Both the position numbers and the translations under genes were made by a program. Below are positions 1 through 64,000 of a stretch of 64,000 nt of DNA, piece by piece (position 1 is the stretch's first letter; each line of letters starts with the position of its first letter). Source of the DNA: Norana najaformis (taxonomy: Eukaryota > Annelida > Clitellata > Crassiclitellata > Hormogastridae); the NCBI GenBank assembly GCA_964023275.1, contig OZ029914.1, positions 14,118,341-14,182,340 on the forward strand, read 5' to 3'. Under the pieces are notes generated by a model that saw only the letters and a program-made list of their open reading frames with translations, ran no database searches and was not told the DNA's origin.

Positions 1-304
1 AAGCTCAGGGTGCTGGAAGCATATAACTACAGCTTTTTAAGTTACTGCAACTCATGTCAGGATATAAGATTTTAAGCCAAGCAAACCAGTGATGGTCATC
101 TGGTTGCTAACATTCTTTGTAGCAGTTGTTTCTGAATGCATCTGGCTATTTATACAGAGCCTGTTTATGAATCTCAGAATGATGCAAATTCTAAATTAAT
201 TAAGTCATTACTCGATTCACAGGTTGATTCATTATTTAACGATATATTTTTCATAATGTGCCAGCACTTAAAATCATAGATTAAACTGTAATGGTTATGC
301 TGAC

Positions 305-3300
305 ATCTTCTTGATTCCATTTTCGTTGATGCGTTTGAGAAACTGTGACGAATTGATGAGAATTGTTGACACCAGATGGCCAAGGCCCTCGAATATGTAC
401 CTGAGATTAAATGAGTATACAAAGCCAGTAAAAAAGGCTGTAAGTAAACTCCAAAATAATACAGCAAACTTACGCAACACTGAAATGCACAACAGAAGTA
501 CGTGTTTTTTATAATTGTAATATTACTAGAAGGTCCCTAGAAAAGTAACCGTTTCAGAGGGAGATCTGAACCTGTACTCTCTGCGTTACATCTGAGCACT
601 TTATCCAATCTGCTACTGTGCCCCACATAATATATAATATTAATTAATTTATATAATATGCACAATTTCTGAGAAGCACAGAAGTCCCACATCATACTTT
701 TTTTGATAATCAAGTAAATTAGTATTAGTAAAATTAATATTAATTAATATTAATATTAATTAATAATTAATTATTAATTAATATTAATATTAAACAGTAT
801 TTATAACCACAGAAAACCAGAGCAGTTCCCCTTAACCAAACACCAAGAGGCAGCCATGGGTACGAAAGTGGTGACAATTTCTTAGCCTCAGTATAGTTTT
901 ATGAAGGTGGGTGGCCATTCCTCTCCCTCGCCGCTGATCTTTCTACCCACAATGTCCATCTAGTGCTATCATTTTACACCTGAGCTCACTAGGTGGCTTT
1001 TATGGAACAGATATCTTCAAACATCTTTCTGCCCTGGCAGGGAACTGAATCCCCAACCTCTGGATTGACAGTCCAGCACAGTAACCACTAGTAACCACTG
1101 TACACGGGACTTTAAATGGCACGGCGCCCATTCAAGGGCAGCAATGGTTAAGGACCTCACCCGATAAATTCGCTGAAACATAAGCAGGGTCGAGACCATA
1201 CGATTGCTATAGAAAAACATCTATATTTACATTTAGACCGTCAATATCCCAAATAAGTTATTTATTTATATAGAAAAACATGTAAATTTACATTAAGACT
1301 GTCGTGACCCCAAATAAATCGATTAAGCACATTAATAAAGCTGGAAATGCTTACTTGAATTTCTTAGGCTGAACCGATTGTTGCATTACTTCTTCAATAC
1401 CGCAGAGGTCTTTGTTGAGCCTCGTAACATTTTCGTCTGGTTCCATCTTGTCGATGACGCCGTAGTATTCCGTGTGGTGCTGGGAAATCTGGAGAAGGTG
1501 GTGGAAGCAATGCACTCTCACTTCCAGGTGAAGCACCATCAGGCACAGTTCGGAAAGGTCCTGGAAGTGCTGTGCCAGGGACCGGAGTGTCATGACCGTG
1601 TTGTCTGAGACGCTAAACTCCTTCAGAACTTGGTCTTGCGACGTGGTACGCTCTGGTGGTGATATGATGTATACTGGACCGTGTGACTTCAGGCTAGTTG
1701 CAAAATCGTGAATTCGTAAGGAAAACCATTCCTGCAACGAGAAATACCAGATAATTGAATGGTTAGATTGCTCAGCTTGTGCACAGGGAGTATGGGTTCG
1801 ATTCTCCTACCATGAGATGGTGACTGTGTTAGGACCTTTAGCAAGTTCTTCACTCACAACTGCCCAGTGCCATTGACTGATGCTTAGTCACTAGACAATG
1901 GTGCTTAATAAATGCAGAAATAATAATAATAATAATAACCTTCCTTAACACTTCAAATTTTAAAATTTCCTAATTTAGATGAACCTCACCTGAATGCTAA
2001 CCACAGATATATTAAATATCAAACGTACAACAATGTGGCATGATAGTCTGTTTGGTAGCAAACACGGTCTGCAGTTTGATGACTACAGGTTTTTTACCTG
2101 CTGTGCCGTCTCCACGTGATTTTGTAATTGTAATTGTAACTTAAGATTTATAAAGCACCTCTTATAGAATAAACTCAACAGGGGCACTCCCAACCCAAAC
2201 AAGTAAAATCACTGTTAAACAGAACAGTCTTCAAGCACCTGTGGAACACTGAGAGGGAAAGAGAGAGGAACTCAAATCGCAGATCTCGAGAGAGACGGTT
2301 CCAGCAGGTGGGACCGACATATGCGAAGCTTCTGGACTGGGCTGTAGCAGTTTAATGACCCTGGATAACTTGTCCAGCATATCAGATTCAGAATTCAGAG
2401 CAATAAATAAATGAAATAAACAAATAAAATATTGGTTTAATCACTTGGCCAGAACAGAGAACAGTTTAAGCTACAGCCAAGATGAAAAGGAAAGCTCACC
2501 ATGCTTTCACAGAGGTTGCCAAGCGTTCGCATCAGAGTGACATCACTGATGATTTCCGACTGTGGTATGAGCGACTCGCTGCTCGACAGGTTGCTCGTGA
2601 GTATGCTCGACTCTTTGAAGTTCATCGCACGCAGATCTTCCTCAGACATACTCACTTCCTGCGACTCCTCCTTCAAGTTCTGCCAGTTTGGAAGTGACCT
2701 AAAAGAAAACGAAAATCCAGCTAGACTTTACTCAAAGGTTGATTTTTCTAACAACTTGCAGAACCTACTTGATACAGACTTGCCTCTCTCATGTAGCTTA
2801 TTCCAATGAAATGCCTCTGTCTGAATAGCCTGCATTAATTTTGGGAATTCTATCGGTTTGCAGTCAGCAGAAATCTGGAAATAAGCACAGGATTGAGCAC
2901 ATATCATGCAAATGACACGGTTACATTTATGATGAAGATGCCTCAGATTCGCATTTCTGTGTGACTCCGCATACGTTAAAAATCTTTGTAATCTTCAAAA
3001 TGACTGGTCTGTGATTAGACAGTGGAGATGCACTTATTCTTAAATGTTTTGCGAATGACAAACAATAAGAAACATTGTTGTCCTCCATCTATTCTTCTTT
3101 CAACTGATGGGAGTTAATGATCACATGACACAAGAATGCACAGAGTTCTCAAGAGGTCCAAAAAGGTCTGAAGAAATGTTCAGAACCAAACACACAACAG
3201 CCACAGCAAAAAGGAAACAACAAAATCCTGACTGCCTATTAAATCTGACAAAATCTGCACATCATCCAACACCCTACACACTCTTTCTCACACGGCCGCT

Positions 3301-6300
3301 ACTGAAGCTCAGAGTTCAGTGAAACAAGAGCGAATATCCTACCTCAGAAACCTATTGATGTCGTCATCTTTGACCCAGTTTGCGCTGATGACCCGCTTCT
3401 CTTCAGAATTTGGCATCACATACTCTAATAATACAGTAAGTAATCTAATATTTAATGCCTGAAAAACATATTTTAAAAACAAATTTGCCTGAGAACTTCT
3501 TATAAAACACTTCTGAAACTGTTTCCAGATCAACCACAGCCTAATTACAACAAGCATGGAGCAGGGTAGCCGATTGGATAGAGCGCTCAGCTTGTAACAC
3601 GGAGAGTACAGGTTCACGCCTCCCCTTAAATGAGCGCTGTGCAGGGACCTTGAGCAAGTCCTTCACTCACAATTGCTTTGCACATTAGATTCAGATTTAG
3701 TGACCTTGCATGCGTAATAAATGCAATAATAACAATAATAATAATAACCAGCATTACAAACTGAATACTGATTGAATACTACAAAAGCTATGACTGCAAA
3801 AGATAGTGCCGCAATGAGATTCTAACCTCATCTAAATTAATAGAATTCTTTAGCAGCCTTATCACAATGCACAAGGCATCAACTGAAGGTCGCTTCAAGT
3901 GAAACTGTATTCAAAACTGCATTCCGTTGGAGGAGCCAGGTCAAAGTTCAAAGGGTAAGAGGTATCAGTGAACCAACTAACATACATGTAGAGGGCCTAG
4001 CCAAGTAATTACTATCAAGTCAAGAACATAACTCAAAAACTCTACTAATAAATGAATTAATTTCTTTCAAAATCAATTTCTGTTGACTTCCAAGTAGAAG
4101 TTACATGTAAACTTCATTTTAAGGGAGTCACTTTACAGATTAAGAAGTTTTTGTTCCAGAATCTAACCATTTAATTGAACATAAATATGAACATTTACAC
4201 GCCATACAGTCAGCTGAAAATACAATTCAATCCAGCTGTACTTTTCATTAAATATCAGCATAAAAATATTTAAATTCAATTTCAAAGTATTTAGTCAAGA
4301 ACACACAAAATAATTAAAACATAAGAACAAAGTTCTACAGCCTTATCATTAATAAATTTAATTTAAGAATTACATTAAATTAAATCACAGAAAATCATAA
4401 ATATGAAAGAGAATGCTGACCGGAATATGCCGCGTTGCAGACTTTCAGGTAATCCTGTAGTATTTTGCAAATCATGTTAAGAAACTGTTCCGCATAATCT
4501 GGCAAGTCGCACATGAGTTCACACAGATCCTGAAGGCTTCGTCCAACCAAGACGGTGTTCTTTTCAGCAGAAACAACACAAATGTTCAAACAAATGGTCT
4601 TAACATGGTGTCAACTGTTGAACGAAAGTTGTTAACATGGTAAAAACTGTCAACTCTGGATGGAACTCCACTGGTTGGGCTCTACATGTGTGCATGAGCT
4701 CACCAGTGGTGATCTCTCAGCATTCTCTGCTCACAGAAGGCGATGAACTGTTGTTCTTAATGAACTTTAACACCACTTAGGCTACCACAGGCTTTTGTGA
4801 GGTATTTAAAAGACGCTACAGAAGTGCCTAGATACATAACATGTATGCACACATACATATATTAAACAATTGACAGCCCTACTCTAATAGACAGGTGACT
4901 CATAACTACTATCCCTCACCTAACACTTGCACTCGGGTAAACTACAGGAGCAAGGATGACAGCTTATTAAGATTTTCTGCGTTCTTGTAATGCCTATGAA
5001 AAGTTTTAATATTTATCAATAAAATGCAAAACCAATTACATTATTTTTCAGGTGACCTATGTGACCCTTGCACGACAAAACACATCTAAGAATGGTTTTG
5101 GGAAAACACGACCAGCAGTAAAACAAAACACTCATCAAAATAACTTGTTTTTAATTGCAAGTCGTTTAAACATTTTGACTGATCATATTTCTCTGCATTC
5201 TCAAACAGAATGGAAATTAAATAGCGGTAGATTAGTACAGTGCAAAAAGTACCCCCCAAAATTGTTACAAATGTTCTGCATCAGTCTTAGTAGAAAAGCA
5301 AAAGTAAAAGCATCCATAAAATCCCATTGTACATAGAACAAAACCAAAGACCTGAAATGTGACTCAAATTTAAGCATGAAAAATGCAGAAAAAATTCTGA
5401 ACTAAGGAACGTTGAACTCACTTGAAGGAGTGGCTTATGAACACCCATTTCCCTCTGTGTATGGGAGTCGGCCAAACGTCTCGCATCAACACCTCACAGA
5501 AAAAACAACCCCACGATACAATTTTTCGATCAGTGTATAAATTAAATACTCAACTGAACATGTACTGGTACTTTTAATCTACCCTAATCCAATAACTTCA
5601 ATAGCGCCGTTATCACAACTAGTGTCACACAAATCAATGGCTGCTTCAAGTGAAACCATTGCAAAATTCACAATTTCCAAGAGAAGCCCAGTCAAAGTCC
5701 TGCAGGTTTTACCTCTGTCATATATCATGAAACTGAAGTGGAGGCCAGACCAAAAATACAGAGAAATAAATATCTTCACATTAGGCTTAGGTCAACTGTA
5801 ATTGTAATTCAGTTGCATAATGCAGTCTTAGCCAGAAACGTTGGCAGTAAACAGACGATAAAGGTCATACGTCGTCTCCAGGGAAGGTGATAAAATCAAT
5901 TTGTTCAACTTTGTATTTGCGCTGTCAAGTTGGTAGTCTCTGATAAATCTCGCTTGTGATGAAAATTACGATTACAATCTGCAAGCCAGAACAAAGCTAA
6001 AGCTTCAGAAGTACAAAAAACAAGTCTCTCGGAGCATAAGAATGTCGACTTTGATTTAACAAGAGCTGCCTCTACCTTTAGAAGTGACATAGATGTTGTT
6101 TTCGATATTGGTTTGCACCTGTCCCAGGTAGATACTCTGGATGAACTCTTTAATGAACACCTGAAGAGTCAATGTTCTGAAAAGAATAATTGACAGCAAC
6201 TGAAATGCCACTTATTGTCCTCACAGATTTGAATTGTTCACATGATTAATCATTGTTTCTCTCTGCACTGCACTGTTTGGGTTTATTTTGTATAAAATTA

Positions 6301-9300
6301 AACCTGACTTTGAATCTGTTTTTGGGTTTATATGCCGTATTGCATTAACTGCCCATACATCAATCATGTGAAAGGGTAATCCATATTATAGCGGGACATT
6401 TATCCCTTCTGGATTGCCCTTTGACACCAGCATTTGTAATATTTTCGGTGAAACTGTTGTAACTGTTTAGATTGTTGGTGATTCAATAAACAAATTCAAT
6501 AAATAGGATCAATAACAATAATTTCCAGTCCAGCAAACTAGTCTAACAAAAATAAAAAGGTTAAGGATCAAAAATAGCATTCTTCAACACAGATCTTCCC
6601 TTGAGGCTGATCACGTGGCTGAGACACATGCAGCATGAGGTAGATGCATTTCTAAATTCAGCCGCATTTCTGATTAAACGTGTGATGCATTTCATTGGCC
6701 GCTAATCCCATAGCACATTTATTATTCAGTGTATCCCTTTGCTCAACTGCCCAAGGCAAATTAATTGCTCCCTTTGTAAGCACTTCAACAGCGCAACTTC
6801 AGGTATTCTTGGCAGCTGGGTTGCTAACTTGTAATGGACTTCCTCTAGAGCTGTGACTTCTAACTACAGATACTCCATGCATATGGTATCTTATCAAACC
6901 TTAAAATAGTTCTCTTTCACCGATGTTGAGCCAAATGCAATTCTGAGTCAATATCTTCAAGAGGTGCTATATAAATTACTGAATGACTGAATGAATCAGT
7001 ATTAACTCTAAGCAATTACATAAAAGGCATTTGCTTACGAAAACAAAACCAAGACATTCTGCATTCAGTAGAAATCGCTCAACTACTAGTGTGCAGCACG
7101 GTGTGGTCTGTTGGTAATGTATTTGGTCAATGATCATGCGGTTGCGGGTTCAACTCCGTGCAACGACCCTGGGCAAGTTGTTTGCACACACCGTGCCTCT
7201 TTCACCAAGCAGTAAAATTTGGTACCAACATAAAGCTGGGAAGCAAACGGCAAGTCCTGTGATGCGCTGGTCCCATGTCCGGGGCCTTGGGATTCATCCA
7301 TTGCTGGCTCAAGGGCCTAAAGAAAAGGAAATGAGTGCCTCCCCTATGTCTCACTTGTAGGATATGGGATACTTCACCGTACTCAACTACTCTTCTGCCA
7401 TGTTGCATAAACGCAGTCTTAGCCAGAAACGTTGGCTGTAAACAGACGATGAAGGTCAAGATTAAAATAATGCAACAAAACGATATCTACCCTGGCGGAA
7501 CTTTCATCGCAGTTTCTATCTCACAGAGGAAATTCTGTAGTGGTATGTAAATTGCTAGAACAACAACAACCAAAAGGATTGAAGGCAATTGATTATCATT
7601 CAAAATTTATTATTATTCAAATTAACTGAAGGCAGATTAATGTAGGTGAAAGGAATGGATGAAAAATGCGTGAAATGTAAAGTAGCTGAAAATTTATGTA
7701 GCACCTCCGGAGGCATCTAAAAAACATGACATGATCCACATCTGAGAAGCATCTCAAAACCGAGTTGACCACCTGTGATGTTGCTGGCACAGAGTCGGCA
7801 GACAAAGAGAATCTTTCCTGGACCACCGTCCACCGCATCGCGACCGCTCAATATATCACCCTAAGCAAAAAAAGAAATTTACAAAGTAAATTTATCATCC
7901 TTAAGAATGCAGAATATGATAGTCCCAGCTTTAAGCTGCTCAAAAGATTCTGAAGCAACTAACAACTGATCAAAAGCAGCCTACTGTGCAGACTTCTAGA
8001 GCTTAGATTGAAGACATGAGGGACCACAGAATGCATGCATATCGTAGCATATCAGTCAAACGATCATCTGGATCTAATGCTATGCCAATTTCCAATTACA
8101 GGCATTGCATTCAATAAAAAGATTCCATCACACTCAAAGTTTCAATCAAAATCTTTCACCTATTCTTTCACAATCCCAAAATACCCAAGAGGTCACCTAA
8201 CTTCAGTAACAGTTAATACTTTGAAAAGTATTTAAACTAGTATTTCAAATAATTTGATGTATTTAAAATACTGTTTTAAATACTTTCACTACTATTTGGA
8301 TGTATTCAAAATACTGTTTTAAATACTTTCACTACTATTTGGATGTATTCAAAATACTGTTTTAAATACTTTCACTACTATTTGGATGTATTCAAAATAC
8401 TGTTTTAAATACTTTCACCACTATTTGGATGTATTCAAAATACTGTTTTAAATACTTTCACCACTATTTGGATGTATTCAAAATACTGTTTTAAATACTT
8501 TCACTACTATTTGGATGTATTCAAAATACTGTTTTAAATACTTTCACTACTTTCAAAAGTTTTTTACTGATCACTACCTAACCCAATCAAATCACCAAGA
8601 ACTACAGAATCACTGAAGTGGCTCAAAGAACAATGAAAATTAGCAGAGAATCATCGAAATAATACAAGAAAGGCCTCATAGGATTCACACAGAAACTTTG
8701 ATTTCAGAGTACTTATTAACTGTAGTACTAGTACTTACAGATCCATAGTACTCTTGTCGCTGTTCTCTGAGATAACTATTCATTGATATTGCGTGTGATG
8801 AAGAATCAAAGCGGAAGAGAGGAAACTATTCAAAGAAAACAAGAAGCAATTTCTATCCAAAATGAATCATCTCATCAAAGTTTATCAATTCTAAGAAAAA
8901 TTGCTAAACACAGCTGAACATTATAAAGTTATTCCTTAAAAGTCACAAAATTTTGATGTCATCTAGTTCCCATGTTTTGGTTTGATAACACACGATTCAA
9001 ACACAATTGTGCAGCACAGTGGTCTACTGGTAACCTGATTGGTCAATGATCACGCGGTTGCGAATTTGACTCCGTGTAATGAACCTGGGGCAAGTTCTTT
9101 GCACACACCATGCCTCTGTCACCAAGCAGTATAACTTGATACTGGTATAGGCTCGGAAGCAAACGGCAAGTCCTGCGATATCACTGGCCCAGTGTCCTGG
9201 AGCTTGAGATTTGTCCAATGCTGGCTCAAGGGCCTAAGAAAGGAATTAGCACCTCCCCTACATCTCACTTGCGGGATATGGGATACTTTAAACAGTACTA

Positions 9301-12300
9301 TATTTCTGTAACAGAGTCATAAAAAGCCAAACAAAGACCATAAAACACCAAATGAATAAGAATGGCAATTTGCATCACAAGGTAAACACTTTCTCAAAGT
9401 AAGCAGCATACTTTCTTTATCCTGGCAGGTCGTTTCTTGCCAAAGTAGGCAGCAATGTCGACGTTTGCGTCATCAAGTGAGGCCGTCTGTTGTGACTGCA
9501 ATCCTGTTGTATTATGAATGTCCAGATAATCGCTCAGCAAATTCTGCAGCTGAAACACGACAAATGAAACCAAACAAAGAGTTTAAAGAATTACTGCAAT
9601 AAAAACAATTCAGAACATCTGTAACATTTTGAGCTCATACTATGTTGCACCTCCCCACAGCTGTCAGATAGCCATTTTTCAATGCCTTTCAAAAAACAAG
9701 GGGTCATCCATAAAAAATGTCTGCAAAAATGACCCACTTTGGACTCCTAATAATAATAAATAAAAACTAACAACTAATAATAATTACTACTAAATAACTT
9801 ACATATAAATAATATTATGACTGTTACAGAAAAAATTCTTGTCCTAATTATCCTGATGAAATAATGATCTAACTTTTGTATAATTGGCTTAGACAGAAAT
9901 ATGATTCTGGCAGAGAGGGTAACTGTTTTTAAACACATTACCCTCAGTCAAGTTATTATCTGATCTTAAAAGAAGAAATCATGTGACTTACAACTGACTG
10001 AATCTTATTCCAGACTTCAACTGAGTCATAGAGAGCAAAGTCACCCAAAGAAGACATGTTATTCTGGAAAACAGCAAAGAGTAACAACAATAACAGATTC
10101 CACTCAGCTTCAAAGAAAATTCACAAATTAAAGAAGTATATCTGTCAATGCCTCTTCATTTTAATACTGATCATCATGTTTAACATTGCATTAGTTTTTC
10201 CCATATACTGCTGTGCACATGCATGCACGTGTAACGTTGCCAATGCCAAAGACTTCATAATAGGTTGATCTCTTCCTGGTAGCAAACTCTGCTGCATGTA
10301 TTCATGTCCATGATGCAATGCCAAGCTGATCTGTCCTTAGCCTCACTCCATATGCATGAAGGCCGCTGTTTAGGTCTGCCAGACCTTCTCCACAACTCCA
10401 ACTGGTCTTGGTCTACCCATTGATCTTCTACAGTCCTTCAAGGGCCCAAAGGGCTTCCCAGTGATCCTCATCTTCCGAAGCATGAGCAACATGCTCAAAG
10501 TAATGGGCAGTGTCACTAATGTCAGCAGCCAGAAAAAACTCTTGCTAATACTTCCAAAAACTTCTTACAGTAGATGTTTTATTTTGCTTACGGAGAAAAT
10601 TGTACTACTGTAATATTTTACTATTTACACCCAGAGTGACCCTTACCAGGTGCTTAGCATGTAGCAATTCTACCTGAATCAGAAGGCAAATGGACATAAA
10701 ACACCATTACTCAGACAGAACTTAATAGTAATAAACATCGATCAAAATGATTATTGAAGATGGGGATGAAAAGCAATTAAAGACAAAGAGTAAAAAAGGT
10801 AGAGTAAGTGAGATTAAGAATTATTTGCAGTACATGATTCCACCGCTCACTTTGATTCTTTGGATGTTGGCCAGAATGACGGCATGGACTTGTGCGACTA
10901 TTCGGAACTGCTTAAAGATAAGTTCCAGAAGCTCCAGGAGGAACTGAGGCTGTTGGACCTGACCAAGGTCCTCACCCTCCATGTAAGCGCTGTCTGCAAC
11001 CTGCTGGGATGCTCGGTGGACGATCGCCAGCAGACCTGGTTTGATTCGGCTGCGCAGTGAATCAATCGCGTCTGGAAGCCTCCTTAGAAGTGCAAGAGAC
11101 TGGATGAGAATGGCAAGAAAGGCCAATGGATTTCCATCTGGATCCATAGTCTGATCTTCGATCACCTGCTGTGGAAGTGCGATCGCCGCCAGATCAGCGG
11201 ACATCAGCATCCTCAGCGCTTCTTCTTCCGCCGCCAAACCCTCGGACACCTGCGCGGAGTTCTTGAGTGCCAGTCGCAGGTAGGAGACCTTAGCCTGGTT
11301 CTGGCTCTGCCTCAGAGACCCCTGTCGTTGGAATCCCTTTACAACACTGCTTGTCGATTTTATGTAGATCTGACGGTTCAGTTCTTCAATCAGGGTTTCG
11401 TAGAGCTCCTCTCGCTTCAAGATCAGCTCATCCTTCACCTCCTTAAGAGCTGCGACCTCTGCAAGGTCACCTTCGAGCACAGCGAGCGACGTCACGATGA
11501 GCTCAGTGCAGCTGAGGTACTGCTTCTTCTCAAGATGACCTCGAAGTTTCTCGGAAACGTCCTTGACCTTCTCCACTTCGTCCAGCATTGCGAAGATTGT
11601 CTTGTTTTCTACACCTTCAATCCAGAGCTTGCGTAGTTCATCACGCTTGCAGTGAAGTAAGTTCTTACATGACTGAAGGTTATCCTTAATCGCACGGATC
11701 TTTTCCTGTGATACTGCAGAGCAAAAACAGCTACTGACTTCAATATACACTCCTTAAGCCAATGGCCCATTACTTTTCATTTATTTATTTATTTTAATTA
11801 CTACATGTTCGAGATCAGTAAATCTGAATCACAGGTGTGAAGAAAGTGTGTGCAAATAACTTGTCCAGACTCATTAGGCGCAAACTCAATATCGTTGGAT
11901 TACAGACCCTGCTAACGACTCCCATGCCGCACGTTAATCTAGTGCTGAATAAAGTTTGAAGCTGTGTTTTACGATCCAAACTTTATTACATCAGAATTCA
12001 AAATAATGAAGAAGCTGATAGAAAGGTAAATAGTCTAGCAAACTCATGCTTTATTAAGAAATTTCTTGTCCATTTGTCATAGATCTTTAATCAAGAGCCA
12101 CAGGAACCATAACAATGAATTTCTATGCAGCAAAAGAAAGACAATACAACTGTACTTTGTAATTGTAATCAGATATTTCTACAGCATCCCTTCAAGATAT
12201 ACACTATTATACTGAGTCCCTTCAAAGGAAACTTCCAACCTGACAACACAACATCAAGCTCAGAATATTTTTCAACTTCTGACCCAACAAAGGAATAGAA

Positions 12301-14287
12301 TATCACAAAGCTAACAGCCTCAGAACTAACAACTATCTCTTTTGACAAATAAACAATCTACTTAATTAAAAATACTGAAAAATATTCAAGAAACAAGAAG
12401 TGTTTACCTGAGATTCTTGTGGAGATTTTGCTAAATGACTGAATAATAGATGTCAAGTCAGACAGATGATCTGTAATAAAGTAAGAACTCAAAAATAATT
12501 CATACTAATCAGAAAATAATTAAAAAATGACCAATACAAAACAGTTCTATCCAGTAAACAACTTTGGAAGATGGTGTAAAAAAGCAGGCAAACATGATGA
12601 ATGCTTACCTAAAGATCTAACATGGTCAGGGACATAGAAAACAAATTCAGTTCAGCTAGAATATGACCCATTAACCTTGCTACATGCTACCTGATGTATG
12701 CCCACGCAATACCTCACTTACTGGCAGCTGATGTCTGTATGCAGGTACCCAAATATTTATATAGCACCATTTAAGAACCTCAGAGAGCTACACTACAATC
12801 TCTATATTTTAAGTTCTCACCTGTTACCATATTATCAAGCTTTCTGTCGCTTTCATGAAACTCCTTTTCGAGCTTCTTCTTCTGCTCTTCCCGTTGGCCA
12901 GCATCAGAACTAACAATGAAATGTGTAAGACAATGCAGCTAATTGCTAAAATTGTTAAAAGATAACTAACTATTAACTAACTATTAAAAGATAACTAACT
13001 GTTAACTAATTGTTAAACGATAACCAACAGTTAACTAATTGTTAAAGGATAACTAACTCTCAACTAAATGTTAAAAGATAACTGTTAACTAATTGTTAAA
13101 AGACTGCTGACATAACTTTAATATAAGTTTCTCAACAATTATATAGCACTACTTAAAACCTCCCAAAGGCAAAGGTTTAATGACAAGGCATGAATCGACA
13201 CCCATGCTAATCACAGTGATCACCTCATGAAAGCCTCATGCCTATTTGAATTATTGTCAAATGATGCACGACAGAACTGATTAATAATGTATTTAAGTTA
13301 ACGTCTGTAAACAAGCAGTATTAAAATGCATTCATTGGAGTAATTTTCCTGTGGATTGTGGAGATTAAATGTCAGATAAATGCTCAACAATTTTTTGAAA
13401 ACTAACAAACTTCAGATCATGCAGAAACAAACACATAGGACATGTAAGTCGAAACATAATCAACAAACCTGGATAATAATGTTCTGACAATTGTCATAAG
13501 ATAGACCGGCTGCAAGAAAAATAAAAAGATAAATTTTACAAATAATCCTTTACTAAAGCTGTAAGATTTCACATCATGAAGGGCAATTTATTATGGTTCT
13601 TACAAGCTTACAAACTAACCTTTTATACAAAGCAAAAAGTTGGAAAATAACCTGTAGTCATTCCTGAACGGCTTTGCATTAAAACCTGACACTCATTTAT
13701 TTGCTGTTGCTAAGCTGAAGAAATTAAATCTACATTTGTGGGGTGTTGTTGCACACATTAAGTTCAGCTAAGTGAAAGCCTTCTGACCAAGTTGAATTCT
13801 TGAGAAAACTTGCGTAAAGCAACTGAAAAATTTGGATTAATGGTGGTAGACTTGATGACTAGCACTATTAAAAGTATCGCGGATACCCAAAATCCAATGC
13901 ATTGTGCATTTAATATTTAAAAAGCATACGCAGTTCCACATGATGACCAATCCAGTGACTTAAGCTCTCAGGTAGTGTAATATTTTGATGCATTAGCACT
14001 CACATGAAAACATCTCGACTGTAATAAGTCTGCCAAGATACAAGATGGTCAAAATGATGACGGGTATGCCCTACACGAATCTCAGAAGGAGAACCTGCGC
14101 TATATAAGTGTAAAGGGGCGTGGCCAAAGCAGACTTGCAACACGGGTCAGCGTTGCTAACAAAAAAGATAAAATACAAACAAATATTAGCAATCAATTAA
14201 ACTGACGACAGAGTATTCCATTAATCTGCAGGTAATTCATAGTTTTACCGTTTCTTTTGACGCATTTTTCTCACTTGGAGATGCCAT
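305..14287 (-). CDS. EXOC4: Exocyst complex component 4 (Sec8), 17 exons, 3' end beyond the window
   Basis: EXOC4 is a subunit of the octameric exocyst, which tethers secretory vesicles to the plasma membrane. Exons (minus strand, 5' to 3'): 14249-14287, 13469-13509, 12821-12909, 12408-12470, 10851-11713, 9992-10063, 9412-9549, 8739-8825, 7773-7860, 7491-7554, 6076-6176, 5422-5492, 4421-4559, 3343-3424, 2500-2698, 1355-1731, 305-400. All introns are GT/AG and every join keeps codon phase, giving about 869 residues; vertebrate EXOC4 has about 974. Family landmarks as I recall them: [16 protein letters not shown] and RQIYIKSTS (exon 5), SSSHAIS..YLREQR (exon 8), [13 protein letters not shown] (exon 16), YIFEGLGHL (exon 17). 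The N-terminus starts [13 protein letters not shown], followed by MTIVRTLLS. Exon 17 appears to run into TAA after KKM-SA, but a GT donor at 304-303 gives a phase-2 junction, as expected if the missing C-terminal exons lie beyond the left edge. Exon 5 (863 nt) is far larger than the others. Confidence 0.93.
530..635 (-). repeat. tRNA-derived SINE (family B), partial
   Basis: On the minus strand this reads as a tRNA-like head (AGCAGATTGGATAAAGTGCTC, then a GGTTCAGATCTC B box). It resembles the copies at 1752-1935 and 3565-3745. It lies downstream of the last EXOC4 exon in the window. Confidence 0.55.
718..795. repeat. AT-only palindromic TTAATATTAAT tract
   Basis: About 75 bases made almost entirely of overlapping TTAATATTAAT and ATTAATTAAT words, highly self-complementary. 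It lies in EXOC4 intron 16 (401-1354). Confidence 0.7.
1025..1110 (-). repeat. tRNA-derived SINE (family C)
   Basis: The reverse complement has a tRNA-like A box (AGTGGTTACTG) and a B box close to GGGATTCAGTTCC. It matches the plus-strand copy at 22430-22510. It is a repeat rather than a tRNA gene, since no full cloverleaf is apparent. Confidence 0.55.
1752..1935 (+). repeat. tRNA-derived SINE (family B) with AAT tail
   Basis: A head with GAATGGTTAGATTGCTCAGC and B box GGGTTCGATTC is followed by a body ending in AATAAATGCAGAAATAATAATAATAATAA. The simple AAT tail and several copies in the window (3565, 530, 62335) mark a SINE. It lies in EXOC4 intron 15. Confidence 0.7.
2115..2420 (-). repeat. 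Interspersed repeat, probably a LINE or SINE 3' region
   Basis: The part 2117-2240 matches 21056-21175 in opposite orientation, including the words TTTACTTGTTTGGGT and AAGATTTATAAAGC. It lies in EXOC4 intron 15. Confidence 0.5.
3565..3745 (+). repeat. tRNA-derived SINE (family B) with AAT tail
   Basis: Starts with a strong tRNA-like A-box region (TAGCCGATTGGATAGAGCG) and a degraded B box (GGTTCACGCCTCC). It ends in AATAAATGCAATAATAACAATAATAATAATAA. It lies in EXOC4 intron 13. Confidence 0.7.
3835..3975 (-). repeat. LINE 3'-tail fragment
   Basis: In reverse complement it resembles the terminal part of the LINE fragments at 34250-34470 and 42200-42340 (the 'GACTTGAAGCGACC...' stretch near a 'GCGCTATA' word). 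Related minus-strand tails lie at 5575-5790 and 23520-23700. Confidence 0.45.
5575..5790 (-). repeat. LINE 3'-tail fragment
   Basis: The TAGCGCCGTTATCA word and the GCTTCAAGTGAAACC stretch are the reverse complement of the LINE tail seen at 34380-34460. It lies in EXOC4 intron 11 between exons 5422-5492 and 6076-6176. Confidence 0.45.
7089..7455 (+). repeat. tRNA-derived SINE (family A)
   Basis: The head GTGTGGTCTGTTGGTAATG is followed by B box GCGGGTTCAACTCC. The body runs through CCTTGGGATTCATCCATTGC to GATATGGGATAC and a 3' segment (AGTCTTAGCCAGAAACGTTGG) that recurs at 5825-5845. A second copy is at 9010-9290, a 3' piece at 16775-16930 and a minus-strand copy at 54240-54410. It lies in EXOC4 intron 10. 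Confidence 0.75.
8255..8551. repeat. 43-bp minisatellite, about 7 units
   Basis: A 43-base unit (ATACTGTTTTAAATACTTTC followed by ACTACTATTTGGATGTATTCAAA) repeats head to tail about 6.9 times. The units are nearly identical, mainly varying at TCACTACT/TCACCACT. It lies in EXOC4 intron 8, between exons 7773-7860 and 8739-8825. Confidence 0.9.
9010..9290 (+). repeat. tRNA-derived SINE (family A)
   Basis: Second copy of the repeat at 7089: the head GTGGTCTACTGGTAACC, a decayed B box (GCGAATTTGACTCC), and the body ending at GGATATGGGATAC. It lies in EXOC4 intron 7, just downstream of exon 9412-9549 in the direction of + coordinates reversed. Confidence 0.7.
12955..13108. repeat. GTTAACTAATTGTTAAAAGATAAC minisatellite
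   Basis: Six or more imperfect units of about 22-28 bases built on TAACTAATTGTTAAAAGA. It lies in EXOC4 intron 2, between exons 12821-12909 and 13469-13509. Confidence 0.8.
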
Positions 14288-14620
14288 CGCTTCACAGAAT
14301 GTAATCACAGACTACATATCCAACCAGATTCCACACCAACTTATTCCGATAAATAATTCACTTATACAGAGCGACACCTCACACCCACCATTTCTTTATT
14401 ACGAAAGCATTGTTATTTACACTGATGGGCCACTAGGAAACTCCCTGTAAGCGCTTCACAATCATAATTAATTAAATTGTTAAGAATAATCATTAAAATA
14501 ATGTAGGAAAACTGGGCAGCTTCCCACACAAAATCTCAGCCAAAATAGCGCCGGATTAAAATTGTTATTATTTGAAAATGACAACAATAAATTTTGGTTA
14601 CGTACTCGTTGATTACCCCC
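14288..14620. other. Region upstream of EXOC4; nothing clear
   Basis: This must hold the EXOC4 5' UTR and promoter. I see no TATA box or other convincing element at a fixed distance from the start codon at 14287, and no ORF of note. Confidence 0.4.
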
Positions 14621-14629
14621 TCAAAGTCC

Positions 14630-15005
14630 GACTCGCACCTCAACGTGGTGAGGGGGTGAAAACAGCCAAGTAAGGGAATGCCTGCTGAGGCTATGCCATC
14701 AGTGGTGAAGGTCTTGGCCGAGGTACCACCTAGGGCGCTTCGCGAGGTGGACAGGCTCAGCAGGAACCATGAAACAGCTGGCTAACGTGGGCGGCAACGC
14801 CGCCTCTGGTGCCACAAGGATATCAGAGCCAGGCCCAAGCCTGGAACTCATTTCATATAGAAGTGCAAGGGTCGAACGGATGGGTGCAGATACTCCGTTC
14901 ATAAAGGAAACAGACGAAGGAAATCCAATGCAATTAAGCAAGACTTGCACGCCTTGATAAGAACAGCACAAGATCGGGAACTGTGGAGACAAGTGGCCAG
15001 AGGCG
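14630..15005 (+). repeat. Possible degraded LINE 3' end (RTE-like?)
   Basis: A plus-strand reading near 14927-15017 ends in AQDRELWRQVARGVDP followed by a stop, a type of sequence often seen at the C-terminus of RTE-type reverse transcriptases (a recollection, not a search). The upstream part (14630-14900) has broken reading frames. It could be an unrelated repeat. Confidence 0.3.
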
Positions 15006-15544
15006 TCGATCCGTAGTAAACATTGGAGGGCCCGGGCCTATAGTGGGGTCTGGGCGCAAAGCCCTTAGTATGGGGGTCAAGAATAGGCCTAATACAGGAA
15101 GAATGAGAACTTTATCAGTACATAGCTGCCTTTTACTGATTTTACAGGTAAAATATTGCTGGCCAACCAATGGCCGAGCTCTCATGCTCAAAATATTGCC
15201 TGAGCCCGGGTTCCGGGGGCACCCATATGATTGACGCCTCTGGGAACATTGGTGTCAATGTAAATCTGTGAATTAGCACCGCAAGAAAATAATTTGCATC
15301 AGAAAGACCAGCGTAACTGCTTCCCAAATAGAGGTGTCGAACTATAGGCCACATTTAGTGAACACATTTTTCCTTTCTACTTCCTCTAATAAAATTACTT
15401 ATTTAATTCTAGATCCCAAATTTTTCGTTAATAAAGACTGGATTGGACCCATATAGATTCCTTGGATTGGACCTAAAGACAATTCTTTGAGCATAGACAA
15501 AAGTAAAACCATAATTCTTTTCAAAAATGTTTTAATTGCATTAG

Positions 15545-15790
15545 CAAGATGGCAGCACAGGTTCATTAATGTCAGTTATATTCGCTAGGTGACAGCACGG
15601 TTTTGAAAAAGACCATTAGATCAAATCGCGCGCTGGTTACACGAATCCTATGCACGTGTTGACCACTCCTTCACATTCCTTCGGACTGTACGTTTGTCTG
15701 TCCCTGTGCTTGTCTGTCGGCCTGTCTGTGTTTATGGCGGATTAGGCAGCTGGAAAGTGTGCTGCCTGCAGATACGAGAAGGATTGTTGA
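15545..15790 (+). repeat. Interspersed repeat, paired with 17265-17470
   Basis: Shares with 17265-17470 the order: TTCGCTAGGTG/ATGGG-AGCACGGTTT, TTGACTACTCCTT, a TCTGTCTGTC-rich stretch, and TTTATGGC-GATTAGGCAGCTGGAA. Both are in the same orientation. The family is unknown to me. Confidence 0.6.
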
Positions 15791-15878
15791 CGTTAATACT
15801 ACATTTCGGACGCTTGATTTCTTTGTTTGCATATAATTAGTCATGTATGTTATTTCCTGCCCATCCCGCTGAGCACCT

Positions 15879-15951
15879 GCTAAATGACTGAATAATAGAT
15901 GTCAAGTCAGACAGATGATCTGTAATAAAGTAAGAACTCAAAAATAATTCA
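15879..15951. repeat. EXOC4: Exact 73-bp copy of EXOC4 exon 4 and its intron edge
   Basis: These 73 bases are identical to 12430-12502, which spans most of EXOC4 exon 4 (12408-12470), its acceptor AG and 30 bases of intron. The copy is in the same orientation, followed directly by AAAAAAAA, and sits 1.6 kb upstream of the EXOC4 start. It has no coding role of its own because the donor side of the exon is missing. Confidence 0.9.
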
Positions 15952-16130
15952 AAAAAAAGGTTTCGCTGTGAGTGTGGCGTTGCCAGATCCATACGTAATA
16001 CACCTGCCTACTTAAAATAGTTTTGCCGCCCTTTCTCGGATCTGGCTGGTCACCGATCCCTTATTAAATGGGAAAAGCCTGAACAGCGCCCTTTTCTTCG
16101 GCCTCGGCTGTGCTACGGCGCTATATAAAT

Positions 16131-16178
16131 TTTATTATTATTATTATTGTTTGTTATTATTATTGTTTGTTATTGTTC

Positions 16179-16260
<82 letters not shown>

Positions 16261-16294
16261 TACTACTACTACTACTACTATTACTATTACTATT
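16131..16294. repeat. (ATT)n array passing into (ACT)n
   Basis: About 125 bases of ATT/TTA triplets with a few TTG interruptions, then about 30 bases of TAC/TAT triplets. Homopolymer-like ORFs of Leu, Ile or Asn in all frames here are artefacts of the array. It follows a LINE-like 3' end (16010-16130). Confidence 0.95.
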
Positions 16295-16394
16295 ATTAAG
16301 TGGGGAAGACTTAAGGGCAGGAACAAAATGTTGGAGGAAATGAATCTTCGGTGAGAAATATAGAAAAAAACTGATGTGGAGGGAAGAATGTTTG

Positions 16395-16780
16395 CACACA
16401 CGTGCCACACCACTCTGGAATAAACTCCCCCCAGAATTGCCACAGTTTTCTGACCCATCACACAAACTCATCGATGCTCCACCGCTTGCAATTTCTCCTT
16501 CGGCCTTTCATTGAAAGCTCAAAACATTCCTCTTTCACAGATTGTACCCTGACACCCGTTCTTCCTCATCTCTCTCTCCTCTTCAACCCCAAACACCACC
16601 ACCCGTAGCTGCCACCCTGTCTCTCCATCTGACTTTTGGATCTTGACTTGGAACCGAACCCTTTTGCCTATCGATTTTGTTTTGACTGAGCGCCTGTGAA
16701 TAAGCTGGTACTCGCGGCGCGGATTTCGTTGGGCGCTGTAGAAATCTCAGAATTACGATTACGATTACAACTTTGTCACC
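16395..16780 (+). mobile_element. LINE 3'-end fragment (CR1/L2-like tail)
   Basis: The plus strand reads like the C-terminus of a non-LTR reverse transcriptase (W-x-K-L-P-P-E-L-P ... F-H-x-K-L-K-T-F-L-F), then a 3' tail: GAGCGCCTGTGAATAAGCTG, GGGCGCTGTAGAAATCTC and GATTACGATTACGATTAC. The same tail recurs at 30300, 36010, 39405, 43840, 46535 and 57110. Confidence 0.65.
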
Positions 16781-16930
16781 AGGCAGTCAAATTTGGTAAC
16801 GATTTATGCTGGAAAGTAAATGGGCCCGTGTCTAGGACCTTGGGATTCATCCATTGCCGCCTCAAGGATCAACGGAGCTGGAATGAACGTGTCCCCTACG
16901 TCCTAATGTTGGACATGGTAGCCTTATTGC
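16775..16930 (+). repeat. SINE family A, 3' part
   Basis: Matches the 3' half of the SINE at 7089-7375 (TCACCAGGCAGTCAAATTTG, CTTGGGATTCATCCATTGCC, GGACATGG). The tRNA-like head is absent. Confidence 0.6.
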
Positions 16931-17264
16931 AGTAGCTTCCAGTGTTTAACATCTTATGGCTGCCAGGGTCGTTGACGTCGACCTTTACCTTACTTTACCA
17001 TTAAAGTCATGCGTTTACACAAAATATGCGTGGGGAGGTCAGCTAACTTACTTAAAAATAGAGGTGTCGGCGTGTATCCGACATGGAATGAACAAGTTTG
17101 TTCTTGACCACTTTCGCATCTTATAAAATTACTTTAACTGATGTTATGCCCTAATATTTTACTAATAAAAACATGGTTTAGCAAAAAGAAATATCTTCGA
17201 AAATAAGTAGAAATTAAACAGCGTCTTCTACATTGATTGTGAAAAGACGCATGCCTACTGAAAA

Positions 17265-17470
17265 TGGTTCATTTGCATTCGCTAGATGGGAGCACGGTTT
17301 CAAAAGCCCATTGAGCTGGCAGTTTCAACACGAATTCCAAACACGTAAGCTATTGACTACTCCTTTTCGTTGCTTCTCTGATTGGATGTCTGTCTGTCTC
17401 TGTGTTTGTCTGTCTGTTTATCTATGTTTATGGCAGATTAGGCAGCTGGAACATATGCCTTTATGCAAGT
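17265..17470 (+). repeat. Interspersed repeat, paired with 15545-15790
   Basis: Second copy of the unclassified repeat described at 15545; the shared landmark is TTTATGGCAGATTAGGCAGC. Confidence 0.6.
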
Positions 17471-17814
17471 GTAAAAGCCTTGTTGGCTGTATTTCTAAAT
17501 TTAGGCAGTATCCTTTGCATGCACGTGTGTCTACTTCACTGACTGCCCATCCCACACAATACTTTTTAAAGATATTGTTGCGGGTCTGGTGATGACAGCC
17601 GGCCTACTTAGACGAGCTTTGTTTCAGGTCTGGCCCGCCGCCCATGTCTTCGGGGTGGAATGATTGTTCGGAGTTTGAAGTGACAATGCATGCAGTGGAC
17701 ACCTACGGGCTCTCGGCCCATGGATCATGATGATGACTCGTTGATTAGCGCTTACAGCAGTTTAAAATTTGAAACCTTATTTATACATGTAAATATACGC
17801 GTTTTTCTAGAGCA

Positions 17815-17935
17815 GCCAAATGGCCTCCCGGCCTTGCTCATTATTCAATGAATTGATCGGATGAGATCTCTCAGATTACGCTACCCGGGTGCATGAATGG
17901 GTGCTACGCCATTTAGGTCCCCGTTTACGGACCGT
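17815..17935. repeat. Interspersed repeat
   Basis: Shares GGCCT-CC-GACC/GCCTTGCTCAT, AATGAATTGATC-GG-TGA and GTGCTACGCCATTTAGG words with 23675-23770 and 29885-30000. Family unknown. Confidence 0.45.
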
Positions 17936-18135
17936 GGTCGCCCGATATTCGAACTAATCAACATATAGGCGCCATGCTGCACACAATGTTTACTAATTAG
18001 GGTATTTGTGTTTATTGCGTAATATGGAACGTTTCCATAGGCAACGCCATGATTGCGACAATTTTTTGAGATTGGGAAAAGCAGACATGATATTTTAACA
18101 ACTGAGTAACAGCTAAGAAACTGAAAGATAACAAC

Positions 18136-20455
18136 ATGCAAACGCTTCCATACTTAGATTCTGAACCATTAAAGCCGCGGAAGTAAGAAACGGGCACCGT
18201 TGAAATTTAACAATATTAAAATTTAAACAATCGTTAATTTACAATGTTATATATTTTATTCGGTATTTATATCTGATTGGCAATGTTAATATTTTTGTTA
18301 ATGAATTATTTCTAGGCATATTTTGCTTGGTGAAACAACGACGTCCGTTGAGCCGTATGACTGCAGCATAGAATGGCCATACAACAGCGTGGGAACTGGC
18401 ATGACGGTACGTATGGCATAGATGCCTAAAACTGGCAGGTCAACTGTGCTTCTTCCTGGTCTAAACTCGGCTTGTTCTTCTTCAACTGCTTTCTCAACAT
18501 ATTATTTCATTCTGTTTTGTATCATTTTGGTGAAAATTTTTCCTGGGATACTCGGTGGGCTGGTACCTGTGTCGGCGTAATTATCTCCCTTTCTTTTGTC
18601 AATTGGACGACTGTTGAATTTCCCCAGTCTTCCACTGTCCCTAGGGGAACAAAAGTTGATGTTCCTTTTTTGCTGATAAGATTTCTGGTATAAGGCTGAA
18701 ATTTAGTGGTTATTTGTTATGTGATAAATTTCTTCTTCCTAGTTCTTCTCCTCCAGTCTTGGATTACTTTCTGCCAACAACTCTTGCGGAGGTCCGCAGA
18801 CTCATATTTTCTTCACCTGACAAAACCTCTCTCCTAGACACCATTCCCACTTCTTACCTAAAAGAATGTTTTGATGTCCTTGGTCCAACCATTACGTCAA
18901 TAATCAATTTCTCGTTGCTTGAGGGATCCTTTCCTTCTGGTTTTGCTCATGCCATAGTTCATCCTCTGCTAAAGAAACCTTCTCTCGACCCGGGTGACCT
19001 GTCTAATTACAGACCCATCTCAACTTTGAATTTTATATCTAAAATTCTTGAACGGGTAGTCTTGAATCGTATGCAAGCTCACCTTTCTTCCAACCCACTA
19101 ATTTCTCCATTTCAGTCTGCTTACCGTAAATTTCATTCAACAGAATCTGCCCTGCTTGCTGTCCATAATGACATCATGTGTTCCATGGATAAGGGTAAGG
19201 TGACTGCACTTGTTCTCCTTGATTTGTCTGCTGCCTTTGATACTGTCGACCACTCTCTCCTTTTGCATCGTCTTCAACATTGGTTTGGAGTTTCTGGTCC
19301 TGCCCTACACTGGTTTGCTACTTACCTCAGCCCTCGCACTCAATCTGTATATTTAAATGGACATTATTCAGCTAGTGCCTCGTTGACTTGTGGCGTTCCA
19401 CAGGGTTCTGTACTTGGTCCTCTTTTGTTTACATTATACACCACACCTCTAGGTACTCTGCTAGACAATCATTCACTGGGATATCATTTCTATGCTGATG
19501 ATACCCAAATCTACATCTCATTTGACAGTTTGACTTGTCACTCGTCTGTGCAGCTGTTGTCTGATGCCTTTGAAGAGCTGCAGTCTTGGATGGCAGCAAA
19601 TAAACTTCTCCTTAACCCCTCGAAGACTGAATTTCTACTGCTTGGCACTCCTCAGCAACTTAAGAAATTCGAATGGCTTAAATCTGTAAAACTGGGTGAT
19701 TCACTGATTGAGATGACTGATACTGCTCGTGACTTGGGTGTTGTTTTTGATTCAACCATGTCCCTCACAAACTATGTAAATGGTATTTGTAAGTCATCAT
19801 ATATGTATATTCGAGACATACGCAGAATTAGGCATTATGTCCCCATGTCTTCCAGAATATCCTTAGCTAACGCATTGGTCTCCAGTCGTCTTGACTATTG
19901 TAACTCCATTCTTGTTGGTATCACTAAATCAAACATGCAGAAACTCCAAAGAGTTCAGAACTCCTTGGCTAGAGCCATAACAAATACTTCTAAATATGAG
20001 CATATAACGCCTGTGCTTAAATCTTTACATTGGCTTCCTGTTCAGCAAAGGATTTGTTTCAAATTAGGACTTACGGTTTATAAAACATTGAACTATGGCC
20101 AACCACAATACCTGAAATCAATCCTTATTCCCCAGACTTACCATTATTCTGCAAGGTCATCTGATTGTCTTTCTCTTGTCATACCTTGGGCTAGAACTGT
20201 TCTTGGTAAACGAGCATTTTCGGTTGCTGGACCAAAATTTTGGAATTCCCTCCCTGTGTCTGTTCGTTCTGCTCAGTCGCTCCTGTCATTTCGTTCTCAA
20301 CTTAAAACTTACCTGTTTCAAATTGCTTATCCACCATAGGCTGCCTCTCTGTCGTGCGGACTGACCTCCTGGATATCGACCTGATTGTGGCTTGGTTTTG
20401 GTGTGCCATCGGTTGATGCCTTGTGCATTAGACACTGGCGCATTAGAAGTTGCTA

Positions 20456-20495
<40 letters not shown>

Positions 20496-23400
20496 CTTAA
20501 AGCCAAACTGCAGCCCCCTCTCAAGCAATAATTACTATGCTGTAAAGACGAAAGCTGTGTTCAAGCTATCTATTGTAGGCCTACACAAGTTCTTAATGAC
20601 ATTTAACATCATTATGGCTAGCGCAGAGAGCGTCTCAGATTAGTTTCCCCTGAAGAGGTGCTATACAAATTTCTGACTATAATTACAAGTTGCCTAACTT
20701 CTGTAGACCAGACCTTAAGCAGGTTAACCTATTCTCAACTCAAAAGTTGAAAACCTTTCATAGAATGAGAGCAAGTTAAGCCAAATAATTTAGTTATTTT
20801 TTAAAATTTATTTATTTATCGCTCTCGTTACACATGCAAGGTCAGTTAAGGCAATTGAGAGGTGGGAAACAATTGCACACAAATTTCCAAGGTCATTACA
20901 TTGGAGTCTGCTCAGCAGACATGAACTCACAGTCGTCAGATTACAGACCCATTGTGCTACTAGAACACTATGCCACACAATTTAGTGTTGAATTTGATTT
21001 CTTTGTGATGCCACCATATAAATGCCTGTTTTACATTTCACTACAAGGTTTCACAGGTGCCTGAAGACTGTACTGTTTAACAGTGATTTTACTTGTTTGG
21101 GTCGGTAGTGTCCCAGTTGAGTTTATTCTCAAAGAGGCGCTTTATAAATCTTAAATTACAATTACAAATTACATTTATGTAGGCTGTGACTTTCTGTTTC
21201 AGCCCGACTGTCTGGGATACAAGCCAGGGCCATTTCCCCGAAGAAACTGCTATGAGGTCATCACCCCCATCCTTACGCCTCCCATGTTGCCGATCTGCAT
21301 TCCACCGTGCTACACAGTCGACTGGCACTATTTGCCTCCTCTTCGTGGTCCCTGCTGTACCATTCTCACGCCACCTGGTTGTTCCACATACGACGAGATC
21401 ATGGACCAACGGTAGATCTCGTCTTCACAAACCAACTCACCTCATCTTACAACTTTTGTAGCTCTATTACTGAATTATTACTCCTCACCCTGTCTTACAA
21501 GTTCTGTAGCTCTATTATTATATTATCACTCTGTTTTGTTTTGTGATACCATAGTTTGGTGAATTAAAGATTGATATATTACTACAGTAGTCATTTAAAG
21601 ATTAGCAACTTTAACAAGTAAATAATAGATATAGAAAACACATATACCGTAATTGCAGTTGCATGCGTGCATTCTTTGAATATGTGCCACACTTTAAGGA
21701 ATTCACTGAAGACCATTAAGCTACAACATGGCAGTTGGTATAATGGTGGAACTTGGCATAAAACGCCAAATCATGAGGCAGACGCTGTCTACAAGGTACA
21801 GTTACAGTGTATTGTCTTTGTCGCACTCTTGGGTCTAATTTAATAATGATTTTTAATTTAGATTCAGACAAGGAGGTCTTGGCGGTCGTTGGCGCTACTT
21901 TGACCTGAAAGGAGTTCGTGCTCATCGTACGAAGAACGTTCTGTTTGTCGATGGTAGGATGATCTCATTTCACGTGATTTATCAGGCCACATATAAAATA
22001 CCAATAATGTAGACAGCCTAAAACCTGTTTATATCAGCTGATGTATGCATGCATGTATGAAGTTGCTTAATGCAGCTGCTCTAAAACATATTAATTTATG
22101 TATCAAATATATGAAATTATGTATCAAATATATGAAATTATGTATCAAATATATCAAATTATGTAAGGCCACAGCTTTACTCTGGAGTGAACAAATGTTT
22201 AACAAATCAATAATAAAAACTTTGAAATCTAACTGGTCCAGCTGAAAGAAGCAACTGAAGTAAATATATAGGGAACCACACTCCTCAAGAGCTTGTAACA
22301 GTATCTTGTAAACAAGTGTTACCTTTAACCTTAAGAAACATGTAAAACTAAATTGCAATAAAACACCGTAATGTAGTTGACTTAAAATTTAGTTTTATTT
22401 TGACTTATAAGTTGTGTCAGATGTTGTTGGGTCTGGGTGATAGTCTAGTAGTTACCCTGCTGGGCTGTCAATTGAGAGGTCTGGGGTTCAAAACCCTGCC
22501 AGGGCAGAATTTTTTTTGAGATTTCTTCTCCACATGCGCCCATAGGAACTCGGCTACGATGAGTACGCTGACCATCCCTGTCAGTGGGAAGATCAAGTGG
22601 CAAGGGAGAAGACTGGCCAGTCACCCTCAGAAGTTGCTAGCAGTTTACACCAATGGCTTCCTTCCTTATGGTACTGTTCTTCTTATTTGTTGCACAGCAA
22701 ACGTCCGTCCTCCTCCATGTCCTCCAGTTGACCTCTGTGGCCGAGATCCCACGTGTGATCCAACCGTGTTCTCACTTCCTCCATGCAGGGAAGGCGTCCC
22801 GTGTCAGGTAGGTGCAATCTCGTCTCGTAGAAGATGGGTGCTATGAAATGCTATGCAGCTAGCAGCAGGATTTCTCGACAACACAAAACAGCTCTGTTGG
22901 AGAGACCGACTTATCTGTTGCTTAATCAAGTCAAAGCTGCAACAGACAGGTAGGGTGTTGGGTCAGTTTCATTGCCAGATCAGAATCTGGGTTGACTAAG
23001 CCGTAAAAACCAGAAAAACAATTATTATTATTAATCAGATACTTATATCGTGCTAATTTATGAATTCACCTCAAAAGCATGGGTAGCTGGAAAAAGATGT
23101 CTTCAATTGTTTGCAAAATGAAATGATAAAGAGAAGGGTCCCTCAAAGCTGGTGACAGTGAAGTCCTTACATGTGGAAAGGCACAGATCAGCATGTGGAA
23201 AGGCACAGAAACCATGTCTTCTTTTTTGTAAGTTGGGACAAACAGTTGGCCAGAGGAGGCTGATCTTAATAAGCAGATTAGTAATATCAATGCATATTTG
23301 TGTTAGATATTTCTCTTTGCTGTAGGTAAGTTTGTTTTGTAATGGGGTTGATGCACAGTTGTCTGGTCTACTCTCAGACAGGCATCTTGTAGAAATTTAT

Positions 23401-23917
23401 AGCAAATCTCTAATGCACAGCTGCTTAGCAACATCAGCTCCTGCTTCCAGCATCAAATCGTGACATTATATAATGTAACAGAAATAAAAGATTAGTTTGC
23501 AGTGTAAAATGTAAATGTACATGGTTTTATCTGATCTAATCTAATGACTTCTATAGCGCCGTTATCATAATGCTCAAGGCAATGCTTCAAAATCATATAC
23601 AGTTGAAGCCAGGTCGAATTCCGATGGGTCAGAGAAACCAGAAGCCAGGCTACGGTGGGTAAGCGAGTTTTATATAGAGACCTTATGGCCTTGACCCTGC
23701 ACATGTTGCAATTAATTGATCAGGTGAGATCCTTCACCACTGCTGCCCGTTTGAAGGGGCGCCAAACCATTTTATAGCGGAAGTCATTTGAATCTATTTA
23801 ATAAAGATTTAGGCAAGTTAATCTGAAGCAAGCATAAATAACAGCCCGTGTTTGTGTTAACAGGACAAATGGCCTCGAGAAGACTTCAAAGAATATGTCG
23901 ACTACGAACTGGACTAG
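18136..23917 (+). CDS. Six-exon gene for a 200-residue Pro/Cys-rich protein of unknown function
   Basis: I do not recognise this protein. Exons: 18136-18182, 18316-18406, 21203-21411, 21862-21953, 22698-22807, 23864-23917. All five introns are GT/AG. Donor and acceptor phases agree at each join (2/1, 0/0, 2/1, 1/2, 0/0), and the result is an uninterrupted 200-residue frame from ATG to TAG. It starts MQTLPYLDSEPLKPRK; there is no signal peptide or membrane segment, so it is probably cytoplasmic. Residues 31-115 hold PYDCSIEWPYN, PDCLGYKPGPFPRRNC and repeated Pro-x-Cys and Pro-Cys-Cys motifs. Residues 117-146 are basic (GGLGGRWRYFDLKG), 148-183 are Pro/Cys-rich again, and the tail is acidic (DKWPREDFKEYVDYELD). 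There are 13 cysteines. Short Pro/Cys-rich cytoplasmic proteins of this size are common among axonemal and sperm proteins, but that is only a guess. Intron 2 hosts a LINE and intron 4 a SINE. Confidence 0.75.
18714..20339 (+). mobile_element. Non-LTR retrotransposon reverse transcriptase ORF, 541 codons
   Basis: This is an intact ORF encoding a LINE reverse transcriptase, which copies the element's RNA at a nicked target site. Motifs: LDPGDLSNYRPIS near residues 91-103; motif A LLDLSAAFDTVDH with Asp170; motif B CGVPQGSVLGPLLF near 226-239; motif C YADD with Asp262-Asp263; thumb region WMAANKLLLNPSKTE near 292-306; C-terminal W-NSLPVSVR. No endonuclease domain is visible upstream, so the copy is probably 5'-truncated. 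The style of motifs and the 3' triplet tail fit the CR1/L2/Jockey groups; I cannot assign a clade. It lies in the same orientation as, and inside intron 2 of, the six-exon gene 18136-23917. Confidence 0.9.
20455..20494 (+). repeat. (ATT)n 3' tail of the LINE
   Basis: About 13 ATT triplets begin 115 bases after the reverse-transcriptase stop codon. A terminal triplet array is typical of L2/CR1-like elements and probably marks the 3' end of this copy. Confidence 0.8.
21056..21175 (+). repeat. LINE/SINE 3' piece matching 2117-2240
   Basis: Ends in AAATTACAATTACAAATTAC, 27 bases upstream of the acceptor of the exon at 21203, so it may supply part of that intron's 3' end. Confidence 0.45.
22094..22164. 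repeat. 21-bp tandem repeat, 3-4 units
   Basis: The unit TTATGTATCAAATATATGAAA repeats three times with small changes, in intron 4 of the six-exon gene. Confidence 0.8.
22430..22510 (+). repeat. tRNA-derived SINE (family C)
   Basis: tRNA-like: GGGTGATAGTCTAGTAGTTA (A-box region) and TGGGGTTCAAAACCCTGCC (B box). It lies in intron 4 of the six-exon gene. A minus-strand copy is at 1025-1110. Confidence 0.65.
23520..23770 (-). repeat. LINE 3' tail followed by a second repeat
   Basis: 23520-23700 is the reverse complement of the LINE tail seen at 34320-34470 (ATCTAATCTAATGACTTCTA, TAGCGCCGTTATCATAATG). 23675-23770 belongs to the repeat shared with 17815 and 29885. Both lie in intron 5 of the six-exon gene. 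Confidence 0.55.
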
Positions 23918-26900
23918 AAAAACCAAGTCTCCAGATAATATTCTTTGCATTTTCTTTCATAAACTTTAAAGTGCACTTCATGTAACACAGGGTGACCCAA
24001 ATGGAAAACTGCTAGCTTTACTACTATACGAACTTTTGGACATCTATTGGCAATTTGTTATAGTCTCTCAAAACACAACCAGCAATTTAGAAATTCCCAG
24101 AAATTTAGAATCTTCAGTCACTGTTGCATAACATCAACCAACAACATTTTAGGACTGCTATTCTTCGGATGCATGAGCTACGAACACTACCGATAAAGCT
24201 GTCCTGTTGGGGGGGGGGAGTATAAAAGAAATGTGCTTATACAGTGCAAATTGTTTAACATGAAATGCTGGGGACTAGTGTGAACAAGTCATGTTAAGCA
24301 AATTCTGTCTCAGTTGTTTTTGCAATTTCAGTTTAAAAATTTTAAACTAAGTAGGTGCTGTAGTGGTGTATACACATTGATCTGACCTCTCAACTGAAAG
24401 CCCGGCATATAGCGCTAGTAAAGGAGTACATGCGCTCAAAAAAACTACACAAGACTGCATAAATTCATTTAAGTCTTCTCTGTGTGGTAATTAAGCTAAA
24501 AGATAACTTGTAAAACTGTAGATATTACTGTACTATAAATTGAAAGTTAACAAATGTTCAAATTCTACACTGATTATAGCATTGCCATGCCTTGAAAGAC
24601 GAGTCATAACAAAGAGTAAGATTATCTTGGAGCCAAGATTTGGTTGGCACTGACCACAACAGCTGCACCTATGTGGCAAACATCTACTGAATTCTATGCA
24701 GTGGGTAAAATATTAACTGCTACATCTTCTATCCTGTTCTACACATTAAAAATCTTTCCCATGAATGCTCAGGTCATCACTGATGATGTGAGCTGCAAAG
24801 TTATAAATGGTGTTGGTCAAAATGTTGCAGCCCTGTAGCGAATATCTCTACCCAGTGCTCAGGGTAAAAAGTTCAACTTGAAACAAGATGTGACCTTTCA
24901 TGTTAGATGAGCCAGACATTTTGTGTTGTCCCAGGTTTTGTGTTGCATTTTCTTCTGCAGGACCAACAATTTTTTGTGTTAAGCAGTATTTTTGTGTTAT
25001 GACTTTCTCGATAAATGAACTAAATTACGTTAGAGCCATTATGTTGGAATGTACTAAATCTCCTCATGTTAACCAATTGATATATCATGTTAAACACTTT
25101 CAAGTTAAGTGTTTTGCACTGTACGCTTTAACTTCCCTGGCTGGATTTATTATACAAGTAGCATGCAGTAAACGCGATCTCCCGACAATGCGCGCAGTTC
25201 TGGGTGAAGGACTCCATAATGGTCACTACAATCACTCAGTGTCACATGGCAATCCATTTTAATCACAAAGGTCACATTAAAGCACCAAGATGCATAGATG
25301 TTTAGATGCCAAGTGGGATGAAAGATGCCATTGTTTGCTAAAAAAATGGTTGACGAGGTGTTATTTAGAGCTAACCGAAGCTGTAAAACATGGGAAGGTA
25401 ACCACTTGGTTACTGGCAACTACGACTGCACGAATCTTAGCAGTACTTCCGGTCATGTATGTGTGTGTATCTGGGTATTTATATAGCACCTTTTAAGAAC
25501 CTCACACATGTGCTAAAACATGGCTATCTAAGTTATGGTGGGTGTAACCTCACAACCAAACCCCTTTCCTTCAACGTCCCACTGTGAACTTCATCACTGT
25601 AAACTATATTTCTTCTACCTCGGTTTTCAGCATCAGTGAGTAGAGGACGACACAATTCTTTTCCACTCAACAGAACTCTGTGAGGAAAACAATTTCAACT
25701 CAAAATAAAACTAGCACTGTTCATCAAGAAACGTGGATTTTAGAAGTCACAAAAACTCAAGATGGCAAATTAAAAGTTACTTGACATTCAACGTAAACAC
25801 GCATCTTTTAGCATTAAAAAATCTGCCAAAAATGTCAGGTCAGTAAAACATTTTCAACCATTAAGGTCTTGAGATGATCTCCATTTACGCAAACAAGTAA
25901 ACATGGCATGAACATTCAGATTCTTAAAGAGTGGTACAATCCTATGGAGATCTTTCGCAAAGTCCATTCAGATGGTGTTGTGAATGGAAAGTCGAAACAA
26001 GTCGTGGCAGATGAAGTAGCTGCCGTTCATTGGTTTAATGACAAAGACTTGGCTGAAGGCATGTGGAGGATCATCATCCGTCTGCAATCAAAACAACATC
26101 AATCAAGCAAAGGTTGACTGAAGCATAATGCCTCGTTCAAAGCAGTTACTAAAGGCCAGTGCCAATGTCTGATCAGATCTTAAGGCCAGCCACGAAGAAA
26201 ATCAACTGTAAGAACAATAAAAGTGGAAATCATTATAAATTCCATGACCACCACAGACTGTAACCTCAAAAGTTCAAAGAATGCAAAGTATAAACCAGGT
26301 TACAACAATTATGAGACCAGATTTCAAAAGCAGAAAACAAAAGCAAACACACAGATACCCGCAAATGCAAAGCCACGGTTTTGCATCTGCAGGTATGAGT
26401 TGCAGGAGTTTGGCATTTTTTTTTAACAGATAACGTATTCAAATTCTGGATCGGGTAACTACTATTATATAAAAAACTGAAAACTGCTGTGCATCAAACA
26501 AACATTAAGCTGAGAAGCCTTCAAAAGTAAAACTGATTTCTTCAAACACCATTTACACTTTAATCTGGACTTTAAAATAAAAAAACTATAAACTGCAGTG
26601 CATCAGACATGTATTGTCTCATAAGACCCCACTCAGACGACAAGTTCTGAGAAGTCTTCAGCGTAAAACTGATTTTCACACATCATTTGCACTCATTTCC
26701 AGAACACCTGAGATATTTAGAATGTAAGTAAAGCTTCAGGAATTCTAATTATAGCCATTAGTTAAAATTTGTTAGATCGATTGAAAAAACTCAATAAAGA
26801 ATTGCATGGTTAGCCTTAACTTCAGACGTTAAGTGATAAAAGAGTGAGACCTTGTATTATCATTTGTAAGCGTGTCAATTAATCTATTAAGCAGAGAAGA

Positions 26901-27616
26901 ACGAGTCCCTTCAGCTAGCCCCGAAAGACAGCCATAGGTCTAAAGTGTTAGCGACTTAATTTTCTTAGCCTCAGCATATGAGGATGGGTTAAGTAGCACT
27001 GCTCAAAACTGAAAGCCGAGACAGACTGAGAACACAAGACTGATTCAGCAACAAATACAATGTCATCAAGTTCATTCAATAAAAGAAATTTGCATTCAAT
27101 GCTTCTGCTCACTGTTTCCCAAACTGTGGGTTAGAGTTTGGAATCTGAGCAAGTGCTTAATGCACAGCGACTTTGATTGATTCTTTAACACAAGATAATG
27201 ACAACATACACAGAAATAATAATAAAAACCAAAGTTAATGCAAAAAGAAATGCAAAGATCATTCAAACCAATTACCCTTAGTCTCCCAGTGACAAGAGCA
27301 AGAATTGATCCATCCGGGGCAGGCTGACAGTCAACCTTGGTCACAATATGTTGAATCAAACCAAACCGCAACTTCTCCTTCAGATATATAAACAAAATCA
27401 CATAAACCACAAAAACCAGTACTTCCATTTCGGTTAAGTAAAACCACAAAACCATTACAACACCAAACCGTTTTAACGCGGAACTTGAAGTTCATGTCCA
27501 CTATTGAGTTAAATCGAATATTTCGTTTCAAGTATTTTGAGTACAGTATGAGTTACAGTTGCTTTAGTGTATACTTGCAGGTTTTGGGGAAGTGAAATCA
27601 CGTGTTTTACCCAGAT

Positions 27617-27722
27617 TATTCTTGTCATGTTAGTTAAATGCCTGGAATTATTAAATCATAGTTTGCAAAATTATTCTTGTCATGTTAGTTAAATGAAATT
27701 ATTAAATCATGGTTTGCAAAAC
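27617..27722. repeat. Tandem pair of about 55 bp
   Basis: The stretch TTATTCTTGTCATGTTAGTT..AATTATTAAATCATAGTTTGCAAAA occurs twice in succession, the second copy with a short internal deletion. Confidence 0.75.
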
Positions 27723-27756
27723 ATTTAGCAGTGCCTTGAATAATTCTTGTCCGTTA

Positions 27757-28200
27757 GGGATTCGCTATGTACCCTTTATATGAGCACACAGCAATTTTCA
27801 ATTAAATCAATCAAAGTCGCATATGAGCAGATTTCACCATTGCTCTTTATACTGGGGTTGTCCCGAATCCCCGAAATCCCGAAAGCACTGAAAATACACA
27901 ACAGCCCAATTTCCCGAGAACAGTTTTATAGAAAGTGGCCGAAGTCCCAAAAACTAGCATGGACTATCAAATCGGCAACAGCAGCCGAATGTATAGGATC
28001 TCAGTGTTTCCCTGACTTAATAAAATCCCATCCCATCGTGTAGACATCGACTTTCAGGAAAAAGTCCTAAGTCTACCATACAAACATTATCTTCTTAATT
28101 TTTGGGAATCCAGGTCGCACTTAGATAATCGATTTTGGGGATCCAGTCTAAATTCATTTCGGGGATTCGGAATTTTGGGATTCGCTATGTACCCTTTATA
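27757..28200. repeat. MITE-like structure with direct and inverted repeats
   Basis: An exact 24-base direct repeat (GGGATTCGCTATGTACCCTT plus TATA) occurs at 27757-27780 and 28177-28200. Inside lies a perfect 15-base inverted repeat: CCGAATCCCCGAAAT at 27863-27877 and its complement at 28156-28170. There is no supported coding sequence between them. Confidence 0.6.
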
Positions 28201-29884
28201 CTACCTTCAGTTTAAGCTTGATACCCTACTCATGTTAATTACAAAACTGAGTCTTGCACAAAAATGATAATCCAAATATAACATGTGTTAAAGCAAAGTT
28301 TAATGGAATCAATGAGAACACTGAGGGGTTTAAAACTCTGCCATATTTTGTATTTATGATATAAAGTTTCTGGTGGAGTGATTGTGTTAGAACTTGAACT
28401 GACTGTAAGAATTTCTTTGATCGCTGGATGTCCTTGGCCTCTGTATTCTTCAAATGTAAACATTGCATCAGGCTGCACATAAAACAAAACAATACAAGAA
28501 GACTTTTAATGAACATGAAATGCCAATAACAGAATTAAATTGTGATTCCACCATGACCAAAGTATTTATAATTAAATGACCAATCCATGGTAAAATCTGA
28601 CTCGGGCTTGCTTCAGCCGATAACGGATAAACAATATGGCCATCCCAGATTGTGAGGGAGTAGAGCGCTGTAAGCTCTACACAGCAATTTTCAAATATCT
28701 AAGTAATCAATAAGTAACCAAAATACGATGTTTGCCAAAAACTTTTATTGCATAAAAGAAATTATTCAACAGGGTAACTTTCTGAGAGACATATAGGAAT
28801 GTTCCAGAAGATGTTTTTCACAACAAAATGCGCCTCATCAGATGAAGTCATCACAACTTGTGCCAAACCGTCTTTTCAGTTTATTTTCACATGTAACCAT
28901 ATGTTCTCAACATTTAATGGGTGTAACTCACCGTGTTGATCTACAAACTTCCGTTCAAGCACTATATTGCATAAAAGTGCTACTTTCCAAGTTTTCCAGA
29001 TTGGAATAAGCACCCCAGCTATATGAAGTGACATGAGTTCTCAGGATAATGTGTTCTAGTATTATCCCGTCCAGTCTTTCTGAACTTATTATCGAAGAAT
29101 CACTGCTATTCTCTTACAGTCTTGGGCAACCATATTGATTTTTTCATAATCGGGCGCAGGTGGGCCATAATCAATTCTACCTAATGTATCAGTGATTTAA
29201 AAATTCTTCATTCTAAGGAAGCTTCCAAATTAATATTGCACAGAATGTTTGTCTAATGATAACGTATTTACAACGGTAATAGCAAAATGAACGGAAGTTA
29301 TCATAGGAAATAAAAAATGACTCACACATTACAAACTAGGAAATAGTGGAAGCTTACAATAAGGAGGGGTGCGTTAAGGAATCACGAATGACTCAAAAGT
29401 ACAATCGCACTGGCTATGCCAATAAATGCGACGTACGCTTTTGCAATTTTATGGTTTACGCGAATTTTAGTTTTGGATAGCCACTTTATTCTCTGGCGTT
29501 CAGCGAAGCCCTCGAGCTGACTGGTCACCTTCAGTCTACCTCAGATTTGCGTACCCTACACAGTATTCGGGAGTAACACTTACGGCGTAAAGTGGGAGTA
29601 AAAGTTCTCTATTTGAGTCGAAAATGGTGAAATACTGAGTGACAAGCGCCTCGCCAATCATTTCGTACTGTGCCTTTGCAGTATTCATTCTTAAGTGCGC
29701 AAAATGAAAACGATTCTAAATCAAAGAACCCGCTACTTCTCGTCCGATACCCATTACTCAAATTTTTCCGGTTCCGGTTCTCAATTAAGAGATAATGCAA
29801 CGTTCCATTGCAGTACCAAGCTGGTAATTATAAAGAAACCTTCAGCAAATAATTCGGCACAATGTAAAATGTAGCCTATACACT

Positions 29885-30000
29885 TTTCCATAGCGACCGT
29901 GTGGCCTCGACCCTGCTCATTTTATAATGAATTTATAGGGTGAAATCCTTCAACACCGCTGCTCGTTTGAGCGGGTGCCACGCCATTTAAGGTAGAAGCA
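29885..30000. repeat. Interspersed repeat
   Basis: Third copy of the repeat seen at 17815 and 23675 (TGGCCTCGACCCTGCTCATT, GGGTGCCACGCCATTTAAGG). Confidence 0.5.
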
Positions 30001-30299
30001 CTAGGACGTGCAAATGTTTATCTTAGTCACCACCTTGAAAACACGAGATTCTTTATCATCTTAATCCGATAAAGGAATAAAAAACAGGCTTCAAAAATGC
30101 GGTTCCTTGAGAAATTGATGCATGTATAAAAACGTACGTCGCAGTTTGGGCAGTGATCGTAAATGCAACAATAAAATCGAAGACAGGAAGGCTATGACCT
30201 GATGACCTCTCAACAGGGCCTAACCACTGCCCCAGGTTCCCCTAACTAAACTATAGACCATTTCTGAATATTTTAATATCCTAAAAAATTTCATGAACT

Positions 30300-30470
30300 G
30301 TATCAGCTTGTCTCTCTCTGCCTGACTCTTGGATCTTGACCCGGAACCAAACCCTTTTGCCTATCGATTTTGTTTTGACTGAGCGCCTGTGAATAAGCTG
30401 GTCCCCGCGGCGCGGCTTTCGTTGGGCGCTGTAGAAATCTTGGGATTACGATTACCATTACGATTGAACG
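30300..30470 (+). repeat. LINE 3'-tail fragment
   Basis: Tail family with GAGCGCCTGTGAATAAGCTG, GGGCGCTGTAGAAATCTTGG and GATTACGATTACCATTACG; closely related to 16640-16780. Confidence 0.65.
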
Positions 30471-30867
30471 TTTATGATAGTGAATACATGTCGCCTAACA
30501 TTCACCCAATGTGTGTGTGCGTGGACTGGAGTAACCTAATGCGTGACTCTTTAATTGTCATACGAAACAGTGTAGCTTACAATCAAGGAGGTCATAAACT
30601 ACAGCCTACCATTCTGATTATAATAAAAAAAGCAATGGTACAGGGACCCTCACGAGCCAGATGAATATTATTAAGGATCATGATTTAAGCTGTTAATCTA
30701 TAAAGCGTACTTACAACAGGGCAAAACATAGATGCGCTATTCATTTTATTATTCATTTAGATTAAAAGTGAAAGTTTGAAAGACCAAACACAAGGCCAAA
30801 CAACTTCTAGTACAGAAAACAAATGATGCTTCACTGAAGTCGCATGAATCGAGACGCATAAGCCCTA

Positions 30868-33161
30868 TTAGGAACGAGCACATGTTTTTATATTCCGGGT
30901 GTTGCAGTTGCTTCCTTTGCAACATTTTGCGCTCAGTTCGAAGACTGTTCCATATTCGTCGGTAAATAGTTGTGGTTTTTTGTAGAGCATCAACAGGGTG
31001 CGATTTATGCACTCTCTCCGAATTTCGAAGGGTCCTTCGAAATCGCGCGTTGTAAAATCTGTGTTTAATTCGATCACTACGATCAAGTGAAGTAAATAAA
31101 GAAAGAGAAGAGAAGCTATCTGTCTGAGTGTCCAATTGTGTCGATCTGTGTTTCTATGCATTTAGGCATGTTATTCACTGACTGAATGAATGAAGCAATC
31201 AATCAATCAACGAATCAATGAATCAGTCATCAATCAGTCAGTCAATCAAATAAGATTGCTAGACAGTTTTTAATTTTAATGCAGACGTACTTACAGTGCC
31301 TTAAAGTGGACGTAAATAAATGGAATCCGATGTGTAAAGCTGGTGGAGTGGAGTCGTTTCTTAAAAAGCAGATGGAAGCGCTACAAAGGTAAATCCAACA
31401 TTATCTGGTGAGTTTTCCTCGTCCTTAGCTCAGGGATGCTATACTCTGAATAACGGTGAGGTTGAAGAAGAATTTTCAACTTCTTAATAGTCGAGCTGCG
31501 TTCGCAAAAATTTCCTAGCAGGCGCTTGCAGAGTCTTTGAGAACTACCAACATTCCGTGTTAGATGAACTTTTTGTCGTCTAAGTCTGTCCTTCATTTTT
31601 GACAGATTTCCTGAGGTCTTCACTCTGAACCGTCGATTCCGTTATACATATGGGTGTGACCTCATCAAAGGAGGCCTTGCCTGCTAGTAGAGCATTATTC
31701 GCCTGCAGATGAACTCTCTATTGAACCGTTACATCACTTAGGCTGGAACGATATGGAGAGAATTTATGAAGCGCTATATAAATGTTCAGATGAATAAATA
31801 ATGAACTAACAGCACAGAGCCCTCATATGTTGAAATTATAGCTTTTCGTGCGATTTTCAGAATAGTTGTCCTTATTCTTTGATTTTTTTAGATTGATATA
31901 TTTTCTAACTTTGTACATAGACTTCCTATGTAAACCAGAATTCTTGTTCACTGCCTCCCGAACAAGTATATATGGCTCTGGATCCAGAGCAGCATTCGTC
32001 TCCACGAATATTACAGTCGCAATACTAACACGTAAAACCTTTAATCGCATAAATAAAACAGAAACACATGTTCATTGTATTATCGGATGGAGTTTTAGAC
32101 TTTCTCTTAATTACACTGTAGTCTGTAAGCATTTTATTATCAATTGGAAGCTAATGTCTTTCGCAAGCGAACAAGATTTCACTTCGATATATTGCGCAGA
32201 ACAAGAATGTACGTCTAACATCCAGATCCTCTAAGAACGTTTAACCAATTCTACCCAGACGGTTGCCTCAATTCTTAATTAAATCTCATCCTACCAAACA
32301 GAATGCAGGTGCAATGTGCACTGCCAGACTGAAGGACTGTGGAGCCATCACAGACCAGCGTCTGACCAAAAGGGGTGAGGACAGTGATGACTGACTATTC
32401 GGTGTCTGCATGGCTGATCAACTGCTTTTATTAATATTTGTTATTGCTCTATGCAGCGCTTGTGTGCTAAATTTGTCCTCAGTTCAGCTGCCTAATTAAG
32501 TAAACTAAAAGCGTTGATTTCAAATTGGCCTACGTCTCTTGGTTGATGATCCCAAAATGGCCCCAAACCGCGCCCATGCATAATTAAGAACCAAATATTC
32601 TAGGCCGTTTCCCTTGCAACAACCAGGTTGGACTAGCGGGTCTTCTTGATGAGCCACTATTTTAACAAATTTGTGGTATTAGACGTAATCACGATAGTAA
32701 CAATCATGAATCATTATCGCCATCGTCGTTTCTGTCATTTCCACCATCATCATCATCATTATCATCATCGTCATCATCATCATCATCGTCATCATCATCA
32801 TCGTCATAATCACCATCATCATCATTATCATCATTATCATCATCACCATACTCATCTTCAACATCATCACCATCGTCGTCGTCGTCGTCGTCGTCGACAT
32901 CATCATAATCATCATCATCATCATACTCATAGTAATACTCGTATCCATATTCATCATACTCATTGTCGTCTTTGTCATCATCTTTCTTTCCTTTTCTTCT
33001 TCAACTGCGTCACACTAAACGTTACAACTAATGCATTCATCGCCACTGTGACTGTCGTTTTTCTAATCATTACCAGTACATGATCATAGATTTTGCTAAC
33101 CTTCCGTGGCCAAGACAAGAAACACAAAGCTTAGAACAGATGCGAATAGGCGACGTGTCAT
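30868..33161 (-). pseudogene. Ly6/uPAR-like unit 1, decayed middle exon
   Basis: Exon 1 (33101-33161) encodes an intact signal peptide (MTRRLFASVLSFVFLVLATE). Exon 2 (about 31910-32038) aligns with the intact units but has two in-frame stops: TGT-TAG where others read Cys-Trp, and ACA-TAG before EVY. Exon 3 (30868-31034) is open to TAA and keeps the hallmark CCKGSNCN ending of Ly6 domains. One other cysteine is lost (YKKP where others have YEKC). An AATAAA is present on the minus strand at 30745-30750. Either the unit is dead or exon 2 is skipped; skipping joins phase 1 to phase 1 and so shifts exon 3 out of frame only if phases differ, which I could not resolve with confidence. The simplest reading is a pseudogene with a well-preserved last exon. 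Confidence 0.6.
32738..32985. repeat. (CAT/CGT)n triplet array in intron 1 of Ly6 unit 1
   Basis: About 250 bases of CAT, CGT and CAC triplets. The His-rich ORF (plus) and Met-rich ORF (minus) here are artefacts. Shorter versions recur at the same place in the other units (37860-37965, 40765-40858, 45200-45290, 47795-47890, 58465-58530). Confidence 0.9.
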
Positions 33162-33714
33162 TCTGTTTCCAACCTTATTCCTCGTTGATCTAAGCAACAT
33201 CTGTTTAACTCAGGTATTGTTTGTTACAACCACAAAGCGCGTAAATGGAAATATGTATTTCTGTCGCGTTCATAAAATCTGCAAACACCTGCTGCTGTTA
33301 TTGCATTGAAACTGTGGTTGGGTTGTGCAAAATATTACAATTTGTAATTAAACCAATCGATATACCACAATCACGTGATTAGTTTGCAAAATGAAATAAT
33401 TGCACATTAAGTCTTGAAAGTTTTAAGGTGCTTTGAAGTGCTCGGAGTAGGTTAAACTTTGACTAGATTCATGTTATATAATCTGCATAAAACAATTTTT
33501 TTGTTGACGATTGCGCGCAGAAATAACCAAATAATCATGAAGCTCCAGTAAATAACAACTACCTATTTTTCTCATTTCTGCAAACATCTGGTGATATTTT
33601 TAAACATTCCATTAAAACATTTTAATAAGGATGTAGACATACTTCATATCCTACGTACAAGCCTATAGCTTCGAAAATTTTATTGCCTATAAGTCTGTTC
33701 AGTTTGATGGTTTA

Positions 33715-34475
33715 TTTATTAACCGCATTGAACGCGCACTCAGTTTGGGCGTGGTGTTCGATTCTATAATGTCATTTTCTAACCATGTTCAGACCATCTG
33801 CAAATCAGCTCAATTTCACATTCGAGATATTAGTAGAATCAGACATCTTTTCCCTCAAACTATCTTAATCCAACTAGGTAATGCATTGGTTTGCCAGCAG
33901 ACTTGACTACTATAAGTCACTGCTTGTTGGTATCATTAAGGGAGATTTGCAGAGACTACAAATCGTTCAAAACTCTCTCGCCAGATCGGTAACAAAGACC
34001 TATATTACAATCATTGCACTGGCTGCCCATTCAACAAAGAAGTCATTTCGAAATCAGGCGTATGGTTCACAAAGTGCATCATTTAAATCAGCCGACCTAA
34101 CTACATTCTAAGCTCACCCTTACACTAATAAATATTGCATTCGATCAATGGACACTGCCTCTTGCTATGCTCCATACCCGAACAATGCTGGGCTATTGGA
34201 CCTTCTCGGTAGCAGGTCCGAAGCTTTGAAATTCACTGCCCGTTTCAGTTCATTGCGTCAATTCTTTAATGTCTTTCAGGTCTACACAAAAGACACATCT
34301 CTTTCAACTAGCTTATATATCCACCGTAGCCTGGCTTTTGCTTCCTCTGACCTTTTTGAATTCGACCCGGCTACAGATTATGATTCTGGATTCCAATTTT
34401 GACTTGAAGCGACCATCGAATTATGCCTTGGGATTTATGACTAAGGCGCTATAGTAGTCTTTAGATTAGATTAGA
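33715..34475 (+). mobile_element. Degenerate LINE fragment (3' part of reverse transcriptase)
   Basis: Broken frames read LSLGVVFDSIMSFSNHVQTI, then HIRDISRIRH and LQIVQNSLAR. These match the region after residue 335 of the intact reverse transcriptase at 18714-20339 (DLGVVFDSTMSLTNYVNGI, YIRDIRRIRH, LQRVQNSLAR). It ends in TAGATTAGATTAGATT. Related fragments occur at 41590, 54540 and 59130, each between Ly6 units. Confidence 0.75.
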
Positions 34476-34806
34476 TTATTAGAAAAGACTAGACCTGTTT
34501 ACCCCTGCGCAATTATATTTTGGTGGCTGCATGTGTGAAGGCTTTTCAGCGCCAGAGAACTATGGAATGAGGACCTAGCCATTACTTCGGGACAATTTCA
34601 TTCAGTTACGAGTCCAGATGAATCAAAGATCAGGAATAAAGTTATTTATTTGTAAAGCGTACTTTCAACAGGCCAAAATCTAGATGCGATAAGCATTTTT
34701 TTATTAATTTAGATTGAAAGTGAAAGTCTGAAAGGCCAAACACAACTTCCGTTAGAGAAGACAAGCGATGCTTCGTTGAAATTGCAAGAATCGAGGCGCT
34801 TATGCC

Positions 34807-37800
34807 CTACCATGGATCGGGACAATTGTCAGTCTTCCAGTCGTTGCATTTGCTTCCGTTGCACCCTTTTACACACATGTGGTAGACTTTTTTGCCGATA
34901 GTGTATGGTCCACATTTTTCGTAGAGCTTCAACGTAGTTCGGTTTGCACATATTCTCTCAAAGTACAAGGGTGTTTTGTCTTTTTCTAGAAAATTGCACA
35001 TTGTAAAACATGTGTTTAGCTCCATAAAATTGCACATTGTAAAACATGTGTTTAGCTCCATCACTACGATCAAGTGAAGTATATAAAGAAGAGAAGGAAA
35101 AGCTATTTGTCTGTCTCTTTTTTCTTTGTCTCTTTGTTTTTACATGTCAAGCTATTTTTTGTTTTTCTTTCTGTATGTTTGTCTCTATGAATCTGTCTGT
35201 ATGCGTATTCTTTGTCGATAAGTCTATGTGTATGTTTGTGTTTTTGTATATGTTTCTGGCTGTTTCTCTTCACTTTATACGTTCTTATGTTTGTTTGTCT
35301 CTTTTTCTGTCTGTCGGTCTATATTTTGTTTGTTTGTCTATCAGAACTACAAAATCTCAGGCAGAATTATTATTTAAACGCAGAATAAACCTGGTGTGTT
35401 TCTCCTTAGCTCAGTGATCCTATGCTCTGATCAACACTATGGTTCAAAGAGAAATCTCGATTTCTTAATAGTCGAGCTGCGTTCGCAAAGCAAAACTCCC
35501 CTGGTCGACGTTTGCAGAGTAGCTGAGAACTACTAATGTTCGGTGTTAAACGATGTTCGCGACTTTCTACCGTTTAAGTCAGCCCTTCATTTTGGATGGG
35601 TTTCTTGACAACTTCACTCTAAACCATTTGAACGATGTCAAACCTCAGAAGGAACTATCGCATGCAATCGAAAATTACAGATTAGTTGAGGCAATGCCAG
35701 GATTTTCGGAGTAGCACTGACAGAAAAGGTCTTCTCATTCGGCTGCCTTTCAGCCGGCTACTGGTAAATGTTTCAGCCAGTACTACGATCCTTGAATCTC
35801 AAGGGATTTCGAAATGATTTGCTATTCGTTGAGCGCACCGTTTGTTGCAAACACCTAATTCAGATCTCAAACCCAGCAGCACAAATCAGAAGCTACAAAC
35901 CTGTCATCAGTGTATCACGAGCTGCGATCTGTTGAGTGTGTTGTTGATTCTCTAATTCCAAACACCATCCACCGTAGCCATCCATCTGACTGCCTGCTTG
36001 TCTCTCTGATCTTGACCTGGAACCGATTCTGACCCTTTCTGTCAATCGGTGTTGTTTTTATTGAGCGCCTGTGAATAACCTGGTTCCGACGACTTACCTT
36101 TCGTTGGGCGCTGTAGAAATCTCGAGTTTACGATTACGATTAAGATACAATACGTGTCGGGGTGAGCTTATGAAAGGATACTTTGGCTTCTTAATGAGGA
36201 TCATTCTCCTGCAGATGAACTTCTCCTTTATTGAAACGCTACATCGTATAGGTTGGAAAGAGAATTTTAAGGCGCTACATAAATGTTCAGCTATCAACTA
36301 GCAGAACAAAGAGCCCTTAGTTGTCGAAATTCTAGCCTTCTATGCGATTTTCCAGAGAATTGTTCATATTCTTTGATTTTCAGCTGAACGTTTTCTAACT
36401 TTTTAAGTAGATTTCGGAAGTAGCACAGAGATTCCCTTTACTGCCGTCTTCGCAAGTAGTTGTTCTGTTGATTGGTCCAGCGCAACATTCTTTTCCATGA
36501 AAACCAGACTCGCAATACCAACATGTAAGACCATTAGCTGTGCATAAATAAAAGAGAAACACATGTTTGTTATATAATCAGATAGAATTTAAGACTTTCC
36601 TTTAATTATACTGTGGTCTCGATACATCTTTTTATAAACCAGAAGCTTATGTCTTTCACCTCCGAATAAGATTTCACTCCTCTACATTTTGCAGAACACA
36701 TACGTCTACTATCCAGATCCTCATCAAATGTTTAACCAATTCTACCCAGACTGCTGCTTCAATTCTTAAGTCTTTTAGATCAAGATCTCAAAGACGGCCC
36801 CAAACCGCGCCAAAAGCATAATTGAACACCGAAAATTCTAGGTCCGTTTCCTTACAACAACTATGCTAGGGCTTGGCTGTTCTGCTGCTGAGCCGCTCCA
36901 CTACCCCACCCCATATAACAGGCTATTTAGGTCCTAAACCTTATTTGGCTTATATTGCAACCAGACCGGGATGATCTGCCTGCTGTGTTATAGAAGCAAT
37001 ACCCTTGCTAACTTGAGCAAGCGTTGATTAACCTTACATGAATAAACTATTCTTAGCTATACCTTACTATATAACTATACCTATAACTATACCTTATAAC
37101 TATAACTATAACTATAACCTTATAGCAATAACTATACCTTAATTTGACAGCTTGCATAGTGAAGTCGTTGTCGTAATTGCTATCGTAGCAACCATGCAAA
37201 CATTATCATCACCATCATTACGTCGTCGTTGTCATCATCTGCTTCAATTCTTAATAAAATCTCATCCCACTCAAACAAATTGAAGATGCAATATCTACTA
37301 CCAGACTGAAGGACTGTGGAGCCATCACAGACCAGCGTCTGACCAAAGGGACGTGAAGACAGTGATGACTGACTACGTGGTGTCTGAATGGCTGATCAAC
37401 TGCTTTTATTATTGTTATTTGTTATTGCTCTTTGCAACGCTTGTGTCTATATTTTTTATCAGTTAGCTGTCTAGTTAAGTAAGGTGAGAGCGTTGCTTTT
37501 CGATTGGCCTACATCTCTCAAGTGAAGATCCCAAAATGGCCCCAAACCGCGTCCATACATAACTGACCAAAAATTTTAGGCTCTTTTCCCTTCCAACAAC
37601 CAGGCTTGAGCTTGTGTGTCATGTTGCTGAGCCACTCCGCTACCCCACCCCGTATACCACGCTATTAAAGCCATAAACCATTTTTTGCTTACAAAACTAC
37701 CAGACCGGGGTGATCTTCCTGTTGTTTTCCTGAAGAAACGCACTTGTTAACTTGAGCAAGCGCTGATTAACCTGACATGAATAAACTATTCTCTTTCAAT

Positions 37801-38143
37801 GCCATTGTCTTAATTTACCAGCTTACGTGGTGGCATCGTTGTCGTAATTGCCATCGTAACAATCTTGAAACATTATCATCACCTTCATTACGTCATCGTT
37901 GTCATCACCATGATCCTCACCATCATATTCATCGTCGTCGTCGTCGTCGACGTCGTCATCATCTACTCTTTCCTTTTCTTCTTCTTCTTCAACAAAATCA
38001 TTATATTAAATGCATGCATCACCATGGTCTCCATGACTGTCATTTTAATATCATTTTCGTAATCATAAGAAATTATGCTAACCTGCCGTGACCAAGACAA
38101 GCAACACACAGCTCGGAACAGACGCGAGTAGGCGACGTGTCAT
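34807..38143 (-). CDS. Secreted Ly6/uPAR-like protein, unit 2 (125 residues)
   Basis: Three exons: 38083-38143 (signal peptide MTRRLLASVPSCVLLVLVTA), 36400-36537 and 34807-34985, with phase-1 introns and GT/AG borders; the frame is open to TAG. Exon 2 starts the mature domain with LTCWYCESGFHGKECC, then a TTC, then NLC. Exon 3 adds IC, YEKCGP, VYHMCVKGCNGSKCN and NC, giving 12 cysteines in the mature chain. An LxCxxC start and a terminal CxxxxKCN motif are typical of Ly6/uPAR three-finger domains. The chain stops just after the last Cys with no hydrophobic tail, so it is probably secreted, not GPI-anchored. A polyadenylation signal AATAAA lies at 34700-34705 (minus). The acceptor region of exon 3 is tandemly duplicated (34985-35060). 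The family assignment rests on the cysteine pattern only. Confidence 0.7.
35100..35345. repeat. TCTGTTTGT-rich low-complexity tract in intron 2 of Ly6 unit 2
   Basis: Long run of TCTG/TTTG words on the plus strand, also found at 42930-43160, 56270-56490 and 60270-60490, each time just upstream (in transcription) of a Ly6 exon 3. ORFs rich in Cys, Phe, Leu and Val over these tracts are artefacts. Confidence 0.8.
36010..36145 (+). repeat. LINE 3'-tail fragment
   Basis: Same tail family as at 16640 (GAGCGCCTGTGAATAACCTG, GGGCGCTGTAGAAATCTCGA, TTACGATTACGATTAAG). It lies in intron 2 of Ly6 unit 2. Confidence 0.65.
37860..37965. repeat. (CAT/CGT)n triplet array in intron 1 of Ly6 unit 2
   Basis: CATCATCACC..CGTCGTCGTCGTCG array followed by the same pyrimidine-rich TTTCCTTTTCTTCTTC stretch as in the other units. 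Confidence 0.8.
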
Positions 38144-39404
38144 TCTGTTTCCAACCTTACTTCTTGTCGAGTTAAGCAACGTAGTTATTGCTGCTACACT
38201 ACTTCAGTAAATACAACCACATAACGCATAAAAGGAAATATATAGGCCTATTACTATCGTATTCATAAAATCTACAAACATCTGCAATTTTTAAAACCAT
38301 TGACATTGAGGTTAGGTAGTGCAAACATTACACTAATGGTATAAAGGCAGTATATAATATATATACACATCTCAATCAAATGATTATTTTGCATAATGAA
38401 TTAATTGTACATCAAGTCTTAAAAAGTCTTAAGGTGCTTTGAAGCGCTCGGAGTAAACTATGACTACATTCATATTATGCAATCTGCATATGAAGAGTAT
38501 TGTTGACGATTACTTGCAGAAATAACCGAAATAATTATGAAGCTCCAGTAAATGACAACAACATATTTTTCCCATTTCTGCAAACATCTGGTGATATTTT
38601 TAAAAGTTGTATTAAAAGATTTGAATAAGGACGTTGATATGTTTCTTTTCCTGGGTGCAAGCCAATAACTGCGCAAATTTTATTGCAAAAATTCTGTTCA
38701 GTTGGGTGGTTTAAGCAGTGACGTCGTTTCTTAATAAGCTGATGTCAGCGTTATAGCTCAAGACGGGATTTACAGGTAAACGCAACTTAAATCTGGTGCG
38801 GTTTCCTCGTCCTTAGATCAATGATGCTACAAAGGTAAGGCTCAAAGCGAATTCTCAATTTTTTAATACCTGAGCTGCGATCTAAAAGCAAAATTCCTCA
38901 GACATGGTCCATGCAGAGTGGTTGAGAAGTAAAAACATCAGTGTTAGACGATGTGTAGAACTTCTATCGTCGAAGTCCGCCCTTCATTTTGCATATGCTT
39001 GCTGTCACCTTCACCATAAACCATTTGAACGATGTCAAGCCTCAGAATGAACTACCGTATGCCAACGAAAATTACAGATTTGTTGAGGCAATCGCAAGCC
39101 ACGGTTTTCGGAGTGGCATTGACTGAAGAGGTCTTCTCGTTCGGCAACCGTCCAGCCGGCTACTGGCATATTTTCCAGCCTGTACTACGATTCTTGAGGC
39201 TCAAGGGATTTCGAAAGGATTTGCTACTCTTTAGGCCAACCATGTGTTGCAAACACTTCATTCTGCTCTCATTTCTCAAACTTAGAACAGCACAAATCAG
39301 GAGCTAGAAACCTATCATCAGTGAATCATGAGCTACAATCCGTTGAGTGTGTTGTTGACTCTCCAATTCCAAACACCATCTACTGTAGCTATCAGTCTCA
39401 GCGT

Positions 39405-39560
39405 CTGCCTGCCTGACTCTCCGATCGTGATCTGGAGACGATTCTGAGCCTTCCTTCCCATCGATCTCATTTTGACTGAGCGCCTGTGAATAATCTGGAT
39501 CCTCTGACTTAGCTTTCGTTGGGCGTTGTATAATTCTCGAGTTCAGGATTACGATTAAGG
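39405..39560 (+). repeat. LINE 3'-tail fragment
   Basis: Tail family (GAGCGCCTGTGAATAATCTG, TTCGTTGGGCGTTGTA, GATTACGATTAAGG), downstream of the exon 2 relic of Ly6 unit 3. Confidence 0.6.
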
Positions 39561-39834
39561 TGCAATAAGTGTAAGTGTGAGATTACGAAAGGAGACTTTG
39601 GCTGCTTCTTGAACATCATTCGCCTGCAGATGAATTTTTGTTATTGAACCGTTACATCATTTAGGCTGGAACGCCTTTGAAAGAATCTATGAGGTGCAGT
39701 ATAAATGTTCAGCTAAAGAACTAGTCAACTAACACAACAAAGAGCCCTTATGTACAAGTGGAAATTCTAGCCTTCTATGCAATTTTCAAGACAATTGTTC
39801 CTATTCTTTGATTTTCAGCTTAAAGTTTTCTAAC

Positions 39835-41030
39835 TTTTTAAGTAAACATCCGATGTAGTTCAGAGTTCCAATTAACTCCCATTTCGGCAAATTGTTGCGA
39901 CGATTGATCGAGCGCATCATCGGTTTCCATAAAAATCAGCCTCGCAATACCAACACGTAAGACCTTTAGCCGTGCATAAGTAAAACAGAAAAATGTGGTC
40001 ATTATTTTATCGGTCTGATTACATATTATTATCAACCAGAAGCTAATGTTTTTCGCATGCGACCTAGATTTCACTTCACCATATTGCTCAAAAGGAGAAT
40101 GTACACCTGACATCCAGATCCTCGACAAACGCTTAACAACTTCTAATCAGTCGGTTCTCTTAAATCTTAATTAAATCTCATCTCATTCAAACATAATGCA
40201 GATGCAATGTGTAAGACTTACTGTCAGACTGACCGACTATGGAGTCCTTGCGGACCAGCGCCGGACCAAAGTGACCTGAAGACAATGATGGCTGACTTTA
40301 ATGTCTCACTATCTGATCAACTGCTTTTATTATTATCTGATATTGCTCTCTACGACACTTTCTGCTAAATTCTCCTCGGTTCAGCTGTTGGCTAAGTTAG
40401 CCATGCGTTGATTTCCGACTAGCTCACGTCTCTCTGATAAAGATCCCACAGATTGCTCCACACAGCGCCCATGCATAACTGGACACCTCAGATCCTTACA
40501 ACTGCCAGGCTTCGCTGTACTCTTGCCTAGCCCCTCCCCTTTCTTCTCACTGTGTATATCTCGCTAGTAAGGTAACTGAAGCGTTTTGGTTGATATGACT
40601 AGAGGACCAAGGTGATCTGATTTTATTGTTGTGTATAAGCAACACACTAACTTAGTAAGCGTTAATTTACGTGACAGGAATAGACAATTCTATTTCATAC
40701 CCTTAATATATTTTAACAGCTGACATGATAACATCATTGTCGTAATTGTCATCATAGCAACTTTGCAAACATTAACATCGTCGTCAAAGTCATCATTATC
40801 ATCACCGTCATCATAGTCATCATCATCGTCGTCATCGTCGACGTCGTCATCATCATTTCCTTTTCTTCTTCAACTGCGTCACACTAATCATTATATTAAA
40901 CGCATGCATCGTATCTATGGCTGTCGTTTTTGTAATCATTATCAGAGCATGATCACAGATTTTGCTAACCATTCCTGACCAAGAAAAGCCACACAAAGCT
41001 CACGACAGTTGGGAGTAGGCAACTTGTAAT
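39835..41030 (-). pseudogene. Ly6/uPAR-like unit 3, decayed and lacking exon 3
   Basis: Exon 1 equivalent is 40970-41030, but the start codon is ATT instead of ATG. Exon 2 equivalent is 39835-39963; it begins GLTCWYCEADFYGN but has at least three in-frame stops (TGA after GNR, TAA after NGS, TGA after LEL). No exon 3 is found before unit 2 begins; sequence near 38700 joins directly to the region that normally follows exon 3. This is a relic. Confidence 0.7.
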
Positions 41031-41589
41031 TCAGTTTCCAACCTTATTCCTCGTAGATCTAAGCAACATCTGCTGAACTTATGATTTACTGGAACACTAC
41101 TTCGGTTTTACAACCACAAAACGTATAAATGGAAATAAATATTTATGCTGTGCTCTTAAATCTGCAAACACCTGCTGCTGTTGCATTACTATGACGTTAG
41201 GTAGTGCAAAATATTACAGTTTGTAATGAAAACAATTATATATACCACAATCAAATTATTAGTTTGCAAAATGAATTAATTACATCTTAAGTCTTAAAAA
41301 ACTCTTAAGGTATTTTCGAAGTGCCCAGCGTAAACTTTGACTGGATTCATAATATGCAATCGGCATGAAAAGAGTATTGTTGACGATCGTTCACAGAAGT
41401 AACCAAAATAATTATGAAGCTCCAGTAAATAACGAAACCATACCTTTCTCATTTGTGCAAACGGGTGTCGATAATTTTAAACTTTGCATCAAAATATTTA
41501 AACAAGAATGTAGATATGCTTCCTCTCCTATCTACAAGCCAATAGCTCGGTAAATTTTATTGCCTTAAGTTTGTTCTTTTGGGTGGCTT

Positions 41590-42350
41590 ACTTATTAACC
41601 GCATTGATCGCGCACTCAGTTTGGGCGTGGTGTTCGGTTCTACGATGTAATTTTCTAGCCATGTTCTGACCATATGCAAATAATCCCAATTTCACATTCG
41701 GGATATTCGTAGAATCAGATCTCGTCTGCCTCAAACTGTCTTAATCCAACAAGCTAATGTACTGGTTTCCTGCAGACATCACTATTGTGACTCACAACTT
41801 GTTGGTAACACTAGGGGAGATCAGCACAAATTACAAATCATGCAAAACTCTCTCGCTAGAGCCATAACAAAGACATACATTACAATCATTGCACTGGCTG
41901 CCCATTCAGCAAGAAGTCATGTCGAAATCAGGCGGATAGTTCCCAATGTGCAGCATTTAAATCAGCCGACCTATCTACATTCTATGCTCACCCTCACACT
42001 AATATATTTTGCATTCGATCATTGGACAATGATTCTTGCTATGGTCCGTACCCGAACAATGTTGGGCTCTCGGGCCTTCTCGGTAGCCGGTCCGAAGCTT
42101 TGAAAATCACTGCACGTTTCAGTTCATTGTGTGAATTCTTAGTGGTCTTTCAGGTCTCCACAAAAGACGCATCTCGCTTATTTACCCGCCGTGGCCTTTT
42201 TTTCTTTCTCTGACCTATCTGAATTCAACCTGGCTTCTCCAACGGATTATGATTTTGGATTGCAATTTTGAGTTCAAGCGACCATCGAATTATGCCTTGG
42301 GTATTCTGATAAAAGCCCTATACTAGTCTTTGGAATAAATTATTTGATTA
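41590..42350 (+). mobile_element. Degenerate LINE fragment (3' part of reverse transcriptase)
   Basis: Parallel copy of 33715-34475 (SLGVVFGSTM, HIRDIRRIRS-like reading, LQIMQNSLARAITKTY), with many frame breaks. It sits between Ly6 units 3 and 4. Confidence 0.7.
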
Positions 42351-42670
42351 GAATAGACCTGTTTACGCCTGCACTATTATACTTTGGTGGCTGCAAGTGT
42401 GAAGGCTTTACAGTGCCAGAGAATTATGAAATGAGGACCTAGCTATTAATCCGGGACAATTTAAACAAGTTACGATTCTAGATGAATCAAGGATCAGGAT
42501 TTGTTATTTATTTTTAAAACGTACTTGGAACAATTCAACACCTAGATTCGGTTGGAATTGTTTATTCATTTAGATTAAAAGTGAAAGTCTGAAAGGCCAA
42601 ACACAACTTCCGTTAGAGAAGACAAGCGTTGCTTCGCTGATGTCGCATAAATCCAAGCGCATAAGCCCTG

Positions 42671-45448
42671 TTAGGAGCGAGGACATTTGTTCATCTTCCA
42701 GAAGTTGCATTTGCTTCTGATGCACCCTTTTAGACATAAATGGTAGACTATTCCATCTTTGGTAATTGGTCCACACTTTTCGTAGCGAGTTAACATAGTT
42801 TGGTTTGTGCATCCTCTTTGAACGACGAAAGGTATTTTGTCTCCTCCTTCAAAAGCGCACATTGCAAAAATATAAGCTTAGCTCGATCACTTTGATCAAG
42901 TGAAGTAGGCCTATGTAAAGTAAGAGAAGAAAAACTCTGTCTGCTTTTGTTTCCTTTTTTGATTGTTTTTATGTCTGCCTATTTTTGTTTGTATCTCCGT
43001 ATCTGTCTCTTTGTATGTCTGTCGGTATGCTTATTCTTTGTCGGTCTGTTTGTTTGTTTGTGTTCTTTGTATATGTGCCTGTCTGTCTTCACATTGCACG
43101 TCTTTCTGTTTGTTTGTCTCTCTTTTTTCTATCTTTCCATATTTTTTGTTTCTCTGACAGAGCTACAAAATCGCAGGCAGAATAATTAGGTAAACGCTGT
43201 ATAAACCTGGTGTCTTTCCTCGTCCTTAGCTCAATGGGGCTATGCTCTGAATAACGGTGAGATTCAAAAAGAATTTTAAATTTCCTAATAGTCGAGCTGC
43301 GTTCGCAAAGAAAATTCCTCTGGTCTACGCTTGCAGGGTTGTCGAGAACTACCAACGTTCCGTGCTAGACGATGTTCGCAACTTTCTACCGTTTAAGTCT
43401 GCCATACATTTTGGATGGGTTTGTTGACATCTTCACTCTAAGCCATTTGAACGATGTCAAGCCTCAGAATGATCTACCGTTTTCAGCTGAAAATTACAGA
43501 TTCGTCGCCGCAGTAGCAAGCCAGGGTCTCATTGACTGTTCACCATGAAGAGGTCTTCTCATTTGGCGTCCGTTCAGCTGGCTACTGGCAAATGTTCCAG
43601 CCTGCAATACGATCCTAGAGGCTCAAGGGATTTCGAATGGATTTGCAATCCGGTGAGCGCACCGTGTGTTGCAAACAATTCATTCAGCTCTCATTTCTCA
43701 ACCGCCAGTAGTACAAATCAGAAGCTGCAAACCTGTCATCAGTGAATCATGAGCTGCAGTCCGTCGACTGTGTTGCTGACTCTCCAATTAAAAACAGCAT
43801 CCACTGTAGCTACCTGTCTCACTGCCTGTCTGATTGCCTGACTCTGATCTGGACCTGGAACGGATTCTGACTCTTTCTGTCAATCGCTTTTGTTCTGACT
43901 GAGCGCCTGTGAATATTCTGGTTTCGTGGGGCGCTGTAGAAATCTCGAGTTTACGATTACGATTGCGTTTAAGATACAATGCGTGTCGGTGTGAGCTTAC
44001 GAAAGTAGACTTTGGCTGTTTATTGAGGATCTTTCGCTTGCAGATGAACTCCTTTATTGAACCGCTACATTGCTTAGGTTAAAAGGTGAATTTTTAAGGC
44101 GCTATAAAAATGTTCAGGTATCATCTAGCAGAACAAAGACCCCTTAAGTGTCAAAATTCTAGCCTTCTATGCCATTTTCATGGGAGATGTTTCTATTTTT
44201 TGAATTTCAGCTGAGCGTTTTCTAACTTTTTAAGTAGATTTCCGAAGTACCACAGAAATTCTCTTTACTGCCCTCATCGCAAGTTGTTGTGATGTTTGAT
44301 CCATCGCAGCATCCTTTTCCATGAATATTAGACTCGCAATGCCTACACGTAAGGTCTTTAGCCGTACATAAATAAAACAGAAACACATGTTCATTATGTT
44401 ATCGGATAGAATTTTAGACTTTCCTTTGATCACACTGTGGTCTGAATACATTTTATTATCAACCAGAAGCTTATGTCTTTCACCTGCGAACAAGATTTCA
44501 CTCCGCTACATTTTGCAGAATAAGAATGTACGACTAGCATCCAGATCCTCAATGAACGTTTAACCAGTTCTACCCAGACGCTGCTTCAATTCTTGATTAA
44601 GTGTAATTCCACCCAAACAGAATGCATATGCAATATGTAAGACTTACTGTTAGACTGAGGACGGACTGTGTAGCCCCCTCCGACCAGTGCCGGAACAAAA
44701 AGATCTAAAGACAATAATGACTATTTACTGTCTGCATGACTGATCAACTGCATTTATTATTATTTGCTAGTGCTCTCTACAGCATTTGTATAATAAATTT
44801 TCCCCAGTTCAGCTGTCTATTAAGTAAGCCACGTTAGGCCCATGTCTCTTGGATATAGATCCCACAGGTAGCCCCACACCGCATCCATACATAACTGAAC
44901 ACCAACATGTTTAGACTCTTTCCCTTCCAACCACCAGGCTTGAGCTTGTGTGTTCTGTTGCTGAGCCACTCCACTACCCCACCTCGTATACCACGCTATT
45001 TATGCCCTAAACCACTTATGGCTGATATGACAAATAGGCCGGGGTGATCTGACTCTGTAGTTGACTACAAGTAATACGCTTGCTAGCTTCAGCAAGCATT
45101 GATTAACCTGACATGAACAAACTATTCTCTTTCAATGACATAGTCTTAAATTACCAGCTTACGTGGTGGCATCCTTGTAGTAATTGCCATCGGAACATTC
45201 ATAACACATTATCATCACCATCATTACGTCATGATCATCACCATCATACTCATCATCATCGTCGTCGTCGACGACGTCGTGATCATCCCCGCTACTCTTA
45301 TTCTTCTTCAACAAAATCATATTAAATGCATGCATCACCATGGTCTCCATGACTGTCATTTTCGTAATCATTAGAAATTTTGCTAACCTGCCGTGACCAA
45401 GACAAGCAACACACAGCTCGGAACAGATGCGAATAGGCTAAGTGTCAT
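42671..45448 (-). CDS. Secreted Ly6/uPAR-like protein, unit 4 (121 residues)
   Basis: Exons 45388-45448 (signal peptide MTLSLFASVPSCVLLVLVTA), 44227-44355 and 42671-42846; all phase 1 and open to TAA. Exon 2 reads LTCRHCESNIHGKGCC, then TTC and NFC. Exon 3 reads RGC, YEKCGP, VYHLCLKGCIRSKCN and KCPRS. The acceptor of exon 2 is not at the ACAG used in unit 2, which has mutated to ACGG, but a few bases downstream at CTAAAG; this changes the first residues but keeps the frame. A polyadenylation signal AATAAA lies at 42561-42566 (minus). N-glycosylation sequons NIT and NQT are visible. The chain ends soon after the last Cys, so it is probably secreted. Confidence 0.7.
43840..43970 (+). repeat. 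LINE 3'-tail fragment
   Basis: Tail family (GAGCGCCTGTGAATATTCTG, GGGGCGCTGTAGAAATCTCG, TTACGATTACGATTGCG), in intron 2 of Ly6 unit 4. Confidence 0.65.
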
Positions 45449-46534
45449 CCTGTTTCCAACCTTATTCCTCGTAGAGTAGCAAAATTGTTGTTGCTGCAAA
45501 ACCACTTCAGTAATTACATTCACAAAACCCATTAAAGGAAAATATATATACACAACAATCAAATGATTTGTTTGCGTAACATGTTAATTGTACATTAAGT
45601 CTTAAAAAGTCTTAAGGTGCAATGAAATGCTCGGAGTAAACTATGATTAGACTCATATTATGCAATCTACGTATAGCAGTTTTTGTTGACTCGCAGAAAT
45701 AACTGAAATAATTATGAAGCCCCAGTAAATAACAACATATTTTTCTCATTTCTGCAAACATCTGGTGATATTTTTAAACGTTGCATTAAAAGATTTGAAT
45801 AAGGACGTTGATATGTTTCTTTTCCTAGGTGCAGGCCAATAACTGAGCTAATTTTATTCCCTAAAGTCTGTTCAGTTGGGTGGTTTAATCAGTGACGTCG
45901 TTTCTTAATAAGCCGAGTACGAGTCGGGATTTATTGGTAAACGCAACTTAAATCTCGAGCATTTTCCTCGGTCTTGATCAATGATGCTATGCAGATAAGG
46001 TTCAAAGGGAATTACCAATTTCTTAATAGTCGAGTTTCGTTCTAAAAGCAAAACTCTTCTTGGAGGCGCATGCAGTGTCGTTGAGAACTAAAATATCGGT
46101 GTTATTCGATGTTTAGAACTTCTATCGTCGAAGTCCGCCCTTCATTTTTGATAGGTATGCTGACATTTTCACTCTAAACCATTAGAACAATGACAAGCCT
46201 CAGATTGAACTATCGTATGCAATCGAAAATTATAGATTTGTTGAGGCAATGGCAAGCTTTGGTTTTCGGAGTGGCATTGACTGAAGAGGTCTTCTCATTC
46301 AGAGGCCGTTCAGCCGGCTACTGACAAATTTTCCAAACTGTAATACGATCCTTGAGGCTCAAGGGATTTCGAAAGGATTTGCTAATAAGTGAGTTCAAAC
46401 ACTTAATTCAGATCTCATTTCTCAAACTCAGGCGAACACAATTCAAGAGTTAACAACCTGTCATCAGTGAATCATGGGCTACAATCCGTTGACTCTGTTG
46501 TTGACTCTCCTATTCAAGACACCAGCACCGTAGC

Positions 46535-46700
46535 CGTTTGACTATGTGCCTGCTCGACTGTCGGATTTTGATCTGGAACCGATTCTGACCCTCCCTTCTA
46601 TGGATCTTGTTTTGACTGAGCGCCTGAGAATAAGCTGGTTCCTGCCACTTATCTTTCGTTGGGCGCAGTTGAAATCTTTAGTTTACGACAACGGTTACCG
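46535..46700 (+). repeat. LINE 3'-tail fragment
   Basis: Tail family (GAGCGCCTGAGAATAAGCTG, TTTCGTTGGGCGCAGT), degraded, downstream of exon 2 of Ly6 unit 5. Confidence 0.55.
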
Positions 46701-46970
46701 TACAATGTGTCGGAGTGAGATTAAGAAATGAGACTTTGTCTGCTTCTTGAACATCGTTCACCTGAATAATAATTTCTCTTATTGAACCGTTACATCATTT
46801 AGGCTGGAAGGTCTTTGAAAGAATCTATGAGGTGCAATATAAAGGTTCAGCTAAACAACTAGTCAACAAGCAGAACAAATAGCCCTTATATACACGTGGA
46901 AATTCTAGCCTTCTATGCGATTTTCAAGAGTTGTTCTTATTATTCGATTTTCAACTTATCGTTTTCTAAC

Positions 46971-48069
46971 TTTTTCTGTACATTTCCGTTGTAACGCAGA
47001 GATCCACTTTACTGCCCTCACCGCAAGTTGTTGTGAGGTTTAATCCAGCGCAGCATCCGTTTTCATGAAAGTTAGACTCGCAATACCAACACGCAAGACC
47101 TTCACCCGTGCATAACTAAAGCAGAATTACTTCGTCATTATATTGTCGGTCTGATTACATATTATTATCAGCTAGAAGCGTATGTCTTTCGCATGCGAAC
47201 AAGATTTCATTTTACTATATATATACTGCTCAAAGGGGAGAATGCACGCCTAATACCTAGATCCTCCACAAACGTTTAACAAATTCTATTAAGACGGTTC
47301 CCTTAATTCTTAATTAAAACTCATCTCACTCAAACATAAGTCAATGCTGGTGCAAATGAGTGCATGAACCAGAATAAAGAGCGCGCGAAAGAAATCAGAC
47401 TCGTGTGCTACCTAAGTAAGCCATGCGTTGATTTCCGACTAACCCACGTCTCTCTGATAAAGAACGCACAGATAGCCCCATACCGCGCCCATGCTTAACT
47501 GGACCCCAAAAATCCTTACAACTACCAGGCTTCACTTCGCTGTACTCTTACTCAGCCCCTCCAATTTCTCCCCACGGTGTATATCTTGCTAGTAAGGTAT
47601 CGGAAACGTTTTGGTTGATATGACAAGAGAAGGAAGGTGATCTGACTTTATTGTTGTCTATAAGCAACATGCTTGCTAACTTAAGTAAGCGTTACTTTAC
47701 ATGACAGGAATAGACAATTCTATTTCATACCCTTAATATTTTTAACAGCTGACATGGTAACATCATTGTCGTAATTGTTATCATAGCAACCATGCAAACA
47801 TTATCATCGTCGTCAAGGTCATCACCATTATCATCGTCGTGATCACATTGATCATCGTCGTCGTCATCTTCGACGTCGTCATCATCTTTTTCCTTTTCTT
47901 CTTCAACTGCGTCACACTGATCATTATATTCCACGCATGCATCACCACCGTATCTATGGCTGTCGTTTTTGTAATCCTTATCGGGGCATGATCACAGATT
48001 TTTCTAACCTTCCGTAGCCAAGACAAGCAACACGAAGCCCAGAACAGATACGAGTAGGCGACGTGTCAT
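46971..48069 (-). CDS. Ly6/uPAR-like unit 5: exons 1 and 2 intact, no exon 3 of its own
   Basis: Exon 1 (48009-48069) encodes signal peptide MTRRLLVSVLGFVLLVLATE. Exon 2 (46971-47099) is fully open: LACWYCESNFHENGCC, NLTTTC, then DLC, with a GTTAG donor as in the intact units. No exon 3 is seen between 45450 and 46970, where sequence typical of the far side of exon 3 abuts unit 4 flank. The next compatible exon on this strand is exon 3 of unit 4 (42671-42846), which would fit in phase and give a complete Ly6 chain. So this is either a truncated gene or an alternative 5' end for unit 4. The absence of stops in exon 2 suggests recent or continuing constraint. Confidence 0.55.
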
Positions 48070-49061
48070 TCTGTTTCCAACCTTACTTCTTGTCGAGTTA
48101 AGCAACATCTGCTGAAGTTAGGTATTACTGGAACACTACTTCAGTTTTACAACCACAAAACGTATAAACGGAAATAAATATTTCTGTCGCGTTCATAAAA
48201 TCTGCATGCACCTGCTGATTTTTTAACGCATTGACTTTGAGGTTAGGCAGCGCAGAATATTACAATTACAATATTACAATAAAAGCAATCGATACACCAC
48301 AATCACATGATTAGTTTGCATAACGAATTAGTTATGCATGAATTGTTAAAAGTCTTAAGGTGCTTTGAAGTGCTCGGAGTAGACTAAGACTTGATTCATA
48401 TTATCCAATCTGCATATAAAGAGTATTGTTGACGATTGCTCATATGAATAACCGAAAAATTATAAAGCTCCAATAAACAACAACCAGCTACCTTTCACAT
48501 TTCTGTTATCTTCATGACGTCTGCAACCATCTGTTTGTATTTTTGAACGTTCCATGAAAAAATTTGAATCAGGATGTAGACATTGTTAGAGAGAACGCGA
48601 GTAAAAACAAGAATTGTTTAATACATTGATTGACTGCACCTTCAGCAATCTAGAATAAATTTATCAAATTTCTTTGAAGCTTGCGGTTTGACATTAAATG
48701 CTGATAATTAAATATGTCCATGTATGGAGTATCTGCTGATAGGATTTGCCTGCTTATTTCAGTATAACTATAAGCCCATTTCTAATAATGAAAACAGAAT
48801 GAAAAGAAAGTAAGTGAAGTATTTGACAATCTAACTTTGTATTTACTCATTTGTGGTCGCGCTTAAGCAGTACTGAACTAACAGATCTGCAAACTCCTAG
48901 TACTGAAACGTTAGTAGCTTTAGGGAATCACTGCATTCAAGAGCAAGACAAGAGACAAGTTACTTTTGCCAAAAACAATGTTGTCTATAACAGTCATCCC
49001 TGCCAGCCATAAGTTAAGTATTTCGGCACAGGCTTAAGCTAGGTGTTCATCCCTCTGTCTG

Positions 49062-49341
49062 TCAGAGTTCCTCGCTAACGGCGTCTGCGCTTTGACGGTC
49101 GGTTGAGCGGATGCCATGGTAAAGCTCGAGGAGGTCAATCTCGAGGTCGGGTCTCATCCCGTTGATCATTCCTTCGATGATGTCAAACGTCTGTTCTCCG
49201 CTGGCGTAGATGACTTTTGCTTGCACCACGTGACCAATCGGAAATCTCGTGCTCTCTGACGTCGGCATGACATCAATGGCATAAGTCCAGTTGACATTAA
49301 GCACGTCCTTGACCAATCTAATACAGCACCTGATACGCGAT
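49062..49341 (-). pseudogene. Frameshifted copy of the carboxypeptidase last exon
   Basis: 280 bases aligning with the 281-base last exon of the M14 carboxypeptidase at 61253-61533, with the same acceptor and stop. A single base is missing where the intact copy reads GATTGGGTCAAG (here GATTGGTCAAG), shifting the frame right after the SGA-V-L-DW motif. The surrounding intron is also duplicated (about 48890-49820), but the exon corresponding to 61901-61984 is deleted. It lies upstream of Ly6 unit 5, just as the intact gene lies upstream of unit 7. Confidence 0.85.
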
Positions 49342-49829
49342 CTGTATGCTTAATTAACACTTTAGCAAACTGATATAGGCCTACTGTAAGGGTAACGGTA
49401 TTCACCGCTGAATAGCAGCAGATAATGGGGTAGGCCTGTAAACATAGTATTTACCTATCACGCATTAAATATGAACAATGTCTGTTTACGATAATTATAG
49501 GGAATAATTTGTAACTCTAGGCCTAGTGGCGTTTGTAACTATAGCTAAGGCAAGCCCATGCTTACCGACTGGAAACTATAAAACAGTACAGTCGACAAAC
49601 AGCTCAGTAATCTCCTCAGTAAGTCCTACTGTTATATAATATTGATTTACTTGGTGCCTCTAATAAAAGTATTTTTAATCTAAGTAACTAGATTATGGCT
49701 GTATTATAGTTTAGGCGATCATTTATTGTGGTCCATTTATTTGTGAAAATTAGTCCTGATGAGTGACTACGTGTACAGCGAGCAAAGTCCGAACGAGGAA
49801 TCGAATGGCGAAATAAATTAAATTCAAAC

Positions 49830-51520
49830 AACTTAAGTTAATATTGATCTCCTTAAAATTGAAACACACCAGTCTACCCAGGCATTTTTCAACATTTTGA
49901 CCTCATACCAATTAATGCCCACAATTACTCGGCCTACTAGAATTATTCCATCCTAGGCCACTCTTATTGATAATATTTTTGTAAACTTTCTCTCTGGCAG
50001 TCAGGAATCTCTTGTCTTGGTTAATGACTTGTCTGATCATCTGCCAATCATGTTTTGTACAGATCTCCATCCCTTGAAACGCTCCAAACCTCCGACTATA
50101 CCTTTAGGAGGCTCGTGAACTGTGGGGCCATATCACAGTTTCACGAGTTACTGACCAATGCGGATTGGACTAATGTAAGCATAATGACCCATCTACGGCT
50201 TATTCCAATTTCACTGAAACATACACTCGGCTTTCCCACTGATACACTCCCCAGTGTTAAAAGTACAGCTCCCGTTGTAAGCAACCATGGATGACAAGTG
50301 TCCTTCTTAAGTCATGCAATAAGAAATCTCGGTTATACTCTAAATACCCAAACAACCCTACAGCAGCTAATAAATTGACCTTTACAACTTATCCTAATAA
50401 ATTCAAACAACTTAGAATATTAGCAGAAAAAAAGTACTTTGCTGAAAAATTTCAAAATTGTCATACGAATCTCCAAAAAACTTGGAAAATAGTCCGAAGT
50501 ATTTTAAATAGTGGAGATAACTCAGTAGCTCCTAGTCTATTTATAATTGATGGTGTTGAAACCATGGAAAGGTCAAAAATAGCCAATAGATTCAATGATT
50601 ATTTCATTAACATTGGCCCAGTATTGGCTTCTATGATTACAGATAATAAAACATCCTTCCACAAATTCATCCATCTTCGTTTGCAATTGCTATGACCTCC
50701 CCACAGAAAATCATTGAAATTTCTAAACAAATTTGACCTTCATACAGTAGTGGGACGGATAATATTAAACCACAAATAGCAAAGGACACTATTTGAGACT
50801 GTAGCCCTACTACTGTCTGAAATTATAAACAGTTCTTTTAGCAATGAAATGGTTCCTGTTGACATAAAGATTGCTAAGGTTGTACCTTTGTTCAAGTCTG
50901 GCAATAAAAGTAAAATCAATAATTATAGGCCTATCTCAATTCTCCCTTACTTCTCCAATATTTTGAAAAATTAATGAATAATAGGCTTATGGATTACTTT
51001 GCCAAAATGAATCTATTATCACTAGACCAACGTGGATTTCAAAAAGGGCTTCCACTTTTATGGCCCTTTTGGACATGCAAGGCAAAATTTCTGAAGCTAT
51101 AGACTGCAACGAATTTTCATTAGGTATATTCTTTGATTTGTCAAAAGCATTTGACACTGTGAATCATGAGATCTTGCTAAAGAAGTTAGAACACTATGGC
51201 ATTAGAAATATAGAGTTAAAATGGTTTTCTGATTACCTAACTTCCAGGTCCCAGTATGTGTACTTTGATGGATTCTGTTCTGATACAAGGGTCATTTATT
51301 GTGGTGTACCTCAGGGTTCTATCCTGGGACCACTATTGTTCTTAATATATATTAATGATCTGTCTCTGACGTCTGATCAGTTTCACTTTGTTTTGTTTGC
51401 TGATGATACTAACGTATTTATGTCTGACAAATCAATTACTTCATTGTTTGAGCGTGCGAATCGTGAATTGATAACACTGGTCAACATAGAAATCGTTACT
51501 GACTGGAAAAGGCCCTAATG
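49830..51520 (+). mobile_element. Broken LINE: endonuclease end plus reverse transcriptase
   Basis: From about 49850 the plus strand reads the end of an apurinic-type endonuclease (ITRPTRI, TLIDNIFVN, NDLSDHLPIMF) with stops. It continues through a linker ORF (50291-50695) and a broken palm start (NNYRPISILP near 50917-50946) to an open stretch at 51060-51518. That stretch has reverse-transcriptase motif A (FFDLSKAFDTVNH), motif B (GVPQGSILGPLLF) and motif C (FADDTN). Several frameshifts and stops make it inactive. It is a different LINE lineage from the one at 18714. A DNA transposon (51534-53758) lies immediately to the right, and a further piece of the same reading frame appears at 53815-54111. 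Confidence 0.85.
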
Positions 51521-51533
51521 TGTAGCATCTTGG

Positions 51534-51577
51534 TGTGCTGAACACGAATATAACCATAAAAAATTTTTATTGGCTCT
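51534..51577 (+). repeat. Left terminal inverted repeat of the DNA transposon
   Basis: Starts TGTGCTGAACACGAATAT and ends TTATTGGCTCT; pairs with 53715-53758. Confidence 0.9.
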
Positions 51578-51774
51578 CGTTTTGAAAATATTTCATATAG
51601 TTCTTTTTTTATGTTTCACCATGTAAATTTATGCAGTAGGACTGCGACAATATCCTAAATAAGTCTAGAATGATGTAATATTCCACCTCATTGCATAATC
51701 CCATCATGGACACATCATGCACAGTTGATTACGTCATTTTCTGATGCAATGTAAAACTACAGCCAGTCGGCCGC

Positions 51775-51810
51775 TGACGTAAGATGACGTCAGCAGTGTA
51801 CTATATAAAG
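51775..51810 (+). promoter_or_regulatory. CRE-like sites and TATA box of the transposon ORF
   Basis: A perfect CRE palindrome TGACGTCA lies at 51785-51792, with a near copy TGACGTAA at 51775-51782. A TATATAAAG box lies at 51802-51810, about 115 bases before the start codon at 51925. The arrangement fits an RNA polymerase II promoter that could respond to CREB/ATF factors; the factor assignment is inference. Confidence 0.6.
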
Positions 51811-51924
51811 CGAGTCGGAACGGTTGAGCATTTACAATATTACAGACTTTGTGCGAGATAGTTTAAGTTACTGTTTTATAAAACTATTATTACTTTATCC
51901 ATTTAGATACAATACAGAACAGTA

Positions 51925-53616
51925 ATGCCTCGGAAGTGCGTAAATACTGTGGACAACTTTTGTTACATTTGTGGGGAAGTGACATTTTCCAACCAGAAGA
52001 AAAGTATCACTTATCAAGTCAAGAAGGCATATCATGCTTACTTCGAATGCAAGGTTGGCGACCAAGACAAGCCATGGGCCCCGCATATATGCTGTGCTAC
52101 ATGTACAACACAGCTTTCACAGTGGTTGAATGGCAAAAGACCATCAATGCCGTTTGCAGTTCCCATGGTGTGGAGAGAGCAAAGCAACCACGTAGATGAC
52201 TGTTACTTCTGCTTGGTTCCTCCTCTTTCCGGTGGAATAACGAAGCAAAAGAAGTCGACAATAGTCTACCCAAACATTCCTTCAGCATTGAGACCAGTTC
52301 CACATGGTGATGGACTTCCTATTCCAGAACCTCCAGCAGAATATATTTTCCTTGATTCATCTGATGAGGACAAGGGTGAGCCGACATATTCTTCTCCTGG
52401 TCCGTCAGCGTGCAGTGATCCCGATTTTCACTGTGGTGCATCATCAACCCCACACAGAATAACACAGGAAGAACTAAATGACCTTGTTCGTGATTTGGAC
52501 TTATCCAAAAACAAGGCAGAATTGCTAGGATCAAGACTCCAACAATGGAATCTTCTAGAAGAAGATGTCACAATTACTTCATGTAGAAAGCGCCATCAGC
52601 AGTTGGAACCTTTCTTTATGAAGGAAGGTAATCTGGTATTCTGTTCCAATACTGACGACCTCATGAATGCCTTACAGATCACTCATGACCCACAAGAATG
52701 GAGACTCTTTGTAGACTCTTCAACACTGAGTCTTAAGGCTGTGCTTTTGCACAATGGAAACCGTCTTCCATCTATTCCATTAGCGCATGCTGTCCACATG
52801 AAAGAGACATACGATAACCTAAAACAGCTACTGCATTCCATTGACTATAACAGGTACAAATGGCACCTGTGTGGTGATTTGAAGGTAGTTGCCATTTTAA
52901 TGGGACTGCAGCAAGGATATACAAAATATATGTGTTTCTTGTGTGAGTGGGATAGCCGAGCAAGAGAGTTGCACTACGTGCGGAAGGAATGGACTCCCAG
53001 ACAAAACATGGCAGTTGGACAGAAGAATATCCAGCACCCAGCTCTGGTCGAGGCTCACAAAATCCTACTACCACCCCTTCACATCAAACTAGGTTTGGTG
53101 AAGAACTTCGTGAAAGCCATGGACCGCACTTCGCCAGCTTTCCGATACCTGCATGAAAAATTCCCTCGACTCAGCGAAGCAAAGATTAAAGAGGCAGTTT
53201 TTGTGGGTCCTCAGATTAGAGAACTCTTCAAAGATGACCGCTTCAACAACTTGCTGGAGGGTGATGCGAAACAAGCATGGAATGCTTTTCGTCTAGTGTC
53301 TACAGACTTTCTGGGGAATGTTAGGGCAGAAAACTACAAGGAACTAGTAGAAAACATGCTCAAGCAGTACCAGAAATTTCGCTGCAATATGTCTCTGAAG
53401 ATGCATTTCCTTCATTCCCATCTGGATTTCTTCCCTGACAACTGTGGTATGGTTAGTGACGAACATGGCGAACGTTTTCATCAAGATATCGCAACAATGG
53501 AGCAAAGGTACCAGGGAAAATGGTCCACTACAATGTTGGCTGACTACTGCTGGACACTCCGCAGAGATGCTCCCGAACAGCTGTACAAGAGACAGGCAAA
53601 AAAATCTAAGAACTAG
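51925..53616 (+). CDS. 563-residue putative transposase of an unplaced family
   Basis: Intact single-exon ORF inside terminal inverted repeats, so probably the element's transposase. I recall similar uncharacterised proteins in several invertebrate genomes but cannot name the family. N-terminus: Cys pairs (CYICGEV near 13-19, HICCATC near 54-60, DDCYFC near 91-96) suggest a zinc-binding DNA-recognition module. Residues 130-180 are acidic and Pro/Ser-rich, likely disordered. The core looks like an RNase H fold: Asp264 in LFVDSSTLSLKAVLLHNGN, Asp318 in WHLCGDLKVVAILMG, a C-x2-C knuckle at 337/340 with W342 and H350, and acidic Asp512/Glu513/Glu516 in SDEHGERFHQDI. Asp264-Asp318-Glu would be the DDE-type triad; that assignment is inference from motif spacing. 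The C-terminus is basic (KRQAKKSKN). The start is chosen as the first ATG after the TATA box. Confidence 0.8.
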   Translation: MPRKCVNTVDNFCYICGEVTFSNQKKSITYQVKKAYHAYFECKVGDQDKPWAPHICCATCTTQLSQWLNGKRPSMPFAVPMVWREQSNHVDDCYFCLVPPLSGGITKQKKSTIVYPNIPSALRPVPHGDGLPIPEPPAEYIFLDSSDEDKGEPTYSSPGPSACSDPDFHCGASSTPHRITQEELNDLVRDLDLSKNKAELLGSRLQQWNLLEEDVTITSCRKRHQQLEPFFMKEGNLVFCSNTDDLMNALQITHDPQEWRLFVDSSTLSLKAVLLHNGNRLPSIPLAHAVHMKETYDNLKQLLHSIDYNRYKWHLCGDLKVVAILMGLQQGYTKYMCFLCEWDSRARELHYVRKEWTPRQNMAVGQKNIQHPALVEAHKILLPPLHIKLGLVKNFVKAMDRTSPAFRYLHEKFPRLSEAKIKEAVFVGPQIRELFKDDRFNNLLEGDAKQAWNAFRLVSTDFLGNVRAENYKELVENMLKQYQKFRCNMSLKMHFLHSHLDFFPDNCGMVSDEHGERFHQDIATMEQRYQGKWSTTMLADYCWTLRRDAPEQLYKRQAKKSKN

Positions 53617-53714
53617 TCTATGACCTGGTTTTTACAAATATTAACTGTAAGTGTATCACTATTGGCATGCATTGTGCGATATAAAATTACTTCATTTCAG
53701 ATTACAAAAAAACT

Positions 53715-53758
53715 AGAGCCAATTCGGCATTTTCACTGTCATATTCGTGTTCAGCACA
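53715..53758 (-). repeat. Right terminal inverted repeat of the DNA transposon
   Basis: Reverse complement starts TGTGCTGAACACGAATAT and ends GAATTGGCTCT; pairs with 51534-51577. Confidence 0.9.
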
Positions 53759-53814
53759 TACAAATTGATAAGAACTGACTAATTTCATTTCAGTAACATG
53801 ACTTTTGTAAAAAT

Positions 53815-54111
53815 TTGTTGATAATACTATCATCATGGTTTGTAGCAAATAAGCTTTCCTTAAACTTAAACAAAACTAATTATGTATTATACCGTTCACA
53901 TCGCAAATCTGCTTCTATGTCTAACCTGTTTCTTGAAATTGATGGCAAGGAAATACTTAGTGCAAAATCATCCAAATTCCTTGGTGTGTATGTAGATCAT
54001 CACCTGACTTGGAGTGAGCACATTGCTCATATATCGAGAAAAATTTTTTTGGACTATAGAAATGTCGAAATTACTATTACGATTACGAAAAGGTTTAAAA
54101 AACGGAAATGA
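53815..54111 (+). mobile_element. LINE fragment, continuation of the reverse transcriptase at 49830-51520
   Basis: Reads SSWFVANKLSLNLNKTNY, then EIDGKEILSAKSSKFLGVYV and LTWSEHI, the thumb region that normally follows the FADD motif. Left part plus this piece make one lineage split by the DNA transposon, although the junction is not clean: a few codons around the shared Trp occur on both sides. Confidence 0.75.
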
Positions 54112-54239
54112 TAACATCCAAAAAAGCAAATCAGTTAAATCAAGAGGATATTTCCTCTAGAACAAGAAAATTTTTCTCTCAATAGTTTGCTCAAGAAAAT
54201 ATGTAAACTGGGCTCATTCAGATACCTAATTGCAGGATG

Positions 54240-54410
54240 CAGCCAATCATCTAAGTAATGCTCCCATGTCCCATGACAATGAAGGGGAGGAGCTCATTTC
54301 CTTTTCTTTGGGCCCTTAGCCAGCATTCCACGAATCCCAAGATCCTGGACACGGGGTCAGTGCATCGCAGGACTTGCCGTTTAGTTACCAGCTTACGCCG
54401 ATACCAAATT
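54240..54410 (-). repeat. tRNA-derived SINE family A, 3' part
   Basis: Reverse complement of the body of the 7089 SINE: GGTATCGGCGTAAGCTGGTA, CTTGGGATTCGTGGAATGCT, GGGCCCAAAGAAAAGGAAATG. Confidence 0.65.
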
Positions 54411-54539
54411 ATTCTGGTTGAAGCTCCAGTAAAAAATGACTACCTATTTTCTCACTTCTGCAAACATCTGGTGATATTTTTAACGTTCCATTAAAATATT
54501 TGAATAAGGATGTAGATATATTTCAATAGCTGCGTAAAT

Positions 54540-55680
54540 TTCTTTTGCCGATAAGTCTGTTCAGTTTGGTGGCTTACTTAATAAACGCATTGAACGCACA
54601 CCCAATTTGAGCGTGGTGTTCGATTCTACAATGTCATTTTCTAACCATGTTCAGACCATCTGCAAATCAGCTCAATTTCACATTCGAGATATTAGTAGAA
54701 TCAGACATCTTGTCTCTCAAACTGTCTTAATCCAACTAGGTAATGCATTTGTTTTCAGCAGATTTGACTACTATGAGTCTCTGTTTATTGGTGTCATTAA
54801 GTGTAATGGAACCGAGAAAACGATGATTTGAAATACGGTCATAAATGGAGGACATTATATAATTAATTGTTCATATAATTATTTAATGTCATCTAAATGT
54901 GGCCATATTTCAAATCATCGTTTTCTTGGTTCCATGACCTCTTTCGTATCCTGATGCTGCTGACTCCATGTAGCTTATCAGATGGAATGAAATGTATGGT
55001 TTTCCGATTTAGTTTTGCTCGATCGATGATGTGTTATAAGAACACAGGTGATTTTCGTTCGGCCATCACCAGGTTTTTCATTTTATCCATTAGCTGGATA
55101 AGCACTTGACACAAACAGACACTGATACTTACATTTGCAGATTTGGAGATTTGCAGAGCCTACAAACGTTCAAAACTCTCTCGTCAGAGCCATAACAAAG
55201 ACCCATATTACAATCATTGCACTGGCTGCCCATTCAGCAAGGAATTTATTTCGAAACCAGGCGGATACATCGCAAAGTGCAGCATTTAAATCAGCCGACC
55301 TATCTACGTTCCATGCTCATCCTCACACTTATAGGTATTGAATTTGATCACTGGACACTGATTCTTGCTATGCTCCGTACCCGAACAGTGTTGGGCTCTT
55401 GAGCCTTCTCATTAGCCAGTTCGAAGGTTTGGAATTCACTGCCCGTTTCAGTTCATTGCGTCAATTCTTTATTGTCTTTAAGGTCGAAACTAAAGACGCA
55501 TCTCTTTCAACTTACTTATACACCGTAGACTGGCTTTTGGCTTCTCTGGCCTATGTGAATTCTACCCGGCTTCTCCAACGGATTATGATTTTGGTTTGCA
55601 ATTTTGACTTGAAGCGACCATCGACTTATGCCTTGGGCATTATGATAGAGGCGCTATACTTTTCTTTAGATTAGATTATT
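54540..55680 (+). mobile_element. Degenerate LINE fragment, interrupted
   Basis: Third copy of the inter-unit LINE fragment (VVFDSTMSFSNHVQTICKSA, HIRDISRIRH; then VQNSLVRAITKTHI after 55140), ending in TAGATTAGATTATT. An unrelated insert of about 330 bases (54810-55140) lies in the middle; its ends contain the complementary words AACGATGATTTGAAATA and TATTTCAAATCATCGTT, so part of it is itself an inverted repeat. Confidence 0.7.
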
Positions 55681-56009
55681 AGAATAGACGAGACCTGTAT
55701 ACGCCTGCACAATTATACTTTGGTAGCTGCAAGTGTGATGGCTTTTGAGCGATAGGGAACGATGGAATGATTACCTAGCTTTTAATCCGGGACAACCTCA
55801 ATCATTTAGGAGTCCAGATGAATCAAGGATCAGGATTTAAGTTATTTATTTGTAAAGCGAACTTGGAACAGGTCAGCACCTAGTTTCGGTGAGCATTTTT
55901 TATTCATTTAGATTAAAAGTGAAAGTCTGAAAAAGTTAAACACAACTTCCGGTAGAGAAGACAAGCGATGCTTCGCTGAAGTTGCATGAATCGAGGCGCT
56001 TAGGCTCTA

Positions 56010-58690
56010 TTATGAGCTAGGACATTTTTTCATCTTCCAGTCGTTGCACTTGTTTTCTTTGCACCCGTTTATGCACGCATGGTAGACTGTTCCATTTTCG
56101 GTCAATGATCCACATTTTTCGAAGAGCGTTAACAAAGTCTGGTTTATGCATCCTCTATGAACCACGTGAGGTGTTATGTCTGTACCTGCAAAAGCGCACA
56201 TTGTAAAATGTAAGCTTAGCTCGATCATTGCGATCCAAATGAAGTAGGCCTATATAAAGTAAGAGAAAAGAAATTATCTGTCTGTCTGACTGTTTTTGGT
56301 TATCTCTGTGTATTTTATATGTCTATCTACTTTTTGTTTGTCTGTCTGTATGTTTGTCTCTTCGTGTATCTGGTTGTGTGTTATTTCTTTGTCGGTCTGT
56401 GTGTTTTTTTGTGAATTTGTATATGTGTCTTCACGTTCTGTCTTTCTGTTTGTTTGTCTCTTTGTCTATCTATATTTTTTGTTTGTCAGTCAGAACTACA
56501 AAATTATTTTTTAAAATTAAAGGCAGAATTATTATTTAAACGCAGTATAAACCTGGTATGTTTCCTCGTCCTTAGCTCAGTGATTCTATGCTCAAAATAA
56601 CGGTGACGTTCATTAAGAATTTTCAAAATTCCCAATAGTCGAACTACCAATGTTCCGTGCTAGAAAGATGTTCGGACTTTCTATCGTTTAAGTCCGCCTT
56701 CATTTTGTTGACATCTTCACTCTAAACCATTTGAACGATGTCAAATCTCGAAACGAACTATCGTATGTAACCGAAAATCATAGATTCGTTGAGGCATTGG
56801 CAGCCAGGGTTTTCGAAATATCATTGCCTGAAGAGGTCTTCTCTTTCGGCGGTCGTTCAGCTGGCTACTGGCAAATGTTCCATCATGTACTATGAGCTTT
56901 GAGGCTCAAGGGATCTCGAAATGATTTGCTATTCGGTGAGCGTACCGTTTGTAGGAAATACTTAATTCAGATCTCATTTCTCAACCACCAGTAGCACAAA
57001 TCAAAAGCTGCAAACCTGTGATCAGTGAATCATAAGCTGCAATCTGTTGACTGTGTTGCTGACTCTCCAACTCCAAATACCATCCCCCGTAGCCATCCCT
57101 CTGACTGCCTGCCTGCCTGACTCTCTGGTCTTGACTTGCAACCGACTTTCACCCTTTCTGTCTATCGATTTTGTTTTTTTATTGAGCGCCTGTGAATAAG
57201 CTGGTCCCCGTGACTTAGATTTCGTTGGGCGCTGTAGAAATCTCGAGTTTACGAATGCAATTAAGACACAATGCGTGTCGGTATGAGCTTATGAAATGAG
57301 ACTTTGGCTGCTTATTGAGGATCATTCACCTGCAGATGAAATTCTCTCTTATTGAACCGCTACATCGCTTGGGTTGGAGAGAGAATTTTGCATGCGCTAT
57401 CTAAATGTTCAGCTATCAACTAGCAGAACAAAGAGCCCTTAAACTTTATCAAAATTCTAGCGTTCTATGCGATTTTCAAGAGAGTTCTCCCTATTTTTGA
57501 TTTTCAGCTGAACGTTTTCTAACTTTTTAAATAGACTTCTGTAGTAGCACAGAAATGCACATCACTGCTCTTTGGGCAAGTTACTGTGATGTTTGATCCA
57601 TCGCAGCATCCTTTTCCATGAAAATCAGACTCGCAATACCAACACGTAAGATTTTTATCTGTGCATAAATAAAACAAAAACTCATGTTCTTTATGTTATC
57701 CAATAGAATTTAAGACTTTTTTAAAATTACACTGTGGTCTGAATAAATTTTATTAACAACCAGACGCTCATGTCTTTCACCTGCGAACAAGATTTCACTC
57801 CGCTACATTTGACAGAATAAGAATGTCCGACTAGCATACAGATACCCAACGTTTAACCAATTCTACCCAGACGTCTGCTTCAATTCTTAATTAAATGTCA
57901 TTCCACCCAAACAGAATGCAAATTCATTATGTAAGACTTACTGTCAGATTGACGACGGACTGTAGGTCCCCCGCCGACCAGCGCCGGACCAAAGTGACCT
58001 AAAGACAATAATGACTATTTACTGATCAACTGCATTTTTATTATTTGTTAGTACTTTATACAACATTTGTATACTAAATTCTCCTCAGATCAGTTGCCTA
58101 GTAAGTAAGCCACGATAGGCCCACGTCTGTCGGATAAAGATCCCACAGATAGCCCCACATGGCGCCCGTGCATAACTGGACACCAAAAATCCTTACAACG
58201 ACCAGGCTCCGCTAGACTCTTGCTCAACCCCCTCGCTTGCCAATTCCACCCGAATATCTCGCTGTTTAGGTCCCTGAACCGCTTTGGCTTATATGGCTAT
58301 CAGATCGAGGTGATCTGCTCTTGTAGTTGGCTACAAGCACTACGCTTGCTAGCAAACGTCAATTAACCTGACATGAATAGACTATTTTCCTTCAATGTCA
58401 TAGTCTTAATTTACCAGCTTACATGGTGACGTCGCTGTCGTAATTGCCATCGTGACAACCGTGAAACATTATCATCACCATCATACTCATCATCATCGTC
58501 GTCGTCTCCGACGTCGTCATCATCTCTTTCCTTTTCTTCTTCGTCTTTAATTAAATCATTATATTAAATGCATACATTTCCATGGTCTCCATTTCTGCCA
58601 TTTTCGTCATCATTGCAACTTTTGCTAACCTTGCGTGGACAAGACAAGCAACAGAAAGCTCGGAACAGATGCGAGTAGGTGACATGTCAT
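56010..58690 (-). CDS. Secreted Ly6/uPAR-like protein, unit 6 (123 residues)
   Basis: Exons 58630-58690 (signal peptide MTCHLLASVPSFLLLVLSTQ), 57524-57658 and 56010-56185; GT/AG, phase 1, open to TAA. Exon 2 reads LTCWYCESDFHGKGCC, then TVTC and HFC. Exon 3 reads RGC, FEKCGS, VYHACINGCKENKCN and KCPSS. The exon 2 acceptor is the ancestral-looking GCACAG. A polyadenylation signal AATAAA lies at 55899-55904 (minus). It shows the same cysteine plan as units 2 and 4 and no C-terminal hydrophobic tail. Loop residues between cysteines differ strongly from the other units while the framework is kept. Confidence 0.7.
57110..57260 (+). repeat. LINE 3'-tail fragment
   Basis: Tail family (GAGCGCCTGTGAATAAGCTG, GGGCGCTGTAGAAATCTCGA), in intron 2 of Ly6 unit 6. 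Confidence 0.65.
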
Positions 58691-59129
58691 TCTGTTTCCA
58701 ACCTTATTTCTAGTAGAGTTAAGCAACATAGTTATTGCCGCAACACCGCTTCGGTAATTACAACCACAAAACGCATAAAAGGATATATATATAGACCAAA
58801 ATCAAATGATTCGTTTGCATAACGAATTAATTGTACATTAAGTCTTAAAAAGTCTTAAGGTGCTTTGAAGTGCTCGGAGTAAACTATAGCTAGACTCACA
58901 TCATACAATCTGCATATAACGATTTTTGTTGACGATTACTTGCAGAAATAAACGAAATGTTTATGAAGCTCCAGTAAATAACTACCACCTGTTTTTCTCA
59001 TTTCTGCAGACATTGTGATAGTTTTAAACGTTCCATTAAAAGATTTGAATAAGGACGTGGCTATGTTTCTTTTTCTAGGTGCAAGCCAATAACTGCGAAA
59101 AGTTTACTGCCTTAAGTCTATTCAGTTGG

Positions 59130-59720
59130 ATTGCTTACTCAGGCCTTTTAACCACACTGAAAGCGCACTCATTTTGAGCGTGGTGTTTAATTCTACTATA
59201 TCATTCTCTAATCATGTTCAGACTAAATGCAAATAAGCCAATATTACAATCATTGAACTGGTGGCTCATTTAACAAAGAATTCATTTCAAATCTGTCGTA
59301 TAGTTCACAAAGTACTGCATTTAAATCGCCTTACCTAACTACGTTCCACGCTCACCCCAACAGATAAATAGATATTGCACTCGATCAGTGAACAGTCGGA
59401 GTGACTATTGTGATGCCCAGTACTTGAACAGTGCTGGGCTCTCGGGAATTCTTGGTAGCAGGTCCAATGCTTTGGAATTCACTGCCCGTTTTGATGTCGT
59501 TCTGTCAATTCTATGATGTCATTCAGGTCTAAACTAAAGACGCATCTCTATCAACTTACTTATCCACCGTAGCGTGGCTTAAAGTTTCTCTGATCTATTG
59601 GAATTCGACCCAGGTTCTCCAACGGATAATGATTTTTGGTTGCGATTTTGACTTGAGGCGACCATCGACTGAAGCATTTGCGCATTGTGATAACGGCCCT
59701 ATAGAGGTTTTAAGATTAAA
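59130..59720 (+). mobile_element. Degenerate LINE fragment between Ly6 units 6 and 7
   Basis: Fourth copy of the 3' reverse-transcriptase fragment, heavily decayed and with an internal deletion (TTGAGCGTGGTGTTTAATTC joins early to the region near ATTACAATCATTGAACTGG). It ends near TTAAGATTAAATAATTAG. Confidence 0.6.
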
Positions 59721-60012
59721 TAATTAGTATAGCAAGTGTGAAGGCTTTTCAGCGCTAGACAACGATGGAAGGCAGACCTAGCTATTAATCCAGTACAGTT
59801 TAAATCAGGTACGAGTTCAGATGAATTGATAATCAGGATTTAAGTCATTAAATTGTAAAGCGTACTTTAACCAGGCTAAAACCTAGATGCGGTATGCATT
59901 TTCATATTCATTTATGCTAAAAGTGAAAGTCTGAAAGATCAAACACAACTTCCAATAGAGAAGACAATCGATGCTTCGCTGAAGTCGCATGAATCGAGGC
60001 ACATAGACCCTG

Positions 60013-60188
60013 TTAGGAGCTAAAACATCTTGTCATCTTCCATTCCTTGCATTTGCTTCCGTAGCACTCTTTTACACACACTTTATAAACTGTTCCTTCG
60101 AGAGGAAATGGTCCACATTGTTTGTAGATTGTCAACATAGATCGGTTTATGCATCCCCTCTGAAAGAAGAAGGGTATTTTGTCTTCAC
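60013..60188 (-). pseudogene. Lone Ly6/uPAR-like exon 3 (unit 7)
   Basis: Open exon with an AAG acceptor: RGC, YKQCGP, VYKVCVKECYGSKC, RCFSS. The Asn of the hallmark C-N pair is replaced (KCKEW instead of KCNDW). No signal-peptide exon or exon 2 is found between here and the carboxypeptidase gene at 61253, so it has no visible partner exons and is probably a remnant. A distant exon pair outside the window cannot be excluded but would have to splice over the carboxypeptidase gene. Confidence 0.55.
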
Positions 60189-60529
60189 CTTGAAGAGGCC
60201 ACATCGTTAAACACGTGTTTAGCTCCATCACTACGATCAAGTGAAGCATATAAAGAAGAGAAGTGAAGATAAGCTTTCTCTCTGTATATTTTTGTTTGTC
60301 TCTTTGTCTATGTCTCTGCCTGTCTATTTATTGGTAATCTGCCTGTCTTTTTGTTTGCCTCTTTATCTTCTTTGTATGTCTGTCTATTTTATGCTTGCGT
60401 CTGTCTTCTGCTTGTTGTCTTTTTGTCTGTGTCTATTTTTTGTTTGTGTCTGTCTCTTTGTTTGTCTCTTTGTCTGTCTGCCTGAGTGTGTCGATCCATG
60501 ATTCTATGCATATACCTATCACTGAATGG

Positions 60530-60625
60530 CAGATTGAATGAATGATCCAATCACTGAATCAATAAATCAATAAAAACAATCAATCAGTCAATCAGACAGT
60601 CAGTCAGTCAGACAATCAATGAATC
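60530..60625. repeat. AATC/AGTC tetranucleotide-rich tract
   Basis: Run of AATCAATCA and CAGTCAGTCAG words; a counterpart lies at 31180-31250 beside Ly6 unit 1, at the same distance from exon 3. Confidence 0.75.
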
Positions 60626-61252
60626 AAATCAGGTTGCTAGACAGTGTTTAAATTTTAATGTAGACGAGTTTACAGGGCGTTAAAGTGGATTTGAGCAAAT
60701 TAGATGAAATATATTTGTAGGCCTATCGCTGTAGGAGTGAGTCGTTTCTTAATAAGCCGAAGGCATCGTTATAGTCCCAGGCGGGACTTTTAGGTAAACG
60801 CAACCTAAATCTGGTGCCTTTTCCTCGTCCTTAGATCAATGATGCTTTAAAGGTAAGGTTCAAAAAGAATTCTCAATTTCTTAATAGTCCAGCTACGTCA
60901 TAAAAGCAAAACTCCTATGGCTGGCGCATGCAGAGTCGTTGAGAACTAAAAAAATTCAGTGTTAGACGATGTTTAGAACTTCTGTCGTCGAAGTCCGCTC
61001 TTCATTTTGGATAGGTATGCTGACATCTTCACTTTAAACCATTAGAATTATGTCAAGCCTCAGAATGAACTACCGCCTACAAATTAGCAGTACTGAAACG
61101 TCACTAGCTTTAGGGAATCACTGCATTCAAGAGCAAGACTTCTCTCCAGTAACTTTTGTCAAAAACAATGAAGTCCTGTAACTATAGTTCCTGTCAGCCA
61201 TACGTAAAGTAATTCGCCACAGGCTTAAGCTAGGTGTTCATCCTTCTGTCTG

Positions 61253-63916
61253 TCAGAGTTCTTCTCTAACAGCGTCTGCGCTTTGACGATCGGTTGACCG
61301 GATGCCGTGGTAAAGCTCGAGGAGGTCAATCTCGAGGTCGGGTCTCATCTCGCTGACCATTCCTTCGATGATGTCGTACGTCTGTTCTCCGCTGGCGTAG
61401 ATGAGATTGGCCGGCACCACGTGACCAATCGGAAACTTCGTGCTCTCTGACGTCGGCATGACGTCAATGGCATAAGTCCAGTTGACATTAAGCACGTCCT
61501 TGACCCAATCTATTACAGCACCTGATACGCGATCTGTAATGTAAAGATATTGTTATGCTTAATGAACGCCTGCGCAAACTGATATAGGCCTACTGTAGGG
61601 GTATCGACATTTATAGTTTATAAGCAGAAGATAGGCCTAATGAAGGCAGATCTGTGCGCATAGTACCGACCTATCACGGGTTAAATATTAAACAATTTTT
61701 GTTTATGATAATTATAGGCAAAACTTTGTAACGATAGGCCCAGTGGCATTTGTAACTATAGGCCTAGTGGCATTTGTAACAATAGGTCTAGTGACATGCC
61801 CATCGCTTCTTCTTGCGTTATAAAATAAAGTGATAATGATTTTGATTTCGATGGTAATGCTCACGTAACAACCAAATGGCAAAGCTTGTTTTTAGCTTAC
61901 ATCTCAGGTCTGGTGGTGTGCCAAATCGAAACTTTTCCTGAATTTCTGTAACTCTTTCCGAAGCTGCCAGGCCACGCTTACCGACTGCAAACTATAAACC
62001 AGAACAGTCAACTAAGAGCTCAATAATCTGTTAAGTCCTACAGTTATAGCGTATGATATCGGAACATAATTCCGATTTTCTTGGTACCTTATCAAAGTCT
62101 TGATAATTTCAAACACCAGCTTATGGTTCTGTTTTATAGTTTTCTCGGAACTTAACAGGCCATTACATATGTACTTCGTGCGTTTACTATAAAGAAATCG
62201 CAATAGAAGCTTCAATATGAGATCTGATTCAGATTAGCTTCCTAATTCAATACTTCAATCGTCGCAACAATATGCACATCCGAGTGGCGTGGCTAACATC
62301 ACACAACGTAAACATAGTAGCTTTTACACTTTATTATTTCTGCGTTTATTAAGCGCCACTATCTAATGACTTAGCATCAATCGATGTGCTGAGCAGTTGT
62401 GTGTGTAGGACTTGTTTAAGGTCCCAACACATTAAATGACTCAGAGGACGCTCAAACGCGTCCTCTCAGCGTTACAAGCCGAGAGCTCTGTTAACCAATC
62501 GGCTACCATGTCACACCGATGAGATCTGCACTGTCTGTGAAGTTTCTAAGGAATTGTCGCATTTTAAAGACATGTCTGGGTTTGTTAAGGCGAAAGGCAG
62601 ACAGAGAAAATGATTGTTAAAAATGATTAAACTGTGAGTGTGATACGGACCAGGTAATCGTAGTTCGTTGGCTTAAGCATCTGCTTTCCAGCCCATGGGC
62701 AGAGGATCAATTGTCCATAGCTCTGGATACTGATATAGGCGTGAAGTGACCCTTCGGCAGCGACTCTTCCTTCGAGGGCTTCCTTCAGGTTCTTCGATTC
62801 AACCTCAGAGAAAGGCTCTGGGCCACGAAAATGGGCTGAACATGGGTCGTCTCTTGTACCGGCGCCTGCGCAGTAAGGTAAGAAACGGTGGGCAAGGTAG
62901 GTTAAAGTAAGGTAAAGTTATGTTGACTTAGCTAAGACAGGTTAAGGCAAAGCAAGGTACGGAAGTAACGTCAGATAAAGTAACGGAAGGTAGTGTAATG
63001 TAGTATAAGGCAAGATAAGGAAAGGAAACATGAATTAGGGCAAGGTAAGGGAAGTAAGGTAAAGTATGGTGAGATCAGATAATGTGGAAACATAAAGATA
63101 AGCTAAGTCAAGGTAGTGTAACGTCGGCTAAGTTGAGTATTAGGAAACCTGAAGTAAGTAAAGGTAATTGTTCATTTATTGTGCGACTTTGTAAGAATTT
63201 GTCCTGATGAGTGACTTCGTGTACAACGAGCAAAGTCCGAACGAAAAAATCGAATGACGAAATAAATTCTGTACCTCCCCAATAATTGGCAAAGTTCTTA
63301 TTCATATTAACCCCGGCACAAGTTCTGTCGCCTCTGTCGTACGGTTTCCTTGTTTTGCGCCAAAATCTGTCCTGAAGTGTTAACACAAAAGCATATTAGC
63401 AGTAAAGGCATAAGGCACACTCAATATAATTATACAGCTCTTGCTCTGCTTTTAGCACACAAATCCATTGACCCACCGTGTGATGTCTATCACATTCTAG
63501 TAGGCGTTTTGGTGATATGGAATGTTGTAGTATCGGCCTATTAACTATTCAGAAACGAAACGTTTCAAGATACACTTATTGAGTAACTTACAGAAGAATT
63601 CTTAAAATTAATTGCTTTTTAAGGGAGAACTTTAGTAAAGAAACTCGAAAATTTGGCATTTACTGAACAAGTTTCAGAGAAAGAAAAAGATATGTTTTTA
63701 ACAATTTTAAATATATCAATGGCTATTCATAGCATAGTCATGTCGTGGTGTTGTAAAAGCATATGGCAATTATTTAGCTCTCTGTAATAATCGTCTCCGG
63801 CTGATCCTTACTGATTCATGCGAGTACTCATATCCATCTGGATTAACAACTGGAATAAAGAACCAACGGTATTTCGCCCTCATCTTCTGAGCGGTCTCGT
63901 CTTTGGCATTAATTAT
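61253..63916 (-). CDS. M14 zinc-carboxypeptidase-like protein, 3' exons; catalytic residues replaced
   Basis: Exons (minus): 63812-63916, 63275-63371, 62647-62865, 61901-61984, 61253-61533; phases agree, and earlier exons lie beyond the right edge. The fold is that of carboxypeptidase A/B, metalloenzymes that remove C-terminal residues. Landmarks (bovine CPA numbering): YRWFFIPVVNPDGYEYSH, then FWRKTRK (Arg127 kept), NMNKNF where active enzymes have P-N-R-N-W (Arg145 replaced by Lys), PCSAHFRGPEPFSE, and ISIQSYGQLIL where active enzymes have SIHSYSQ (zinc ligand His196 replaced by Gln; Tyr198 kept). Tyr248 is kept in YRVSGAVIDW. The FELRD segment holding Glu270 is replaced by WTYAIDVMP, with no Glu. 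The C-terminus runs about 30 residues past the usual end. It is probably catalytically inactive, a binding protein or a decaying gene. The frame is fully open, which favours function. Confidence 0.82.
62335..62515 (-). repeat. tRNA-derived SINE (family B), inverted
   Basis: Reverse complement begins GACATGGTAGCCGATTGGTT, then CTCGGCTTGTAACGCTGAG, and ends in AATAAACGCAGAAATAATAA. It lies in the intron between carboxypeptidase exons 62647 and 61984. Confidence 0.7.
62872..63165. repeat. Degenerate GGTAAGGTAA-type tract
   Basis: About 290 bases built from GGTAAG, GGTAAA, GGCAAG and GGTTAA words on the plus strand, in the intron directly upstream of the acceptor of exon 62647-62865 (minus). On the transcribed strand this is a TTACC/TTAACC-rich pyrimidine-biased stretch. 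Confidence 0.75.
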
Positions 63917-64000
63917 CTGTGAATTGAATAAAACCACCAAAATTATTGCCAAATAATTAAGAATATTGTTATCCTATTGTAATTTATGTAGGATTGGATT

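Follow-up and report, generated by a model that had tools for sequence, protein, structure and literature searches.

Chapaev3 transposons have been described as elements with the ends 5'-CAC and GTG-3', which duplicate the trinucleotide TWA between an A and a T, and whose transposases carry the motifs C(2)C, LH and H(4)H (PMC4079192). In most of them the coding region is a single exon, and those Merrow and Garfield families in which the two exons are complete measure 2289-2455 bp (2092 bp in Garfield_DP) and encode proteins of 554-562 amino acids (PMC4079192, Table 1). Ends of the form CA..TG, target duplications of 2-5 bp, and C(2)C and H(3-4)H motifs between the second D and the E are common across the CMCT group as a whole (PMC12730594), and the Chapa zinc domain carried by Chapaev3 is shared with RAG1 (PMC4411706).

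The window, by which I mean the whole stretch of 64,000 nucleotides that was analysed, contains an element (Table 1) which in all likelihood belongs to an autonomous cut-and-paste family of the Chapaev3 group, one that is young and probably still capable of transposition; the group is part of the CMC/CMCT megafamily and distantly related to Transib and RAG1. A preliminary description had presented it as a DNA transposon of a family that could not be named, bounded by 44-bp inverted repeats. That it is a DNA transposon with its own transposase is supported by further copies, target duplications and empty sites, and the search of the genome that had been proposed, for other copies and for empty versus filled sites, brought up many copies together with a 3-bp TWA duplication. 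A name can be given as well, as the ends, the TWA duplication, the size and the C(2)C, LH and H(4)H motifs fit published Chapaev3. Membership is well supported by this anatomy; because no library sequence matched significantly, the placement rests on motifs and ends and not on a homology score.

Table 1. Features of the transposon copy and of the interrupted LINE (positions in the window).
Feature	Position	Strand	Remarks
LINE (non-LTR retrotransposon, reverse transcriptase) 5' of the insertion	50985..51474	+	RVT_1 E 2.8e-20, frame 50985-51518, residues 45-151
Left target duplication TAA, preceded by A	51472..51474	+	empty sites read TTGATAATACTATC
Chapaev3-type transposon copy	51475..53820	+	left end complete, right end 7 bp short (other copies end in TCCAGTG); 48 copies and empty LINE sites
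Left terminal inverted repeat CACTGGTCAACA	51475..51486	+	11/12 alike to right end of other copies, read inward CACTGGACAACA
Subterminal inverted repeat, left arm	51534..51583	+	outer 18 bases perfect
CRE-like TGACGTCA	51785..51792	+	present in sequence, putative function; TGACGTAA at 51775-51782
TATATAA, TATA-box-like	51802..51808	+	present in sequence, putative function
Transposase ORF, 563 aa, no intron	51925..53616	+	stop-free in 75/77 scored genomic copies
N-terminal Cys/His-rich region, residues 1-96, candidate Chapa zinc domain	51925..52212	+	residues invariant versus L070
Asp264, proposed first catalytic Asp	52714..52716	+	invariant in two families; present in older-family fragments
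Asp318, proposed second catalytic Asp	52876..52878	+	invariant versus L070
C337-F-L-C340, C(2)C motif	52933..52944	+	invariant versus L070
Leu385-His386 (PPLHIKLG), candidate LH motif	53077..53082	+	assigned by eye
H494-FLHS-H499, candidate H(4)H motif	53404..53421	+	assigned by eye
Glu513 to Glu516 (EHGE), proposed catalytic Glu (513 or 516)	53461..53472	+	invariant versus L070
Subterminal inverted repeat, right arm	53709..53758	-	paired with left arm
Right terminal inverted repeat, remnant TGTTG	53816..53820	-	outer TCCAGTG gone in window copy
Right target duplication TAA, followed by T	53822..53824	+	A at 53821 is an extra base or part of ATAA
Same LINE 3' of the insertion	53822..54045	+	uninterrupted LINE copies match joined query 1-471, to ~54045

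The boundaries of the unit were set by comparison with further copies in the genome, whose assembly comprises 608 Mb in 17 contigs, the window lying on contig C2. In all seven other loci compared first (L010-L016), homology crosses the 44-bp repeats on both sides and reaches its limits at CACTGGTCAACA on the left and at TTGTTGTCCAGTG, or a variant thereof, on the right. Altogether 48 copies were examined (L009-L016 and L025-L064). Both outer ends could be read in 40 of them, with the termini CACTGG...CCAGTG within the mismatch limits, in agreement with the CAC and GTG of Chapaev3, and eight copies, the window copy included, have a single end within these limits; in two of the 40 the last bases are altered, to CCATTG and CCAATT. 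The complete unit measures 2353 bp, from CACTGGTCAACA to TGTTGTCCAGTG, and this is the spacing of the outer ends in 31 of the 40 copies (range over all 40, 2341-2359 bp). In the window copy the right end reads TTTGTTG, followed by ATAATAC. Because the outer 7 bp (TCCAGTG) of this end are missing, the window copy itself is probably immobile, though its ORF is intact.

The repeats previously taken for the termini do exist: 51534-51583 and 53709-53758 form inverted repeats of 50 nt with 78% complementarity and a perfect outer 18 bases, and when the element is compared with the window by self-BLASTN the pair is returned at E = 6.6e-5. Counted from the outer ends, however, they start at base 60 on the left and at base 70 on the right, and since homology extends beyond them in other copies, they are subterminal and do not define the mobile unit. 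No target duplication was seen by eye adjoining 51534 and 53758, whereas the outer ends do have one. The comparison of L010-L016 and the 40 readable end pairs thus rule out these positions as element ends.

Adjoining the outer ends, an exact 3-bp duplication is present in 23 of the 40 copies, whereas 2000 shuffles of the right flanks give 7.3 on average and never more than 15. Seventeen of these duplications are TTA (nine) or TAA (eight), mostly as A-TWA-T, i.e. the target described for Chapaev3; the remaining six are CTA, ATA, TCT, TTG, TTT and TAT. The duplication is preceded by A in 18 of the 23 cases and followed by T in 16, and this A/T context is a strong bias here, not something that is 'always' found, as stated in PMC4079192. 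The longest match is 2 bp in three of the 40 copies and 3 bp in 22, which is at variance with the duplication of TA by ESTA. Transib duplicates 5 bp of its target and hAT 8 bp (5-7 bp in variants); exact duplications of 5, 7 or 8 bp were found in none of the 40 copies, and one of 6 bp in a single copy, within a TTA simple repeat.

Seventeen of the 40 copies are without an exact abutting 3-bp duplication, and 16 of these were tested for a displaced one, L025 being left out for its altered right end. The left 3-mer recurs 1-4 bases into the right flank in 11 of the 16 (L010, L013, L030, L037, L038, L044, L045, L053, L058, L059 and L062), compared to 5.2 after shuffling (fraction 0.001). In those 11 copies the right end is separated from the 3-bp target repeat by 1-4 mostly A/T bases; for L059, a TTAT duplicated exactly over 4 bp is an alternative reading. 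On the left flank, the mirror test gives a weaker signal (7/16 versus 3.3 shuffled, fraction 0.017). The flanks are rich in A+T, and the shuffles correct for this composition only partly.

The window copy interrupts a LINE whose reverse transcriptase matches Pfam RVT_1 (Table 1). With a query in which both flanks were joined and the TAA was counted once, unbroken matches to LINE copies were found, among them C9:10864380-10864850 (query 1-471, 97%), and empty sites were read directly in three LINE copies (L099-L101, on C9, C10 and C1), all as TTGATAATACTATC. For one insertion there are therefore paralogous empty sites, at which TAA and ATAA are indistinguishable because the right end is damaged; the extra A at 53821 may be a filler base or belong to a duplication of 4 bp, ATAA. 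The LINE carrying the transposon sits between blocks of large diverged repeats, which cover much of the window from 31000 to 61000 and whose longest pairs are ~4 kb long and near 79% identical. Elsewhere in the window, an open frame on the minus strand (10824-11753) matches exocyst Sec8/EXOC4 (Pfam Sec8_N 3.4e-7, Sec8_C 1.3e-5), and another non-LTR element has an open reverse transcriptase frame of 559 aa on the plus strand (18660-20336, RVT_1 4.3e-36). The LINEs and the Sec8 gene point to a eukaryotic genome.

The family to which the window copy belongs is young and large, with about 1000 nearly identical copies. A search with 51500-53800 as query gave 40 full-length copies at 99-100% identity, these being the 40 scored of 1162 candidates. 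At one mismatch or less, 1057 places in the genome carry the DNA of the C-terminal motif, 942 the left end (32 bp) and 912 the right end (37 bp); the same patterns read backwards, as controls, occur at no place in the genome. Similar proteins with a DEHGERFHQ-like motif are present in many invertebrate annotations, and these guided the choice of the motif, whose DNA patterns were back-translated from the window protein with His or Gln allowed at one position. On contig C1, where the listing of places is complete, a left end lies at the distance of a full-length element for 74 of 95 motif copies, and nine of 88 left ends are unpaired with a motif. No large set of miniature copies with matching ends was seen genome-wide at up to one mismatch per pattern, and the numbers of left ends, right ends and motifs leave no room for many miniature derivatives, a count that covers ends with at most one mismatch and misses more altered ones.

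Over the 42 of 48 copies that could be aligned, the pairwise difference has a mean of 0.45% and a maximum of 0.94%, and of the 77 protein matches that were scored, two contain one stop each and the other 75 none; both results come from best matches, and youth and intactness are therefore overstated. Changes in 42 copies, again from best matches, give an N/S rate ratio of 0.52 (82 N and 42 S changes), which suggests that the ORF is under some constraint within the family.

The intact single-exon ORF of 563 residues, at 51925-53616 on the plus strand, was correctly described at the outset, and Asp264, Asp318, Asp512/Glu513/Glu516 and Cys337-x2-Cys340 sit where they had been placed; all of them are invariant between the window protein and that of a second family in this genome (L070), which is 54% identical. 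Upstream of the ORF both the CRE and the TATA sequence of the proposed promoter are present, and they may function as such. The N-terminal Cys-pair modules are likewise found in residues 1-96 (C13-x2-C16, C42, H54, C57-x2-C60 and C93-x2-C96), where their pattern makes them a candidate for the Chapa zinc domain of Chapaev3; a Pfam scan of residues 1-112 was empty. The three motifs of Chapaev3 transposases, C(2)C, LH and H(4)H, were found by inspection and are invariant between the window protein and L070, and in the decayed copy L097 H499 is replaced by Leu. AlphaFold2 reached a pLDDT of 40.5 for the full length (18-row alignment) and of 43.6 for the core (11-row alignment), both too low to bear on the RNase H fold proposed at the outset.

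As had been suggested, the protein was searched for a named superfamily, and sequence searches of Pfam, NCBIfam, PHROGs and PDB gave no significant match. Weak matches to Retrotrans_gag (E 0.14 and 0.061), to ribonucleotide reductase in PDB (C-terminal profile, E 0.024) and to DNMT3B in PDB (whole-protein profile, E 0.77) were judged to be due to chance. No relative was found in phages and plasmids by tblastn, nor in scans of IMG/VR (best E 0.87 among six loci of one scan, nothing at E 0.1 among 31 loci of another) and of GTDB genomes (two candidate loci, E 1.8 and 5.1). The strings DEHGERFHQ, HSHLDFF, GERFHQDI, DEQGERFHQ, PPLHIKLG and HSHLNFF are absent from the paper texts searched.

The second family was recognised by the same motif with AGR arginine codons, a pattern that excludes the window family and occurs at 322 places; 29 of 30 fetched loci match the second family by DNA. 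It is mostly broken by stops, with stop-free stretches of more than 500 aa in three of the 30 loci, and it is older than the window family. Its right end, readable in 25 of the 30 loci, is TCCAGTG or a one-base variant, with TAA or TTA next in 17 of the 25. At least 81 of the 322 places are on C2 (51.8 Mb of the 608 Mb, ~27 expected if even), and 19 were counted among the places listed on the larger C1; it is possible that C2 is a sex chromosome or one that recombines little. Further decayed relatives are L072 and L095-L098. The motif variant DEQGERFHQ occurs at nine places and includes two small groups of three each (on C3, C9 and C11, and on C4 and twice on C6), which are probably further old families; L098, on C3 and from the DEQGERFHQ group, is an internally deleted, broken copy.

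Among described systems, Merrow and Garfield resemble the window family in their CAC...GTG ends, TWA between A and T, length of ~2.3-2.45 kb, protein of 554-562 aa and C(2)C, LH and H(4)H motifs, but they have one intron where the window ORF has none, and the largest coding-exon family in Table 1 of PMC4079192 has >254 copies compared to ~1000 here. In contrast to Merrow and Garfield, no large set of miniature copies was seen in the window family. Transib, TransibSU and RAG1 also have C(2)C and H(3-4)H between the second Asp and the last Glu, whereas the duplication of Transib is 5 bp and that of the window family 3 bp; the PDB chains of the Transib/RAG1 group show no sequence-level match to the window transposase. 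Chapaev has the CAC ends, C(2)C, LH and H(4)H in common with the window family, as well as a zinc N terminus, for which the window protein has a candidate, and differs as a 4-bp duplication group from the 3-bp TWA duplication observed here. For Chapaev in general, a duplication of 3-4 bp is given (PMC4079192). EnSpm/CACTA, Plavaka, ESTA and Lanisha mostly have CA..TG ends and share C(2)C and H(3-4)H; ESTA duplicates TA, and a TWA context goes unmentioned for these four in the relevant parts of PMC12730594.

The lack of a homology score to any named family would also suit a separate CMCT lineage beside Chapaev3 proper, with a branch of its own like Plavaka, ESTA or Lanisha, and CA..TG ends, duplications of 2-5 bp and C(2)C/H(3-4)H are indeed group-wide traits (PMC12730594). 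I consider this unlikely, as Chapaev3 is reported to have this TWA between A and T, this length and this protein size, and the N-terminal Cys-pair region fits the Chapa zinc domain stated for Chapaev3 (PMC4411706). An EnSpm/CACTA element would likewise have CAC ends and a 3-bp duplication; the TWA target in its A-T context and the single 563-aa protein, however, fit Chapaev3, and no Pfam transposase domain was matched, which makes this reading very improbable.

There is next to no chance that the element represents an unnamed superfamily ending at the 44-bp repeats: real as these are, with their 18 perfect bp, all seven copies first compared run past them on both sides, no duplication was seen by eye adjoining them, and it is the outer ends that number 942 and 912 in the genome. 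Equally negligible is the chance that a domesticated host gene, or a gene family resembling a transposase, is at hand. An intact ORF under some constraint (N/S 0.52) could be expected of a host gene, but ~1000 dispersed and near-identical places with ends and target duplications refute this for the window family.

If the element is indeed of the Chapaev3 type, the candidate zinc-binding region at the N terminus of the 563-aa transposase would bind the subterminal repeats, and the enzyme would cut at the CACTGG/CCAGTG ends by means of a DDE active site made up of D264, D318 and either E513 or E516, with C(2)C/H(4)H presumably forming a zinc site. The element would then be joined to A-TWA-T sites, with TWA being duplicated. 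It is conceivable, albeit rather doubtful, that this is a Chapaev3 family which is jumping now, in a burst of ~1000 mostly full-length autonomous copies with few miniatures, and with a right end that is often joined 1-4 bases off the duplication, which would hint that the ends are cleaved loosely.

The example of this locus illustrates that a strong subterminal inverted repeat can pass for the ends of an element when one copy alone is read. A would-be new superfamily is thereby removed, and in its place stands a Chapaev3-type family that is young, clearly delimited and rich in intact copies. Chapaev3 falls within the wider group that gave rise to the antibody-gene recombinase RAG1, and an actively jumping family would, if true, constitute a natural active source of a RAG1-related transposase; its intact and nearly identical copies make a direct test of transposition feasible.
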